Source: Ischnura elegans (lineage: Eukaryota > Arthropoda > Insecta > Odonata > Coenagrionidae). Taken from it: a stretch of 64,000 bases of DNA. The first letter of the stretch is position 1; the number at the start of each line of letters is the position of its first letter. Location: the NCBI RefSeq assembly GCF_921293095.1, contig NC_060251.1, positions 63,939,585 through 64,003,584 of the forward strand, written 5' to 3'. The notes beneath the pieces are model-generated. The model searched no databases and was not told the origin of the DNA. It saw nothing but the letters and a program-made list of their open reading frames with translations. Positions 1-64,000 of this stretch are shown here, one piece after another. The translations under genes and the position numbers were made by a program.

Positions 1-1194
1 CCGTGTACCCTCCGAAAGTCACCGCAGCTCAACCAATTTATTCTTTGCATCGTTGTGGCGAAGTGGGACAATGACAAATAGCGAGACCCCGCCTCTTTTT
101 TTAGTCGGCCCTCTGAGGTGATTGACCAATAGTGGGCGGGTGTACAAGAGGCGGCTATCGTGGCCCCCTATGTCTCCACCTTACCGACCCCCTCAGAACC
201 GCCCGTTTCCTAATTCCCCAATTTCCATGCAGATGGCACTCTGTCTCGCTTGCAGCAGCAGCCAACTGAGGAAGGCGTTTCCGACCCTCAATGCCCTCGT
301 TGACCTACTCGCCGCCGTTCCAACTGATTCTCCCGCGTCGCTGGCCTCCGTCTCTTATAGATGCGGTGTGCCCGCAGTCTTGGTCCAATCTCAGGTCCAG
401 AGGGGACGTGATATCCTATGCCGGCGATGCCAAACACACGGTGCTCTTGCCCATAGTGGCATGCAGAATAATTACACATTTTGAGTCTTCATTTGAAAAG
501 TGCTTTACCGGTGAGGATCACTAATCTGAGTTAAGTCTGATGTGAAAATCTGGTTAAAATCATAAATTGGGTTAATTCTGTTGCGAAAATCTGATTTAAA
601 AAATAATTTATCGGCACTCCACCTTATACCCTTCCCCATCCATCTCCTATCCGGTGGGGATAAGAATTCTTCAAGCAAAAACGCTTAGATTTATCCAAGG
701 AACAACAGCACCAAATTTCATATTTGCTTCATCAAATGCAAGGTGTACCTCTTTCTTTAATTGTGCCGCTTGGGCTACTTAGTCTACGTGGATCATTTTA
801 CTTTCAAGTCCTCTGTGTCCCATTAAGAGGACGTATCACTCCTTGTGTACCGGTCGTATTTTGCCTTTTTTGGTAACGTTTAACTTGTTTAGACAAGGCC
901 GGATACCAACTTTTTCTCGGGGGGGACACAAGCCATTTTATACTTGAGATTAAAACAACATACAAAAATTAATATGTGAAATATTCTCTTTACCTTAATA
1001 TAAAAGATATTTACATGAAATTAAATGATTAAGGCTCCATAATATACAAAACAAAACGAACGTAATGATAACCATATTAAAATCTTGTCAATTTTTTTCA
1101 GCGTCTGGGGGGGTGGGGCACGTGCCCCCGATCCCCCCTTCCACCTCCTCAAAATCCGCACGCTTTTAGAAATCAATTTTACTCCGTAGAACTC
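1..1194. other. Gene-free stretch
   Basis: I see no supportable gene here. Positions 100-470 are GC-rich and open in several overlapping frames on both strands, which is what base composition alone gives; none of the translations resembles a known family. A short GC palindrome (GGGGCACGTGCCCC, 1115-1128) sits in a G/C-run context like the ends of some hAT-type MITEs, but I found no partner end. Confidence 0.5.
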
Positions 1195-1545
1195 TATTCG
1201 ACCGCGTAAGTAACGAGGGAGTAAGTGCTAAGAAGAGTAAGAGAAAAGTCTTCTGAAAACCTTAACCAGAAGACGGGATAACTTAGTTGGCCACATCTTG
1301 AGGCATGATGGCCTGATGAATACAATCGTTGAAGGACAAGTGGAAGGAAAAAAGGGCAAGGGGAAGCCCCGAATTGCATAGGACAATTAAACAATTTAAA
1401 TTGAGTTGCATAGGACAGGTTATAAAGGATGTAAAAGAGAAGAAATACGTCGCTATGAAAAGGCTAGCGGATAGGAGAGAGGAATTGACAGCTTCGTTAA
1501 ACCAATCTTAGGATTTTTGACTAATGATGATGATGATGAATAACT
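1195..1545 (+). pseudogene. RTE-like LINE 3' end (decayed)
   Basis: This is the C-terminal tail of an endonuclease/reverse-transcriptase polyprotein of a non-LTR retrotransposon, plus its tail. Around 1277-1375 the reading LVGHILRHDGLMNTIVEGQ is clear, followed by a basic GKKGKGKPR run. After a small local duplication near 1375-1420 the frame resumes as IGQVIKDVKEKKYVAMKRLADR (1408-1480) and ends NQS-stop at 1511. A (GAT)n tail follows at about 1527-1541, as expected for an RTE-type 3' end. Related copies of the same family lie on the minus strand at 34500-34615 and 63113-63435. The copy is 5'-truncated and frameshifted, so it is a dead insertion. The clade name (RTE-like) rests on the characteristic RHDxLM...EGxVEGxxGxGxPR motif and is an inference. 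Confidence 0.75.
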
Positions 1546-2460
1546 ATTAGCTATGATGTACATTTTCAATTTTATTTTTATTCCCCGAACGATTCTTATG
1601 GGTCATTTCAGTACCATTGTTTCCGTGTTTCCATTTTGAGAAGAGTAGGTTCGAGGAATTGTGTTTGCTAGCTTATCAATTGTCAAACCAATCTTAGGAT
1701 TGTTGACTAACGATGATTATGACGACTCTATTCCCTACATTCAATCCTCGGATGGTGAATTCTTGATAACGATGTCACTGGCTTTTTTCCCACCGCTTGA
1801 TATTCCATTTGTTCCCGGAAAATCCTCCGACCTCTCCGTTTTGAAGTCACGAGGGGGCGGAGGCTAAGGGAAGAGCTACACACTGCGGTCATTGGCGCAT
1901 TCGGCACTGCCAGAGTGGCCTTCCGTGTCAGCCGGATACCCGTCGCGGCAGTGACGGAGGTGCCCCCTCGAATCCAAACCAGTATTTATCGATCGCTGGT
2001 CTCGCGATACCTTGTAATTTTAGCTCGAAAATGACAGGGCTCCTTTTTTGATGACCCGCTAAGAGAAGGATAACTTCTACGGGAGCGAAAATGAGTGATG
2101 CCACGGAACCTGGGTTTTTAACCGGGCACCCCCGCGTTCTGGTTATTCTCGGCGCGACGGTTCTTTACCATTCGCTCACACGCAGATCCCTTTCGTTTCG
2201 ACCTCGGGAAGATTATTTTTCCTTTCGACCTCAAGTTTGCAGAGGACAGCTAATCCCGTTTTTAACCAATTATAGTCCAATGGTCCCGTTTGGAAACAGA
2301 TTTATTAAAATTCATGAAAATTATACATCGTATCTGTGATTACTTTTTTAGCTTTTATTGTGTAAATAAAGTATGGAAGTATTTTTTAATGAATCGAATG
2401 ACTTATGTATTCATTGGTCGTTAATTATACATTATCAAAATTGGTTGTTTTCATCAACTC
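1546..2460. other. Gene-free stretch, partly GC-rich
   Basis: No gene is supportable. Positions 1780-2270 are GC-rich relative to the flanks, with short open frames on the plus strand that match nothing I recognise. The remainder is AT-rich. Confidence 0.45.
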
Positions 2461-3459
2461 TGTTGTGAGTGTGCGGTTTATTCGATATATTTCCCAAAAC
2501 TCGCTCTCCAGGAACAAACGCTCATTTATTTAAAACATCAAGAAAGTCGTCACAATCACATCAGTCGTTTAAAAGAAGGCTGTACTCGTATTTGAAGTCC
2601 GGGCTTAATTCAGTCTCCTAAACTCATTAGAGTTATTATCTTAAAGTTGTAATGTTAACAAAAATTTCTACATAAATATGTATATGTATGTGTGTGTTTA
2701 TTACTGTCTCAGTTAAAAAATATACTTCTGTGTTATTAGTATTGAATATTTTACATCTTTTGTATAAATATCAACTACTTGTCAAAATGCCTTTGTTAAG
2801 ATTTAGAACATTTCCTGTATTTTCCATTTTTTGATCTCATAGGTTTTACCTAGAGCATAATAAAAATATTCATTTCTATTCTATTATATTCTACGTTGTT
2901 AAACTTATTTTATTGGTATAGTGTACATTTATTTTTCTAGTAATAACAATATTTTGTGGAGTGTTCCCATTTGGGAACATGCTTGAAAACGCGATTAAAA
3001 ATATTTCCTGGGTTTTCTTTCATAATATCTCTTAATTAGATGTAAAAATAAATAGGATATAAAAAATTATGATAAAAATCAGTTTGTAACTCAATTCGGT
3101 CTTTTAAGGATTTTAAGTCCGACAAGCGACAAGGCAGCGAGTCCCACAAGCCGATACATCGGCTCGAGCGTAGACCGATCTTAAAATCATACTAAGATTA
3201 TACAATCTGTTTTATCCCATATCCAATGATTTAAAGCATTACAACCAACAAATACTTCCTTTTTAGTAAAAAATAAATCACATTGATACCGAATACGGTA
3301 AGCCCACATGATGTTATTTTATACAGTGACACAAAATTCTTAAATTTACGCTGAAACTTTCCGCTAGTACTACCAACTTTAAGTCTGTTAAACTAAAAAT
3401 AAAACTGGACTTCATGAAGTGAAATGGATGTAGTCTTCACGGGATTACAATCACATGAG
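2461..3459. other. AT-rich gene-free stretch, possible LINE tail
   Basis: Positions 2470-2625 can be read on the plus strand as a serine-rich segment ending SFKRRLYSYLKSG, which resembles the last residues of some jockey/CR1-type reverse transcriptases. There is no second line of support, so I do not call a separate element. The rest is AT-rich, with microsatellite-like TATGTATGTG near 2680. Confidence 0.25.
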
Positions 3460-3460
3460 A

Positions 3461-4137
3461 ATAGGGTAGTTTCCTTCATCAAAGAAAACGAAAGGCATTG
3501 ATTGCTATTCGTTACCCACCATTAGTGTAGGTATTCATAATAATCAAATTAATTGGTTCCAGAAATCCTAGTTTAGACGAATGTTAAAGGTCAATTTTAA
3601 CCTCATTTGAAAAAGGCCAGATTGGCACCCATGCGATGCCACTCCACGTGACGTCACAGGGGCCTAGATGCTATACGAGTAAATAGGAGTTTTTCATCGT
3701 CTGAGATTACCAATGCATGCATGTGGCGCAGAGCTCAGAGAAACATCTCTTAATAATCACCTATTAAAATTGCCTATAGTCGGAAAGTTTCCTTAGCTTG
3801 ATAGGGTATTAATAGTCCTTATTTAAGCTAAACGCTACCTGCTAATAGGATACTTAATCAGCTACCTGCTAGCAGCCTGCATCGTATCAGCGTTCATAGC
3901 CTCGCACCAAGGTGTCTTCACACAGAGGCAGCCAGAACCAGAATGACGTCCCACGGGCTTTTCCCAGCATTCATACTTAGCCGTTGCGTTTTCGCGCTCT
4001 TGAAAATTTTCACTTTTCATTTAATCGCGAAAAATAGATATCGTAATTTAAAAATCTAATAGTGTGAATCTAATACGTACTCAAAGAGTAATAATCTTTC
4101 GATTTAGGTAATAGAAAGTAATAGGAAATCACCCTAT
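3461..4137. mobile_element. MITE family A, copy 1 (about 680 bp)
   Basis: The left end starts ATAGGGTAGTTTCCTTC and the right end is its inverted counterpart (GGAAATCACCCTAT), giving imperfect terminal inverted repeats. Both outer blocks reappear at 39904-40390 (copy 2), and fragments of one end occur at 18489-18545 and 27205-27245. The shared left block runs through a CATTTGAAAAAGGCCAG motif and the CCACGTGACGTCACAGG motif to CCAATGCATGCATG; the shared right block begins near TTGCGTTTTCGCG. Between them copy 1 has about 255 bp not present in copy 2. No coding capacity and no convincing target duplication were seen, so the superfamily is unassigned. Confidence 0.75.
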
Positions 4138-4464
4138 ATTTGAGGCCGACGAATACCATAGAAGGTAATTTGGAGGCGGTCAAAATTAATGCAACATAGG
4201 GATCAATAGCAAATTTGAGGTTTTTAATAATATGCAATTAAGGTCAAAAGAATTCAATGATAAAGAAGAAAATATTTCGGATAAAATTGATGGAAATATA
4301 CCTAAAGCAAGGTAAAAGCTTTCGCAAAGGAGTCTTCCAATGAAATTTTCACATTGTGTGTTAGATGATTATGCTACTAAAATAAATTTTAAAAAGTTGA
4401 TCATATGATATTAATTTTTTTGCTATTATTTTAGAAACACAAATGAAAATCGATCTCTACATTT

Positions 4465-5460
4465 GCAGATAATGCATTTATTTTGGATTGTGTGTGTTCA
4501 GTTTGAAACATTCATTTTAATCGCAGAATGGTAATACCGGCAGCTCTCGGCTGTTACATTTTTAATTGATTGTGAGTTCTACCTACAATATGTAATTGAC
4601 ACCGCTATCCTTCCCTATCATAAGTAAAAGGTTTCATTAATTTAACCACCGCATTAAAAATCTGGGAAAACTTTTCAATTGAAACTGTACATGGTTTTCT
4701 ATGCAGATTTTAAGAACAAAACTGTGAATCAAATATAAAATTTAACTTATTTTATCCTGGTAGATGCGTTAAAATTAATATAATTTAGTGCCTTCCACAA
4801 TTATTGGCACACATTTTTAATAGACAAGCTGCAACGCTCTTCCCACGCTGATGATATATTTTTAAGTGTTCGACGTGAGAAGTGAACGAGTGGCACGTGC
4901 TTCGCAATGTCGTCGCATTCTTGATAGAGATGCCATAGCAAGTGAACGAAACGTCGGCTTCCGAATTTCTCTCACGGCCATCATCCAGAGAGGACTTTAT
5001 CCACTAACTTTTAAATGATTAAGAAAGTCCGTCAATCAATTCGAGACTTTCTGAAGACAGAGAAAAATATGCCATGAGAGAGTTTTTTTGCTTCCTTACG
5101 CGCCTAATTCTTTTCGCTGTATTCGTTTGATTGGACGTTCGCAAGTTCTTGATCTTTCCTGTTCTAATTATAATTTTTCATTAATTTAACCGCCGCAATA
5201 AAAATCTTGGAAAAGTCTTCAAATGAAATCATACAAGTTTTAACACACAGATTCGAAGAAAAAAAATGGGAGATAATAGTAAATTTTAATTCATTTTTAA
5301 ACGGTAAATTTGTTTCAATTAATAGAATATGGCAATTTTAACATTTATCGGCCCAGATTTGAGATAGACATTAGAGAGGACCGGTATTGCTTTTATGCAC
5401 TTAAAACAAATGGTTTCAAACTTTACCCACACAATCCAAAATCATAGCATTACCTGCGAA
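4465..5460. repeat. Local direct and inverted repeats
   Basis: Two kinds of degenerate repetition overlap here. Positions 4625-4800 and 5168-5345 are direct repeats (both contain CATTAATTTAACC followed by an AAAAATCT block). Positions 4465-4555 and 5375-5460 are inverted with respect to each other (ATTTTGGATTGTGTG on one side, CACACAATCCAAAAT on the other, then GGTAATACCGG and CCGGTATTGC). This may be an old non-autonomous DNA transposon with internal duplication. No protein is encoded. Confidence 0.5.
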
Positions 5461-5564
5461 TCATACTTTAATTTTTGCCCTATCCAACGAGATTATCTTG
5501 GGATTTATCTCCTCACAGAAAAATCTACCAATGTCGTCCGTAAATTACTGTAGACGTGAAAAAG

Positions 5565-6332
5565 GATGTGCCGCTGTACTTTGCAAATTTATATCTGGAC
5601 TTCAGTACATGCCATAATAATAAATAATACGTCATTTTAAAGGAAATTTTATTTTCAACTCTAATTCATTTTTTTTATTAAAAATTAAAAAATGTAGACA
5701 CGCTAATGTAATAAATGACTCCGCGCACCATAAAATTAGCCGTTTTGTCAACTTCATGAACTTTGTTGCTCAACCTAGGGAAAACTACTACGTCTACAAC
5801 ATTCATCTTCCACAGTAAGTTGCAAACATTAATTTAAATTAATAAAATGGCTTTTGCGTATTTTTAGAATGCATATTTTGTTGTAAAATAACGAAAATAC
5901 TTAAACTTTATCTAGCCCTACAGTTGACCCCAAAAGAAAAATTAAAATTGATAGAAACACTTCTTCATTTATTTGCTATTTTTATATGACCCGAAAATAC
6001 ATTATTATTATGCAGTATAGATTAAATATGGTCATTAAAAAATACGCCGGAGAGAACGAATGCCGCGTTGCCACGTCTTGCGCGCGAAATTTTGCTTCCC
6101 AGTAACCGGCACTCAAGGTGATATCGCCTTGACCGGCACTGGCCCGGCGCGGACCCGTCTGACAACATGGCATTAATAGAAGTTATTAAAATTCACAAAT
6201 ATAAATACTTGTATAAATTATGGATCATATAAAAATTAATTGAGAACTGCTTCTATCAATTTTATTTTTTCTTTCGTTATTATGGCATGCATTGAAGTCC
6301 AGATATGAATTTTCAAAGTACAGCGGCACATC
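5565..6332. mobile_element. Non-autonomous TIR element, family D copy 1
   Basis: Terminal inverted repeats of about 56 bp: left GATGTGCCGCTGTACTTTG (from 5565), right CAAAGTACAGCGGCACATC (ending 6332). The left half of the element, to about 5870, is present again in inverted orientation at 57975-58290, which shows that it is a dispersed family. No transposase is visible in the 770 bp. A target duplication could not be identified, so the superfamily is open. Confidence 0.6.
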
Positions 6333-6399
6333 ATTTTGACGCCGACAGTAAGCCGAATGCTTTCGCTAGCGGTGGGCCCCGTTGTCCCCATGGCAACGC

Positions 6400-6600
6400 G
6401 GGTTTGTTCCTATCCTCTACCTTCCACCCCTAACCTCTCCCTAGAGGTGTCGACGGGCTCGTACCGCGGCGGCGCCTCCTATCCTTTCTTTCTTCCCATG
6501 CCCCCCCGGGTGATCGGGCGTATCAGTTGAATTACTGAATCCCGGCCCCGGTGTGTTGTATCATTCCAAGGCTCACCGCTTGGGCCTTGGAATTCGATAT
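6400..6600 (+). repeat. Dispersed GC-rich repeat, family C copy 1
   Basis: A GC-rich block with the signature CTCGTACCGCGGCGGCGCC followed by CCTTTCTTTCTTCCCATG and CCCGGCCCCGGTGTG. Related blocks occur at 32264-32420, 58790-58870 and 61225-61320, all on the plus strand. It does not encode a recognisable protein. At both 6.3 kb and 58.3 kb it follows the outer end of a family D element, so C and D may be parts of one larger repeat. Confidence 0.5.
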
Positions 6601-8949
6601 CATTTTTGACCATCTATAGTGTGTCTAAAAATAGTCACGGAATAGTGCATACGTTAAGATCACGGACTTAAAATAATCATGACTGGGCACTTAAAGCATC
6701 ATATGTCGTCGCTATCGTCGCTGATGAGAAATTATTCGCTTGGATGGCAGCACTGTAGCTAGCCCGAAACATCTAAGGAGTTTTATGGTGATTGTACGGG
6801 AGTGATCTTTTTTCAGAATACTTTCAAATATACAAGTAGTATACGTAGTAGCTACTTTAGAACGGTCAAATTTCTTGAAATACAGAAAGCCTTATTAAAG
6901 GAAATTTTTCTCGGTGAATTTTTTTGATTCTTTAGAGATGAAGAACGAATTCCTTGTTGTAGAATTGACTTCGTTGACATTTCCATATCTATCCCATAAG
7001 ATTTTCAGCCTCAAACTTTTTGACAGCCGCAGTAGGAATCTTTATAGGAAGCAGCTATTCCTGTTGAAATAGGGTATTTTCAGTTGGTATATTAGATACC
7101 TAATTAGTTTATTCTATTCCTTTCGCCTTTATTAGTACAACAACTAGGTCGTGCCATTATTTCCAGTCTAGCGTTCTCTTTCATAGCATCATATATACCA
7201 TGAAATGGAATTGCCTGTTCACCACTCAGAAGCTGAATATCACTGATAAACTGTTGAGAAAAGTATTGACTGTTGTTCCATTCCGTACGGTTGGTACTTA
7301 GTTATGCATTGTAGATTGATCTAATAAAAGCCTGGCAGATGACATTTAATGATACACTAAATGCGAAGCTCGGAGCCTGCACATATGTTTTACCATATCG
7401 TAGAAAAGAAATAAGTATAGTGGATTAAAAATGCTATTCAGGGCCTGATTCAATATTTAAGATTAAGAGGTTAAGATACACCATGTAGACTCATTCGCCG
7501 AGTTTTATGAACACCAGAGCAGTAGAAAAGCTTTTATAATAAACCAAATGCATTCTCTATTCATATGACGGTTCTCGGGTGCATGCATTTTTAACTACTG
7601 TTTCTTTAATCTTTATTTTTTAATTTAATTATTCATTTATTAGCATAATTCAGCCACTCTATTTTACCACGCACTCCTTTGAAATTTAATGCCAAAAAAG
7701 GGTACAAGGCCACCAGTTTCTCATCCCTGCTCTTAAAAGAATGATCGGCTACAGTCATGCAGAAAATTCCTCTCTCGTTGAAGTACGTGGTGGCTTCTAC
7801 TATTTCCTTCGCTGAGAGGATTTTCAGTGCATCATCTGAAAACGCTTTTGACGGGCTTTTTCTCTTTGAAGTGTTTCTTTACGCTCTTTATTGATTAAAA
7901 CTACCAATTTCAATCTGTTATCCATCCTTAGAAGATTATTACCCAATTGAAGTGACAAAAGAGGTTAGAAATAGGTCACCAGTAATTGACTTTTAAACCT
8001 GAGCGTTACGAAACCTAATTAAACCACGAATTGCAGCGAGGTATAATTTCCAAATACCTTGAGGGACCGGCTTACGAGGTGGCGTAGAGAAGAAAAGAGC
8101 GAATGATTGGAAATACTATCTGTATCAAAGAGGATAATGAAGATCGTAAGGAAGTGTTGGAGGATTCTTCAAAGGTTTTTGCGTTACGATATGAAAGTAA
8201 AAAGCGTGATGGGAGCTTGTCTTCTAAGGGAATTACCTTCTCCTTTTGCAGAAACTTAGGTGTGAGTGTATGGAATCACTTAAATTAGATAATACAGCGT
8301 GAAGAAAAATTATGTCACGAAATTTTAACCCTGGAGAGCTGATGCCCGTAGGAACCAAAATTAACAATGACGTTTAAGTTTCTTTCCACGGCATAAAAGA
8401 TGTACCGGTGAGTCGTGGCTCACCCCAACCAGCCAGTTTCCAATAATAATTACAATGACACACGTGTTCTTTTGTTGGAGTATAATGTTGTTTGTGAGAA
8501 AGAGAAACTTAAAACTAGAATTTGATAGTACTTGAATATGATTTTATTTCCTCGAATCGGGAAAATTTAATGTAATTGTACCTATTTATGCTCTTTGGGT
8601 GAACCATAAATGTTAAACCACCGGGCTGAAAGTTTTTAGGGTATCCATTCTGCACCCCATAGCATATTTTAAGAGGTAGAAATCAAAAATCCCATAAAAA
8701 AACAATAGCAAGAGCCTAAAGGTTGGGCCAAATCCTTCCCTTGTGCTACCTCGCACTTCGAGGGCTTTTAGCATCATGGTGAACCAATGCTTCTCCTTCA
8801 GGGATTTTAATTCAAGAACTTCGATCAGCAGCCAATCGTACAACCAACTGGACCACCACCATCACTAACTGGGTAAGAAGGAACTATTATTACTTTATCC
8901 TGATGAACAGAAAGGAGCTCTTGAGAGGATAGCAACGTCAGAGTTAAAA
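6601..8949. other. Gene-free stretch of about 2.3 kb
   Basis: I see no supportable gene, no paired terminal repeats and no RNA gene. Short open frames (for example 8103-8288) have no recognisable content. Confidence 0.45.
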
Positions 8950-8956
8950 GAAAAAG

Positions 8957-9380
8957 TTGGTGAAGAGTCTGATCTATAGTGTAGCGCTTTACGGTGCGGA
9001 AACGTTGACACTTAGGGAGGAGGACGAGAGAAGCCTGGAACCTTTCGAGATGTGGGTATGGAGAAGAATAGATAAGGTGAAGTGGATGAAAAGGAGGAGG
9101 AACGACGAAGCGCTGGACATGGTGGGTTACGAGAGGCAGCTTTTGAATGAGATACGGAGGAGACAGAAGGTATGGGAGGAGCGAGTACTTAGCGGGGAGG
9201 GGATGCGGGGTTGAAAATAGTGTTAGAGGGTATATTTTTGGGTAAACGAGGGAGACCTTGGAAAAGAATAGTAATTTGAATAGAATGAAAGGCAGGAGGC
9301 CTAACTGTGAATTGAAGAGGGAAGTGCGTGAAAAAAGGGGAGGGTGCTCGGTTCTATCATACATACATTAAGTAGGTACT
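8957..9380 (+). pseudogene. RTE-like LINE C-terminus with 3' tail
   Basis: The reading LIYSVALYGAETLTLREED (from about 8963) continues as LEPFEMWVWRRIDKVKWMKR to about 9210. This is the stretch downstream of the reverse-transcriptase domain in many insect endonuclease/reverse-transcriptase LINEs. One frameshift near 9210 moves the frame to LKIVLEGIFLGKRGRPWKR, ending at about 9276. The following bases, through GTGAATTGAAGAGGGAAGTG, form the LINE 3' end that also occurs alone at 17670, 18211, 18865 and (minus strand) 23705. It is a 5'-truncated dead copy. The long minus-strand frame across this segment is only its antisense. Confidence 0.75.
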
Positions 9381-9384
9381 CCAT

Positions 9385-9630
9385 TGAGTAAGTGCGAAAA
9401 TTCCACATATAAAATAAAATTCACCTTGACCTAGATTCGAACCCGGATCTCCCAATTTGTGCACGAGTGCTTTAGCCAGGTAACCTGCCGAGGCGTTATT
9501 TCACTCTGTGGAAGTTTGTGGAATAAACCGGACACGATGGTCTGGTCTACTAAGCATATAATGCGACTAGCAGTCAATGTCGTGGACACTGCGACACAGC
9601 CGGAGAGCAAAGCCCGAACTTCGAACACAA
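9385..9630 (-). mobile_element. tRNA-derived SINE, family S1
   Basis: On the minus strand the tRNA-like head reads with an A-box-like TGGCTAAAGCACTC and a B box GGGTTCGAATC (about 9500 down to 9430). The body after the B box (AAGGTGAAT..., then TTTTCGCAC) matches the other S1 copies at 9700-9932, 17397-17665 and 49700-49960. Sequence on the 5' side of the head (to about 9630) is also shared with the 17.5 kb and 49.8 kb copies, so the family unit is longer than a simple tRNA head. It is not a functional tRNA gene: the cloverleaf is degenerate and it is embedded in repeat. Confidence 0.7.
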
Positions 9631-9699
9631 AGGTGTTAGATCTTGAAATTTTTCAGTATATCTTTACGGGATCACCCGCAATGCACAATTAGTGCGAAA

Positions 9700-9932
9700 A
9701 TAACGCCTTGGTAGCTTAATTGGCTACAGCTTTCGACCGGAAAATGCGAGATGGTTCCAATCCCGGCCAAGGCGAATGATTTTTTCTTCGTGAAATTCTA
9801 GCAAAATTTGTGCATTGCGGCTGACTACGTAAAGATATCACCTTGACTAGTCCCGGTATAATTAAATTTTTCCATGGAAACCAACCTAAATCGGTAGAAT
9901 ACTGTAATAATAATAATAGTAATAATAATATC
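9700..9932 (+). mobile_element. tRNA-derived SINE, family S1, with LINE-like tail
   Basis: The head (9703-9780) carries a tRNA-like A box (TAGCTTAATTGGCTAC) and a degenerate B box (GGTTCCAATCC). The body reaches GTGCATTGCGG and CTAGTCCCGGTATAAT. The 3' end (CCATGGAAACCAACC, then CGGTAGAATACTG, then TAA repeats to about 9930) is the same tail as on the RTE-like LINE fragments at 17.7 and 18.9 kb. This fits the known arrangement in which a SINE borrows the 3' end of a partner LINE. Confidence 0.75.
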
Positions 9933-10747
9933 TTGGCACCCCCTGCCGACCTCCCTTTCGCCACATGACTTCTACACAAGACGATAAATCTTGCGATCGA
10001 CTTCTTTTCGACCACCTAAAGGAGGCTTAGTCAGGCCTTTTTTCACTCCGCACCCCATGAAGTGGATTCGAAAAGAAAGAACCACCCGACGATGGAATCC
10101 TCTTTAGTGCCCGTATATGCCACGCGCGGACGAGATCGTTTTTACGCCCACGATGCTTGCATACCCTAGTGCACGGCAGGAAGGGAAGCTGAGAGGCGTC
10201 CTTTTTTTTATTTAAGACCGAACAATCAATCCGGAATTTGGTGGAATTGAATTCGGAGTCGGATGCATGCACAGGATTGGAGAAAAGGGTTTATTCTCAC
10301 CATCTCCTCACGCCGGGCTCCCTTCCGATGGCAAGAATATATATATTTCTCTTTTTATACACATTTCTTCCTTTTTTATAAGGGTGGTTCGTTGGGTGGG
10401 GGGAGGGTTGTAGTATAAGAAGAGATTGGTGGAGCAGTGGAGAAATCTCTTTGAATAAGAATGAGCCTTGAATATATTTCTCGCGTCGGAAGGGGGCGCG
10501 TTGCCGAGGAGCCGTTTGTTGCAACGCATGAGCCGCCTTACCCCTCCTTCCAAATCCCCCCCGCCCCATACCACCCCGGGCGGGGGATATTTATCGTCCT
10601 AAATTGAGAATAGTGCGGAAAATGTAAGATCTTAGACTTTCTCGGAGTATCATCACTTGCAGATTCTCGGGCTCTCCACCGGGTAATTCTCCCTTGGATG
10701 AGGTGGATGGAGATGGTGGATGAAACTCATTTACAACCGGCAAAAGC
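9933..10747. other. Gene-free stretch
   Basis: No supportable gene. Two overlapping minus-strand frames at 10297-10574 have low-complexity, frame-shared content. A TATATATA run near 10338 is not accompanied by a plausible transcription unit. Confidence 0.4.
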
Positions 10748-10754
10748 CGTTTCT

Positions 10755-11641
10755 AGTACCTGAGGATGATTGTATAGCAATTGAAACACGTGTAGTACCC
10801 TGTCAATAAATTGTGGGCAATGCGATATCTTCGTTTAACGTTAGTTATGTATAACTGATAACTTCAGGCTTTACTTTGTGAAACCTCTCCATATTGGAAA
10901 TAAAGGAATAAAACTTTGTAAGGTTCACTATTATATTAATATGGGCACGACCCGGGTTCCGTAACGTAGTTACATCTTCAGAGTTTCATCCACCTGAAGA
11001 TGTAACTACGTTACGAAACCTGGGTCGTGCCCATATTAATGTAATAGTGAACCATACAAAGTTTTATTCCTTTATTTCCAGTAAGCTTTGTTGCTCCACG
11101 ACATCTCTGTTAAGAAAGTTGATTTATTTGAATGTTGAAATTGTTTTCATGATTACAAGCTCAGTGCATACCATTCGTTTCAAACCCCAGAGCACAAGTT
11201 TTCCCACTCTAAGTGCAGAAAGGATTATCTGTTTTTCCATCGGGTAATTGGCTGCGTGTCTCCCAAAGGACTTTTCCCAGATGTAGATATAGAAATAGAG
11301 TTTTAAATAAGAGTTTGAAAGCAAGAAATAACATAAATATTCGTAAATGACCGCGGAAAAATTCCGCTGGGCACAGTAATAATGTTGCCTACGTTACTTG
11401 CATCCGCGTCCGCCGCTCATCAACGCTAGGAGGTTTTCTATTCTTATACGCGCTTATCACGGGCACTGAAGGCTTCCGACAAGTACACGATTATACATGG
11501 AGATGAAAACATCAATGTTATTCTCATTCTATTTCGTTTTTATTGTAGTTTCTATCAGTACCTGAGGATGATTGTGTAACAACTGAAACACGAGTAGTAA
11601 TCTGTCAATAAATTGTGGGCAATACGATATCTTCGTTTAAC
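10755..11641 (+). repeat. 85-bp direct-repeat pair, Penelope-like terminal repeats?
   Basis: Positions 10755-10839 and 11557-11641 are direct repeats of 85 bp with few differences, about 800 bp apart. Each begins AGTACCTGAGGATGATTGT, continues with TTGAAACACG or CTGAAACACG, and runs to AATAAATTGTGGGCAA and CGTTTAAC. Each therefore shows CTGAGGA, a short hairpin, then GAAAC, the core layout of a hammerhead ribozyme. Penelope-like retroelements are known to carry hammerhead motifs in LTR-like repeats, so a Penelope-like origin is my inference. No reverse transcriptase is visible between the two; the interval holds the fold-back at 10893-11081. Confidence 0.5.
10893..11081. repeat. Fold-back hairpin with arms of about 88 bp
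   Basis: The left arm (10893-10980) and right arm (10993-11081) are inverted copies with only a handful of mismatches, separated by about 12 nt. The arms contain GGGCACGACCCGGGTTCCG and its counterpart. On the plus strand the right arm contains CTGAAGA (10994-11000), one U, a perfect GTAAC-TAC-GTTAC hairpin and GAAAC (11015-11019), which is again a hammerhead-like core. The structure could be a MITE or a head-to-head pair of retroelement ends. Confidence 0.7.
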
Positions 11642-11715
11642 TTCAACATTCAACTTTTTTTAGATATCAACGCAATTTTGTACTATGGGCTCCTTCCATT
11701 TTTTTACAGTACATT

Positions 11716-12061
11716 TTGATGGCCACGAGTATTGCAAAAGAGGATCATCAAGTCTGCATCTAAATGTGTAGTCTTCGACCGCGCATTTTACCATGGTTAC
11801 TATAGTCACCACTCACGTCGCTGACGGACAAAGTGATCCGAGTTTCATGGGGAAATAAGGTATACTTAGGGGTCTTAACCGAAATTTATATATTCATGAT
11901 GATGTGATCTATCAAAATTAATAACTTTTTAATTCTATCCCTAGCAACTGCAAACACCATACTGCAAAATATAGGAAAAAAGTGGATCGCTTTGCGGGTA
12001 TCACCGCGCCGCGGACATTTTTGAAAACTGATTAAAATGCGACCGAAGCGGCAACATAAAT
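11716..12061 (+). repeat. Inverted-repeat arm, family E/F (left)
   Basis: This block matches 14463-14815 in inverted orientation over about 350 bp at moderate identity. Anchor strings such as ATGATGATGTGATCTATCAA and CGCCGCG occur in both. The 2.4 kb between the arms holds a CR1-like fossil and a separate fold-back, so the arms could be two independent insertions of one repeat rather than a single element. No protein is encoded. Confidence 0.6.
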
Positions 12062-12142
12062 CACCCCTCTATAGGGTAGAATTGGGCCTCCTGTGTACAC
12101 TACCCTTTGTGATTAAAGCCAGAAAAATAATGAGACCCCTTT

Positions 12143-12597
12143 TTAAATCTACAACTACTTACTACCCCGCAGGCTATCTGAATAGGTGTGTGGCGGGGGT
12201 GTTAGGACACCAGTCGTTTACACATAAGTAGGAAATGCTCTAACGAAATTACGGCTAGCATTCATTTAAGTCTTACATCGTGCGGGGGAAAAAATAATTC
12301 CCATACCTATCCGTTCGGCAACATATCTCTTTTAACTTATCGTTTCTGTCGAACCTAGAAATAAAGTGGGGTTCTAATATCATGTTCTCCGTATCGCTCT
12401 TAAAGATATCCATTCTCCCATGCCTCAAACAATCCAAGGCCAGCGCGCAGCCTCCAAGTCCGTAATGACCCCAAACCTAACTCGTTCAACATCTGTGCAA
12501 CGCTTTCTGTACTCCAGTAGCAGTTTTTGACGAATCGCACAGCCTTTCTTTGTATTTTATTAAGTTCACGGATTAAGTCTTTCTGCGCCGGATAACA
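12143..12597 (-). pseudogene. CR1-like LINE 3' fragment
   Basis: The minus strand reads QKDLIRELNKIQRKAVRFVK and a following MLNELG segment (about 12590-12480), which matches the end of the reverse-transcriptase ORF in the better copy at 34712-35119. The 3' UTR continues to a C-rich CCCCGCAGGCTATCTG block and a TCTACAACTACT end, the complement of the family's (ATGTAG)n-like tail. The frame is broken downstream of codon 70, so this is a dead, 5'-truncated insertion. CR1-like placement is inferred from the upstream motif of the sister copy. Confidence 0.7.
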
Positions 12598-12660
12598 ATA
12601 TTTCCTTTTCTCGATTCGTCGCATTCTTCTCGAACGATCCGCGGCGAAATATTGACGACT

Positions 12661-13327
12661 TCATTAACCATTTCGCAGGCAAGTTGTTGACGTTACGAGC
12701 TCATGTCTAGCGTGGCACCGTTTCTCAGCTACTTTGACGTCTTGTGCAAGGCCCTCCCGTAGTTCGTTGTTTTTTATCTTTTTTGAGGGATTCCTCCCTT
12801 TAGTAAAATGCTCTCTCTGAAGAAATATATCAAACAGAACTAATGACGTCACTAACTCAAAAGTCAAACATAGATATCCGCATTTACATGACATATCCAC
12901 CAATGCTATTCTCTCCTCCCTCTCCATCCTTAAACTTACTACCCAGAGATTCACAGCAGATTTAAAACTTATTTATAAGATTCTCAATTCCACATCGTCT
13001 GCCCTGAATTGCTCCCTTTTATCAATTTCAAAGTTCCGCCCCACCCCACCCATCCTCATCCCCTAACCCAGAGGCCTAGACTTTCACTAACAAAACGCTC
13101 GTTTTTCTACCGCATTGCTTATCAATTGAAATTGCTCCCTCCACGCACTGATACCTTTGGAACTCCATTGAAATCACTTATAAGCCTGTCCTCTCCCAAC
13201 AGTCAACTAACTAGCTTGTTCCTACCGATTCTCATCGTCTCTTTTGTAATTTTTTTCTCGTTTCTTCGTTTTATATTACTTGTATGTCTAAAAAGTAACA
13301 GAAGCAGGCGTTATATAGTGGAATGAC
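12661..13327. other. Gene-free stretch
   Basis: Open frames on both strands (12664-12954 minus, 13009-13326 plus) have no recognisable domains and atypical hydrophobic or proline-rich composition. I do not call them genes. Confidence 0.4.
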
Positions 13328-13328
13328 A

Positions 13329-13522
13329 TTTTAAGTTTTTAAAAAATAACACAAAGATGGCAATATTCCACAGGTTTATTTTCCGTACAACGCGTTTCGA
13401 CCGTTAGATCATTATCAAGTTACTATTATCTACTTCATAATGACCTAACGGTCGAAACGCGTTGTACGGAAAATAAACCTGTGGAATATTGCCATCTTTG
13501 TGTTATTTTTTAAAAACTTTAA
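13329..13522. repeat. Fold-back hairpin with arms of about 92 bp
   Basis: Left arm 13329-13421 and right arm about 13431-13522 are inverted copies with very few differences around a loop of about 10 nt. The outer ends are T/A-rich (AAGTTTTTAAAAAATAACAC) and the inner part has TTCGACCGTTAG. The strand reading outward from the loop contains GACC-TAAC-GGTC-GAAACGCG and then AATAAACCTGTGG. That layout resembles the 85-bp repeats near 10.8 and 11.6 kb, but here the CTGANGA half is degraded. It may be a fold-back of a Penelope-like terminal repeat or an unrelated MITE. Confidence 0.7.
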
Positions 13523-14462
13523 AATACTTGTATGTCCTCAAATTTATGCATTACCACCTGGACAATGTAAAATGGCAACGCTGCTGTATGTGGTTATCTC
13601 TCTGTAAATCTAAAAAATTAATTTGAAAACTCATAAAAACAGGCGTACACTTCTGTATGTCCTTCATTTGAATTTAAATGAGAAACGGGAATGGTTGAAT
13701 AGGGAGGATTTATTTTTCGTACTAAATTATTTTTGCCTTCCATTAACATTGTTCAATGGTTTGCGATTACAGGTCTGATTGAACAAACATTCCTAAAAAA
13801 AACATGAATTCCTAAAAAAAAACAGCGCTAAGTAAGTTTTACTTCTGAGGTCACACGTGTTATTTACGTTTCACACGCGATTTAAGTCCCGGACGCTCTG
13901 TTACTAGGGATTTATAATCACCAAAATGTGAGTCATTCTAATCGCAAATGAAGGAATAAAGAGTGCAAAGTATTTAATATTAAATGGTAACGAAAAAAAA
14001 CCTGAATATCACAGAAGTCAGTCATGTAATAAGTTACATCAGAATTCAGAATTTCGTTTCTGCGATGTCATTCAAATCTGTCATTTTTAATACACGACAA
14101 CATTGTACAGTACTCCACACAAGGTCACCCTTACAGGGTGTGTGGATGGATTAAGTCATAATCATTTTCGCTAGTGTATAGATAGGTCCCAGAATTTGAA
14201 TGTTGCTTAGCCACACGGTCTTTTCCGGAATGCCTATCTCTAGGGCACTTTGAAGAGCTACGCCATGGTGAATTTTCGTTTCACAGAGCGTCCAATGTAT
14301 TAGTAGTCAAGTATGGGCGGTTTGTAACGTCAATATTGAGCTGAGGTGTCCTTGGAAAATCAAAAACGCTAGAAAAATGCTCCGATAATATGGTGTACAG
14401 ACTCTCATCGTCAGGGCCAAGGGGACTGCATAGATGAGGCCAAAAGCCATCCGATATACTGC
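13523..14462. other. Gene-free stretch
   Basis: AT-rich, with no supportable gene and no paired repeat ends seen. Confidence 0.4.
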
Positions 14463-14815
14463 TGATTTCTGTTGCCACTTCCGTCACATTTTAATCGGTT
14501 TACAAAAATTTTCGCGGCGCGGCGATGAGTGCATTGCGATCCGATTTTTTTTTCAATTTTTCGCATTACAATGTTTGCAATTGCTGGGAATAGCATTGAA
14601 AAGTTATGAATTTGATAGATCACATCATCATGTATATAAATTTCGGTTAACAACCCTAATGATACCTTATTTCCCCGTGAAACTCGGATCAATTTATCCA
14701 TCAGCGACGTTAGTGGCGACTTTGGTAAACCCTTTTAAATGTGCGATGAGTATCAACACATTTAGAGACCGACTTGAGAACCTATCTTTTGTAAAATTCG
14801 TGATTACATTAAAGA
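14463..14815 (-). repeat. Inverted-repeat arm, family E/F (right)
   Basis: Inverted partner of 11716-12061. The repeat continues directly into 14818-15030, which is shared with 31757-31960. The full family unit is therefore at least 560 bp, and the copy at 11.7 kb has only one part of it. Confidence 0.6.
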
Positions 14816-14817
14816 AT

Positions 14818-15030
14818 TCTTAAGTTCACCGCTAGAATTGTTGTCGCATACAAAATCAGACTTCAAAATCACCATTCACGGCGCATCCCGCTATCAATTT
14901 CCACTTTTCATAAGGAAACACACGGCAGCAATACGTAACAGAGACAATGAAGCATAAACAGCACAGATTTAATGCATGCTAAACTATTGTCAAGCAAAAA
15001 AACACCTCCATTTTTGTAATATTCGTGGTC
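14818..15030 (+). repeat. Dispersed repeat family E, copy 1
   Basis: Shared in direct orientation with 31757-31960; matching anchors are AAGTTCACCGCTAGA, TTTCCACTTTTCA, GAGACAAT and ATTGTCAAG. The match is degenerate and non-coding. Confidence 0.55.
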
Positions 15031-17396
15031 AAGGCCTTTACGTTTATCTAAGTAAATCGAGGCGAGAAAGCAGTGGCCACCTTTCTTACGCTTTACACAT
15101 TTCCAAAATAGTTTGGGATCCTCATAAAAGGTTGCCTTATCGTCCAAACAATATTTCCAATAACAAAAGTGTTACGTGATATGATGAATTTAATTCAATA
15201 ATTAATTTGGTAAACAAAACTGAAAGAAAATTGACAAAATAAAATACTGAGTACACCATGCTGTGAGTAATACAAATAGTTAAATTTTATCAAAAATGTA
15301 AAATCACCAATAAGCCCAAAAATCCGCTACATCTTTATATTCTCCCTGAAGACATTGCAATGTGATACACTTAACTTCATTATCATCTTGCATAGTGTAG
15401 CTTTTAAAACTTTTCGCGATTTTATAAAACATCCATTCCACAAATATTGACTCGAATGTTACGAAAGGCAGAATATTACGCACGTACATATCGGCATCGA
15501 AGTGGCTTTTTATACACGTACACTTTACGAGATATCTGCAACTAAGTAGCTTTTTTTAACGATTCGGAGCGAGTTTTTTTTACCAAAAAGGAAGAGGGAG
15601 AAAATAAATTCGAACCCTTGATGTTGAACCAATCTCAGCAAACGGAATAAACGTTTGAAATTGTGGCGACCCTCAACCGTTTTCCAACCTTCACTACGGT
15701 AACAAAAAAAAAGACAAAAAAAATTCAATTCAGTTATCGAATTACCCACAATCCCTTCCACACCGCATTGGCCTTCGCAGCGCACCACACGTGTAAACAT
15801 TAAAGTAAAAGAGAGGAAGTCACTGTGTCCCGGTTTTGGTAAGCCACGCGGGAATTCCCCGTGAGCGTTTTGGGACTCGCGCGTAAAGCTTTTTGTGGAA
15901 TGATTTGAAAAAACAGAGGAAATTTGGAGCTTCCGCGGACGAAAATCGAAAAGGAAAGACTGGTATGGATATTGGATAGGATGAGATTGGGATCCAACGG
16001 GTATTGCGAAGGGAAAACGCGAGACTTGAGCTGTCAAGAGAATCAAAATTTGGAAATTTCGCAGAGATAGAGGGAGAGGATGTAATTCCAACCCGGTCAC
16101 AGGCGAGTGAGACACTACCCAGAAGGGAAGGCGTAATAGAAACTTCATTAAAAGTTACCTTGTACTGAAGACGGTTACGCGGAAGCCGTCCGTATATTAT
16201 ACATTTTTAATCAGTTTATTTGTAATGTTTCGTATCTCTTGGGTTTTCGCAGACTCATCCAGTCGATTTATGAATTTATTTCATTATTTATTTATACTGT
16301 AACTTCATACTCTATCCCTTAATGTATCGTTTAGTAAATGTAATCGCAAAAATTGTGTCGTTCGCATATTTTAGCGCTATTTTACAGCATACTAGACGCT
16401 TCGCTATGCAGATAAAATTTCAAATTATGCTTTTCACTGTTCCTTAGGTCAAAACTTATCTTTTCAACCGTTCTTTGACTTTTAAATCTTAAACTTATCA
16501 ATTAACTAGTATATAGCTTCAGCTTTGTCAATGTATCCTAGAAATTTGCGAGTGCAATCCAATTATTGTTCACCCCTCGACTAATTTCAATCACAGATTT
16601 CCAAGATTGGATCACACAAATGGATAATATTATTTATTTGTGTTCTCTTCAGCAATTGTGCCCTTATTATAAGGATAAAAACTACAGATTCGGTAAGAAG
16701 GCAAAAATACAATGTAGAAATTTAGGAGAGACAAAGAATTAAAGAGTAATTCCATCCCATCCAAACGCAACCAAAAGTAAGAAACTACCAGGATGATAAT
16801 CACCTGCATTTTCTTATTTCAAGCCACCATTCGCAACTTAACCTTGAACATGGATAAAAGCTGCAGCAATAATACGCTGGATACGATGCTTCCAGAAGAG
16901 GTAAAAAAAATGTTAGAGAAAGTACAAAGTATTCACATCGTAACCGCAACAGATATCCTTTGCTAAAAAAACACCGCTGAATATCCCTTTACAACTCGGC
17001 GGTGTTGCAAGCTCGTGTAGCCTAGTCAATAAGAGGCCTCCTTCAAAATCCTTTGACCGACTCCGATTCAAGCCTTTGCTTTGTGTCATGCGGGTCAAAA
17101 GAGGTTCTAATGAAAACAGAAAGCCACTGCAAAAGACAATGAGACGGGAAAAGAAAGAAGAAAAGTCATTTCACAAATGCAACTCCCGAAAAATAATCGG
17201 AAGACGAGAAGCTTTAATGTATCAGACGTTTATATACTCAGAAAAATTCCCTGGATATATTTTCAGAACTCAAAGCCACGCGCAAGGCAACTACTGCAGT
17301 TCCTTATGCCCTTAAACTACTGAGAGATTATTTGCAAAATATATGTAGTGAAAGAATGAAGTGCGACCAGAAAAAATAATGAAGGGTAAAGAAGTT
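15031..17396. other. Gene-free stretch of about 2.4 kb
   Basis: The longest frame (15525-16148, minus, 207 codons) starts with a hydrophobic, arginine-rich segment and has no recognisable domain or homologue in the window; I do not accept it as a gene. The rest is AT-rich with nothing recognisable. Confidence 0.4.
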
Positions 17397-17665
17397 TTTA
17401 AAGTATACCGGGACTAGCGACGGTGATAGCCTTACGGAGTCACCCGCAGAGCACAAACTTTGCGAAAAATCCACAGAGAAAAACGCATTCGCCCATACCA
17501 GGATTCGAACCCGGATCCTCCGTTTACCGGTCAGGTGCTTTAGCCAGTTAAGCTACTGAGACATCCTTCTCCCCGTTGGAAATTTAAGGACTTCACCGGA
17601 CAAGGTGGTATAGACTGTTGAACATATGATGCCACAAGCAGTCCAAATCGTGCGTGAATTTCCAA
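17397..17665 (-). mobile_element. tRNA-derived SINE, family S1
   Basis: The best-preserved minus-strand S1 copy. The head has TTAACTGGCTAAAGCACC (A box) and GGATCCGGGTTCGAATCC (B box), at about 17555-17490. The body reads into TTTTCGCAAAGTTTGTGC and CTAGTCCCGGTATAC down to about 17400. The 5' flank to about 17660 (ACCTTGTCCGGTGAAGTCC) is shared with the copy at 49.8 kb. Confidence 0.75.
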
Positions 17666-17669
17666 AGGG

Positions 17670-17800
17670 GGTAGGCCTTACAGTGAATTGAAGAGGGAAG
17701 TGCTTGAAGGAAGGGGAGGCTCCCAGAATGCTTCTCAAGTAATCCATGGACACCCACCTTAATCGGTAGAATTCTTTAAAAATAACACAGTTCCTGGCAG
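17670..17800 (+). mobile_element. RTE-like LINE 3'-end fragment
   Basis: This solo 3' end contains GTGAATTGAAGAGGGAAGTG, then GGAGGCTCCCAGAATGC, CCATGGACACCCACC and CGGTAGAATTC. It matches the tail of the LINE at 8957-9380 and the sister fragments at 18865-18990 and, on the minus strand, 23705-23800. It lies beside an S1 SINE. Confidence 0.65.
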
Positions 17801-18488
17801 AAAAAATATATCAGAGAAACACTGGAGAAATAAGAAAAGCGGAGTGAAAGAGAGACGGATACGGGAGACGAATGCGGAACAAAAGAAAACCGTAGAAAGA
17901 ACCGAAAAAAGGAGAGTGAATAGTGAGAGGGCAAATCCACGGCAAATGCGCATTTGAGATCGATATATCCGCGACACAGAGTGACAGTGCGGAGGGGGAG
18001 GAAGGAGAGGCGGAAACGGACAGAGGACAGGCGGGCGAGATTAATGGGAATCTCTTCTCCACCTACCTCCACCCTCCTTCTTTCGCCTTTTAGATCATGG
18101 TTACGTAAACAGATACGCCCCTTATTACTTTAGGGGAAAAATTATCCAAAAAATAGTTTATCGGTCTAAGTGGAACTAATAGGATTTTTAGTAAGAAAGT
18201 AAGTAGTTTGCCTTATTGTGAATTGAAAAGGGAATTCCATATTGGGAGGAGAGGTAGGCAAGGGTATTTGCTAATATTATCCATATCAAAATTTCTAGAT
18301 ATCAGGGGAGGGCATAGGAAATCTTGTTTTAAGCAATATACTAGTAAACAGATTGAGTAACGTGTGTCCCATCTAGCACGCATGAAAGTTCTTGTGGCCG
18401 ATTGATGCATAACAATATTGAACACAAGCACGCACTATTGTTTCGGTCCTTACTTAGCGTCTCTTTGGAGACGGAAAGAGAGGGAATG
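17801..18488. other. Gene-free stretch with one LINE scrap
   Basis: Purine-rich on the plus strand at 17800-18060, which opens three overlapping minus-strand frames of low complexity that I reject as genes. A short degenerate piece of the LINE 3' end (TTGTGAATTGAAAAGGG) lies at about 18211-18260. Confidence 0.45.
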
Positions 18489-18545
18489 ATAGGGTGGTTT
18501 CCTATTTTTTTAATTGCCTAAATCGAAACACTATTAATCCGTATA
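18489..18545. repeat. MITE family A end fragment
   Basis: AGGGTGGTTTCCTAT followed by AATTGCCTAAATCGAAA matches the right terminus of the family A copies at 3.5 and 39.9 kb, in inverted orientation. The other end is missing. Confidence 0.6.
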
Positions 18546-18864
18546 TTTTTAAAGTAACAATGTTTCAGCTATTTGAGTGGTACCTAAAACCATTTTTTAT
18601 TTCTCTTATTTGATTCGAGTTGCAGCAGTTATTTGTTAACGATTTAGAGTGCGATGACGAACTTACGCTTTATATTTATCTCTACTATTTAGGAGCAACA
18701 AACGCATCGTTCATTTGCTATAATTACTTGAAAATTGCATCATCAATATAAAGTTTTGTACGCTATGATAAGTATCGCCGTTAAAACCTGTATAATGATG
18801 CGCATTTTTAGATGCTTATTCCTAGAAGAAGGAAGAGAATAGGATTTTAAGATAGATTGAAACA

Positions 18865-18990
18865 GAGTAGGCCTTAAAGTGAATTGAATAAGGCAGTGCT
18901 GGAAGGAAAGGGAGGCTCCCAGATTACTTCTTAAGCACTCCATGGAAACCTACCTTAATCGGTGGAATACTATAATGATAATAATTCCCA
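18865..18990 (+). mobile_element. RTE-like LINE 3'-end fragment
   Basis: The second solo LINE 3' end: GTGAATTGAATAAGGCAG, GGAGGCTCCCAGATTAC, CCATGGAAACCTACC, CGGTGGAATACTA and a short (ATA)n tail near 18970-18985. Confidence 0.65.
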
Positions 18991-19329
18991 AAAATATCGT
19001 AAGGGAGGACCATTTTTGTGGCCAATAGCCGCTAGAAAAGAAGAACAAAGTACGTAAAAACAGAAATAAGTTTTTAATTTTCACGATAAGTACATACGCT
19101 TAGTTTGTCGGCCTAAACTCTGTAATCGTCCAAGTTGGATCGATTCAGGCGTTATTTAGTGTAGATTCGACATCTTATAATGAAAGGTGGTTTTACTTTT
19201 CTACAATAATTTAATTCGTACGCTACGTAGTGTACGAATTAAATGCAACGTGCATTGAAAGAAATTAAAAATAGATATTAATTAAATTATAGATATAAAT
19301 GAAAAGTGCACCTTTCCTTCATATCTATA
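18991..19329. other. AT-rich spacer with a short palindrome
   Basis: Contains a small inverted repeat at 19209-19244 (arms ATTTAATTCGTAC and GTACGAATTAAAT with an 8-10 nt loop). Nothing else is seen. Confidence 0.4.
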
Positions 19330-19458
19330 ACACAGGCCAACCAAAAAAATGTTTTTTTTTTGTTGCCGGGAGTTTTTGAGCTGATTTTAACAATATGTGT
19401 GGTGCTGAATCCAAATATGATATCCGTTTTTATGTAACAGCTCTACTTTTTTAGATAC
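19330..19458 (+). repeat. Left terminal inverted repeat
   Basis: Pairs with 22171-22288. Aligned landmarks in order are ACACAGG, TTGCCGGGAG, AGCTGATTTTAA, GTGCTGAATCCAA, CAGCTCTA and AGATAC; the right copy has ACACAGG, GTGCCGGAGA, AGCTGATTTAAA, GTGCTGAATCCAA, CAGCTCTA and AGATAC. Confidence 0.75.
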
Positions 19459-20439
19459 GGCGCATTTTATGATTAGATTCTTTTAAATATTTCATATATT
19501 TCAGAAAATACTTTTCAAATTTAAATCAATCTGTAAGTAAACTAATTCATAACCTCTTTGCAGTGTTTACTTATAAAATCACCTTTATACCTTTGAGAAA
19601 GGGGCTGGAGAGGATTTGGCGTGTTTGAAGAAGGGGGAGACAGGCGTACTGAGTGGAGACAGTGGGAAAAGATACAACTAAGGGATGTGGGAAATCCACG
19701 GTGGAAAAGGACCATAGTCATAACTGTAGAATAACGACACGTGGGAAGAATCACAGAAAACGGGGGGGAAGAGTAAAAAATAGAGTGATAGGGTAAAAAG
19801 AGAGCGTGTCTTTGAAAATGGAGATGCGGGAGTAAAGTAAGGATTCCCGAAAACAAATGGTCAAATTCTCAAAGTTTTTGAAAAGCGAACTCTGAAAATG
19901 AGCTCAATTCGAAGAAGCTGCGTAAATCATTGTGATGTGTTTTGTTACTGTCGCGGGACAAAAGGAACGATGTTCCTTCAACTTTCAACCGAAGGACCAG
20001 AGAAACACTGTTTTTGAACGTTCCAAAAAATACATATATTCTCAAAAAGGAACAATATCAAAAGGGCAATGAATAACAATAATTTTCACTATTCAGTATA
20101 ATAGTGGGGCAACTTCACCCATCAGTCAGTCAGTAAATCCTCCTCTGTCGTTGCCAACACGTGCGCACACTTGGGGGGCGGGGGAGTGGTCGGGGCAACT
20201 GCTGGCACCACACCCTTTCACCTTGGGTTTGGTTCGCTGACTGCCCACACTCAACACACACCGAGAACAGACGACGGCTTGTCGTAACACACACACACAC
20301 ACAAAAACTGAGCATCAAAATACAAATACGCCCTCCGGTGGCAGTTGCATGAACTAAATACCTCTGTTTACGGAACAGTTACATTTGTGGGGAATATATA
20401 TTAAAAGATAATAGGAAAAACATTACAGACTTTGTGAAA

Positions 20440-21918
20440 CGTGCATACATGGTATACTTTGGTGTTCAGCTTGGTGACTAAGGTAAAAAATGGGCGCCGC
20501 ATGTTGTGTGTAAAACATGTACAGAACATCAGCGGTAGTGGACTACAGGTTAATAGGAAAAGTTTAAAGTTTGGTGTGACAATGGTTTGGAGAGAACCGA
20601 AATCGAGACAATCGCCACAAGTGGACATATCCAAAATTTGCCTTCAGCTAGACGCCCGGTACCCCATTCAGAAGAAATCCCGGTCCCAATATTTCGGACA
20701 TTACCAGATGTATGTGAGGATGAACATGAGCTATGTGAACACATTCCTGATTCTATTGGCGATAGTGACAGTGACTACGAGGCAGTATCAACAAATCCTC
20801 AACTTTTTAATCAAGATGAACTAAGCAACCTTGTTAGAGCATTGAACTTATCGAAGGAAGTATCTTAACTACTAGCTTCAAGGATGCATGAAAAGAATTT
20901 AATGGAAGAAGGTACAAAAATTATTTTTTGTCGCACAAGGGAAAAGGATCTGCTACCCTTCTCTCTCAAAAAGACAATCTTGTACTTTGTTTAGATGCTA
21001 GAAGTCTTCTGAAAGGAATGGGACCACCGCAATATGAAGCTAGTAATTGACGTTTGTTCATTGATAGCTCCAAGCGTACTTTAAAATGTCTTCTTCACAA
21101 TGTTAACAAGTTTGGCTCAATACCAATCGCTCATTCAACTGAAATGAAAGAAGAATATGATAGAATAGTATTGGTCTTACAGAAGATAAAATACCAGGAA
21201 CATCGCTGGGTGATTTGTGTAGATTTAAAAATGGTGAACTTTCTTTTTGGGCAGTAATTTGGCAACACAAAATATCCTTGTTTCTTGTGCCTCTGTGATA
21301 GCACGGACAGACAAACCACTGGATTAAGAAGAAGTGGTCAAAGAGAGAAAACTCAATTGTGGGGTAAAAAACATTATTGCTGAGTCTTTAGTTTAACGGG
21401 AGAAAATCACCTTACCACCCCTTCATGTTAAACTAGGCCTAATGAAGCAATTTGTAAAGGCTCTTGACAATGATGGACCATGCTTCGGCTACATAAGAAT
21501 AAAAATGCCGCAGATAAGTAAAGAAAAACTTAAAGCTGGTATTTTTGATGGGCCACATATCAGACAACTTACAAAGGATACTGCTTTTGTCAAGTCAATG
21601 AATGAGATTGAAAAAAAAAGTTGGCTTTCATTTGTTGAGGTAATAAAAATTTTTCTGGGAAATCACAAAAGAGAGAATTATCTCGAGCTAGTAAACAATA
21701 TGCTCACTAACTTTAAATCACTTGGGTGTAATATGAGCATAAAAGTTCACTACCTACGCAGTCACTTAGACTGTTTTCCTGAAAATTTAGGTGACACAAG
21801 TGAAAAACAAGATGAAAGATTTCACCAGGAAATTAAAACAATGGAAGATCGCTACCATGGAAGATGGGATATGACGGCAGATTGCTGCTGGTGCTTAAAA
21901 CGAGACTGTTTTAACTAA
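20440..21918 (+). pseudogene. Arthropod repeat-family protein remnant (transposon ORF)
   Basis: Several frames together give one recognisable protein. MVWREPK lies near 20583, then a frameshift leads to LPSARRPVPHSEEIPVP (about 20638-20690) and LSNLVRALNLSKEVS, with an in-frame stop at 20866. LLASRMHEKNLMEEGTK follows. FIDSSKRTLKCLLHN and KYQEHRWVICVDLKMVNFL lie at about 21055-21250, then KYPCFLCLC. Finally comes the long intact segment 21442-21918 (158 codons), with MKQFVKALDNDGPCFGYI near its start and LGCNMSIKVH, DERFHQEIKTME and HGRWDMTADCCWCLKRD near its end. From memory this order matches a large family of 'uncharacterized' proteins repeated in aphid, tick and other arthropod genomes. 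At least three frameshifts or stops show it is dead. Its catalytic role is unknown; a transposase is plausible from the flanking inverted repeats. Confidence 0.75.
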
Positions 21919-22170
21919 GTACACTCAAGAAAATCGCGCAAAAGAAGCTTCCGTAGTGTTGAGTGACGTCTTTTTTTCTTTTCAAAGTGTTTTATTTTAG
22001 TAAAAATGTTACTATTTGTATTCAATTGTATTGTAAAACTATTGTAATTGTAGGTGATTTAACATTCCTATAAATAAATCAAGTCTTTATATTTTGATGG
22101 TTTTATCATTTATGCAATTATCCCATATCATCATATTGAACATTTTTTTTACGTAAGTAACAACATGTCT

Positions 22171-22288
22171 GTATCTTGAAAACTAGAGCTGATAGGAAAA
22201 AACTAATACCATACTTGGATTCAGCACCCCAATAATACTTTAAATCAGCTTTAAAATCTCCGGCACCAAAACCACTTTTGACCTGTGT
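22171..22288 (-). repeat. Right terminal inverted repeat
   Basis: Inverted partner of 19330-19458. The outer end is CCTGTGT and the flank continues TCGCCCC. The repeat includes TTGGATTCAGCACCCC and TAGAGCTG. Confidence 0.75.
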
Positions 22289-22290
22289 AA

Positions 22291-23704
22291 TCGCCCCTCT
22301 AAGTGCTCTGAGTATGTGTTTTTAAGTTAAAAATCTCCTTCTCGGTAGGTTTTAATTACTCATGTACGGTACCCAAAAATATTACAACATTAGATGATTA
22401 CAATATCGTTTTAGGCGTTACTTAATTCCTATGTACTGTTAACTCTACGTTGGCCCCTCCAGCAACCCATCAACCATGAAACCAAAGCATGGGGAAGGTA
22501 ACCATCTTTGAATCGAAAGGATAAATTCGTGTAAGCAGCTTTATTTTTTTTTATTTCCCCTTTCCTATGCCCTTTTGGGCGCCTTAATGGTTTACGTCCG
22601 CCTTTGTTGCTTGTTCGCCCGTGGAATATATTTTTCTTAACTTCCGGGCAATGAGTGTAATTTCCTCTCGTCTTGCTCGTTATCTTTGCGACCGTCTCCC
22701 TTGGCAGTCCCCCATCCCCAATTCTCGGGTATCTTTCCAACCCCGGAACACCGTCTTTTCCCAACCCTCCCTGCTCCCGCCTTTCTTTTACCCTCGACAA
22801 AATTCCTTCTCAATATCTATGGCTCGTTTTCCATCGCATAATATTTCATAATGTCTTTCCTTGTTTCAAAAAAAATTACGGAAAAAATGAAATCGTAAAT
22901 CACGCGAAAATATAACTCGCTTGAAGACGGCGCTTTAAGAAAATAGTAAGGAAGATGGGCGATCATATCCTAGTCTTGCTGAGGAAACTGAGAGATCAGA
23001 GGAAGTGAGGCTAAACTGTTGTTAAAGTGTACGTAAGGTAAGAAAGTAGTGACTGCTGATGCTCTTGTCTATGCGTTTTAGTTATTAATAAAAAATTTTG
23101 ATTGTGATTTCTGTGAATCAAACTCATAACATTGCACATGTATTATAATTTTTGACGATTTTATTTCGCCAAGAAAGGGATTTTAATTCTGTCCCGTTAT
23201 TTATTTATTGCTTTGTTTTGGCGGTGGACTGGATTTAAAGGCTTACTATTGCTGACTGGATTTACTTGATCAATCAACATTATAATGAGTATTTCTTTAC
23301 TTACTAGTCTTTTTACGCGAGTGATTTTTGTTTTTTTTATATTCAAAGCTAATAAGACGGGAAATAATATTTTCGCGTCGATGTGATGTGGGTCTTTATC
23401 CGCCGGGAAAGTATAAAATGGATGTTATTTTATGGAAAAAATTTATTCAACTTGTTTGGATTTGAACTTTTAGCAGGAATACTGTACTTGCAGGAAAGAG
23501 TAACAGGAAGAAACTAGTACAGTAGGAACGAGTTGCACCCAAGAGAAGTGACAGCAAAAGCTTTCGAAGGCGATTACGTACTATTTTAGATTTCAATTTA
23601 CGATAACTCAACATTTTCTGATTAGTTTGGAATCTATTCTCATGATAATATAATGGATGAGTCATTTAAGTATGCTTGTATTGGTGAATTCGTAATTATT
23701 TATT
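22291..23704. other. Gene-free stretch
   Basis: No gene recognised. Short overlapping frames near 22429-22915 lie on both strands and have no recognisable content. Confidence 0.4.
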
Positions 23705-23800
23705 ACCTTTATTGTATTCTACCGATTAAGGTAGCTTTTCTTGGAGTATTCGAGAAGCAATCTGGGAGTCTCCCCTGCCATCAAGCTCTTTTTAACGTTT
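23705..23800 (-). mobile_element. RTE-like LINE 3'-end fragment
   Basis: On the minus strand this reads GGGGAGACTCCCAGATTGC, then ACTCCAAG, CTACCTTAATCGGTAGAAT and a TAATAAATAA tail, matching the fragments at 17670 and 18865. The 139-codon plus-strand frame at 23653-24072 runs across it and is therefore not a gene. Confidence 0.65.
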
Positions 23801-26800
23801 ATTATCATTCCGTATGTTTCCATATGGTATGTTTCAAAGGGATAGTAGTCAAATTAAAAAAAAAATATCAACTGGGAAAGACCACACGCACGATATACCA
23901 TGATGATGATCGTAATATCTGTATAACTACTATGTACATGATTGTTGCATCCCTAAACTGGCAGATTCGACCAATATTCGCTCTTCTAAATGGGATGATT
24001 TTAAGTTCCCGACAATCAAATCCGCTGTGGAGTATTTTATCAATTTTGTTTAAAAATAACTCCAAGCTTTAGTCTGCTTGGGCCCTCTACATTAAAGTCC
24101 CTATATAGCTAGAAACTAATTCACTGATTGGGTGATTGATACAAATTAGTAGCCCAAACTGTGATATGTGTGGCTAAATGGAATATTGGACGTAAAAGTA
24201 AAAAAAAATTCATCGGGAGGAAAAATCTGAAATCTTTAAAAAGTCGATTACTTTTCGAGATATATCGACTTGAATTAACATGGGAGCCTTATGGGACTAA
24301 AACTTTTTCACTTTTATAATGTTTTTCTAAATATGGGAGGAACATGAGATTCCTTTGACATAAACTGGATTTTTTGGTTGATTTTTTGGTGTGGTTGTCA
24401 TTGCGATGATTTGATATTTACTATTTTTTATGAATTTTTGAAAGTGCCCCATGCTTTTCTTATGGCACTACGTTAGGATTTTTTTTGACCAACTTGCAAT
24501 AATCGCAGGACAAATTCCTTGAAACGCAAGATAATCATTGTCGCCATTTTTTTGTGGAGCATACATTCTTTGATATCTTAGCAACCATTTCAGCTAGATG
24601 AATGAAATTTTCAGGGTAATAGCATCATTAAAATGGTCAACTTTTGCAATGGTGATAATTCCGCTCGATCGATTCATGTGCGAGTTATATCGATACCAAT
24701 CTCCTTGGATACGCTTTAATCGCTAATAACTTTTTTGTTAATCAAGTTTTGAATATGAAAGTCAAATATATAAAAGCTGATAATGTGTTTTATCCGACAA
24801 AAGTTAAATCAAGCGGATCGAATGATTAGAGCCGAAGTAATTATCGATCCAAGTGTGCATTCGATAGATCCCTTTTTTAGACTTATTTACATAGTTACGG
24901 GCATATAAATTTTAATATATTGGTAAGATAGAAATGCTCTATGCACACATGCAAATAATTTTGATGGGTAACGATTCCTAATGAAAATATATCGATATGA
25001 AATTATATCGATAGGCCTCATTTTCTCCTTTGCTATTGACCGTAACTGTTCGTAATTTTCAGGGTAGTACCTGACTGGCAATATAAATGTTTCTTTATAA
25101 TTGAGGCTCCATGGCAACCATAGTTTTCATTTTATATCGACATTTAATTTCAATGTAAAGTAAATGGCGATACACTCATATCGTTTTTACGTACGATTTC
25201 ATTCAGGATTTCGAAGTGGTTGCTAAGGCTGGAAGTGATTATTGATGTCTGGTAAACCAACTCTACTGCACGGAAGCGTTACCAATTCATTATTTTGGTT
25301 TAAACATTGACTTATTTTTTTACTTTCAATTACGTTTGCATGCATTACACCATTTAAAAATGCTTAACTGTATTTATGTATTTTTTATATTTGATTGTTT
25401 TGAATAGTTTTAATTTCCCTTTGATAATGTATCTCCTTTCCAAAATTACATACTACATTATGCATCATTGAAATACGAAAAATTCAATATTCAAGGCGCA
25501 TCCTTACCCATTCTTTCATCAAATCATTTCAGTGGCATTATTGATTGCCTAATGTGCGCAATAATTACAATCATATTAACCGGTAATATTGACCATTATA
25601 TACCAGGGTTGCTTTTTCCCGTGGTTATTTAACCACACGAAATTACGGATAGTTTGCTATTAAAATTTTTAATTACGTTTTCTAGCATACGTAGGGCCTA
25701 TATGTTATGCCTGTTGCATACTTCTTTACCAACGCTGAAATTTGGGGTTACGAAGACTACACCCTCACGTAATTCATCGTTTAAGAATGTTTTACAGTAT
25801 GTGGGATTCAAGTAGTCGGGAATCGATATCTAATAAAGCTCGCGTAAGGCGTCACGACAAATGAATGCCATCACCAAAAATTGTGTTAATTCGGCGAAGA
25901 TAATTTGCTGTGAATATGTAATGATTATGAAAAAATCTTGCGCGACCTGTTATGAAAGCCGTGTTACGCTGATTTGCGTTGGTTGCGCCATCTATACAGT
26001 GATAATAAAAATATATTTTAGAATATCTATTTCCATGTGTATTGTTAATAACAAAAACTTTCGTGCATGGTTATATATATATTTATACTTTTGAGTGCCT
26101 ATATTTTGCGTTCATATTGCCATCTCCCACCTCACAAATAAGAGCAGGTTTTAGAATAGCTAATTTTATGGCTGTGTGTGAAAATAATTTACAGGCCAGG
26201 CGATAGCTATCTTTCACATTATTCCGCGCTCATATATTTAAGAATAGATGAACAGTTATGATGTGTATGAATTGTCGAATTTTTATAAATAAACTTCAAG
26301 GAATATGCGAATGCTGGATTTTTGAGGACAGAGCGTCTGAGCTTCTCTCGGTTGAAAGGTGGTAACATTTAATAGATCCGCGCTTTTTGGATTTCTGTCT
26401 TCGAAATTAACTTGATCGGCTGGGTATTGGTGCATTGAATTGGTCTTAGTCCGATAGTAAAAAAAATCTGTTATATTTTTTTAAGTATGTTGGGTTCAAA
26501 TCTTCATAATCAGAAAGAGAAAAGCTACAATTCTAGGACAAGGGTCAAAATACGAAAAATCGGAGATATTTCACAAGTGCATCCGTCGTTAATTTTATAT
26601 TTCTCTCCATTACGTAAATATTCTTTTCAAAACGGTCTTAACGCTAAGTCGGTCGTAACGCATCGTGGTTACTAAGACGACGTTAAGTATCGTTGAGAGC
26701 GAAAGAGCGTATCCTCCGTCTATTTCATCTATTAAAACGATATTGTAAGTGTTTTCTTTCCGTTTTTAAGCAACTTATGGACCCAATACTCGAATACGCG

Positions 26801-28300
26801 TGACACAAACATGTTCCCACCCCCCTCTCGAACCCGCTTGATGAAATCAAGCGCCTATCGACTCGTTGTTAGTATAAGACACTGTGGTCTGTCGTGGTTC
26901 CCGTCTCACAACCTGCAGCGCAACAATAGGCCCTGATAATTCGTTGCTAAGCTGAAGAGCATCGGTGTATTGCTGCACTATGGGTTGCATACATTTGGGC
27001 GTTATACTGGTACTTTCCAGTCGCTAATGTCTCCAAAAGTATTGAGCGTTGGCTGCTGAAACAAAAACTACACCTCATTTGTATTCATTTCCTATCACCT
27101 AGAAAAATTTGTATGAGATCTGGTGTTGACACTGTCAGAAATAATTCTCTCCCTCTCCTCCTCTGTTAGTGAATCCGAAGTTTGATTTTCAGCAGTTTGA
27201 CTCGTCGATTAGATATCGTCATTTAAAAATCTAATAGCGTATAATACGGAACGAAGGCTGAAGAACGACGAATATGCAATCGGGAATAGCTAAAATAGTA
27301 GACCTACCAACGAAATAAGCCTCCGTAAGGGGTATTGGTAGGCCCCCTGACCTCAGGAAGTTTCTCACGCGGCCAACGCACAGGAAAACTAGAAAATAAA
27401 ATTTACTCGTGCGAACGTTTTAGGAATTTACCGGGACAATTCTCAACGACTCCCACCCACTGATAACCATAATACGTTACCAGCCTCGATATAACTATTG
27501 AATGGAAAATATGTTATGGAATTTTTTTCCACCGCTTACGCACAAAAGCTATGCGTAAAACATGGTGGCAACTGCACTGGTACAAAAGTGGGGATAATTT
27601 ATACTTCGATTTAATTGGATACATTTAACACTTTTGGAAAAGGGACGAAAATTTGATAATGATTTTCAATTTTAACGAAGGCAAGCATATAAATTTTCAG
27701 ACTCATTATCTTACGGGTTGGGAATCTCGATTTTTACCATTTCCTCATTAATAAAGGGTTTCACAAGTCTGCTGCCGGGTATTTCAGAATTTGAAAAAGA
27801 TTTCTGAGACCTTTTAATTTCGATCAATATCTCTCGCAACCACCCACTAATTTTCTATACACGAAAATAAAAATTGTTTAAAAATTAATTTCTGTTGGTT
27901 GGAGAATTTATTTCTAAGTACATTAAACGCTACAGTGAAGCAGGAAGAAAAAAAAATTAACCACTCAATTATGAATAAAGGAAAAGGCATAGATGCGTAG
28001 AATAAAAGTGATTAAATATGAATACTTAAACAAGTTACGAGTCTGCACGTGCTCCCATCGATTTATTCCGGATAATTGGACAGTGTACATCCTATTGGAT
28101 AAAACAAAATAAAACTCCATAAAAATCTCCAATTTTTTTAAAGAATAATTTTTCATAAATAAAATCAACTTTGCCTCTATAATAACTCTCAATATCAAAA
28201 ATAAATAAAATAACAACTCAAAAAAAGATCTATTTAGATATTCTACGCATAATTTACGGGCAGAACACTGGCTGTGTAACAAAACATCATCAAAATTGCT
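23801..28300. other. AT-rich stretch of 4.5 kb without a recognisable gene
   Basis: I find no supportable exon, no RNA gene and no paired transposon ends. Inside it are a cluster of TATCGATA sites (separate entry), a fragment of MITE family A at about 27205-27245, and a small palindrome CGTGGTTATTTAACCACACG near 25620. A host gene with long introns crossing this region cannot be excluded by eye. Confidence 0.4.
24688..25013. promoter_or_regulatory. Cluster of TATCGATA sites
   Basis: The 8-bp palindrome TATCGATA occurs exactly three times (24688-24695, 24990-24997, 25006-25013), with near-matches at 24257, 24840 and 25133. In Drosophila this is the DNA replication-related element bound by DREF/BEAF-type factors. 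Whether it functions here is unknown; AT-rich sequence raises the chance frequency. Confidence 0.25.
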
Positions 28301-29429
28301 CATGATAACGTTTACTCTTTAACGATTTTATGATATTCCAACATTTTATGATATAATTCAAATGAATTAAATCATAATTTTAATACACAATGTGTTACTG
28401 ATGAAAAACGATTTACTTTTTTCAGTTTTTATTCTTAAGTGAATTCAAATACCACTCAGGATCTACGTCATCAAGTTAATTTTGCATGGTGCTATGATTA
28501 ATGACTGCTACTATTAAAATAAAAAAAAATATATTTCTATGCCGTAATAAACGAATAATCAGAGGACAAATTCAGCTAACATAATATTTCATGGTTATCA
28601 ATATTAACTCTACGAGAGTCACGCGGGTATCAATGACATACGAGGACAAGGAAAACAAAGTAACCTTAGACAAAAGTTACGACCGTTTACAAAATAAACA
28701 AATCAGATGAAAGATTTAAAAAATACTTAAATACTATGAATAGAAACTAAACGAACATATAATCAGAATATTATAAATTCGTTCGAGTGAGGAAAATCGA
28801 ATTGGGATCATTAAATGTATCCCTAATGAATCAGAAAACAAAATGAAAGCTGGAAGCGAATTAATATGCCCTCAAATTGGTTCTGAGACTGCTGTTATTA
28901 ATAAAAATGAATCAAAGCTATCGAAATCAAGCGAAACAAAGATTAATTCACCAAGCAGACAATCAAATAAGCGGCAAAACAAAAAAACGATCATTAATAT
29001 CCACACAAAAATCCCAATTAAAAATGACACTCCTGTTCGACAACACTTCCGAATGTAACGCAAAAACAATGAAAGATATAACTACTCGTAAAATAAACGG
29101 ACTTCAGTTACATACGCTCCGGAATTACGAAAAACTCGTATGAAGACAAAAAAATCATACTGAATTTAATCTCATTGTGAGATCGCATTTACAATATTCA
29201 TAACTGACGTTTAAAAATTATTTTACAGCTTTCCCTTTATCTATTTAAATCCCTCATCTTACTATACGATATCTAATACCACAAGTCTGTTTGAGATGAA
29301 AAAGTAGGTTCCATAATTTTTAAGTGCATTATAAAAAAATTTAATGAACTTAATATACATGTTGTGTGACACGATCTTCTCTATTCAACATAAATAATTC
29401 TCTGTTAAGGCCATTCAAACGCGGACAAC
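28301..29429. other. AT-rich gene-free stretch
   Basis: Two overlapping plus-strand frames at 28843-29143 are rich in K, N and S with no recognisable domain. Nothing else is seen. Confidence 0.4.
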
Positions 29430-29790
29430 TCGGTCGTTTAAAAGCGAGGTGGAGTGTTTCTATCGGTGATATCACCGTATCTTTATTATCAAGTTATGCG
29501 GGAGAAATATTTGGCTTAATTTGGAACTAAGTATTTCACTAGATAAGGCATTCCATAATTTGCTACCAGTTACTACGAAGAACCTATTGAAGGTACAAGT
29601 CCGGTGGATGGGGAGTTGTAAGTTATCGTTTCGCCCTCTAGTAACCCGTTTTTGAAAGCTCTTCTTAAAAAGAAATCGATAGTATGAGTAAATTAGTTCC
29701 CTACTATTGAAAATATGTAGCAGAAATTTCCAAGGTAAAACTTTTTTATCAACTTACTACTTAGAGTATAAACCACCTAAAAAGACAATT
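29430..29790 (-). pseudogene. LINE reverse-transcriptase C-terminal fragment
   Basis: On the minus strand, from about 29700, the translation gives YSYYRFLFKKSFQKRVTRGR, then LQLPIHRTCTFNRFFVVTGS and KLWNALSSEILSSKLSQIF. This matches the extreme C-terminus of jockey/CR1/I-type reverse-transcriptase ORFs, which end in an R-T-R/N-N-L-x-L-P segment, then FF...W-N-x-L-P. It is a short isolated piece without the catalytic domain, so family placement is tentative. Confidence 0.5.
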
Positions 29791-29799
29791 TACAGGACA

Positions 29800-30708
29800 G
29801 CGTTAAATAAAATAATGCCAAGGATAACAACGGCTCTTCGGATGCTTGAGGCTCTGATAAAACGTGCAAAATAGGAGGAGAAAAATGGCGAGGAATGCAA
29901 AAGAAAGGAGAGGAGTTGGAAAGGGAAGAATACGCGTACACAATGGCACACGAAGAAGAAGAGAAGGATAAGTGAAGGGGAGAGAACAAATGAAGGCCAG
30001 AGCCCGCAATCCCCACGTCAACGGTATTCCACGTAATTTATTTAAAGGTAGAAAGGACATTCCCAAAGGACATGGGAGCCAAGGTGGACCGAGAGCCTAA
30101 AGGGATAAGGGGGGCAAAAGTGGAGACCCCGAGACCCTTACGTCCCGGCCTATTCCACAGTTCGCATCTAACCGTCTCCCCTGACCCTTTTCCCGTCAAG
30201 CCTGTCCCTTTACTTTCCGCTCCGAAGAAATAAAAGGGGGCAGTGCAAATCCCTCGGAAGCCCTGGGGCACATGACCGCGGGAAAGCGATGTGGCCCATG
30301 GTAGCATCCCTGTAGTACCCCTATCGAACAGGCATACACTTCCCAATGCTGATGCCCGCTCCACCCACGACCCTATCCCCGAACCTTCCCCGATACCTGA
30401 AAGGGGTGTCTACTCGGGCGATGGACCCTTGGAACCCCGCAGCCGATATAATTAAACGCCCAAAGCCGACCCTTTCGCCTGCTTAAAATCGGCGCCGGAG
30501 CTGCTGTTGCGGTCAGTAACGTGACATTAAAAAATGCGTGGGATTCCGCGGGTTTTGCCGTCGAGAGACGGTAATTGTTAACCTTCTGAACGTACCGCTG
30601 ATTATCAAAATCCCCTTGGGCCAAATAACATGCATGGAAAAGATGCAGAGACACGCAAAGGATATGTAACCAACGCTTGATTGAACATGATCTTCCAGGG
30701 TGAACCTT
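29800..30708. other. Gene-free stretch, GC-rich at 30050-30480
   Basis: Frames are open on the minus strand because of composition. The longest (30373-30930) runs into the hAT MITE that starts at 30717, so it is not a conserved gene. I see nothing else. Confidence 0.45.
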
Positions 30709-30716
30709 CTTTGCCT

Positions 30717-31285
30717 TAGGGATGGGCAAAAAATACCGGTATTCGGTAGTACCGAGTACTATTTTTTTCCACTCCGGTAGTACCAGCCAGTATTTAAAAG
30801 CGGTACTACCGTATCGGTACCAAAAAAATACCGATACTGGTATGGCCGGTACTTCGACAGCGTTTATTTGAAATGAATTGAAGCACTCACCTGATGGCGT
30901 TCCCGAGAGAACTTCACACTTATAATACACAAGTAAAACACCAAAGCTTAAAACGTATGCACCGAAATCATTTGCATGACGTTGCCTTCGACGACAACTA
31001 CGTCGCTATCACCCTTCTTACTATCAGATAATCGGGCCTCCAATATAGTAATTTAATATTTGACTTATTCAGTGTATTCTTTCTACCTGGTATTCTAATT
31101 TGCCGAAATACCGGATACTTAGGGTAATGCGTACGTTTATTGTCAACTTATTAATATATTTAATTATTCACGAAAGTACCGGTATACCAGTATTTTTTCG
31201 CCGGTACTACCGGGGGAGTAGTATTATTGCTTTTTAATACTCATCGCAAAAATACCGGTACTTTTTTAAGTACCGCCCATGCCTA
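30717..31285. mobile_element. hAT-type MITE (569 bp) with perfect TSD
   Basis: The left end is TAGGGATGGGC and the right end is the complement of TAGGCATGGGC. The perfect 8-bp target-site duplication CTTTGCCT flanks it (30709-30716 and 31286-31293). Both ends are dense in the motif ACCGGTA/TACCGGT within the first 150 bp, probably subterminal transposase-binding repeats. The interior has no transposase. An 8-bp duplication is diagnostic of the hAT group among elements with such short ends. Confidence 0.9.
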
Positions 31286-31293
31286 CTTTGCCT

Positions 31294-31756
31294 AGTGTCG
31301 CCAACAGTCGCAACGGGAAGGGTAGCGGCAGTAAGGAGGAAAATAAAACCGCAAAGGAACTAAAAAGACCTAAACGAAATTAACAAGCAAATTTAATTAA
31401 CAAAATAAGGTTAACTTGCATTACGTCACCAAGGAGGGAGTTGAAGGGAGCAAATATGTTGAAACAGGGGTGGTAGGAATAGAGGATCCCAAGCTTACGT
31501 ACCGGTGGCGATGAAGCTGACCAGGAGCGGCTTCGATGGGTGGAGCGGCACCACCTACCGAAGAAAATGCCCCAGCTCTTTCTTGGGGCCGGATATATAT
31601 ACCGCTTGACCCATTCATTTTCTTCCCAGAGGGACACCTTCCAAGGAGAAGTTGACCGCTGATGTACCAGAGTCGATAGGACGTATGTTCTCTCTCTAAC
31701 TTGGCTGAACCCTGAGCCTCACATGCACGGCTCACTCGCGAATATTACATACTGAT
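31294..31756. other. Spacer with a possible TATA box
   Basis: TATATATA at 31594-31601 lies in a locally GC-rich block. On the minus strand a splice-donor-like CGTAAGC occurs about 100 nt downstream (31493-31499). No coding exon could be supported in either frame. Confidence 0.25.
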
Positions 31757-31960
31757 TCTCAAGTTCGCCCCTAGAGCTATTGCCGCTTCGTTCTCATTAA
31801 AATCAGATTTCAAAATCGCCACTCGCGGCGCCACTAGTCATCGATTTCCACTTTTCACGTAAAAAATACGCGGCAGTAATATGTAACTGAGACAATAAAT
31901 CATATAAACCACACATTCAGCGCATGGGACACGATTGTCAAGTAAAAAAGACCACTTCCG
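31757..31960 (+). repeat. Dispersed repeat family E, copy 2
   Basis: Direct match to 14818-15030. Anchors are CAAGTTCGCCCCTAGAG, TTTCCACTTTTCACG, ACTGAGACAAT and GATTGTCAAGTAAAAA. Confidence 0.55.
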
Positions 31961-32149
31961 CCACGGTTAATGGCGTTAGTCATACAGCAGATATAACGCT
32001 TATCCGCCATGTTCTTGGGCCTCCTATAATGGAGTTCCCTTGGGCTCACTTCTAACATATGGAAGTAGGCAACATTGTGCATAAGCCGTAAAGGAAGAGT
32101 CATGCGGATAATATGGACTAGGTCTTTCTGTCCTGCCATAATTCTACCG

Positions 32150-32430
32150 ATTTGATCGATAGATTTTTCTTCCTCATAGGAAAATCTACTAAAATTGGTA
32201 GCATATTAATTGCATAAGCTTGGTTTCGCTGATGGTAGGACCTGCCCACCTTGTGACGGTGCAGGATTCCTCGTCCCCTCCCTTCCTTCCCCGTCCTTCC
32301 CCTGGAGGCGTCGTCGGGCTCTCATCGCGGCGGCGCCTCCTTTCCTTGTTCCTTCCCGTCCTTCCCCTTCTGGTGGCAGAGGAAAAAAGCTGATCGCTTA
32401 TAGTCCCTGCTCCAGGAGTGTATCCCGCGA
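32150..32430 (+). repeat. Dispersed repeat family C, copy 2
   Basis: TAGGAAAATCTACTAAA followed by the GC block CATCGCGGCGGCGCCTCC and TTCCTTCCCGTCC matches the family C blocks at 6.4 kb and 58.7 kb. It has no coding content. Confidence 0.5.
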
Positions 32431-32454
32431 GCCCGCCCTAAGGGTTTCGTTCCC

Positions 32455-33230
32455 ACTGTCCTGCCATAATCACATAATTGGCTGCTACAACGGTAACTGC
32501 GATCGCATCTCGGAGTGGTGAGAATTAGCTCTACTCATAATATCACCACCTTCTCCTTTTCAATTGTCAATTCGCCAACAGAATAGGGTAACTACCCTGC
32601 AAAAAATGGTGAAAAAATGAGATAAAAATCCAATTATTCTATTACCGCTTCTTCAGAGAGAATTTATACCGCTCATGATCCCGCTTTTAAACCTATTACA
32701 GCCTTAAAGCCCAAAGCATGTTCACCTCACACGTTTACTTCGGTGAAGCTTTGATATTGCATCATGAGAAATATTGAACGAGGTAGGACGCTGGATGTTT
32801 CTGACAGTGGCGTATCCAGGGTAGGAACAAGGGGGAGGAACTAATTGGGTAACCTCACAGTAGTAGTGGAGGTCCGAACAAAATTACCAATCTATATAGT
32901 GGAAATTGGATACCCAAAGGGGGGGGCTACAGCCCCCTTGGCTCCCCCATTGATCCGCCACTGGTTTCTGATATTTTTAGTAAGTACATTACTGTACGCG
33001 TATCGCGTGCGATTCAAGATATAGGAAACAGTCACTTTTCCAACACGTTTTGCCAGGGTTTCTAGAATAGCTACGTCTTTCTGTCCTGTAATCGTCATAC
33101 ATCTGGCTGTTACGATAGCAGCTATGATCGCATCTTGGTGCGGTATATATTAGCTCTTCTCACAATGTTACCATCTCCCTCATTTTTGTAGCGTCATTGT
33201 ATTCTAATATGGTAACATGGGAGAATTACC
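32455..33230. repeat. Direct repeat pair of about 150 bp
   Basis: Positions 32455-32600 and 33080-33230 are degenerate direct repeats, sharing CTGTCCTG, GGCTGCTAC/GGCTGTTAC, GATCGCATCT and TTAGCTCT. A hAT MITE (32805-32963) lies between them. Confidence 0.5.
32805..32963. mobile_element. hAT-type MITE (159 bp) with perfect TSD
   Basis: Ends CAGTGGCG / CGCCACTG, flanked by the perfect 8-bp duplication GTTTCTGA (32797-32804 and 32964-32971). The terminal sequence CAGTGGCG and the G-run interior are typical of short hAT MITEs. It is non-coding. Confidence 0.92.
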
Positions 33231-34484
33231 GAAGATTAATCCTCGAGTAAGTAACCTCCATCACTACTGTATACAATGGGGTGCTCTCATAAAATTGAAA
33301 AGGTAATTTTTTCCATGTCTAGATAAGTAAGTTAAAGTTATTAACGTATGCAAAAATATGGCTTCATAATTCTTAATATTCTTGTTGCTTTCTACAGAGC
33401 AATTGAGTTCGCAAAAATTACTAAATTCTTAAGCGCTACAAGAACGCCCAGTAACGTCAAAATGCGAGTAAACAGACAACAGACAGTAACGACGGCAAAA
33501 AATATATACCATGATACTGATTCATAAGTTAAAGGGTGGGTGAAAAACAGTTGTGAACAGTTTAAGTTTTTATGGTGCGTGTGTTGCGCAATGGCTGACT
33601 CCGACTTCGTAAAGACGCATTCTGGGAAAATTCTGAAGGTAGATTAATTCATGGACGCTTATTTCTTCTCCAGTAATGAAGATTTCTCGGCGCGGAGTTG
33701 AGAGGCCGCGAAATTGAATTGTAACATAAATTAAATCAATAATCTCGTTTGCTAGTAATCTAAGGCTGGGTTTGTCTCTCATTTAACCAATGTCATTTGC
33801 TCATTGCTTTTGATGTGTTCTTGGTGCATTATTGGAATAGGTGAAGCTAACGTTTTGGAGAAATACAACGGATCATATTCAGGCGGATTTACTTAGCATT
33901 CTTTAGGCCTGGAAGAGAGACATACGGTGTTTCAGCATTTTGTTAGGTTTAACTGTTATTAAATTTGATCGTTTGCACTGTTGGAGCTAAGGAGACACCA
34001 GAATATTAAGTGATAAAAATAATCTCATACTGTGGAAATCACCGTAGATGAGGAGGATGAAAAAGTAATGACCGCTGTTTGTCAAGACTGTGCTGCATCT
34101 TCCAGTATGCATACATTCTTAACACCTGTCAATTATTCAGGATAAATATTACGCATGGCTGATGATGAATTTACCATATAATGCCAAGAAAAAATTAATT
34201 GTACTGAGAGATAAATAGATTTCCCTAAAACTGGGACAAATAGTCTACTGGCACTACTTAAACGTATCGTTTACTGGGCTCTGACGTCACGCTCAGCCAA
34301 CATGGCGACGGGTCGTTTGGAGCGCAAGATTACTATAAAATTTTCAAAGTGGAATTTTACGAATAATACGCAGGTTAGGGAAGAACTGCTTTCACTGTAA
34401 CCTTCAGCACGAAGGATATTTTTTATCGCATAATCATCCATTTTCAGTGGAATTCCTCATTTCTATCATTATCATTAGTCATAA
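33231..34484. other. Gene-free stretch
   Basis: AT-rich, with no supportable gene or paired repeat. Confidence 0.4.
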
Positions 34485-34622
34485 TCTACGTAGGTCAACA
34501 ATCCAAATATTAGTTTAACGCAGCTCTCCATTCCTCTTTCCTATTCGCTAGCCTTTTCATAGCGACATATTTCTTCTCTTTTACATCTTTTTCGACCTGT
34601 CCAATGTATTTTCCTGGTAGTT
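34485..34622 (-). pseudogene. RTE-like LINE 3'-end fragment
   Basis: The minus-strand reading with the ...DVKEKKYVAMKRLANRKEE motif and an ATTATCATT-type tail is the same 3' end as at 1195-1545 and 63113-63435. Only about 115 bp of coding tail remain. Confidence 0.7.
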
Positions 34623-34711
34623 GACTTCTACTACTTCTTTTAAGTGTTATAAGGAGAAATTAACTACCAAGAAGCCTTATAGTGGAATATCGATCGTTTT
34701 GATTTTCGGAT

Positions 34712-35242
34712 GAGAAAGTAAAGGAAAGGTGCTATTTCGCTCTCGTCCGACCGCACCTTGAATATGCAGCGAGCATATGGGATCCGGTGCAGAAAGACTT
34801 AATCCGCGAACTGAATAAAATTCAAAGGAAGGCTGCGCGTTTCGTCAAATACTGCTACGGGCGTACAGACAGTGTTACCCAGATGTTAGGCGAGTTAGGC
34901 TGGGAGCCGTTGGAGACTCGGAGGCTGCGCGCTAGGCTTAGATTGCTTGAACAATTGAGAATGGATATCTTTATGAGCGACACAGAGAACATAATATTAG
35001 AGCCACACTATATTTCCAGGTCCGATAGAAGTGATAAATTAAGAGAGATGTTTTGCCGAACGGATAGATATGCGAATTCGTTTTTCCCCCGAACCATAAA
35101 GGACTTTAATAAACGCTAGTCCAAACTTCGTTTGAGCACTTAATTTTTTTTTTAGCTGTAAACGGCTGGTGTCCTAACACCCCCTGCCACACGCCTTTTA
35201 GGCGGCTTGCGGGGTGTTATGTAGATGTAGATGTACATCACA
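34712..35242 (+). pseudogene. CR1-like LINE, best 3' copy
   Basis: An open frame from 34712 to the stop at 35117-35119 reads EKVKERCYFALVRPHLEYAA, then SIWDPVQKDLIRELNKIQRK, ARFVKYCYG, MLGELGWEPLETRRLRARL and, at the end, SFFPRTIKDFNKR. The R-P-x-L-E-Y-A-x-x-I-W-x-P motif and the C-terminal F-P-R-T-I-x-x-W/F-N form are the hallmarks of the region after the reverse-transcriptase fingers/palm in CR1/L2-like LINEs. The 3' UTR includes CCTAACACCCCCTGCC and ends in (ATGTAG)n. It is 5'-truncated, so it cannot be active even though this segment is open. Confidence 0.85.
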
Positions 35243-36462
35243 CAGTTAAGAATGACTAGTGAACTCTGTCCTATGTAACTTATTCGGGCGTAGGTAACTT
35301 AAGTGAGCTACATGCCACTTCACAGCTCACAGCACATGCATGCCAATTGGCGAGTAAATATTTTATTTATTCAAATTGTAGAAACAATGCTTTTCTGAAA
35401 AATACGACCGACGTTAATAAAAACTTTCTTTAAGGCTTCAACCATAGTTCTAAAGGAAACAGCAATTCTATACACCGACGTGAAAAGGTGATCAGGAGTC
35501 GTAGATTTTGTTTTCTCCACGGAAATATTTTTCTTTCAGAAAGAACATTTACTCTTGCTATAAATTTATAATCGGTGAATTTAATAGACATTAACCTACT
35601 TCATCAAATGATCATTCTTACTAATTGGAGCGGTGCCTCAATCTTCCAGGTCAAGGATTTTCTTGAGCATATTCTAGCATTTTAGTGTCTCCAAAATCAG
35701 ATCCTTTACTTAAACGCATTTAAACGAAGAGTGAATAACGGCAATGGAATACGATTTCATGAAGAATGTATTCAGAATTTATTCATTATGCCAGCAATGC
35801 CTTTTAAGGAAAATTAGGGTCTGTAAAAAATGGTAGGCTAAATATAAATAGAAAAATAAAACTTTGAGGAAAAGTAAGCACAAAAATGCGTTGCTCATGA
35901 GATTTAACTTCACATAATTAACATACATTCATCAGAATTTTCTCGGGGGTGCAGGTATCCTATATATACAAATCATTTGAACAAACTACCTGCCAAGAAG
36001 ATGAATTACAAAATTCAGTAATGAAGTCTAAGATAAAACAAAAACATAAATAGAACTGGATTTGAACTAGTAGTCTAACGAACCGTTATGCGGCGTATGA
36101 TCGATAAAATGGCAATGAAGCTTGAAGATTTTAAAAATTTTCATCTTCCCGTAAGCCAATATTGACTACCAAGTGATTGATAAACTACTTCCACCGAAAA
36201 AAAGCTTCCATTTATCATTCCTTTCCTTCACGTATCCCTCAATCTTCATTCCTATATGCTCAAGTTTCACAAAAGCCTCTGCATCAAGGGCGTCTCCGGA
36301 AAAACTTGGCGCTTCCACTTTATCACTCAAAACCTAAAAGCTGATCAACCCTTTAAGGCTGGCGCGACCATGTGGGAACAGTTCAATATTCTAAGGAACA
36401 TTCATAGTGCCGGCGAAATATTCGTCAGAATTTTCCATTCTTACTAGAAATATCAATAAATC
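35243..36462. other. Gene-free stretch
   Basis: AT-rich. Nothing recognised. Confidence 0.4.
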
Positions 36463-36464
36463 TA

Positions 36465-36829
36465 CAGTGAGAGCATAAATTCTTGCCCTGATTATAAAAA
36501 AATATTACAGAACAACCGTTTTACGTAACAATTTAAATTTGATGCTGTTACATACTAGTTTTTTAAGACCACTTACGCTAGTAAACTTCAAAGTGTGCCC
36601 GCTTGGTAGCTTGGAGAATGTGGAAGCGGTATTTCCGTTCCCGCCAGGTGTTTAATAACATGCGTTCTGTCACAGTACCCACAGCAGCTTGTATCCTAGC
36701 CTCCAGTCCGTCGACGTCAGCAACTGGTGTGGTAAAGACTCGGTCCTTGATAACCATTTAAATTATTATGTCAAACAGTTATTCTGTAATAAACGTTTAT
36801 AATCAGGGAAATACTTTACGCTCACCCTG
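36465..36829. mobile_element. Internally deleted Tc1/mariner-type element (365 bp)
   Basis: TA dinucleotides flank the unit (36463-36464 and 36830-36831). The left end, CAGTGAGAGCATAAATTC then CCCTGATTATAAA, and the right end, whose complement is CAGGGTGAGCGTAAAG then CCCTGATTATAAA, are inverted repeats that match over about 55 bp with scattered differences. It retains only the last part of the transposase (36583-36757, minus strand). Deletion derivatives of this type are common for mariner-like elements. Confidence 0.8.
36583..36757 (-). pseudogene. Mariner-like (DDE_3) transposase C-terminus
   Basis: Minus-strand translation VIKDRVFTTPVADVDGLEAR, then IQAAVGTVTERMLLNTWRER and KYRFHILQATKRAHFEVY. 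This matches the C-terminal segment found after the catalytic triad in mariner-like DDE_3 transposases of insects, which has P-V-x-x-x-x-x-L-x-x-R-I, then the W-x-E-x-x-Y-R and A-H-x-E ending. The catalytic domain is deleted. Confidence 0.8.
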
Positions 36830-37127
36830 TATTACTATATTCGCTGCTATTAGCAATAGAAAACCATATGAACCCTGCACTCCTGAAGTGCACTATGTTA
36901 GCCAAAACCAATATTATGGACGGAGCTTTGAAGCATTTACATACAAATATGTACTACAAGGGATGTACCATTACGCTCTAGATACTAAAAATTTTCCCAC
37001 ATAAGACAGAAGTACATCCTTCAATCCCATATTTATCGTGAAAATCATTTATTTTTCTTCCTTTATATATGGGAACGGTAAACACCTCAGATGTCAATTT
37101 CTTCTTCCAAATACCATACCCAACACC

Positions 37128-37561
37128 CACGGCTGGGTAAAATACAGGCAGAGGAGTATTTGAAATACAAAATACCGCTCTAAATGAATTTGAAATGCAA
37201 AATACACAATACTTTTCACTTCGGTATTTGAAAAACAACCTACAAAATAGTACTTAGAATACCTCTTAAAATACAAATTACATTTTTTTGGAAACTAAGA
37301 GATGTTAAAAAAAAATATAACATGCCTTGGCACGTTATGGATAGTTGCACACCTGAAGAAAACTATTATAACGGAAAAGATGTAATCTCTGAAGCATAAT
37401 GTTACAGAGGTGTTATCAGAGCCACTTCATAATTATTTTACAGATGTATTTTTTATTTAAGAATGGGAAAATACCAAAAATATGAATTTGAAATACAAAT
37501 TACAAATGTATTTCAAATGTGTACTTTAAATTACTTGTGTTTGAAATGCTACCCAGCCCTG
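37128..37561. mobile_element. MITE with CAGGGCTGGGTA-type ends (434 bp)
   Basis: Left CACGGCTGGGTAAAATAC and right complement CAGGGCTGGGTAGCATTTC form terminal inverted repeats. The interior is dense in ATTTGAAATAC / GTATTTCAAAT strings on both sides. The ends resemble the CAGGGCTGGG termini of hAT MITEs. No 8-bp target duplication was found in the flanks, so the superfamily is inferred from the ends only. Confidence 0.7.
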
Positions 37562-37789
37562 GAGGTGGGGTTACGTCCTCATCTCTGGTAATACGGACAT
37601 TTATTAGTAAGTATTAATCGAACTCTAAGTGCATATATTAAAATGTTACATGATATTACGGTAGGGACCTGCATTTTGTGTTCCATAAACGAGGGAAATT
37701 ACGTGCACTCTCTTTAAGCTAAATACATAACGACAGCATTGGGAAACTAATTACAACTAGCATGAGTGCAGAAAATCTACGACTCTACG

Positions 37790-38440
37790 CTATCCCGCGA
37801 GCCACCTCAATAGAGGCGTAGCAGGACAGCAGCCGTAATTACAAAAATACAGAAGAAATGATAGGTGAGTACTTTGAAAGGTTTGATTGCGTGGGTTCAT
37901 TCTATTGCGTATTATTTCTCATAGTTTTCTCTATTCAGTTGTTATCGTCTGCTGTACGCTTCCCCGTGTTCCCGAGGAAGGCGCTAGTAGTCTTCCGGCG
38001 TCTTCCTTCGCGGAGACTCATCACAAAACCAGTACAGTTGACGAATAAGTGGCCCGAGAGGCAGTCTCGCTATTCTCCCTACCCGGCGTAGCTATAGTGT
38101 TCCGCCGGACTCTGCATGCTGCTCGTCGGTTTTCAACGCGTTCTCACCGCTGCTCCGATTCTCCTGACCTGTATTTTCAGGCTTCTTTTATATGTTGTTT
38201 TTTTCATGTTAATTGTTCATTATTTGTTTAACTTGCTAAACCGAATTAAATTTGGGAATTGTCTTTTTTTCCCTTTATACAGTCCGCTTGATTATATCTT
38301 TTACCCCACACATTCATTTAAGCATTTATTAAATTACTTCATCATTACAGAGAAAAATCAAATCCCCAAACTTATCCTTTCGGAAAGTGTGTCTTATATA
38401 ATATATAACCGTTTCTGTCGGACCTCGAAATAAACAACGG
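37790..38440 (-). pseudogene. CR1-like LINE scraps, interrupted
   Basis: Two short pieces of the CR1-like 3' region lie here in minus orientation. Positions 37790-37850 hold the CCCGCGAGCCACC...AGAGGCGT block, which corresponds to CCCGCAAGCCGCC...AGGCGT in other copies. Positions 38398-38440 hold CCGTTTCTGTCGGACC, the complement of the GGTCCGATAGAAG region of the ORF end. The 550 bp between them is unrelated and may be an insertion. GTGAGTAC at 37865-37872 resembles a splice donor, but it adjoins LINE sequence and I do not call an exon. Confidence 0.5.
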
Positions 38441-38520
38441 TTGTAGAAATGAGTGCACAAGGATTGGGTTTGCCTTCATAGGCATGGGGCCAAAATAATT
38501 GAGTGTGTTTGGGCATATTG

Positions 38521-38562
38521 TAAAATACTTGTATTTGAAATACGGCGCAGCCCTGCCGACCA
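38521..38562. repeat. Single end of a CAGGGCTG-type MITE
   Basis: AAAATACTTGTATTTGAAATAC followed by GGCGCAGCCCTG (shown here in two parts) resembles the right end of the MITE at 37128-37561. No partner end was found. Confidence 0.4.
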
Positions 38563-39903
38563 ACAATGGAACTATGGAGGGAAGACTACCAATTGGAGGG
38601 TTAAGGGCGAGGACCAGAACTAAATAATATAGACTTGGGGAGTGGCGGAGCTAACTCAATGTTCAGGCCACCATTACAGTCAAAGGAATGGCCTGATACA
38701 TGCTCCTTGAAGGTTATACCCTCTATCTTCAGAATTCCAACAATCCATTACCACAGACCGTAATGGTCAATAAGGAAGCCTTTAGCACGCGGAGTGCCTC
38801 CAAATACCCCAGCGCTCCGGGAAGCAAGCCACACTTATCACCCCATTACCATACACAATGGCTACGCAGGGTCGTATGTTTGAATGAAATCTAATTGGAA
38901 CTCGCTTTCCCCCCGCCAAAACTCACATTTAGAGTTGCTGAGAACCGAATAGGTGCTTGGCTTTTTCAAAAACATCGGGTCTGGAATGTTCTCCGCGCTA
39001 TGTGCCCTACTATTCTCTGTGGAGAACATCATTTCCTGCGAGAAAATGCCCAATTCACACATCAGAGAGGGTAATAAAGAGAATTATTGTGATTCAAGAT
39101 CTGGTGAAGGTTTGAATATAAAAGGCACTGCATCAAGATGGGATAGAAAATTTCACACACTCAGACCTTTTAACCCGAAGATTAGTTTCGATAGGTGAGA
39201 GTAGAGCTCACCCCAGAGATAACCATAGCTGGATTAGTTTCATGCGTAAAGTGTACGGAGCTAGTAGGTATCCATGATAAAAACTACAAATGGTAATATA
39301 CACACTTTAGCATAAAACTCCACTACCGACCATGATTTTGGCTTTCTTTGTCATTTTCAATGATGAAAAATTGAAAACATTTCCACCAAGTGAAGCCTGT
39401 AATGATTTTATACGTGCGGAGCTATGTCTTCTTCCTGTGCATCCTCGCAAAGGGAAGATTAATACAGGGGAACCCCGAAGTTTGACCCCACATAAAAATA
39501 AGAAACCCTTCGAGCCACGCGCTCTACCCACTAAGTGCAACACTTCCCAAGAAAACTAATTACATAGATAAGTTAGCTTGAAACGATGAAAAATAAATGA
39601 GCCATTAAATCATTTTCCAAATTCGAACTCCCGCACTGGACTCCGATATCTTTTCCTTTCGTGTTTTCGTTGATTTTTTTATTTGTATTTTTGCAATTTT
39701 GTCTCGCTCATGTTTTGTTGTTGTTTATTTACTTATATCCATTATTATCATATTACTGATTCACTGTGAATTGTCATAAGTTCTGTTTGTGAACAACTTA
39801 TCAGATAAATAAATTACTTTGCTTATTTATGCTCAAAATAGGCGATATTATGATCCCTGACGAGGTCTCCGGAATAGGATATGAAACGCTGGCCGTCCTC
39901 ACA
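38563..39903. other. Gene-free stretch with one hammerhead-like motif
   Basis: No gene. At 39857-39887 a CTGACGA ... GAAAC layout occurs with only a weak intervening hairpin. It may be a decayed member of the motif family at 10.8, 11.0, 11.6 and 41.8 kb. Confidence 0.35.
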
Positions 39904-40390
39904 ATAGGGTAGTTTCCTTCATTAAAGAAAACGAAAGGTATTGATTGCGATTCGTTACCCACCATTAGTGCATTCATAATACACAAATTATTTGGTTTTT
40001 GAAATTCCAGTTTAGAGGAATGGCAAGGGTCAAATTTTATCCTCATTTGAAAAAGGCCAGTTTGGCGTCCATGCGATTCCACTCCACGTGACGTCACAGG
40101 GACCTAGTTTCTACACGAAAGGATAGGAGTTATACATCGTCTGAGGTTACCAATGCATGCATGATAGGAATGGAACGACGCGTAAGTAGGAATGATGGAT
40201 GCATGCATGCATGCATGCATCCATCATTCCTACTTACGCGTCGCGTTTTCGCGCGCTTGAAATTTTTCACTTTTCATTTAATCGCGAAAAATGGATATCG
40301 TCATGTAAAAATCTAAAAGCGTGAAATACGTACTCCAGGAGTAATAATCTTTCGATTTAGGCAATAAAAAATAATAGGAAACCACCCTAT
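39904..40390. mobile_element. MITE family A, copy 2
   Basis: ATAGGGTAGTTTCCTTC at the left and AAACCACCCTAT at the right form the same imperfect inverted ends as copy 1 (3461-4137). The shared blocks CCACGTGACGTCACAGG and TTTAATCGCGAAAAAT are conserved in order. The middle is replaced by the perfect palindrome at 40176-40243. Confidence 0.75.
40176..40243. repeat. Perfect 68-bp palindrome
   Basis: Each 34-bp half is the exact complement of the other with no spacer. The outer end is CGACGCGTAAGTAGG and the centre is an (ATGC)n run. Copy 1 of the same MITE has only one version of this half (a degenerate GCATTCATACTTAGCC near 3970). The palindrome therefore looks like an inverted duplication formed inside copy 2. 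Confidence 0.9.
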
Positions 40391-41499
40391 TGACGCGGGG
40401 AAACCCAAAAATAATTTTATTTTACACGCGGATACCATCTTTGACATTTTTCATGATCTGAACTTCTCATATGCAAATTTCTCTTTATTTGTTGTATATA
40501 AAAATGTAGGCGAAATACCACATAAAATAACCTCAATTTTCAACATGATACCGTAAGCAATCACGAATGTAGACAAAGCACGGCCGATCGAGTCCTCATA
40601 ACGAACCCCTCTGACGCTGATACGATAATTTTCATGGGTATTTTTTTCCATCGGATTCTAACTTCCTCCTACCTACCCATCCCACATCACTCGAATATTT
40701 TCACGAGCCAAACAAACGCATTTCCGCAGCGCGTCTCATCATAAAAAAAAGGCCGTAATCACTTCTTTCTCTTCGTCAGACGCTTCGCCCCACGATGTTC
40801 TCAAGACAACGAACGGACGGAAACGTGAATCTCATGAATGATATTTTTTAGGATACTACTTTGCGGTCGATATAACCTCAAGTTTTCAACGTGATAGCGT
40901 TAGCAAATACGAATATTGACAAAACCGGCCGATCGAGCGTAATTTGAGCTTCCTCATAATCAATCTTCCTTGTCCCATATACGATAATTTTCACGTTTTT
41001 TTTTCAATTATATTCTACCTCCCCAATTATAATTCTAGAAAACCCAAAAATAATTCTGTACTACACATGATTAATACTGGTGAAATTTTTCATACTCTAA
41101 TTTTCTCAGATTTAAATTTCTTTATATTCCTATTATTTCCTCATAATCAATCTTCTCTGCTCCATATACGATTATTTTCACGTTTTTTCAATTATATTCA
41201 ACCTTCCCAATTATAATTCTTGAAAACCCAAAAATAATTCTGCATTACACATATGAACACCACCGGTGAAATTTTTCATTCTCTAATTTTATCAGATTTA
41301 AATTCCTTTATATTACTATCCCTTCCTCATAATCAATCTTCTCTGTCACCTATACGATTATTTTCACGGTTTTTCCAATTATATTCGACCCTCCCAATTA
41401 TGACTCTGGAAAACCCAAAAATAATACTCGTAGTCTTCCGTGGCGTTCAAAATTCGTTTTTCGGGTTTTCGCCGCGTTTTGCTGTCAGAGGTGACGACA

Positions 41500-41825
41500 G
41501 TTTCGGCAGGATTCCACCGATAATATTTGACGGAGCTAAAATCATCGCAAAGGGGAAGAGGTGTTACCCACGGCTGATAAGGGAGGCAATAGAGATCGTT
41601 AAAACGCCCGAGAATTTCAATAGAAAATACGGATTCGACATAACCAACGCCTGGAAGAGAGTTCTCAGAAATCCGGCCAATCACGGCGCGGCAGCAAGGG
41701 TAACCGGCCAATTACACCGCGGCTGCGAGGAAGGAGAAATATATTTACGCGGCGAAAACACGGAAATCATCCCTTCGACCTCAAGACGCCAGGTGGAATC
41801 CTGGCGAAACCGTCGTCATCCCTGA
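41500..41825 (+). pseudogene. Penelope-like element C-terminal remnant
   Basis: The open frame reads RLIREAIEIVKTPENFNRKY, GFDITNAWKRVLR and onwards to a stop at 41823-41825. The phrase (R/K)E-x-I-E-I-x-K-x-P-x-N-F-N-R, followed by a short stretch and W, is the tail that follows the GIY-YIG nuclease domain in Penelope-like retroelements. The nuclease and reverse transcriptase are absent, so it is a fragment. The upstream part of the frame (41253-41480) is repeat array and not part of the family. Confidence 0.55.
41780..41810 (+). ncRNA. Hammerhead-like motif after the Penelope-like tail
   Basis: CTCAAGA (41780-41786), one C, a perfect six-pair stem GCCAGG-TGGAAT-CCTGGC (41788-41805) and GAAAC (41806-41810). 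The hammerhead core is CUGANGA, stem II, GAAA. Here the G of CUGA is C, and one pyrimidine is inserted before the stem, as at 10.99 kb. Stems I and III were not established. Confidence 0.35.
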
Positions 41826-42230
41826 CAACAAAACGCAGCGAAAACCCTGGAAATGGAGAGATGTCCACAAAAATAATTCCGTATTACACAGGAACAGCAC
41901 CGGTGACATTTTTCATACTCTAATTTTCTCAGATTTAAATTTCTTTATATTTGTAAAAATTAAAATCTAGACGAAATACCAGTTACAACATGATAGCGTA
42001 AGCGAATGCGAATACTGACATAACAGGATCCACCGAGCCTGATTTGACCATCCTCATTACGAATCTTCCCTACGATACCATAACTCTCACCGGATATTTT
42101 CTTTCATTCGATTCGAACGTGTCAAACGGCCTTCATAAAAAGAAATGCCGTAATCTCTTCTTTTTCTTCGTCAGACGCTTCGCCCTACGATGTTCTCAAG
42201 ACAAGGAACGACCGGAGACGTGAATCGCGG

Positions 42231-44286
42231 CCGCGGATCAAAACTCACGTCTCCCTGGAGAAGGAGAGTAAGGCCTTTTAATTTCCGGCTAACCATTTCG
42301 TTGAGGCTGAAGGAAGTCAAAAAGATGCCGGAAAAACGCCTCTGGGCCATGAGGCGGAGTTGGATGAGGGAAGGGGAAGCCAGGAAACGGGGCAAGGAAG
42401 ATGCAAGGGGTGGTTAAACCCCCCGAGGGGCCCCTTCTTTTCATAATAATAACAACAACGGCGTCGGGTCGTCTTCTCCCTTGCCACTACCCTGCCTAAT
42501 AAGGGCACCGCCCCACTTTCCTCCCAACCCGGCCCTTTTCGTCACACCCCAAACCCGTCTTATATCCTTTTCTACCTCTGATGTTTAGAAAAGAGCAAGG
42601 GTTTTACGCCAGGGAGAGAGAACAAGAGGCTGAGGGATATTATCCATAAACATCCCGAGGCCTTTCTATGAAAAGCAACTAATGTACTGAAATATAAGTC
42701 TAAGAAGAATGCGTGCAGGAGAAATTTCTCACCGTTGAGAGAGCCCTCGCTTCCTTCACGTAAATGCGGTAACGCGGTAACTTTCGCTTTCCCATCCACG
42801 ATCTCGTATCGGAGATTGGGTATTGATGGCATTATCGACAGCCCACTTCGGGATAAATTTTTAAATAAACTTCCAACTAATCGTGGGGAACAAATGTAAG
42901 AAATATTTTTGGCAGACCTTTGAAGAAGTTAAGATTCGTCAAGCGTGTTCAGGATATCAAGGAAATCAAAGCAGAAAAATGCACGCATAAATCTCGGTTT
43001 TCCAGAGAAACTTTACAAAATTCCAGTTTAATTTTACATGATTACTGCGATAGATAAGAATTTTAAAACACCAAGTGTGACTTTCATACTTTTCTTGTTA
43101 CATACTGTTTATGTTATGATAAATTATATTACATGTACATAGTTATAAGGACAATGAATAGGTTAGTGCACATTGCATTTCAAACTTAAAATTTTTCAAC
43201 GCAAGCCAAAACGCTGCCTCTACCTCATAAGGTGCTGCCAGGTGACGTCAATATCTAATATTGACGTCACCTAGCATTCTATTCCTTGGTGTTTTTTAAT
43301 CTTACTTGAGTCAAGCGTGCTGGATATTTCGATTCTGTTGTCTTGTCTGACAGTCCACGTTTCGATGCGGTTGTAAAAATTCTACGAAGCAACTGTACTT
43401 AAAATTATAAATACATTTTAGGCCATAAAATGGGCGTTGAACTGCAAAAAAATTATGCGAAATGACTTTGAAATAAAATATTTCGAAAATCCCGGTTGGA
43501 GAAAAAAAATCCATGAATAGTTCATGGATAATTATAGGGACAAAAAATTCACGCAAAATTTCCGATTTTCTCGGTCGCTGGACACCCTGTGATCCACCAA
43601 TGATGGCGGAAATTATGACTGTTTTACGCAAATTATTTTCTGTAATGCCTCGATGGGTTGGAAATCCCATCCCTTTTTTATACGCCGGTCGACTTGCGGC
43701 GTCCTTCAAACAATCCAAACGCACGGCCGAAAGCATCGATTGCAACGCCACGCTTGGCTTTTAATTGAATGGCAGTTGTAAATGCGGAAAATGACGGAAT
43801 AAGGGATGGAAAGAGGGACGGTGGGAATGACCTAGTGATTCAGAAAATGATGGCTCGAGCAATAACTCTTTTCGTCCATGAAAACCTATCGCTTGAGATA
43901 TCATTCTGAGAGGACGGAAAAAATGATCTTGTGATTCAGGTTTAATTGCCTCCGATTTTAAGAACGAATACTTCTGGGAGCGATCATCATCTTAGAGCTC
44001 TGCAGTTCTTACAGAATCGATTAAAAAAGAGTTTTTCCTTGGAGTACGATTTGATTTTGGAATTTGATGTTCCCGCGAACGGTCGTAAATATCGTATCGC
44101 GGAGGTCTATCGAGAGAATTAATCTTATGGGGAGATCAGATAAATTAGTTGTGGGTCATTAAAAACTCTCGTCGCTCTGCAAACGAATTTTACTTTTTGC
44201 CGAAGAATACTGACTTTAAGTTAAGACTATTATAGTTGGAGCCAGCGTTACGGGGAAAGCTTGTCATCAAGCATTTTATGTTTAAC
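42231..44286. other. Gene-free stretch of about 2 kb
   Basis: No supportable gene; the minus-strand frame at 43311-43751 has no recognisable domain. A short inverted repeat (AGGTGACGTCAATAT and its complement, 43240-43272, 3-nt centre) is present. Confidence 0.4.
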
Positions 44287-44300
44287 TAAACTTTCAAGAT

Positions 44301-44403
44301 CCAATTTCTCCATATTTCCGGTGCAACCGCGTCGGTTTGTTGGTGATGACAACAGCATCACCAACAAACCGACGCGGTTGCACCGGAAATATGGAGAAAT
44401 TGG
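44301..44403. repeat. Perfect hairpin, 48-bp arms, 7-nt loop
   Basis: 44301-44348 and 44356-44403 are exact complements around the loop ACAACAG. The arms begin CCAATTTCTCCATATTTCC and carry GCAACCGCGTCGG. The 12-mer AAACTTTCAAGA occurs on both sides (44288-44299 and 44436-44447), which may be a target duplication. It could be a small fold-back insertion, a template-switch product or a small-RNA hairpin precursor. Confidence 0.9.
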
Positions 44404-44912
44404 AACCTGAACACCGCGGAAATCTACGTAGTCATAAACTTTCAAGAATTCGCAAAGAACTACCAAATGTCCAAGTTTCTAGTTTCTGCAGCAATTTATG
44501 TTAGTTAACAAAAACAAGCATTGCATAGATATATTTAGCGTGACTTTCATGTATCTCGATAAACATTTATTAGGTTATTCCTGCCGTAAAATTAATGAAA
44601 GTGGAACATGATAATGTTTTATGGTTCCACATGTGCGTATCCAAGACGAAAACCTGGTTTAATTCATTGCTCTTGCCAAATGGTCTCACGAGGCTTAAGT
44701 TATGATTTGATGTATGATAAAACGCATACTAGGCCATACATGATTGTGGAAATGATGAGGAGAGAAGAATGTATATCAGGAAGAGATCCTTAGCATTATT
44801 TTTATTTCAAGACGAGGTTATCCTTCGGTTTCCACAAACCATAAATTTTCTCCATAGACGTTCTCCTCACCGTACACGAAGTGAATGCGAATGGAACCGG
44901 TTAATACTAAAA

Positions 44913-45332
44913 AATAAACTTCGGCCATGAGTTGACTCATTCCGATTGCCTGCGATGAATATCCCATAAATATGAGTGGGGAGTAAATACTTTCTATCAG
45001 CGGCGAAATGTTAAGCATTGTTAAATGTTAAGCGGAGAGGAAATCGCTATGGCAGATATTCATGGGACACCGAGGGTGTAGATGGCGAAAGTACTAAAGG
45101 GGGAACCAGTTTAAAAATCCGTTTTCATGGGGACAGTTAGGAAGGAAGAGAATAGGATTCATAAATGGAATGTAATTGAGTGTATCTTACTTGAAATTAA
45201 AGAGGGAGGTTCATTATGGGAAGGGGAACATGGGGAAGGTTATATTGATCGTAAAAAAAATTTTCCATGTTAACTTATCTTAACCGGTACATTAATAAAA
45301 CAAATAATATAAAGCTTCAAAGATTCTACTTT
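44913..45332 (+). repeat. Long inverted repeat, left arm
   Basis: Matches 47043-47459 in inverted orientation end to end over about 418 bp, at roughly 85-90% identity by eye. The outer end is TAAACTTCGGCCATGAG; the inner end is TTAACCGGTACATTAATAAA then AGATTCTACT. A partial third copy (about 145 bp of the outer part) lies at 50008-50150, so the arm belongs to a dispersed family. Confidence 0.85.
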
Positions 45333-45335
45333 ATT
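45330..45335 (-). promoter_or_regulatory. Putative polyadenylation signal of gene 1
   Basis: AATAAA on the minus strand, 341 nt past the stop of the gene at 45676-46440, exactly at the inner edge of the inverted-repeat arm. Gene 2 has the same hexamer in a similar context (CAAATAAAGT / CAAATAAAGTG) 342 nt past its stop. Confidence 0.35.
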
Positions 45336-45404
45336 TGTTTCCAACCTTCCCGTAAAGACTACATTAAGTTCTTCTAAAATGCTGTTTCCAACACTAAGAA
45401 TGCA

Positions 45405-45515
45405 CAAAACAAACACCCGTGCCCCGGTAGGGATCACTTACCCAAGTGGGAGTCGAACCCTCGACCTTAGGTTTGGTGAGCGATGACTTTACCTCACCGA
45501 CACCGAGGCCGGCAC
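45405..45515 (-). mobile_element. tRNA-derived SINE, family S2
   Basis: On the minus strand: GTGCCGGCCTCGGTGTCGG, then GGTCGAGGGTTCGACTCCC (B box) and a CCCTACCGGGGC end. It is tRNA-like, but the anticodon arm cannot be folded reliably. It sits in the 3' region of gene 1, inside the inverted repeat, so it inserted after the flanking arms or with them. Confidence 0.55.
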
Positions 45516-45675
45516 TCGTTCACTTCCTAGGTTTCAATTTGTAATTGCCGGTACCCTTTTTTTTAAAGCTTCGCGTCTTCAGTTGCCCAGGGACAAATAC
45601 CACAGATGTAAAATGAGCCGATTCACAATTCAAACACTTAAAAATCAGCAATCATAGGTCACACTAGGAGCGCGT

Positions 45676-46440
45676 TCACATCTGCGGTCGGCATCTTCTC
45701 CTGGAGTCACGAGCGCAGTTAGTGCTATCCTTCAAGAAGTTCCTGCCCTCAACAAAGCTGAATGGTACAATAAACCCTTCAACTCTCGGAAAGTACAACG
45801 CGCTTTCGCCAACTCTGATCCCTTCCCTGTCTCCGCCAAACCTCACGTGGCGATCCCGACCGATCCCATGATTCCCGACAAACATGGCGTAATTCACGTC
45901 TTTCAGTGCGAAGCGTATCCCGTCGAATTCCGGAAGTAACTCAGCCTCTCCTGACTCCACCTTGCTTCTCACCAAGTTGAGATGGATGTTTCCGAACCTT
46001 TTCCCCTTAGTGGAGTAGCACAACGTGGAGTTGTGTGACAAGATGAACGTATTGTCTGCGGCTTCGTAGCTAACACCTTCGGTCTCGACACGGTCGAATT
46101 GCGAGACGCACTCGGCGTCTTTGGTGGAGTCATGTGTCGTATTCACGAAGATGCTACTCCACGTGGTTTCTGGGAAGTAGTCAATGAAGGTACAGAAAGC
46201 GTCCTGGTCAGGAAATGAAGCTTTGGTGCACAGCAAACCGGCCCCTGGCGAGGAAAAGTTCACAGGAGGTTTCCAGATAGCGTCCTGTTCAGCTCGTGAG
46301 GGAGCTATCCCACGAACACCGCTGTAATCCAGCTTCACAATCACGTCATGCTTACGTAATTCCTGCGCCTCTACAGCATTACCGAAGAGTAGGTCGACCA
46401 GTATGAGTACTGAGTTAATAGTCACCATCTTAAACTTCAT
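45676..46440 (-). CDS. Secreted protein of unknown family, gene 1
   Basis: An uninterrupted 254-codon gene. The first 25 residues form a signal peptide (hydrophobic core INSVLILVDLLFG, likely cleaved near VEA-Q), so the product should be secreted. The mature part has six cysteines (71, 83, 111, 141, 242, 250) and three N-glycosylation sites (N61-FS, N100-TT, N137-ST). It is clearly paralogous to gene 2 at 61801-62568. Shared blocks are KLDYSGVRG, PPxNFSSPGxGLLCTK, FPxQDAxC, FVNTTH, DAECVxQFDRV, HNSTxCYST, DVNYxM, ALYFP/AVYFP and the RCRP end. No transmembrane segment beyond the signal is seen. The start is the first ATG (46438-46440), with a second in-frame ATG four codons later. An initiator-like TCAGTC lies about 55 nt upstream. 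The gene is more GC-rich than its surroundings and sits in the spacer of a long inverted repeat. I do not recognise the family and assign no function. Confidence 0.85.
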   Translation of the reverse strand: MKFKMVTINSVLILVDLLFGNAVEAQELRKHDVIVKLDYSGVRGIAPSRAEQDAIWKPPVNFSSPGAGLLCTKASFPDQDAFCTFIDYFPETTWSSIFVNTTHDSTKDAECVSQFDRVETEGVSYEAADNTFILSHNSTLCYSTKGKRFGNIHLNLVRSKVESGEAELLPEFDGIRFALKDVNYAMFVGNHGIGRDRHVRFGGDREGIRVGESALYFPRVEGFIVPFSFVEGRNFLKDSTNCARDSRRRCRPQM

Positions 46441-46491
46441 GCTATCCCCAATTTATCTCCCGGTGTCAACAGAGGTCAAAGAAGCGCAGGC

Positions 46492-46497
46492 GACTGA
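46492..46497 (-). promoter_or_regulatory. Initiator-like element of gene 1
   Basis: TCAGTC, within TCAGTCGCC, matches the arthropod initiator consensus TCAGTY and lies about 52-57 nt upstream of the ATG. The same nine bases occur upstream of gene 2. No TATA box is seen about 30 nt further upstream. A DPE-like TGACA lies at about +28. Confidence 0.45.
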
Positions 46498-46662
46498 GGT
46501 TGCAAGACAACTGGTTTTCTCCCTCGCTGTTTGTGCGCTAATATGCAAGTCTCTCCCCCCTCCTGCACGTGACCCCGAGGATGAAATACCGCCTGAGAGG
46601 TCGGATCCTTCCCGATCTACCGATCTTTTTTTCTAGGAAATATTATTTTCCTTGAATTCATT

Positions 46663-46735
46663 TGCGATTTCTGCTGCTAGGGGGGAGGGCAGCTGCCCCC
46701 TCCTGCCCCTCGCTGGGTACACCCATGCTTCTATC
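46663..46735. repeat. GC-rich MITE scrap
   Basis: GGGGGAGGGCAGCTGCCCCC then CCCCTCGCTGGGTAC resembles an inner/end piece of G-run hAT MITEs such as 50662-50938. No partner end was located. Confidence 0.35.
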
Positions 46736-47042
46736 CTTCCATAAATGCATATTCTTCTTCCGGGGAATTGAATAATGCCCATTGATCAGAGGTGCCACAG
46801 AACAGAGTTTTCACTGTACTTGCATTTGAATACGAAATTCCTTGAAAGAAAACACACTACCTGGCCGAAAGAATTGTTCCACTAATGAAAAAAGGCGATT
46901 ACTCCTACTTATATGGGGAAAGGTTTCCCAAATAGAGTTATCATATAAGAATCGTGCGGTTTCAGTAATTCATAGGAAAATAGTAACGATAGAGTGTCAA
47001 TTACATTTCAGAGGTTACTCTATTCCTACTTGAGTGCTTTGA

Positions 47043-47459
47043 AAAGTAGAATCTTTGAAAGTAATTATTATTTGTTTTATTAATGTACCGGTTAAGACAG
47101 GTTAACTTGGAATTTTTTTAGAATCAATATAGCCTTTCCCATGTTCTCCTCCCCATAATGAATCTCTCTCTTTAATTTCAAGTAATATATACTCAATTGC
47201 ATTCCATTTATGAATCCTTTTCTCTTCTTTCCTAACTGTCCCCTTGAAAATGGATTTTTAAACTGGCTCCCCGATTAGTACTTTCGCCATCTACACCCTC
47301 AGTGTACCTTGAATACCTGCCATAGCGATTTCCTCACCTCCTAACCTTTAAGAATGCTCAATTTTTCGACTCTGATAGAAAGTATTTCATCCCCACTCAT
47401 GTTTATAGGATATTCATCGCAGGCAATCGGAATGAGTCAACTCATGGCCAAAGTTTATT
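47043..47459 (-). repeat. Long inverted repeat, right arm
   Basis: Inverted partner of 44913-45332, with the same inner (AGTAGAATCT) and outer (GGCCAAAGTTTA) limits. The spacer of about 1.7 kb contains gene 1, a SINE and a MITE scrap. Flanking target duplications are not evident. Confidence 0.85.
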
Positions 47460-48025
47460 AAAAGGCCGTAAAAATATAAATATTTGTTACAACTATGATT
47501 TTAATGTAACTTGGCGATGATATAGGGCTAAATTAGATTTGTTCCTCAATATTTTAAAATTGAGACCAATTCTATATATGCAACAGCGAGCATCACATTC
47601 AAAAGCGATACTTTTCGATTGACCCTTTGCTGAAAACCTTGACGACCAAAATGGCAACAAATGTAAAACAACACAGCGTATTCAGTAAGAAATTATCTTT
47701 GATATATTCCGAAAAAAAATATATATTACGGTGATATTTTAGTCTTCTCCAGATGTTTAAGTAATGTTTTGATAACGAAAATATAACTTGCTATAATTTT
47801 AAAAAATTTAGTTTGTAACTGATTAAGAATTTCCAGAGAATTATTTTCTATATTTTGTGCATTCGTTGCAATGCTTTACCCTTAAAATGAACTTTCACAC
47901 ACATTTCTTCAGTTTTCAACAGTGGCTAAAATCTCTCGTCAAGCACGGATAGAAAAATGGTAATATTTTCACGGAATTCGACATACTGAGAATATCCCGC
48001 CATTTTTTCGGGTCAAAAGAAGTTT
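47460..48025. other. AT-rich gene-free spacer
   Basis: Nothing recognised. Confidence 0.4.
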
Positions 48026-49118
48026 GGCGATTCTACCAGAAAGTGTCAATTTCAAGTCCCTCTAGATCTGTAATGAAATTGCTTAAGTTAAACAAAATTT
48101 TTTAAATTTATTTTTAAGGTATATTTTTTAACACTTTTATGTAGTTATTACTTAATTTTATCATATACTGATTTGTTAAAATACATATATGTACATTGAT
48201 TCTCATTCCCCTGCCATGTCCCTATATCATATAATCAGATTTAAGTCCAAAAAAGAAAATGTGTAGCCTTTTTATATTTGTAGCATATTTTATTTATGAT
48301 TTATAACTTATAAATATTACTAATTTCATATTCCCTATGTGTTTTTTACATATTTAGTTATTTAAAAAAAATATTTGCAATGTCCCTCTGGGAAATATCA
48401 TTCCCCTGTTCAAATTTGAATTTCCCGCTCGAAGAAGAAGAATCTTCATTTAGTAGTGTTTGGGAGGGAATTACTGTTGTATGGCTTGTGCTCAGAAACT
48501 GTAACTCCACAAGTGGCCATTTTGACAAGTATCAAAATTTTGGTATTCATGTTTGTCGAATAAATGCTGTGATTGTTTTTATTCTGTCTCATTCCCCTAT
48601 CAACAACAACCAGATAATTGTGCACAGTTGTTTATTTGCTCTGATATGTATTTATTGCATTGATATACATCTGTTTATTGTCATATGTTACAGGGTTCTA
48701 TCTGTTTCCAGTTTGTCTAAATTTAAGTTAACCTAGAAATTTCTCATTCCCCTGGCTTTCATTCCCCTGCCAAAAACGTGACAGGGGAATGAGAATAACA
48801 CAGGGTAATAAGACGGTATAAAGGTATTAACACAGGGCATTAAGATGATAAGGGAAGTAAAGAATTTGTTAAGAAATGACTTAATAATGGCAAAATGTGT
48901 CATCATTGACCGAGTTCTCATTCCCCTGTTAAGACATTTCATTCCCACGCTGTAAAAAAATTAAATTTTGGTAGTTCTGTGACACTTGCTGTTTTTTCCT
49001 TTTGTGTGTGTCTTTATCATTGCATATCTGACATCAAAAAAATTTTGGTGAAAAATTACTCAGTTTTAGTTTTAGTGAAATCAGCATCTTCAAATTGACA
49101 CTTTCTGGTAGAATCGCC
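48026..49118. mobile_element. TIR element with repeated CATTCCCCT motifs (1.09 kb)
   Basis: 31-bp inverted ends (left GGCGATTCTACCAGAAAG from 48026, right ending 49118) differ at one position. Inside, the motif (T)CTCATTCCCCTG or its core CATTCCCCT occurs at 48201, 48399, 48587, 48742, 48757 and 48916 on the plus strand and at 48782 on the minus strand, with a degenerate copy near 48936. The plus-strand frame at 48380-48736 (118 codons) has no recognisable domain. Multiple dispersed internal binding-type repeats fit a non-autonomous DNA transposon. Ends and superfamily are unassigned and no target duplication is clear. Confidence 0.65.
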
Positions 49119-49699
49119 CAGTTAGAGATAAATGTTTAGGTGTCACATATTTACATTTCCAGGGCTTAAAATGATTCTTTGAAAGGAAATAGCTGAGCAG
49201 AATCTACCAACCGCGGAGGTTTTACCCTAAAGGCAATGAGCGTAGTCGAAGTTCTTTTTACCATTAATAATTCAATCCTAAGTAGATTTATTAGTGTTTT
49301 TCTACATATCAAATGGGTACTTTTCGAGTTTTTCGAATGTAAAATAAACGTATATTTGGTACAAACTGTTTTATAAAAAAAAACAATGGTCTTTTTTATC
49401 GATTTATCGATCTTTCGAACCAAATTTCGATTTTCTTAAATAGTCAAGCTAATTACGGCTAAAAATCGATTTGACAGCCACTTTTTCCAACACTACATGG
49501 TTGCATGAGGTGATAGCTAGCCTTTCCTTCGAATTGAGAGGTTGCTTTTGCACACTATTGCCCTTCAACAGCCCTCCCAAGAGATCGCCAGGTGTCTTTG
49601 TGATTCCTGGATCCTTCTCAGTTATTTGGAGCTTGCGATATGAAGAGGACCCATGAATTCCCTCATTCGATCTTTTTTCGCGACAAATTACTCGCATCG
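49119..49699. other. Gene-free spacer
   Basis: No gene or repeat recognised. The minus-strand frame from 49449 has no domain. Confidence 0.4.
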
Positions 49700-49960
49700 A
49701 TTTAAAGTATTCCGGGACCAACCACGGTGATAAATTTACCGAGTAACCCAGAATGCACAAATTGTGCGAAAATACCACAGAGAAAAATATTCGTCTATGC
49801 TAGGATTCGAAACCAAATTCCCCGATTTCCGGTCGAGAGCTTTAGTCACCGAGGCGTCGCGACGCGTCGTTCCCAGGAATGGAAATTTGTGGAAATTACC
49901 GGACAAGAGAGTCTGGTTTGCTTAGCACATTATGGACTGCTAGTCACTTAAGCACTCGGA
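49700..49960 (-). mobile_element. tRNA-derived SINE, family S1
   Basis: In minus orientation: head 49860-49795 with a degenerate A box (GTGACTAAAGCTCTCG) and B box (GGTTTCGAATCC), body with TTTTCGCACAATTTGTGC, and TGGTCCCGGAATAC at the low-coordinate end. The 5' flank ACTCTCTTGTCCGGTAATTTCC is shared with the 17.4 kb copy. Confidence 0.7.
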
Positions 49961-50007
49961 TTTTAAAACCAACTCCCCGCTTCGTAGTTGCGTAACCTTA
50001 CTACCTC

Positions 50008-50150
50008 AGTCTCCCATGAATATCTCCCATTGAAATTTCCTCTCCTCGCTTACCTTGCTTAACATATCGGCGCTGATAGAAAATATTTATCTCAAACTCA
50101 TGTTTACAGCATATTAATCGCAGGTAATCGGAATGAGCCAACTCATGGCT
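50008..50150 (-). repeat. Partial copy of the inverted-repeat arm
   Basis: CATGAATATCTCCC then CGCTGATAGAAAATATT, AATCGCAGGTAATCGGAATG and AACTCATGGC match the outer third of the arms at 44913 and 47459. There is no gene next to it. Confidence 0.65.
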
Positions 50151-50207
50151 AACATTAAAAGTCAACGAACCGCAATCATGATGACTTCCCTATTCAGTTA
50201 TTTTCTA

Positions 50208-50520
50208 TTTTCCCTATTCAAAAACCAGTTTCAATTGCATGACCTTTGGGTGAGAGCTAAAAATGCTCCACGTCCGTGCCGTAAACGGTATGAGACGTCT
50301 CGACTTCTATCAAATAAATAAATCCACATCTATATGCTACCCTGCAAGCCGCTTAAAAAGGCGTGTGGTGGAGTGTATTTTTTTATATTTTCCCTATTCA
50401 CAAACCAGTTTCAATTGTATGACCTTAAGGTGAGAGCTGAAAATGCTCCACGTCCGTGCCGTAAACGGTGCATCTATATGCTACCCCACAAGCCGCTTAA
50501 AAAGGCGTGTGGCGGGGTTT
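50208..50520. repeat. Tandem duplication spanning a LINE 3' end
   Basis: 50208-50387 and 50388-50520 share TTTTCCCTATTCA, CCAGTTTCAATTG, GCTCCACGTCCGTGCC and GCCGCTTAAAAAGGCGTGTG. The first unit has an extra stretch of about 45 bp (ATGAGACGTCTCGACTTC...). The duplication includes both host flank and the CR1-like 3' tip, so it arose after the LINE inserted. Confidence 0.7.
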
Positions 50521-51165
50521 ATTGGGACACTAGCCATTTATGTATAATAAGGTAATGCTCTAACGAAATTACGACAAGCATTTATTAAAATCGTTTATTT
50601 CTCGGGGGGAAAACAAATTCCCATGCCTCCCATTCCGTTCGGCAAAATATTTCTCTTAATGCAGGCGCGCAGTTAGGAAGGCTGGGGAGGGGGGGGGGGG
50701 GTTAAGGCGCAACTAATACTGAGGGTACGAAGACGGGAGATGCGGGTGTCCTCCCTCAGAAATTTTTTAAGATAAATGGTTCAAAATGGTGATTTTTACG
50801 GCTTTCTGAGGGATATGAGGGATATTTCCTTGCACTTATATATTGGTAATAGTATTAGTAAAATGGATAAAATTTTAAAATTTCTCTGAGTTCTGGGGGG
50901 AAGGTTTATCACCCAAAATCCCCCTCGCTGCGCCACTGCCTTAGTGTACCGTTTCTGTCGGACCTTGAAATATGATGGGTTCTAATAAGATGTTCTCTGA
51001 GTCGCCGTTAAAGATATCTATTCTCAATCGCTCAAGAAATGTTAGTCGACCGCGCAGCCTCGGAGTCTCCCGTCCTAATTCGCTTAACATCTGTGTAACG
51101 CTTGCTTTACGCCCGTAGCAGTTTTTGACGAGTCTCACCCAGCTTTCCGTTGAATTTTATTAACC
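50470..51165 (-). pseudogene. CR1-like LINE fossil interrupted by a MITE
   Basis: In minus orientation: VNKIQRKA, LVKNCYGRKASVTQMLSELG and RLRGRLTFLERLRIDIF from 51163 down to about 50950, then the 3' UTR. A 277-bp hAT MITE (50662-50938) is inserted in the region corresponding to the C-terminal R-S-D-R-S-D-K-L-R-E segment. The 5' side is truncated at about 51165. Confidence 0.8.
50662..50938. mobile_element. hAT-type MITE nested in a CR1-like LINE (277 bp)
   Basis: Left CAGGCGCGCAG, right complement CAGTGGCGCAGCGAGG. The flanks TCTTAATG (50654-50661) and CCTTAGTG (50939-50946) match at 6 of 8 bases, as expected for an aged 8-bp duplication. Removing it restores continuity of the LINE. A 17-nt G run lies near the left end. 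Confidence 0.8.
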
Positions 51166-51175
51166 CCTTCCACTT

Positions 51176-54100
51176 CCATTAATTTTCTGAATACCGTGCT
51201 CGTAACCTCTACATATTTTTTTCTGTGGTTTTCTTTTAAATTATAGGTAGTAAAATGACGTTTTGTAATCAATGTAGCACCTTGAAACAAAATGTGATTA
51301 TAAAACATGGAGAACACAGCTACCGCTACTCGAATAAAATCATTTTAATCGTTCCAATGCATCATGTTTCATTAAATATCAATTATTCATGTATACTATG
51401 AATGTTTTAACATTTGTAAGCTTTCAAATTAATTATATTGTTTCTATAAATAGTCTTAACACTTTGCGTGCCAAGGGCATAATATTACGTCCTGCTAATC
51501 CTTCTGAGGATTGCCATGGACGTAATATTACGTCTATCTATTTCATTGACTTTGTTTGCGTGAAGCTGTAATGTTTCGCCCATGGAACTTCCCTAGTTTA
51601 CTGCTTAGTGGTTCTGCTATTTCAAAAAACAACTGCACGATGGAAAAAGAGTTCTTTTAATGTCTTGAGGACGAAAAGTCCTCTGTAGCTACCGGCACCC
51701 TTATCTGTCATTATTGAGTATACTACTGTTTTCAGTGTCATCTGTCTTGCGACAAAAGATGACTGTAAGTATTTCTTGGCATAAGAGATTTGTTTTGTTC
51801 AAAATGGTTAGTATATACATTGGGGACAAGTGTCGTTTTTGTGATATCTATCATACAGGATGTTTCCTTTCGATTAAGCCTATGAGTCCATGGCATGACT
51901 ATGATTATTATGGAAGAGAGAGCGAGAGTATTTATTCAATGGCCATTAGTGTGATGGTCCCTATTAAAGAATTGAGGCAAGTCAATCATCTTATTTATAT
52001 TGATTGTGGATAGTGGTGAGAGGATATTGTCTGAGAGCCAGATACCTGTTTGTGCCTGCTGCAGTATCATGATTGTATAAAGGAATTGACTCCCACATTC
52101 TAGCCACTCAGAACCCTAGCTAAGGGATTTATGCTTTTATGTGAAATGACTAATTGTAAATCTATGAAATAAGACAGCCAATTACTTCTTGATGTGCTAT
52201 AGATATATATTGTTCCATGTAACATTTCGAGACCATTTATTGTTTCTGAGATTACAATTTTAATGTTCTCATAAGGTGAGGTGAGGCTAACCTATTTTCA
52301 TTTGAATGTGTATCGTTAATTTATGTAACGATCGAATCTGATTGAAAATTATTGGTCTGAGAGCCCTATAAATACTTAGGAGGAGGAGAGAGATGAAAGA
52401 GACAGTCTTGTGTGAGGGAACTTATGAATGTATATGACCCTTTTGTATTAACATAAGAAGTATTTCAGGGAAAATATTGGATAAAGATTTAGCTTGGAAG
52501 CTAATAAATATTTTATGTCCCTACATGATTCCAGCTCAAAGAGCTCTTGTAGTACGAATGCATTTGAAGGTATATTACTAAACCACATCAACCACTATCC
52601 CTATATAAGTTAGTGAAAATTGTACATGGAATACCTGCCTAAATCTAGATATATTGTGCACTGCAATTTTATGGGCATGGCAGCTACTGGTAGTGACAAT
52701 AATTTGGGACTTGGCCATCCCTCTGTCAGCAGAGAAGTTGAGGAGGTTACAGAAGCATAGAATTCTCCTCCCATATTGACCAAAGATATATAATTCCCAT
52801 CAATAGAAAATGAGCAGAGAAGAGTAATATAAAATTGAGCATGAATTGCTGCTGATGTAGATGCCCATGAATTTTTGGAACAAATTGTGATGAGCCCATT
52901 ACTGTTCACATAGCATTTTCCAACAAATGTATACTGTTGGAGAATAATCAAACCAACATTGTAATTTATTTTAATAATTTATCATGGATTAGACCTTGAC
53001 TCTGTAAATTATTCTCTTGAGTATTTCTAAATCATCATTACCTTACATGCCAGTCCTTCTCAAATTAATTGGTGATAGTCGAGGTATTCCTACAAATAGG
53101 CCTAACACAGTTAATAGGTATTTATGCATTCACAATAAAGGATCCAGTTCCTTTCGTTAAATTTCCTGCATTATAATATGGCATGATGTAAGTAACCGAT
53201 TAATGGAGATGTTGCTCTGGATGTTCATCAACTTTACCTAGGCTGTTTCCATTAGTATGGGATCAGAAACGTAGCATTGAAAAGAATTTGGTGATAATGC
53301 CACTCTTCTATTCATAATACAAACTTTTACCAAATTACAGCTCCCCACCCCCTGTAATTAAATGATTCATATTCGCTATATCATGAAACCCATTCTACAT
53401 CCACAGCTCAAGTCTCTTGTAACTACTCTCATCCCATATGCTATCTAAACCCACTCAGAAGCATATTAATAACATGCTTGTGAAACAAGCTCTTAAACAA
53501 TTTGAAACGTGATGGTAACTGATACCACCTCCAGAACTACGGTTGCATTTCGTTATTCTTTATAGTTACTAAATAATTACAGGTAAGCTCAAAGGAAATA
53601 AAGTAAGAGAGTATCATTTCTTAGTCATTCCTATTTTATTTAACATTAATTTGCAAGCATCAATGTTTCCAGATTATCAGTTATGTCGATACATATATGG
53701 AATCAATCAGCCATGCATAGGGAAATGAAAGGTGCTTGGGAGAGTGGATATCAGTGTTCATTGTTTGGTATAAATTTGGAAAAATAATCATCTGGTACAT
53801 AATTTAGCATACATTGTATGATATTAATAATATATTGGAAGTAATGACCTTGATTTTTTTAAAGTATGCAAAAGTATTTTTTTAAACTCCTTGCATCTAA
53901 AAGAAAGAATAATTTTTATATCATATCTGTATCCTTAAGCACCGCATATATTAAAACAAGTGTAATGAATAATAGGTGGCTTAGGTAACCCACACCACCA
54001 CTGGCCCCAGACTGGAATACTATGTGGCAGGCCAAGTACCCCTGAAACTTATTAAACTGAAGCCCATAAGCAAATTATAAAGTCTATTGAGAGGTGCCTG

Positions 54101-55051
54101 GGAGTTCTTAACTCTAGGTTCAGATGATTGCTGAGACATTGAGTGCTGGAGTGTACACCAATAAAATCAGGATTGATAGTTAATTCTTGTGTTGTACTTC
54201 ATAATATGTGTGTAGGGGCTGGTTTTCTCTTCCCAGATGAGGCTGATTATTATGGAGATCCCAGCTCTTGCAGAGTCCCTAATTCTTGGAAGAGGCATAT
54301 TAAACAAGGCCAGAACTATTAGACAAGCGATTATTAACAGGTTACCTAATGCATTGGTAAATTACCAATTGATACCCTACCATTGCTTTTGTTGGTGGTC
54401 AAACTACGGTTTTCCACCTTAAAATTAATCATGGGATCCCTCGTAGAAGGGATACCCTGTAGTTGCCACCAACCTCATCAGAATGGTCTAAAATGAGAAA
54501 AGAAATATTACGAATGGGTCATGTTTCATCCATTATTTTTTCATGCATTTTTCTGTTACTTGCATAAGACATATAATGTCTTTCACTAGGTAGAAATTTC
54601 CCTTAACAATTATCACTGCTTGGGTCTCTTAACCTTCTTGATTGTGAGGTACTTCAGGATAAAAGTAGAACAGTCATCACTATAGCTCAGTTTATATCAA
54701 TTGCCACCCATTCAGGCTGTGCTTCCTTTTTCTTAGGAACGGTAGTAAGAAAGTGATATTTTTAGGTGTGCTGATTACTTTAGATGCTGCAAATTTGCTA
54801 CCTATATAATATTATAGCGTGATTGATTTTTAAGAATCCAAAATTATGAGGTAGAAACTGCTTCACTTGACTTTGTTCATAATTTAAAAATTCCCAAGGT
54901 ATCTCTTAAATTGAAACTACTACAAAATGAAGAAGATTTGAATTTATTCAATAAAAATATGAACTTAATGTCACTTCTAAACTAAAAAGTTAGGTGTACT
55001 TATATAAGTTAGCGACAAATGTTGAGGCGCATTTCGTCAGTACCATAACTC
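51176..55051. other. Gene-free stretch of 3.9 kb
   Basis: AT-rich, with no supportable gene. Near 51476-51534 a GGCATAATATTACGTCC and the 16-bp palindrome GACGTAATATTACGTC lie close together. A frame at 51714-52013 contains ...NHLIYIDCG, faintly like the N-H-x-x-Y-x-D region of piggyBac transposases. That is too weak to call. The context CCCTATAAATAC near 52363 resembles a TATA box. An unseen host exon cannot be excluded. Confidence 0.35.
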
Positions 55052-55811
55052 TTAAGGTACGTTTTCATGAACGCGTTTCAGGCGAACCGACGCGAAAGCG
55101 AAATTTTCAGCCAATCAGAAGCTCGGATTTCTTCGTGTGATATCGCGTACGTTCGCCTAGCTTCGCGTCTCCCGAGATGAAATATGTTCAACTTTCGACG
55201 CGTGGGACGCGTAGAATCTCAAACATGGCCGACCAGCGAGGTTTCGTTGATGAAGTTATCATTTCGGAAACCCGGGTAATTTGGTAGAAATGATTTTGTT
55301 TTTATTATTTGTGATGGCGATAAAGTTTTAGTTTTATTTACGTTCATTTTTCTGTTTATTTCTGCTTTACATTGCAATGTTATCCGTAAGCCGGTGCATC
55401 AAAGACAATGATTGAACAGCGTATTATCATGGATATTAAAGCTGTTAGGAGATGTTTGTGTATTACGACACATAAAAACCTTAATTGGAGGTATTCTTGA
55501 GGCATAATCATTCGCGATCATGTTGAATGACGTGATTAAAGTCGTCATACTAGACGCAATCCATGCTAAGGATATCACCCAGCACGTTAAAATCACCTCT
55601 AGATCGATGTAAAAAGCGTACAAACAAAGTTTTCTTGCGCATATGCACTAGATATGGATATGGAGTAACTACTTAGTACAATTGTGTGCATCAAGTATTA
55701 CTCTTAAGCTTACAAAGGGAAAGTTTAATCACATCTTATTCACATTTCAACGCAAAGGTTAATTATGAACATTAATAAAATATTACTGTGTTTGTGTAGG
55801 CACTTGTTATG

Positions 55812-55890
55812 GCAACCGGTGTAGCCCAGTGGTTAGCGCCCAACGCTACCATGCGGAGGGCCCACGTTCGATGCTGATAGCAGTAGTTTT
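55812..55890 (+). mobile_element. tRNA-derived SINE, family S3, nested
   Basis: CCGGTGTAGCCCAGTGGTTAG (A box TAGCCCAGTGG, given here with its lead-in), then GCGGAGGGCCCACGTTCGAT (B box region) and a poly-T run. It is tRNA-like but with a mispaired TC arm, so not a real tRNA gene. It lies inside the Harbinger element. Confidence 0.55.
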
Positions 55891-56194
55891 TTTTTTTTTT
55901 TACTTTTTTATGTATATTTTTGGCATAAACTTACGTTTAACTATTAATTTTGTGATTTAAAATCATAAGAGTGTTTTCTGGATTGAAAATATTTCACATG
56001 TGCACGCTACGTATGTTTTATTATCTTTTGATTTTGATAGTTTTTATCGAACTGCTGTGGCCATTTCGGTATCAATTACCAAACCTGTTTGATATAATTT
56101 ATCAAATTGGATTGGTAATTGTTACTAAATTTTGCAATGAGCCATATGACGACCGAAAATTTTGATAAATTTCATCAGAATTCGATAGTTCTAA

Positions 56195-56425
56195 CTAAAC
56201 CATTTCTGGGGACATTCTTAAGTAATTAAAAAATGACTCGCGGTCGTTAAGCCTCATCTCTTGGAGGAGATGATGGTAGTCTCCCTGCCTTCTGCGTTCC
56301 TCAAATATTGGGCGAACCCACCACCTTTTTCTTGCATATCGCCGTCTTCTTAGTAAAACAAGGCCCAATAAGGCATTAAACCTCCATTCCATTTGTACAG
56401 GATTCAATGGCAATACTGCATCCAT
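56195..56425 (-). pseudogene. Harbinger transposase N-terminus, truncated
   Basis: The 76-codon frame contains RRYARKRWWVRPIFEERRRQ and, toward the end, LLQEMRLNDRESFFNYLRMS-PEM. This is the conserved N-terminal region of HARBI1-like Harbinger nucleases, in which (R)WWVRP is followed by L-x-x-D-x-x-x-F-x-x-x-L-R-M. A stop follows directly after PEMV and the catalytic DDE domain is missing from the element, so it is an internal deletion derivative. Confidence 0.85.
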
Positions 56426-56660
56426 TTCTTCCCTTCAAATATTTTCGCAGAAATACACTCCAACTCATATATCTGAAAGTTAGTTTGCAACCACGGTCGT
56501 GTCGTTTCTTTTTTTATAATTTCTTCTTTGCCGTAGATGTCGCGCAAGCACATCCTACGCGCAGGTTCGCTTTCGCTTGCATGTGAACGGTTCACGCGAA
56601 TACGTGACGCGTATCGTCGCGCGCGTGCGCCTCTGACGCGTCTATGAAAACGTACCTTTA

Positions 56661-57974
56661 AATGTTAAGGCCAGGATACAAATTGTGAACATTGAAGTCA
56701 GGGTTGCAACGTAATGATAACAGTCCGTTGTACATAGATTCTTATTTTTATCTATTTTGAGGGGTTTAGTTCTTCACCTTATTTTCCGTCGTCTTAATAC
56801 CCTGTTACCAGCTCTTATCCCGTAAAGTTATCCTTTCTTATCTACAGATAGCAAATTACGCGTCTTCGAATGTTTACGCGGCGTAACCACGTAAACGGAA
56901 TCTTTCGTCTTCGCGACCGCGTAAAGAGTTACTGAATAGCCCTGCAGACCACTAAAAACATAATAACATCTCACCAATAACAATATTAACGTGTCTCATG
57001 AGATGAATCGGAAACATAGGCCAAGACACATAAAATGGCATTGAACTCACTGCGCTGCTTAACATAGGCTAAAAGTTATTGCACAATTACGTTGAAAATT
57101 GAGCCTATTGGCCCCATTCTACGGTACCCTGGTTTTCCGCCAAAAGAAACTATCACCGCGCGCTCGTTGTTTAGAACGCACCTCCGTTACGGATGCCATT
57201 CTAAAAGCTCCGCATAGCACGTCACCTTTCGGAAGTCAATACGAAGACGAGACGAAATGGGAAGGTTTGAAAATGTTCCACAAGAAATACCAGGTTTTTT
57301 CAACCAAAATTGGCCGTGAAAACAAAATGTGTTGCACTCACCTCGTAAATACTTAGACTACAAAGAAAAGCTGAACTTCAACCCTAATGATCGGGGCTGT
57401 AGATGGGAAAAAATGTATGCGGTACTCACCAAAAGTTGCCAACAGCTGAACATGTATCATACATTCGGCCGCGATTTAAATGTCAAACTCCAACTCTTAC
57501 ACTAGTTCCAAGTTGTGCCACGAGATAACTCTGAAAAAGTAAATAATCATTTCCGATTATTCTTTCAGAAATCTATTGGACAATTTACAGTAGGGCTATT
57601 TTTCACAGGTTTAAAAAGGTAGTCTAAGCGGAACGCTTATAACGTGTTTGGGTTTTAGGGGGTACGCCGTACCTGCCCAACTACAGCATTGCTAATGATT
57701 AAAAATAAGGGGGTGAGAAACCAAGGGGTACAAGTGATTTTTTTCCCAAGAGAATTAGGTAAAGTAAATTTTTTGAAGAAATACACAAAAAATGGTTGCC
57801 AAGGGACACGAATGAGTCTCAATTCTGTGCTGACTTCGAGTGCAAAATCAAATGCTTTACTAAATATCTGACTGATCTCGTTTTTTTGTGTACACCTAAT
57901 TTCTGTATCAATCTCTGCATGGAAAAAGAAATGACTTTACACCTTGGCTTCCAAAAATTAACAACAAAGTGTTC
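56661..57974. other. Gene-free stretch
   Basis: Nothing recognised; the frame at 57099-57356 has no known domain. Confidence 0.4.
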
Positions 57975-58290
57975 GTTCTAAAAATACGAAAAAGCCATTT
58001 TATTGAGCTAAATTAATTTTTTCAACTCATTGTGGAAGATGAATGCTGTAGACGCATTAGTTTTCCCTAGGCTGAGTTGTAAAGTTAACTAAGTTGACAA
58101 AACGGCTAATTTTACGGTACGCGCAGTCATTTATTGTACAGGCGTGTCTACATTATTTATTTTTTCATAAAACAAAACATAAATTAGAATTTATAATATG
58201 TTCCGTAAAACGACGTGTAATACATTATTTTAGCATGCAATTAAGCCCATATATAAATTTGCAAAATACAGTGGCACATCATTTTGACAC
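57975..58290 (-). repeat. Family D element, partial copy 2
   Basis: Inverted match to 5565-5870. Shared strings, read on the minus strand, include GATGTGCCACTGTATTTTGC at the end, AATTAGCCGTTTTGTCAAC, CTAGGGAAAACTA and AAAATGGCTTTTTCGTATTT. The second end is not present. Confidence 0.65.
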
Positions 58291-58674
58291 CGACAGTGGG
58301 GGCAGTTGCTGAAAGCACAAATCCCTCTACGTCGCTAAATATTTTTAGTTCATCAAACGAAGAATCACTGGCAATTACATTATAACGTTTTTATTTCACC
58401 AGCTGAGTAATGCTTAAAAATAATCGATGAAAATCTAAAAGCCGCCTGTATACGCATATCAAGCCACAGACTAATTACTGCTACGAGGCATTGCATACCA
58501 ACAAAAAGTAATGAGCCGCTCCTCCCAAAATTTCGATCTTAATCCGTCCCTGACAGTACTGTTGGCATTAGAAGCTATTTTTTCTTGATGATAACACCGT
58601 GATGCTTCTTCCGTTGCAGGTACTTAGTCGAAAGTGTCACATGAGACCACTGCCTTTTAATTTAATGCAATGAC

Positions 58675-58870
58675 TTGATCCATGGGTTTTTCTTTTTAAT
58701 AGGAAAATCCACCAAACTCGTTGACACATTAATGGTTGATGCCGGGTTTTGCTATTTAGCGGGCCTTCGTCGCTTCTATAGCGGAGAGGTGTTTATCCCG
58801 TCCCTCCCTTCCAACCCTATCCCTACCCAAGAGGCGTCCTCGGGCTCCTATCGCGGCGGCGCACAGAGTC
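58675..58870 (+). repeat. Dispersed repeat family C, copy 3
   Basis: TAGGAAAATCCACCAAA and, later, GGCTCCTATCGCGGCGGCGC match copies at 6.4 and 32.2 kb. The plus-strand frame of 148 codons starting here runs through the repeat and is not considered a gene. Confidence 0.5.
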
Positions 58871-61224
58871 TTCGAAAGATATCTTTATTATTTAACATTC
58901 TTGAGGATTTTCTCTCACAGTTCTCTCGGAATTTCCTCATTTCTATGTTCCTGGCCTTCAATGCTTCACCCGCTAAAACTCCAATTGGAAAAAAAGATTC
59001 TTTGCCAATTTCTGTTCCATGTATGAGTGTACCATGTCCACTTTATGCACCATGGGCGGCATGTCATACCAACCACATAGCTCGGTGTATAGCTCAGCTG
59101 TTTCCATGCAATAATGACTGAAGGCTTGATTATTTATCTCATAGCCGGTATAGGGATTTAAATATCACTGAAAGTCGAAGGATAAGTCTTTAATCGATAC
59201 CTGTCATGAAAATTGCAAATCACATTTTTAATTGCATTTCATGCATCTAAAGTATTTGTTCGCAGAGTTTCCAAAATTATGGAAACAGGTCCAATATTTC
59301 TTACTAATTTATAATAATTTTAAACTTACACGTAATTTCTTGTCTGAAATTAAATCCTGAATTAAAACTCCACCGTTAAAAGTATGATGATTGAGATTAA
59401 TTAATGATTATTTTTACACATTGCATATATTCGCTAACTGTGCATGCATGGTAATCATTTGCACTCACTAGATGTGAGAGGGAGATATTGATATACTTCA
59501 GGAGGGAATTTCAATTTCTTCTGCAACCAGCTTTTGAACGTCTATTTGATATGCTCATCTGTCCTCGAGCTTTGATTCCATTTTCTCAGGTATTTCGGGA
59601 AAAAATTCCTCGCATAGAGCGCATCAGAATATTTTTGGCATGATTGATTTCATTCAGTCGAAATCTTGTCACCAAATATTCTACGACATATTCCTTCTTT
59701 TTGCTAATGAATATTATTTTCTGTCTGTATTTTTCTTGTACACCGCAAGGTACCTATTTACGGCACCCACAATTCAAATCTAGCAGGTGTATTTACGGTT
59801 GAAACGATGAATGTGATTTTTAAAAGTTGTATTTTTTTAACCAATAAAAAATCGGAAATGATGAGTTGAAATTGAATAAAATATATACAGACATATATAG
59901 AGTTATCTCTGATTTTCCGGCTTATCCTGAAATTTGAATGCCAAGGCAAACCAAGTGCTTCAATTATCTGGGCAGGAGAAGCTTCTCGAGTTGGCAGAGT
60001 TAACACAGTTCGGAGCTAATCAATTTTTCACTAAGCAAATCATTAAATTAAACTGAGTGGGAAATATTCACCACATCCATGCAATGGTCATGGTGAGGAA
60101 GGCCATCATCCTCATCCAGTTATTATATAAGAAAAAAGTGCTCTACAAGATGCACGCACCCTAGGTGGGTTTAGACGAATTTTTCCTATCCTATCTACGT
60201 CTACGAGCTGTTGAAATGATCCTGTGTACAATTCTTGGCGGCACTGGGGCGGCACTGGGGCGGCACTGGGGCGGCAAGGGGATTAGGGAGCATTTATTTC
60301 TCCTTGCGCCAAGACCTTATATTCGGAATAATGTGCAGACAACGCTGTATAGCATGTGAGGGATCTCTTCTTTATAAAAATATAAGGAAATTTTTGTAGA
60401 GAAAAGCATCTAGTGGTTACTGTAAGATCTCGCATAGTGACTTAAGTAGTCGCTTTTGATCACTCCGAATTTGTCTCAGCCCTCATTGGTTTCATGAATA
60501 TCTGAAGGAGAGTGTACGTACGAGAAGTTTTCATACGATTGGCGTCAAATACTTTAAGTATGAAATCTCACTGTATGTAGAATTATGTTTAGTATACACA
60601 TTGAGAGTTCGACCACCGATACAGGAATATTTGAGCGATAATGCCACTCGGTCTTCCGCCGGCAGGCGGCCAGCCGCCCTCAGCGGAGCGGTTCACCGCT
60701 CAATTTTAAACCTCCTAGATGTCGGATAGACAAGTATAGGCAAGAATTTTTTTCTACGTCTCGTTGTATATACACTTCTTAAGGATTCTGCATAGGAATC
60801 TTCGAGGAGCACGGAGGAGCACAAAACTATATTGACACATTTTACTAAAAATAGGCCAAAAATTGCTACCATTATAAAAAATTAAATATGGTTTTTAAAA
60901 AATCTGAAACGAACAAAACTTACGATTATATTGTGCAAAAGTATTAAAGCTTACCGTATAAAATTTCACAGATGAATTCCATGAAATTAAAACAGTCATT
61001 TATTATGTTCAATTTCCCTAAAATCGACTATATCTATGTGTCAGGCGTTTTGGGCTAAACATGCCCATAATTCCCACACGTTAACAAAATAATCACACAG
61101 ACCAATCAGGTATGAAATATTGTGGGCCATATCCTGCAGAATCCGAATACATAATTCAAAAATTCCTCGTAAAAAGTCGAAGAAATGAGTTTTGGCCAGC
61201 TTTTCTCGATTTGGGACCACTCTT
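58871..61224. other. Gene-free stretch of about 2.3 kb
   Basis: AT-rich; no gene recognised. A minisatellite of nearly four copies of the 11-mer GGCGGCACTGG lies at 60237-60278. Confidence 0.4.
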
Positions 61225-61320
61225 TCCATTTTCCTTCCCATCCAAACCCCTCCCCGGGAGCGCGGGCGTATAAGTCTCTGGCTTGGTTCCCGGCCCCGGT
61301 TCGTTGTAACCCTCAGAGGA
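61225..61320 (+). repeat. Family C fragment
   Basis: TTCCCATCC, CCCCGGGAGCGCGGGCGTAT and CCCGGCCCCGGTTCGTTG correspond to the second half of family C copy 1 (6490-6560). Confidence 0.45.
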
Positions 61321-61453
61321 CCCACCTTGGGTCCTGATTCTCGACTCAACTAGACTCCTTCTGACACTTTTCGACACTTTCTGAAACAGACTTCGGCTCA
61401 TTTGCTAAGCATTAAATAAAATTCACGTTTTTAGCAACACCATAATATGGCAC

Positions 61454-61459
61454 TTTATT
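61454..61459 (-). promoter_or_regulatory. Putative polyadenylation signal of gene 2
   Basis: AATAAA on the minus strand, 342 nt past the stop codon of gene 2. The intervening 3' region contains two degenerate copies of a block of about 100 bp (61456-61550, 61570-61660) and a short tandem duplication ATGGCTTTATATTAGAC (61664-61704). Confidence 0.35.
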
Positions 61460-61800
61460 TGTTTTCCCGACAACCAAATTTTTTAATAACTTTTAGTACA
61501 TTTTAGATTATAAGAATATGAAGCAGATGAAGTTTTAAATTCTGAAAGGCGCGTGATTTTTTTGCGCTTTATACATTTCCCCGCAATCCAAAAGTTTTAG
61601 ATACCTTTTAATACATGTTAGGTAACAAGCAATTAGAAGATGAAGCTTAAAATTAAAGAAGCAATATGGCTTTATATTAGACTTTTATGGCTTTATATTA
61701 GACATGCGTCATTATCCACACACACTAAAACACGCAACTGTTACACTCGTCGACTCTGTAGAATATCTATCAATTAACCGGCTCCAAGTGTTCCAGACAT

Positions 61801-62568
61801 CTACTTTCCCGGACGGCAACGACCTCTGGAATCGAGCCGGCAATTCTGGACCACCGTTTTTCTCCCGCCAACGATGCCGCAGACGCCTTTGGCTTTTTCC
61901 CAGGGAAAATACACCGCGCCGTCATCGACTTGGACATCATCTTCGTCAACTTGCTGCCCATCGATCTCCTCGCTGCGGTAGATAACCCTGTCTGTGCAGA
62001 TGACATTCTTGATCCCTTCGATCATGATGTAGTTCACGTCTCCCATGGCGAACTTAAGACCGTCGACGTCTGGTAGGGCATCCACCTTGCCGATTTCCAC
62101 CGAGTGCCTCACGAGGTGAAGATGGGAGTAGATGAACCTAACCCCATTGGTGGAGTAGCACACAGTGGAGTTGTGGGCGAAGGTGACCGTCTCCTCCGTA
62201 ACGCCGAAGTCACCGTGGGGATCGACGCGATCAAATTGCGTGACGCACTCCGCGTCTTCCGCCGAGCCGTGCGTCGTGTTCACGAAAATGTTGGTCCACG
62301 TGATGTTTTCGAAACCGTGACTGAAGGCGCAGTATGCGTCCTGGTTGGGAAACGAGGATTTCGTGCAAAGCAAACCTTTCCCCGGCGAGGAAAAGTTTAT
62401 GGGTGGCGCCCACGACGCTCCCGGTTTGACTCCAGCGACAGAATCCCCGCGAACGCCGCTGTAATCTAACTTGATGACCACGTGGTGCTCCACCTCCTCA
62501 GTGCTGACGCTGAGTAATATTGCCAGGAGAAAGAGTGTCCCGATGACAGTGTGTATCTTGCGATCCAT
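61801..62568 (-). CDS. Secreted protein of unknown family, gene 2
   Basis: An uninterrupted gene of 255 codons. I take the ATG at 62566-62568 as the start. The open frame continues upstream to a TTG at 62652, but there is no other ATG, and the chosen Met begins a clean signal peptide (MDRKIHTVIGTLFLLAILLS, likely cleaved near VST-E). The mature part has eight cysteines (68, 80, 108, 137, 191, 230, 243, 251), six of which align with gene 1. N-glycosylation sites are N58-FS, N88-IT, N97-TT and N133-ST. Alignment with gene 1 runs over the full length at roughly half identity, and length differs by one residue. The extra pair C191/C230 could form an additional disulphide absent from gene 1. The conserved reading frame, glycosylation sites and cysteines despite strong divergence indicate purifying selection. 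A TCAGTCGCC initiator lies about 75 nt upstream of the ATG. Function unknown; extracellular role inferred. Confidence 0.87.
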   Translation of the reverse strand: MDRKIHTVIGTLFLLAILLSVSTEEVEHHVVIKLDYSGVRGDSVAGVKPGASWAPPINFSSPGKGLLCTKSSFPNQDAYCAFSHGFENITWTNIFVNTTHGSAEDAECVTQFDRVDPHGDFGVTEETVTFAHNSTVCYSTNGVRFIYSHLHLVRHSVEIGKVDALPDVDGLKFAMGDVNYIMIEGIKNVICTDRVIYRSEEIDGQQVDEDDVQVDDGAVYFPWEKAKGVCGIVGGRKTVVQNCRLDSRGRCRPGK

Positions 62569-62642
62569 GTCCTTCTCAAGCAATTTTCCACGCTGCGTTT
62601 TTGTGGATACACTAGTAGGTACTCCTCTAGGCGTTACCGGGC

Positions 62643-62648
62643 GACTGA
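62643..62648 (-). promoter_or_regulatory. Initiator-like element of gene 2
   Basis: TCAGTC within TCAGTCGCC, identical over nine bases to the element upstream of gene 1. No clear TATA box; the region about 30 nt upstream contains a near-palindrome GTGATATCGCAAATATCAC. Confidence 0.45.
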
Positions 62649-62653
62649 GCAAT

Positions 62654-63112
62654 CTCCCGTGATATTTGCGATATCACCTTTCTATCGGCTGGACCACGAG
62701 ACAAGATTTCTCTCACCGTCCGAAAACACATTTACATCCCACCACTCCCCCCTACGCATCTCCGCCCATGGAGATGACTTCACAAGAATCGGACGCTAAA
62801 TTTGGTGACCTTGTCCCACAGAAACTCGTGCTGCCTATTTCCTTGGACTCACTCGTTGACCATGCGCATATTACAGACATATTTGATGCCCGGGGTTATT
62901 GGGGAGACAACTTAAATAACCGTCGGAAAATTTCCAAAGGTGAATGTTCTTGACATTCACCCTTGGAAACTTCTTATGGTGAAAAACAAATTTAATTTCA
63001 TTCTGACATATTAGGAACGTTTCGAAACTTATATTTCAAATCAATATAAACAATTTTGAAAGCCTGTCAAGCAAATTAGTGAATTATTGGAAGAGCGGGG
63101 ATATCATCATCA
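62654..63112. other. Upstream region of gene 2
   Basis: No second gene. Short overlapping plus-strand frames are antisense to the promoter region of gene 2. TGAATGTTCTTGACATTCA near 62940 is a short inverted repeat. Confidence 0.4.
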
Positions 63113-63435
63113 TTTTTCAACAATCTTAAGATTGGTTTGACGCAGCTCTCCATTCCTCTCTCCTATCTGCTATCATTTTCATAGCTACGTATTTCTTCTC
63201 TTTTACATCCTGTATAGCCTGTCCTACGTAACTCATTCGGGGCCGTCCCTTGCCCCTCCTCCCTTCCACATGTCCTTCGACGATTGCTTGCATCAGGTCA
63301 TCGTGTCTCATTATCTGACCAGCTAAGTTGTCCCGTCTCTTCCCTAACGTTTTTAGATGACTTCTATTTTCTCCCACTCTTCTAAGCATTCCTTATTACT
63401 AACACGGTCGATCCATTGTATCCTCATCATTCTTC
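63113..63435 (-). pseudogene. RTE-like LINE 3' end
   Basis: In minus orientation: MMRIQWIDRVSNKE, a +1 shift, then MLRRVGENRSHLKTLGKRRD, LAGQIMRHDDLMQAIVEGHV, EGRRGKGRPRMSYVGQ and KEKKYVAMKMIADRREEW to the stop at 63126-63128, then a (ATGATG)-type tail. It is the best-preserved copy of the family also seen at 1195-1545 and 34485-34622, and is 5'-truncated. Confidence 0.82.
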
Positions 63436-63846
63436 GGTTGCACCACCAACGGAGGTACAAAAGAATGATTACCAAACAACGGTTTCACTTGGTGATGAAG
63501 AAAACCAAGGAAGAGAAAAGAGCTTTCATCCTGAAATTTTTTTCCTGAATCCTGATTTTTTTCACACAGCGAAAAATGATGGATCGATGAAGAATATCGA
63601 CGAAGAAGAAGTGTATGGGTTATATGGCGAAGGTCTCGATTGTGTGTTAGAATATAATATATTATAAATATTTAAAAGTAGGAGGCGATGAATGCAAATG
63701 AGAAGAAATGCGTTAAAATTATGAGGTTGGTTGATAATAGACATGAATGGAGAGCTTACGCAAACTAATTTCGCCACAGTTCACCAATGACGATGACGAT
63801 TAATCAAAGCTAACCCAGAATATCATCACCCAGCTGTAGATATTCG

Positions 63847-64000
63847 TCTATATATATAAAAGAGGATATCTGTCTGTCCGCTATGCGTTTCCATTAGGCT
63901 GGACTGTTTGCGACCAAAGTTAGTACATACGTGCATCTCATGATCTAGAACCCAGAAGTGATACTTTTGCTTGCGTCAAACGCGTCCTTTGCTTCGACTT
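63847..64000 (+). mobile_element. Probable Helitron 5' end, runs off the window
   Basis: TCTATATATATAAAAG followed by GGATATCTGTCTGTCCG, then CTGGACTGTTTGCGACCAAA and GTTAGTACATACGTG. The order TC-TATATA-rich start, TCTGTCTGT, and a GACC(A/G)A...TT(A/G)GTAC phrase is characteristic of 5' ends of many animal Helitrons. The expected 3' CTRR hairpin end would lie beyond 64000, so the call cannot be completed. Confidence 0.45.

Follow-up and report, generated by a model that had tools for sequence, protein, structure and literature searches.

A large family of putatively secreted, cysteine-rich proteins in tandem arrays of the Ischnura elegans genome

Two single-exon genes encode paralogous proteins with hydrophobic leaders

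The window analysed here is a 64-kb stretch of chromosome 6 of the damselfly Ischnura elegans (positions 63939585-64003584), and it contains two complete coding sequences, A and B, separated by 15.4 kb on the same strand (Table 1). No other stop-to-stop frame in the window is as long as theirs (258 and 290 codons). In 40 order-2 Markov copies of the window, open frames reached at most 227, and none was as long as that of A, which ruled out A and B as chance open frames. The two proteins align along their whole length with 117 identical residues over 245 codons (48%), and BLASTP reported 45% identity over 262 columns (E 1e-71). Both begin with a leader that was judged by eye to be hydrophobic. 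All six cysteines of A recur in B, which has two more, and three N-glycosylation sequons are common to both proteins, from a total of four in B. The frames, the end-to-end paralogy and the shared cysteines and sequons are therefore as described in the initial annotation of this DNA.

Table 1. Coordinates of genes and other sequence features in the window
Feature	Position	Strand	Description
Gene A	45676..46440	(-)	Complete single-exon CDS, 254 aa; hydrophobic leader and domain, 6 Cys, 3 NxS/T
Gene B	61801..62568	(-)	Complete single-exon CDS, 255 aa; hydrophobic leader and domain, 8 Cys, 4 NxS/T
TCAGT initiator-like site of A (CCTCAGTCGCC)	46493..46497	(-)	57 nt upstream of the ATG of A
TCAGT initiator-like site of B (GCTCAGTCGCC)	62644..62648	(-)	80 nt upstream of the ATG of B
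Short element (GGTTCGACTCC)	45430..45515	(-)	Downstream of A
Match to tRNA (Rfam)	17490..17562	(-)	29.4 bits against a gathering cut-off of 29
Tandem array	40949..41425		Period 186, 2.6 copies, 87% matches
Retrotransposon-like segment	34703..35116	(+)	Presumed decayed non-LTR reverse-transcriptase tail
Retrotransposon-like segment	63150..63460	(-)	Presumed decayed non-LTR reverse-transcriptase tail

A and B had also been called the only apparent host genes in the 64 kb. This agrees with the list of open frames, a kind of list that could miss small exons of other genes, and a tblastn search of the window with the two proteins (E up to 1) returned nothing beyond A and B themselves and each other. 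The dN/dS ratio between A and B, which had been proposed as a check, was 0.361 (bootstrap 0.233-0.521) and thus well under 1; dS exceeds 1 for this pair and is therefore only roughly known. A and B have been under purifying selection relative to one another.

A and B belong to a dispersed family with many tandem copies

We searched the I. elegans genome (1,722,721,009 bases in 110 contigs) for related sequences; the assembly, ioIscEleg1.1, is reported as 1,723 Mb in 110 scaffolds (PMC9975421). With B as the query, 23 places had E values of 0.001 or lower. Of these, seven lie on chromosome 6, six on chromosome 7, nine on chromosome 4 (at 111.7 Mb) and one on chromosome 10. The seven copies on chromosome 6 form a single cluster at 63.985-64.073 Mb, all on the minus strand, and a copy 89% identical to B starts 12.8 kb past the end of the window. 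The homology of the two paralogues therefore stands, but not their status as a pair, since they are two of the seven members of this cluster.

Queries from different parts of the family reached different sets of places. At an E limit of 0.1, matches numbered 16 for A, 22 for a chromosome 7 member, 32 for a divergent chromosome 7 member, 41 for a chromosome 12 member, 35 for a chromosome 11 member and only 3 for a chromosome 10 member, counts that take in weak rows (such as one on chromosome 8, E 0.017). Merging the results of six queries (B, A, the two chromosome 7 members and the chromosome 10 and 12 members) gave 64 places on seven scaffolds, 45 of which span at least 525 nt and one of which, on chromosome 8, is weak. 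This merge preceded the chromosome 11 query, which by hand count adds 11 places (eight on chromosome 11, three on contig C16), and fragments found by profile only (one on chromosome 10, some on chromosome 4) lie outside the list of 64. An iterated profile search of 28 of 44 loci, the remainder being overlapping fetches, assigned 35 of 864 open frames to the family, with some places fetched twice. The family postulated from A and B thus exists, but its size is not two; more than 60 places were found. On the basis of sequence, A and B are very probably members of a large family of secreted proteins.

Several copies are cut short or broken by stop codons, and they lie beside intact ones in tandem arrays on several chromosomes. 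The history of the family is one of birth and death.

Two local repeats were observed within these arrays. On chromosome 4 (L025-L026, G000:C4:111726463-111739122) a pair of family genes is repeated at a spacing of exactly 9,469 nt with near-identical proteins, and to judge from the sequence a block of two genes has recently been duplicated there. On chromosome 6, L006 and L007 (G000:C6:64052831 and 64063698), 10,867 nt apart, contain identical 219-residue frames, which may reflect very recent duplication in tandem or a duplicate introduced by the assembly.

The members share a domain without a counterpart in Pfam

To relate the divergent branches, a profile of 13 members from chromosomes 4, 6 and 7 was compared with a profile of eight members from chromosome 12 and the 89.3-Mb region of chromosome 7. 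The two matched at E 2.2e-12 over 187 columns, nearly end to end, and we therefore assign them to one superfamily. A motif, IxLDxSxxRG, is found where the mature protein begins; four cysteine columns are kept in all 30 aligned members, and the two cysteines of a C-terminal pair occur in 24 and 27 of the 30, with the loop C..DxRxRCR. Four chromosome 6 copies (64.04-64.07 Mb) are without this loop. Members other than A and the near copy of B are 17-35% identical to B.

No match at the curated cut-off was found in Pfam-A for full-length A or B (best E 0.27), for 20 aligned members (best 0.08) or for 10 more divergent members (best 0.17). Among PDB sequences, A gave two chance-level rows (E 1.4 and 1.6), and B and the profiles gave none. 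The description of the family as unrecognised is upheld by these searches. No open-licence paper on the family was found by title either; its database entries very likely read 'uncharacterized protein', as we presume from the habits of genome annotation. The protein family appears to be unnamed, and tandem families of secreted orphan proteins are, as a phenomenon, already a known kind.

Two further origins were considered and rejected. A mobile-element origin was ruled out by the lack of any Pfam match at E below 0.08 in 30 members and by the A-B dN/dS of 0.36, and a viral origin by the lack of a relative in two scans of viral contigs. A BFVD search with the predicted structure of the chromosome 12 member returned 950 matches under an E limit of 10, none of which reached 0.001. 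Acquisition by transfer, which the initial annotation had suggested, is not borne out: no relative was confirmed in two viral and two prokaryote contig scans or in one tblastn search of phages, where the contig scans demand short peptide pattern matches first and the donors covered were viral, prokaryote and phage.

Initiator-like sites, and an intron confined to one group of copies

TCAGT is the arthropod initiator, and such a site precedes both A and B (Table 1). Together with the complete ATG-to-stop frames, these sites suggest that both genes are intronless, as had been proposed. We tallied TCAGT in the 15 single-exon copies of the first alignment, A and B included; 11 of them had it no more than 200 nt from the ATG, against an expectation of 0.14 per 200 nt. 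The 11 comprise A, B, six related copies on chromosome 4 and three lone copies. The site is missing from the near copy of B (C6:64016427), which has TTATT in its place, and from all three tested short copies on chromosome 6, which lack the C-terminal cysteine loop.

In the intact-looking copies outside the 88.7-Mb region of chromosome 7, the hydrophobic start and the domain lie in one frame (15 and a further 10 copies read, including L053, which is incomplete at its end, and a chromosome 10 copy at 45.5 Mb with a weak leader). In all five copies at 88.717-88.774 Mb on chromosome 7, the leader and motif (FDFSYIRG and variants) occupy a separate exon. Conserved DNA at these loci indicates a phase-1 intron of 1,284-6,601 nt with the boundaries G|GTGAGT...TTTCAG|A(T/C)G, and four of the five copies have in common an upstream block with TCAGTTGCC and the donor CAAG|GTATGA. 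No coding leader was recognised in this block; the leader exon lies farther downstream. Because these five copies have the intron and the other intact copies read do not, it was gained or lost within the family. A single gain on the chromosome 7 branch would be the simpler account by branch count, since the intact copies of all other branches read (chromosomes 4, 6, 10, 11 and 12, and chromosome 7 at 89.3 and 89.8 Mb) are intronless.

These data bear on the proposal that A and B became single-exon by retroposition. The five chromosome 7 copies appear to be intron-bearing relatives in the same genome, as expected of the source of a retrogene; retrocopying of A and B themselves is not required, because they stand in a like-oriented tandem array. 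A broader version would derive the single-exon branches from one old retrocopy of an ancestor resembling the 88.7-Mb genes, followed by tandem multiplication. The uniform phase-1 intron and the 5' block of those genes are consistent with such an event, and a TCAGT start would persist in a full-length retrocopy; however, the simpler branch count argues against it, as does the family tree, which lacks a root, has very long terminal branches and leaves 7 of its 17 inner branches open. (In the alignments, tree and dN/dS runs, the 88.7-Mb rows, five in three of the alignments and four in another, had been taken as open frames and start with 7-9 intron residues.) We regard an old retrocopy as rather unlikely; it can be combined with any of the functions discussed below.

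Amino-acid change is concentrated late in the domain

The dN/dS ratio was below 1 in all 18 paralogue pairs calculated (range 0.31-0.90), a chosen subset of the possible pairs. In 40-codon windows along the protein, each of five recent groups had its highest pN in either the last window or the one before it. A clean rise in pN/pS along the protein was seen in one of the five, the chromosome 7 group, where the ratio was 0.31-0.51 across the first five windows and 0.87-1.15 across the last four. The highest values of pN/pS fell early in group C4a (2.15) and in the short chromosome 6 group (2.19), group C4b had its top value (1.05) at the start and no trend, and some windows of the B pair were without synonymous change. 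The pN pattern would fit a fast-changing binding face and relaxed constraint or uneven mutation equally well.

Predicted structure and possible functions

AlphaFold models of B (residues 23-255; pLDDT 80.3, pTM 0.79) and of the chromosome 12 member (pLDDT 82.1, pTM 0.78) are both beta-rich and globular. Their fold neighbours in the PDB all have Z under 4 and mix unrelated folds, and none points to any ligand. Over part of the model, the beta arrangement resembles that of Asf1-type proteins, PhdC-type split barrels and cardiovirus 2A.

The proteins might be carriers of small ligands similar to lipocalins, with the beta-rich domain as a cup that receives a lipid, pigment or odour molecule. Lipocalins, whose fold is an eight-stranded up-and-down barrel, are absent from the fold-neighbour lists, an absence that does not exclude a fold, and the low Z scores and mixture of unrelated folds among the neighbours speak against this reading. 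Furthermore, the lipocalin hallmark, a GxW motif near the N-terminus, is absent from A and B, the two members read by eye for it. We consider a carrier function quite unlikely.

Alternatively, the members may be structural proteins of cuticle, egg shell or a glue matrix, in which tandem copies raise dosage or provide stage specificity. The tandem arrays, leaders, many cysteines and conserved basic C-terminal cysteine loop fit this reading too. However, repetitive or low-complexity segments are absent by eye, the models are globular and beta-rich, and the identity of 17-35% to B indicates more divergence than dosage copies need. A structural role of this kind therefore seems improbable, if less so than that of a carrier.

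The explanation that we tentatively prefer, while granting it something less than an even balance of belief, is a family of secreted, N-glycosylated, disulfide-stapled, beta-rich proteins with a variable binding face. Each gene would be transcribed from its own short promoter, and the leader would export the protein from the cell. The four core cysteines may pair in two disulfides and thereby stabilise a beta sandwich or barrel, with the C-terminal pair tying a basic loop; the conserved start and this loop would have a structural role or contact a constant partner. A variable partner outside the cell would be bound by the second half of the domain, the part with the densest amino-acid change. 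Export and the cysteine-stapled beta domain are proposed because the sequence and the model indicate them, whereas we infer the variable binding, and taken alone this function of the second half is unlikely. The most likely setting would be a conflict with others in a secretion or at a body surface, such as defence, contact with prey or predators, or reproduction.

In several respects, the family resembles what is generally known of secreted cysteine-rich tandem families of arthropods, which likewise have leaders, many cysteines and N-glycosylation sites, arrays with intact and broken copies, and elevated dN/dS among recent copies. It differs from them in the lack of a Pfam match and in having copies on several chromosomes of one genome. 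A still broader possibility, about which we are doubtful, is that an undescribed superfamily of approximately 75 or more loci encodes secreted beta domains whose fold does not closely resemble any solved structure, and that it supplies odonates with rapidly diversifying recognition or effector proteins, a repertoire of the same kind as those for immunity or venom in other animals. If this is confirmed, Pfam would lack a domain that a model damselfly encodes in a large, clustered gene family, and an early branch of winged insects would possess an unannotated secreted repertoire. Its paralogues with and without an intron would also provide a series for following the birth, breakage and diversification of tandem secreted families. 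We regard the family of A and B as a lead to an undescribed kind of protein.

Other sequence elements in the window

The single Rfam match at gathering score is to a tRNA; because ARAGORN calls no tRNA in the window, this match is perhaps a pseudogene or part of a SINE. The short element downstream of A looks tRNA-derived, possibly a SINE, an assumption that we base on motifs recognised by eye. A tandem array is also present, and two segments resemble what we take to be decayed reverse-transcriptase tails of non-LTR retrotransposons, presumably of the sort common in insect genomes (Table 1).
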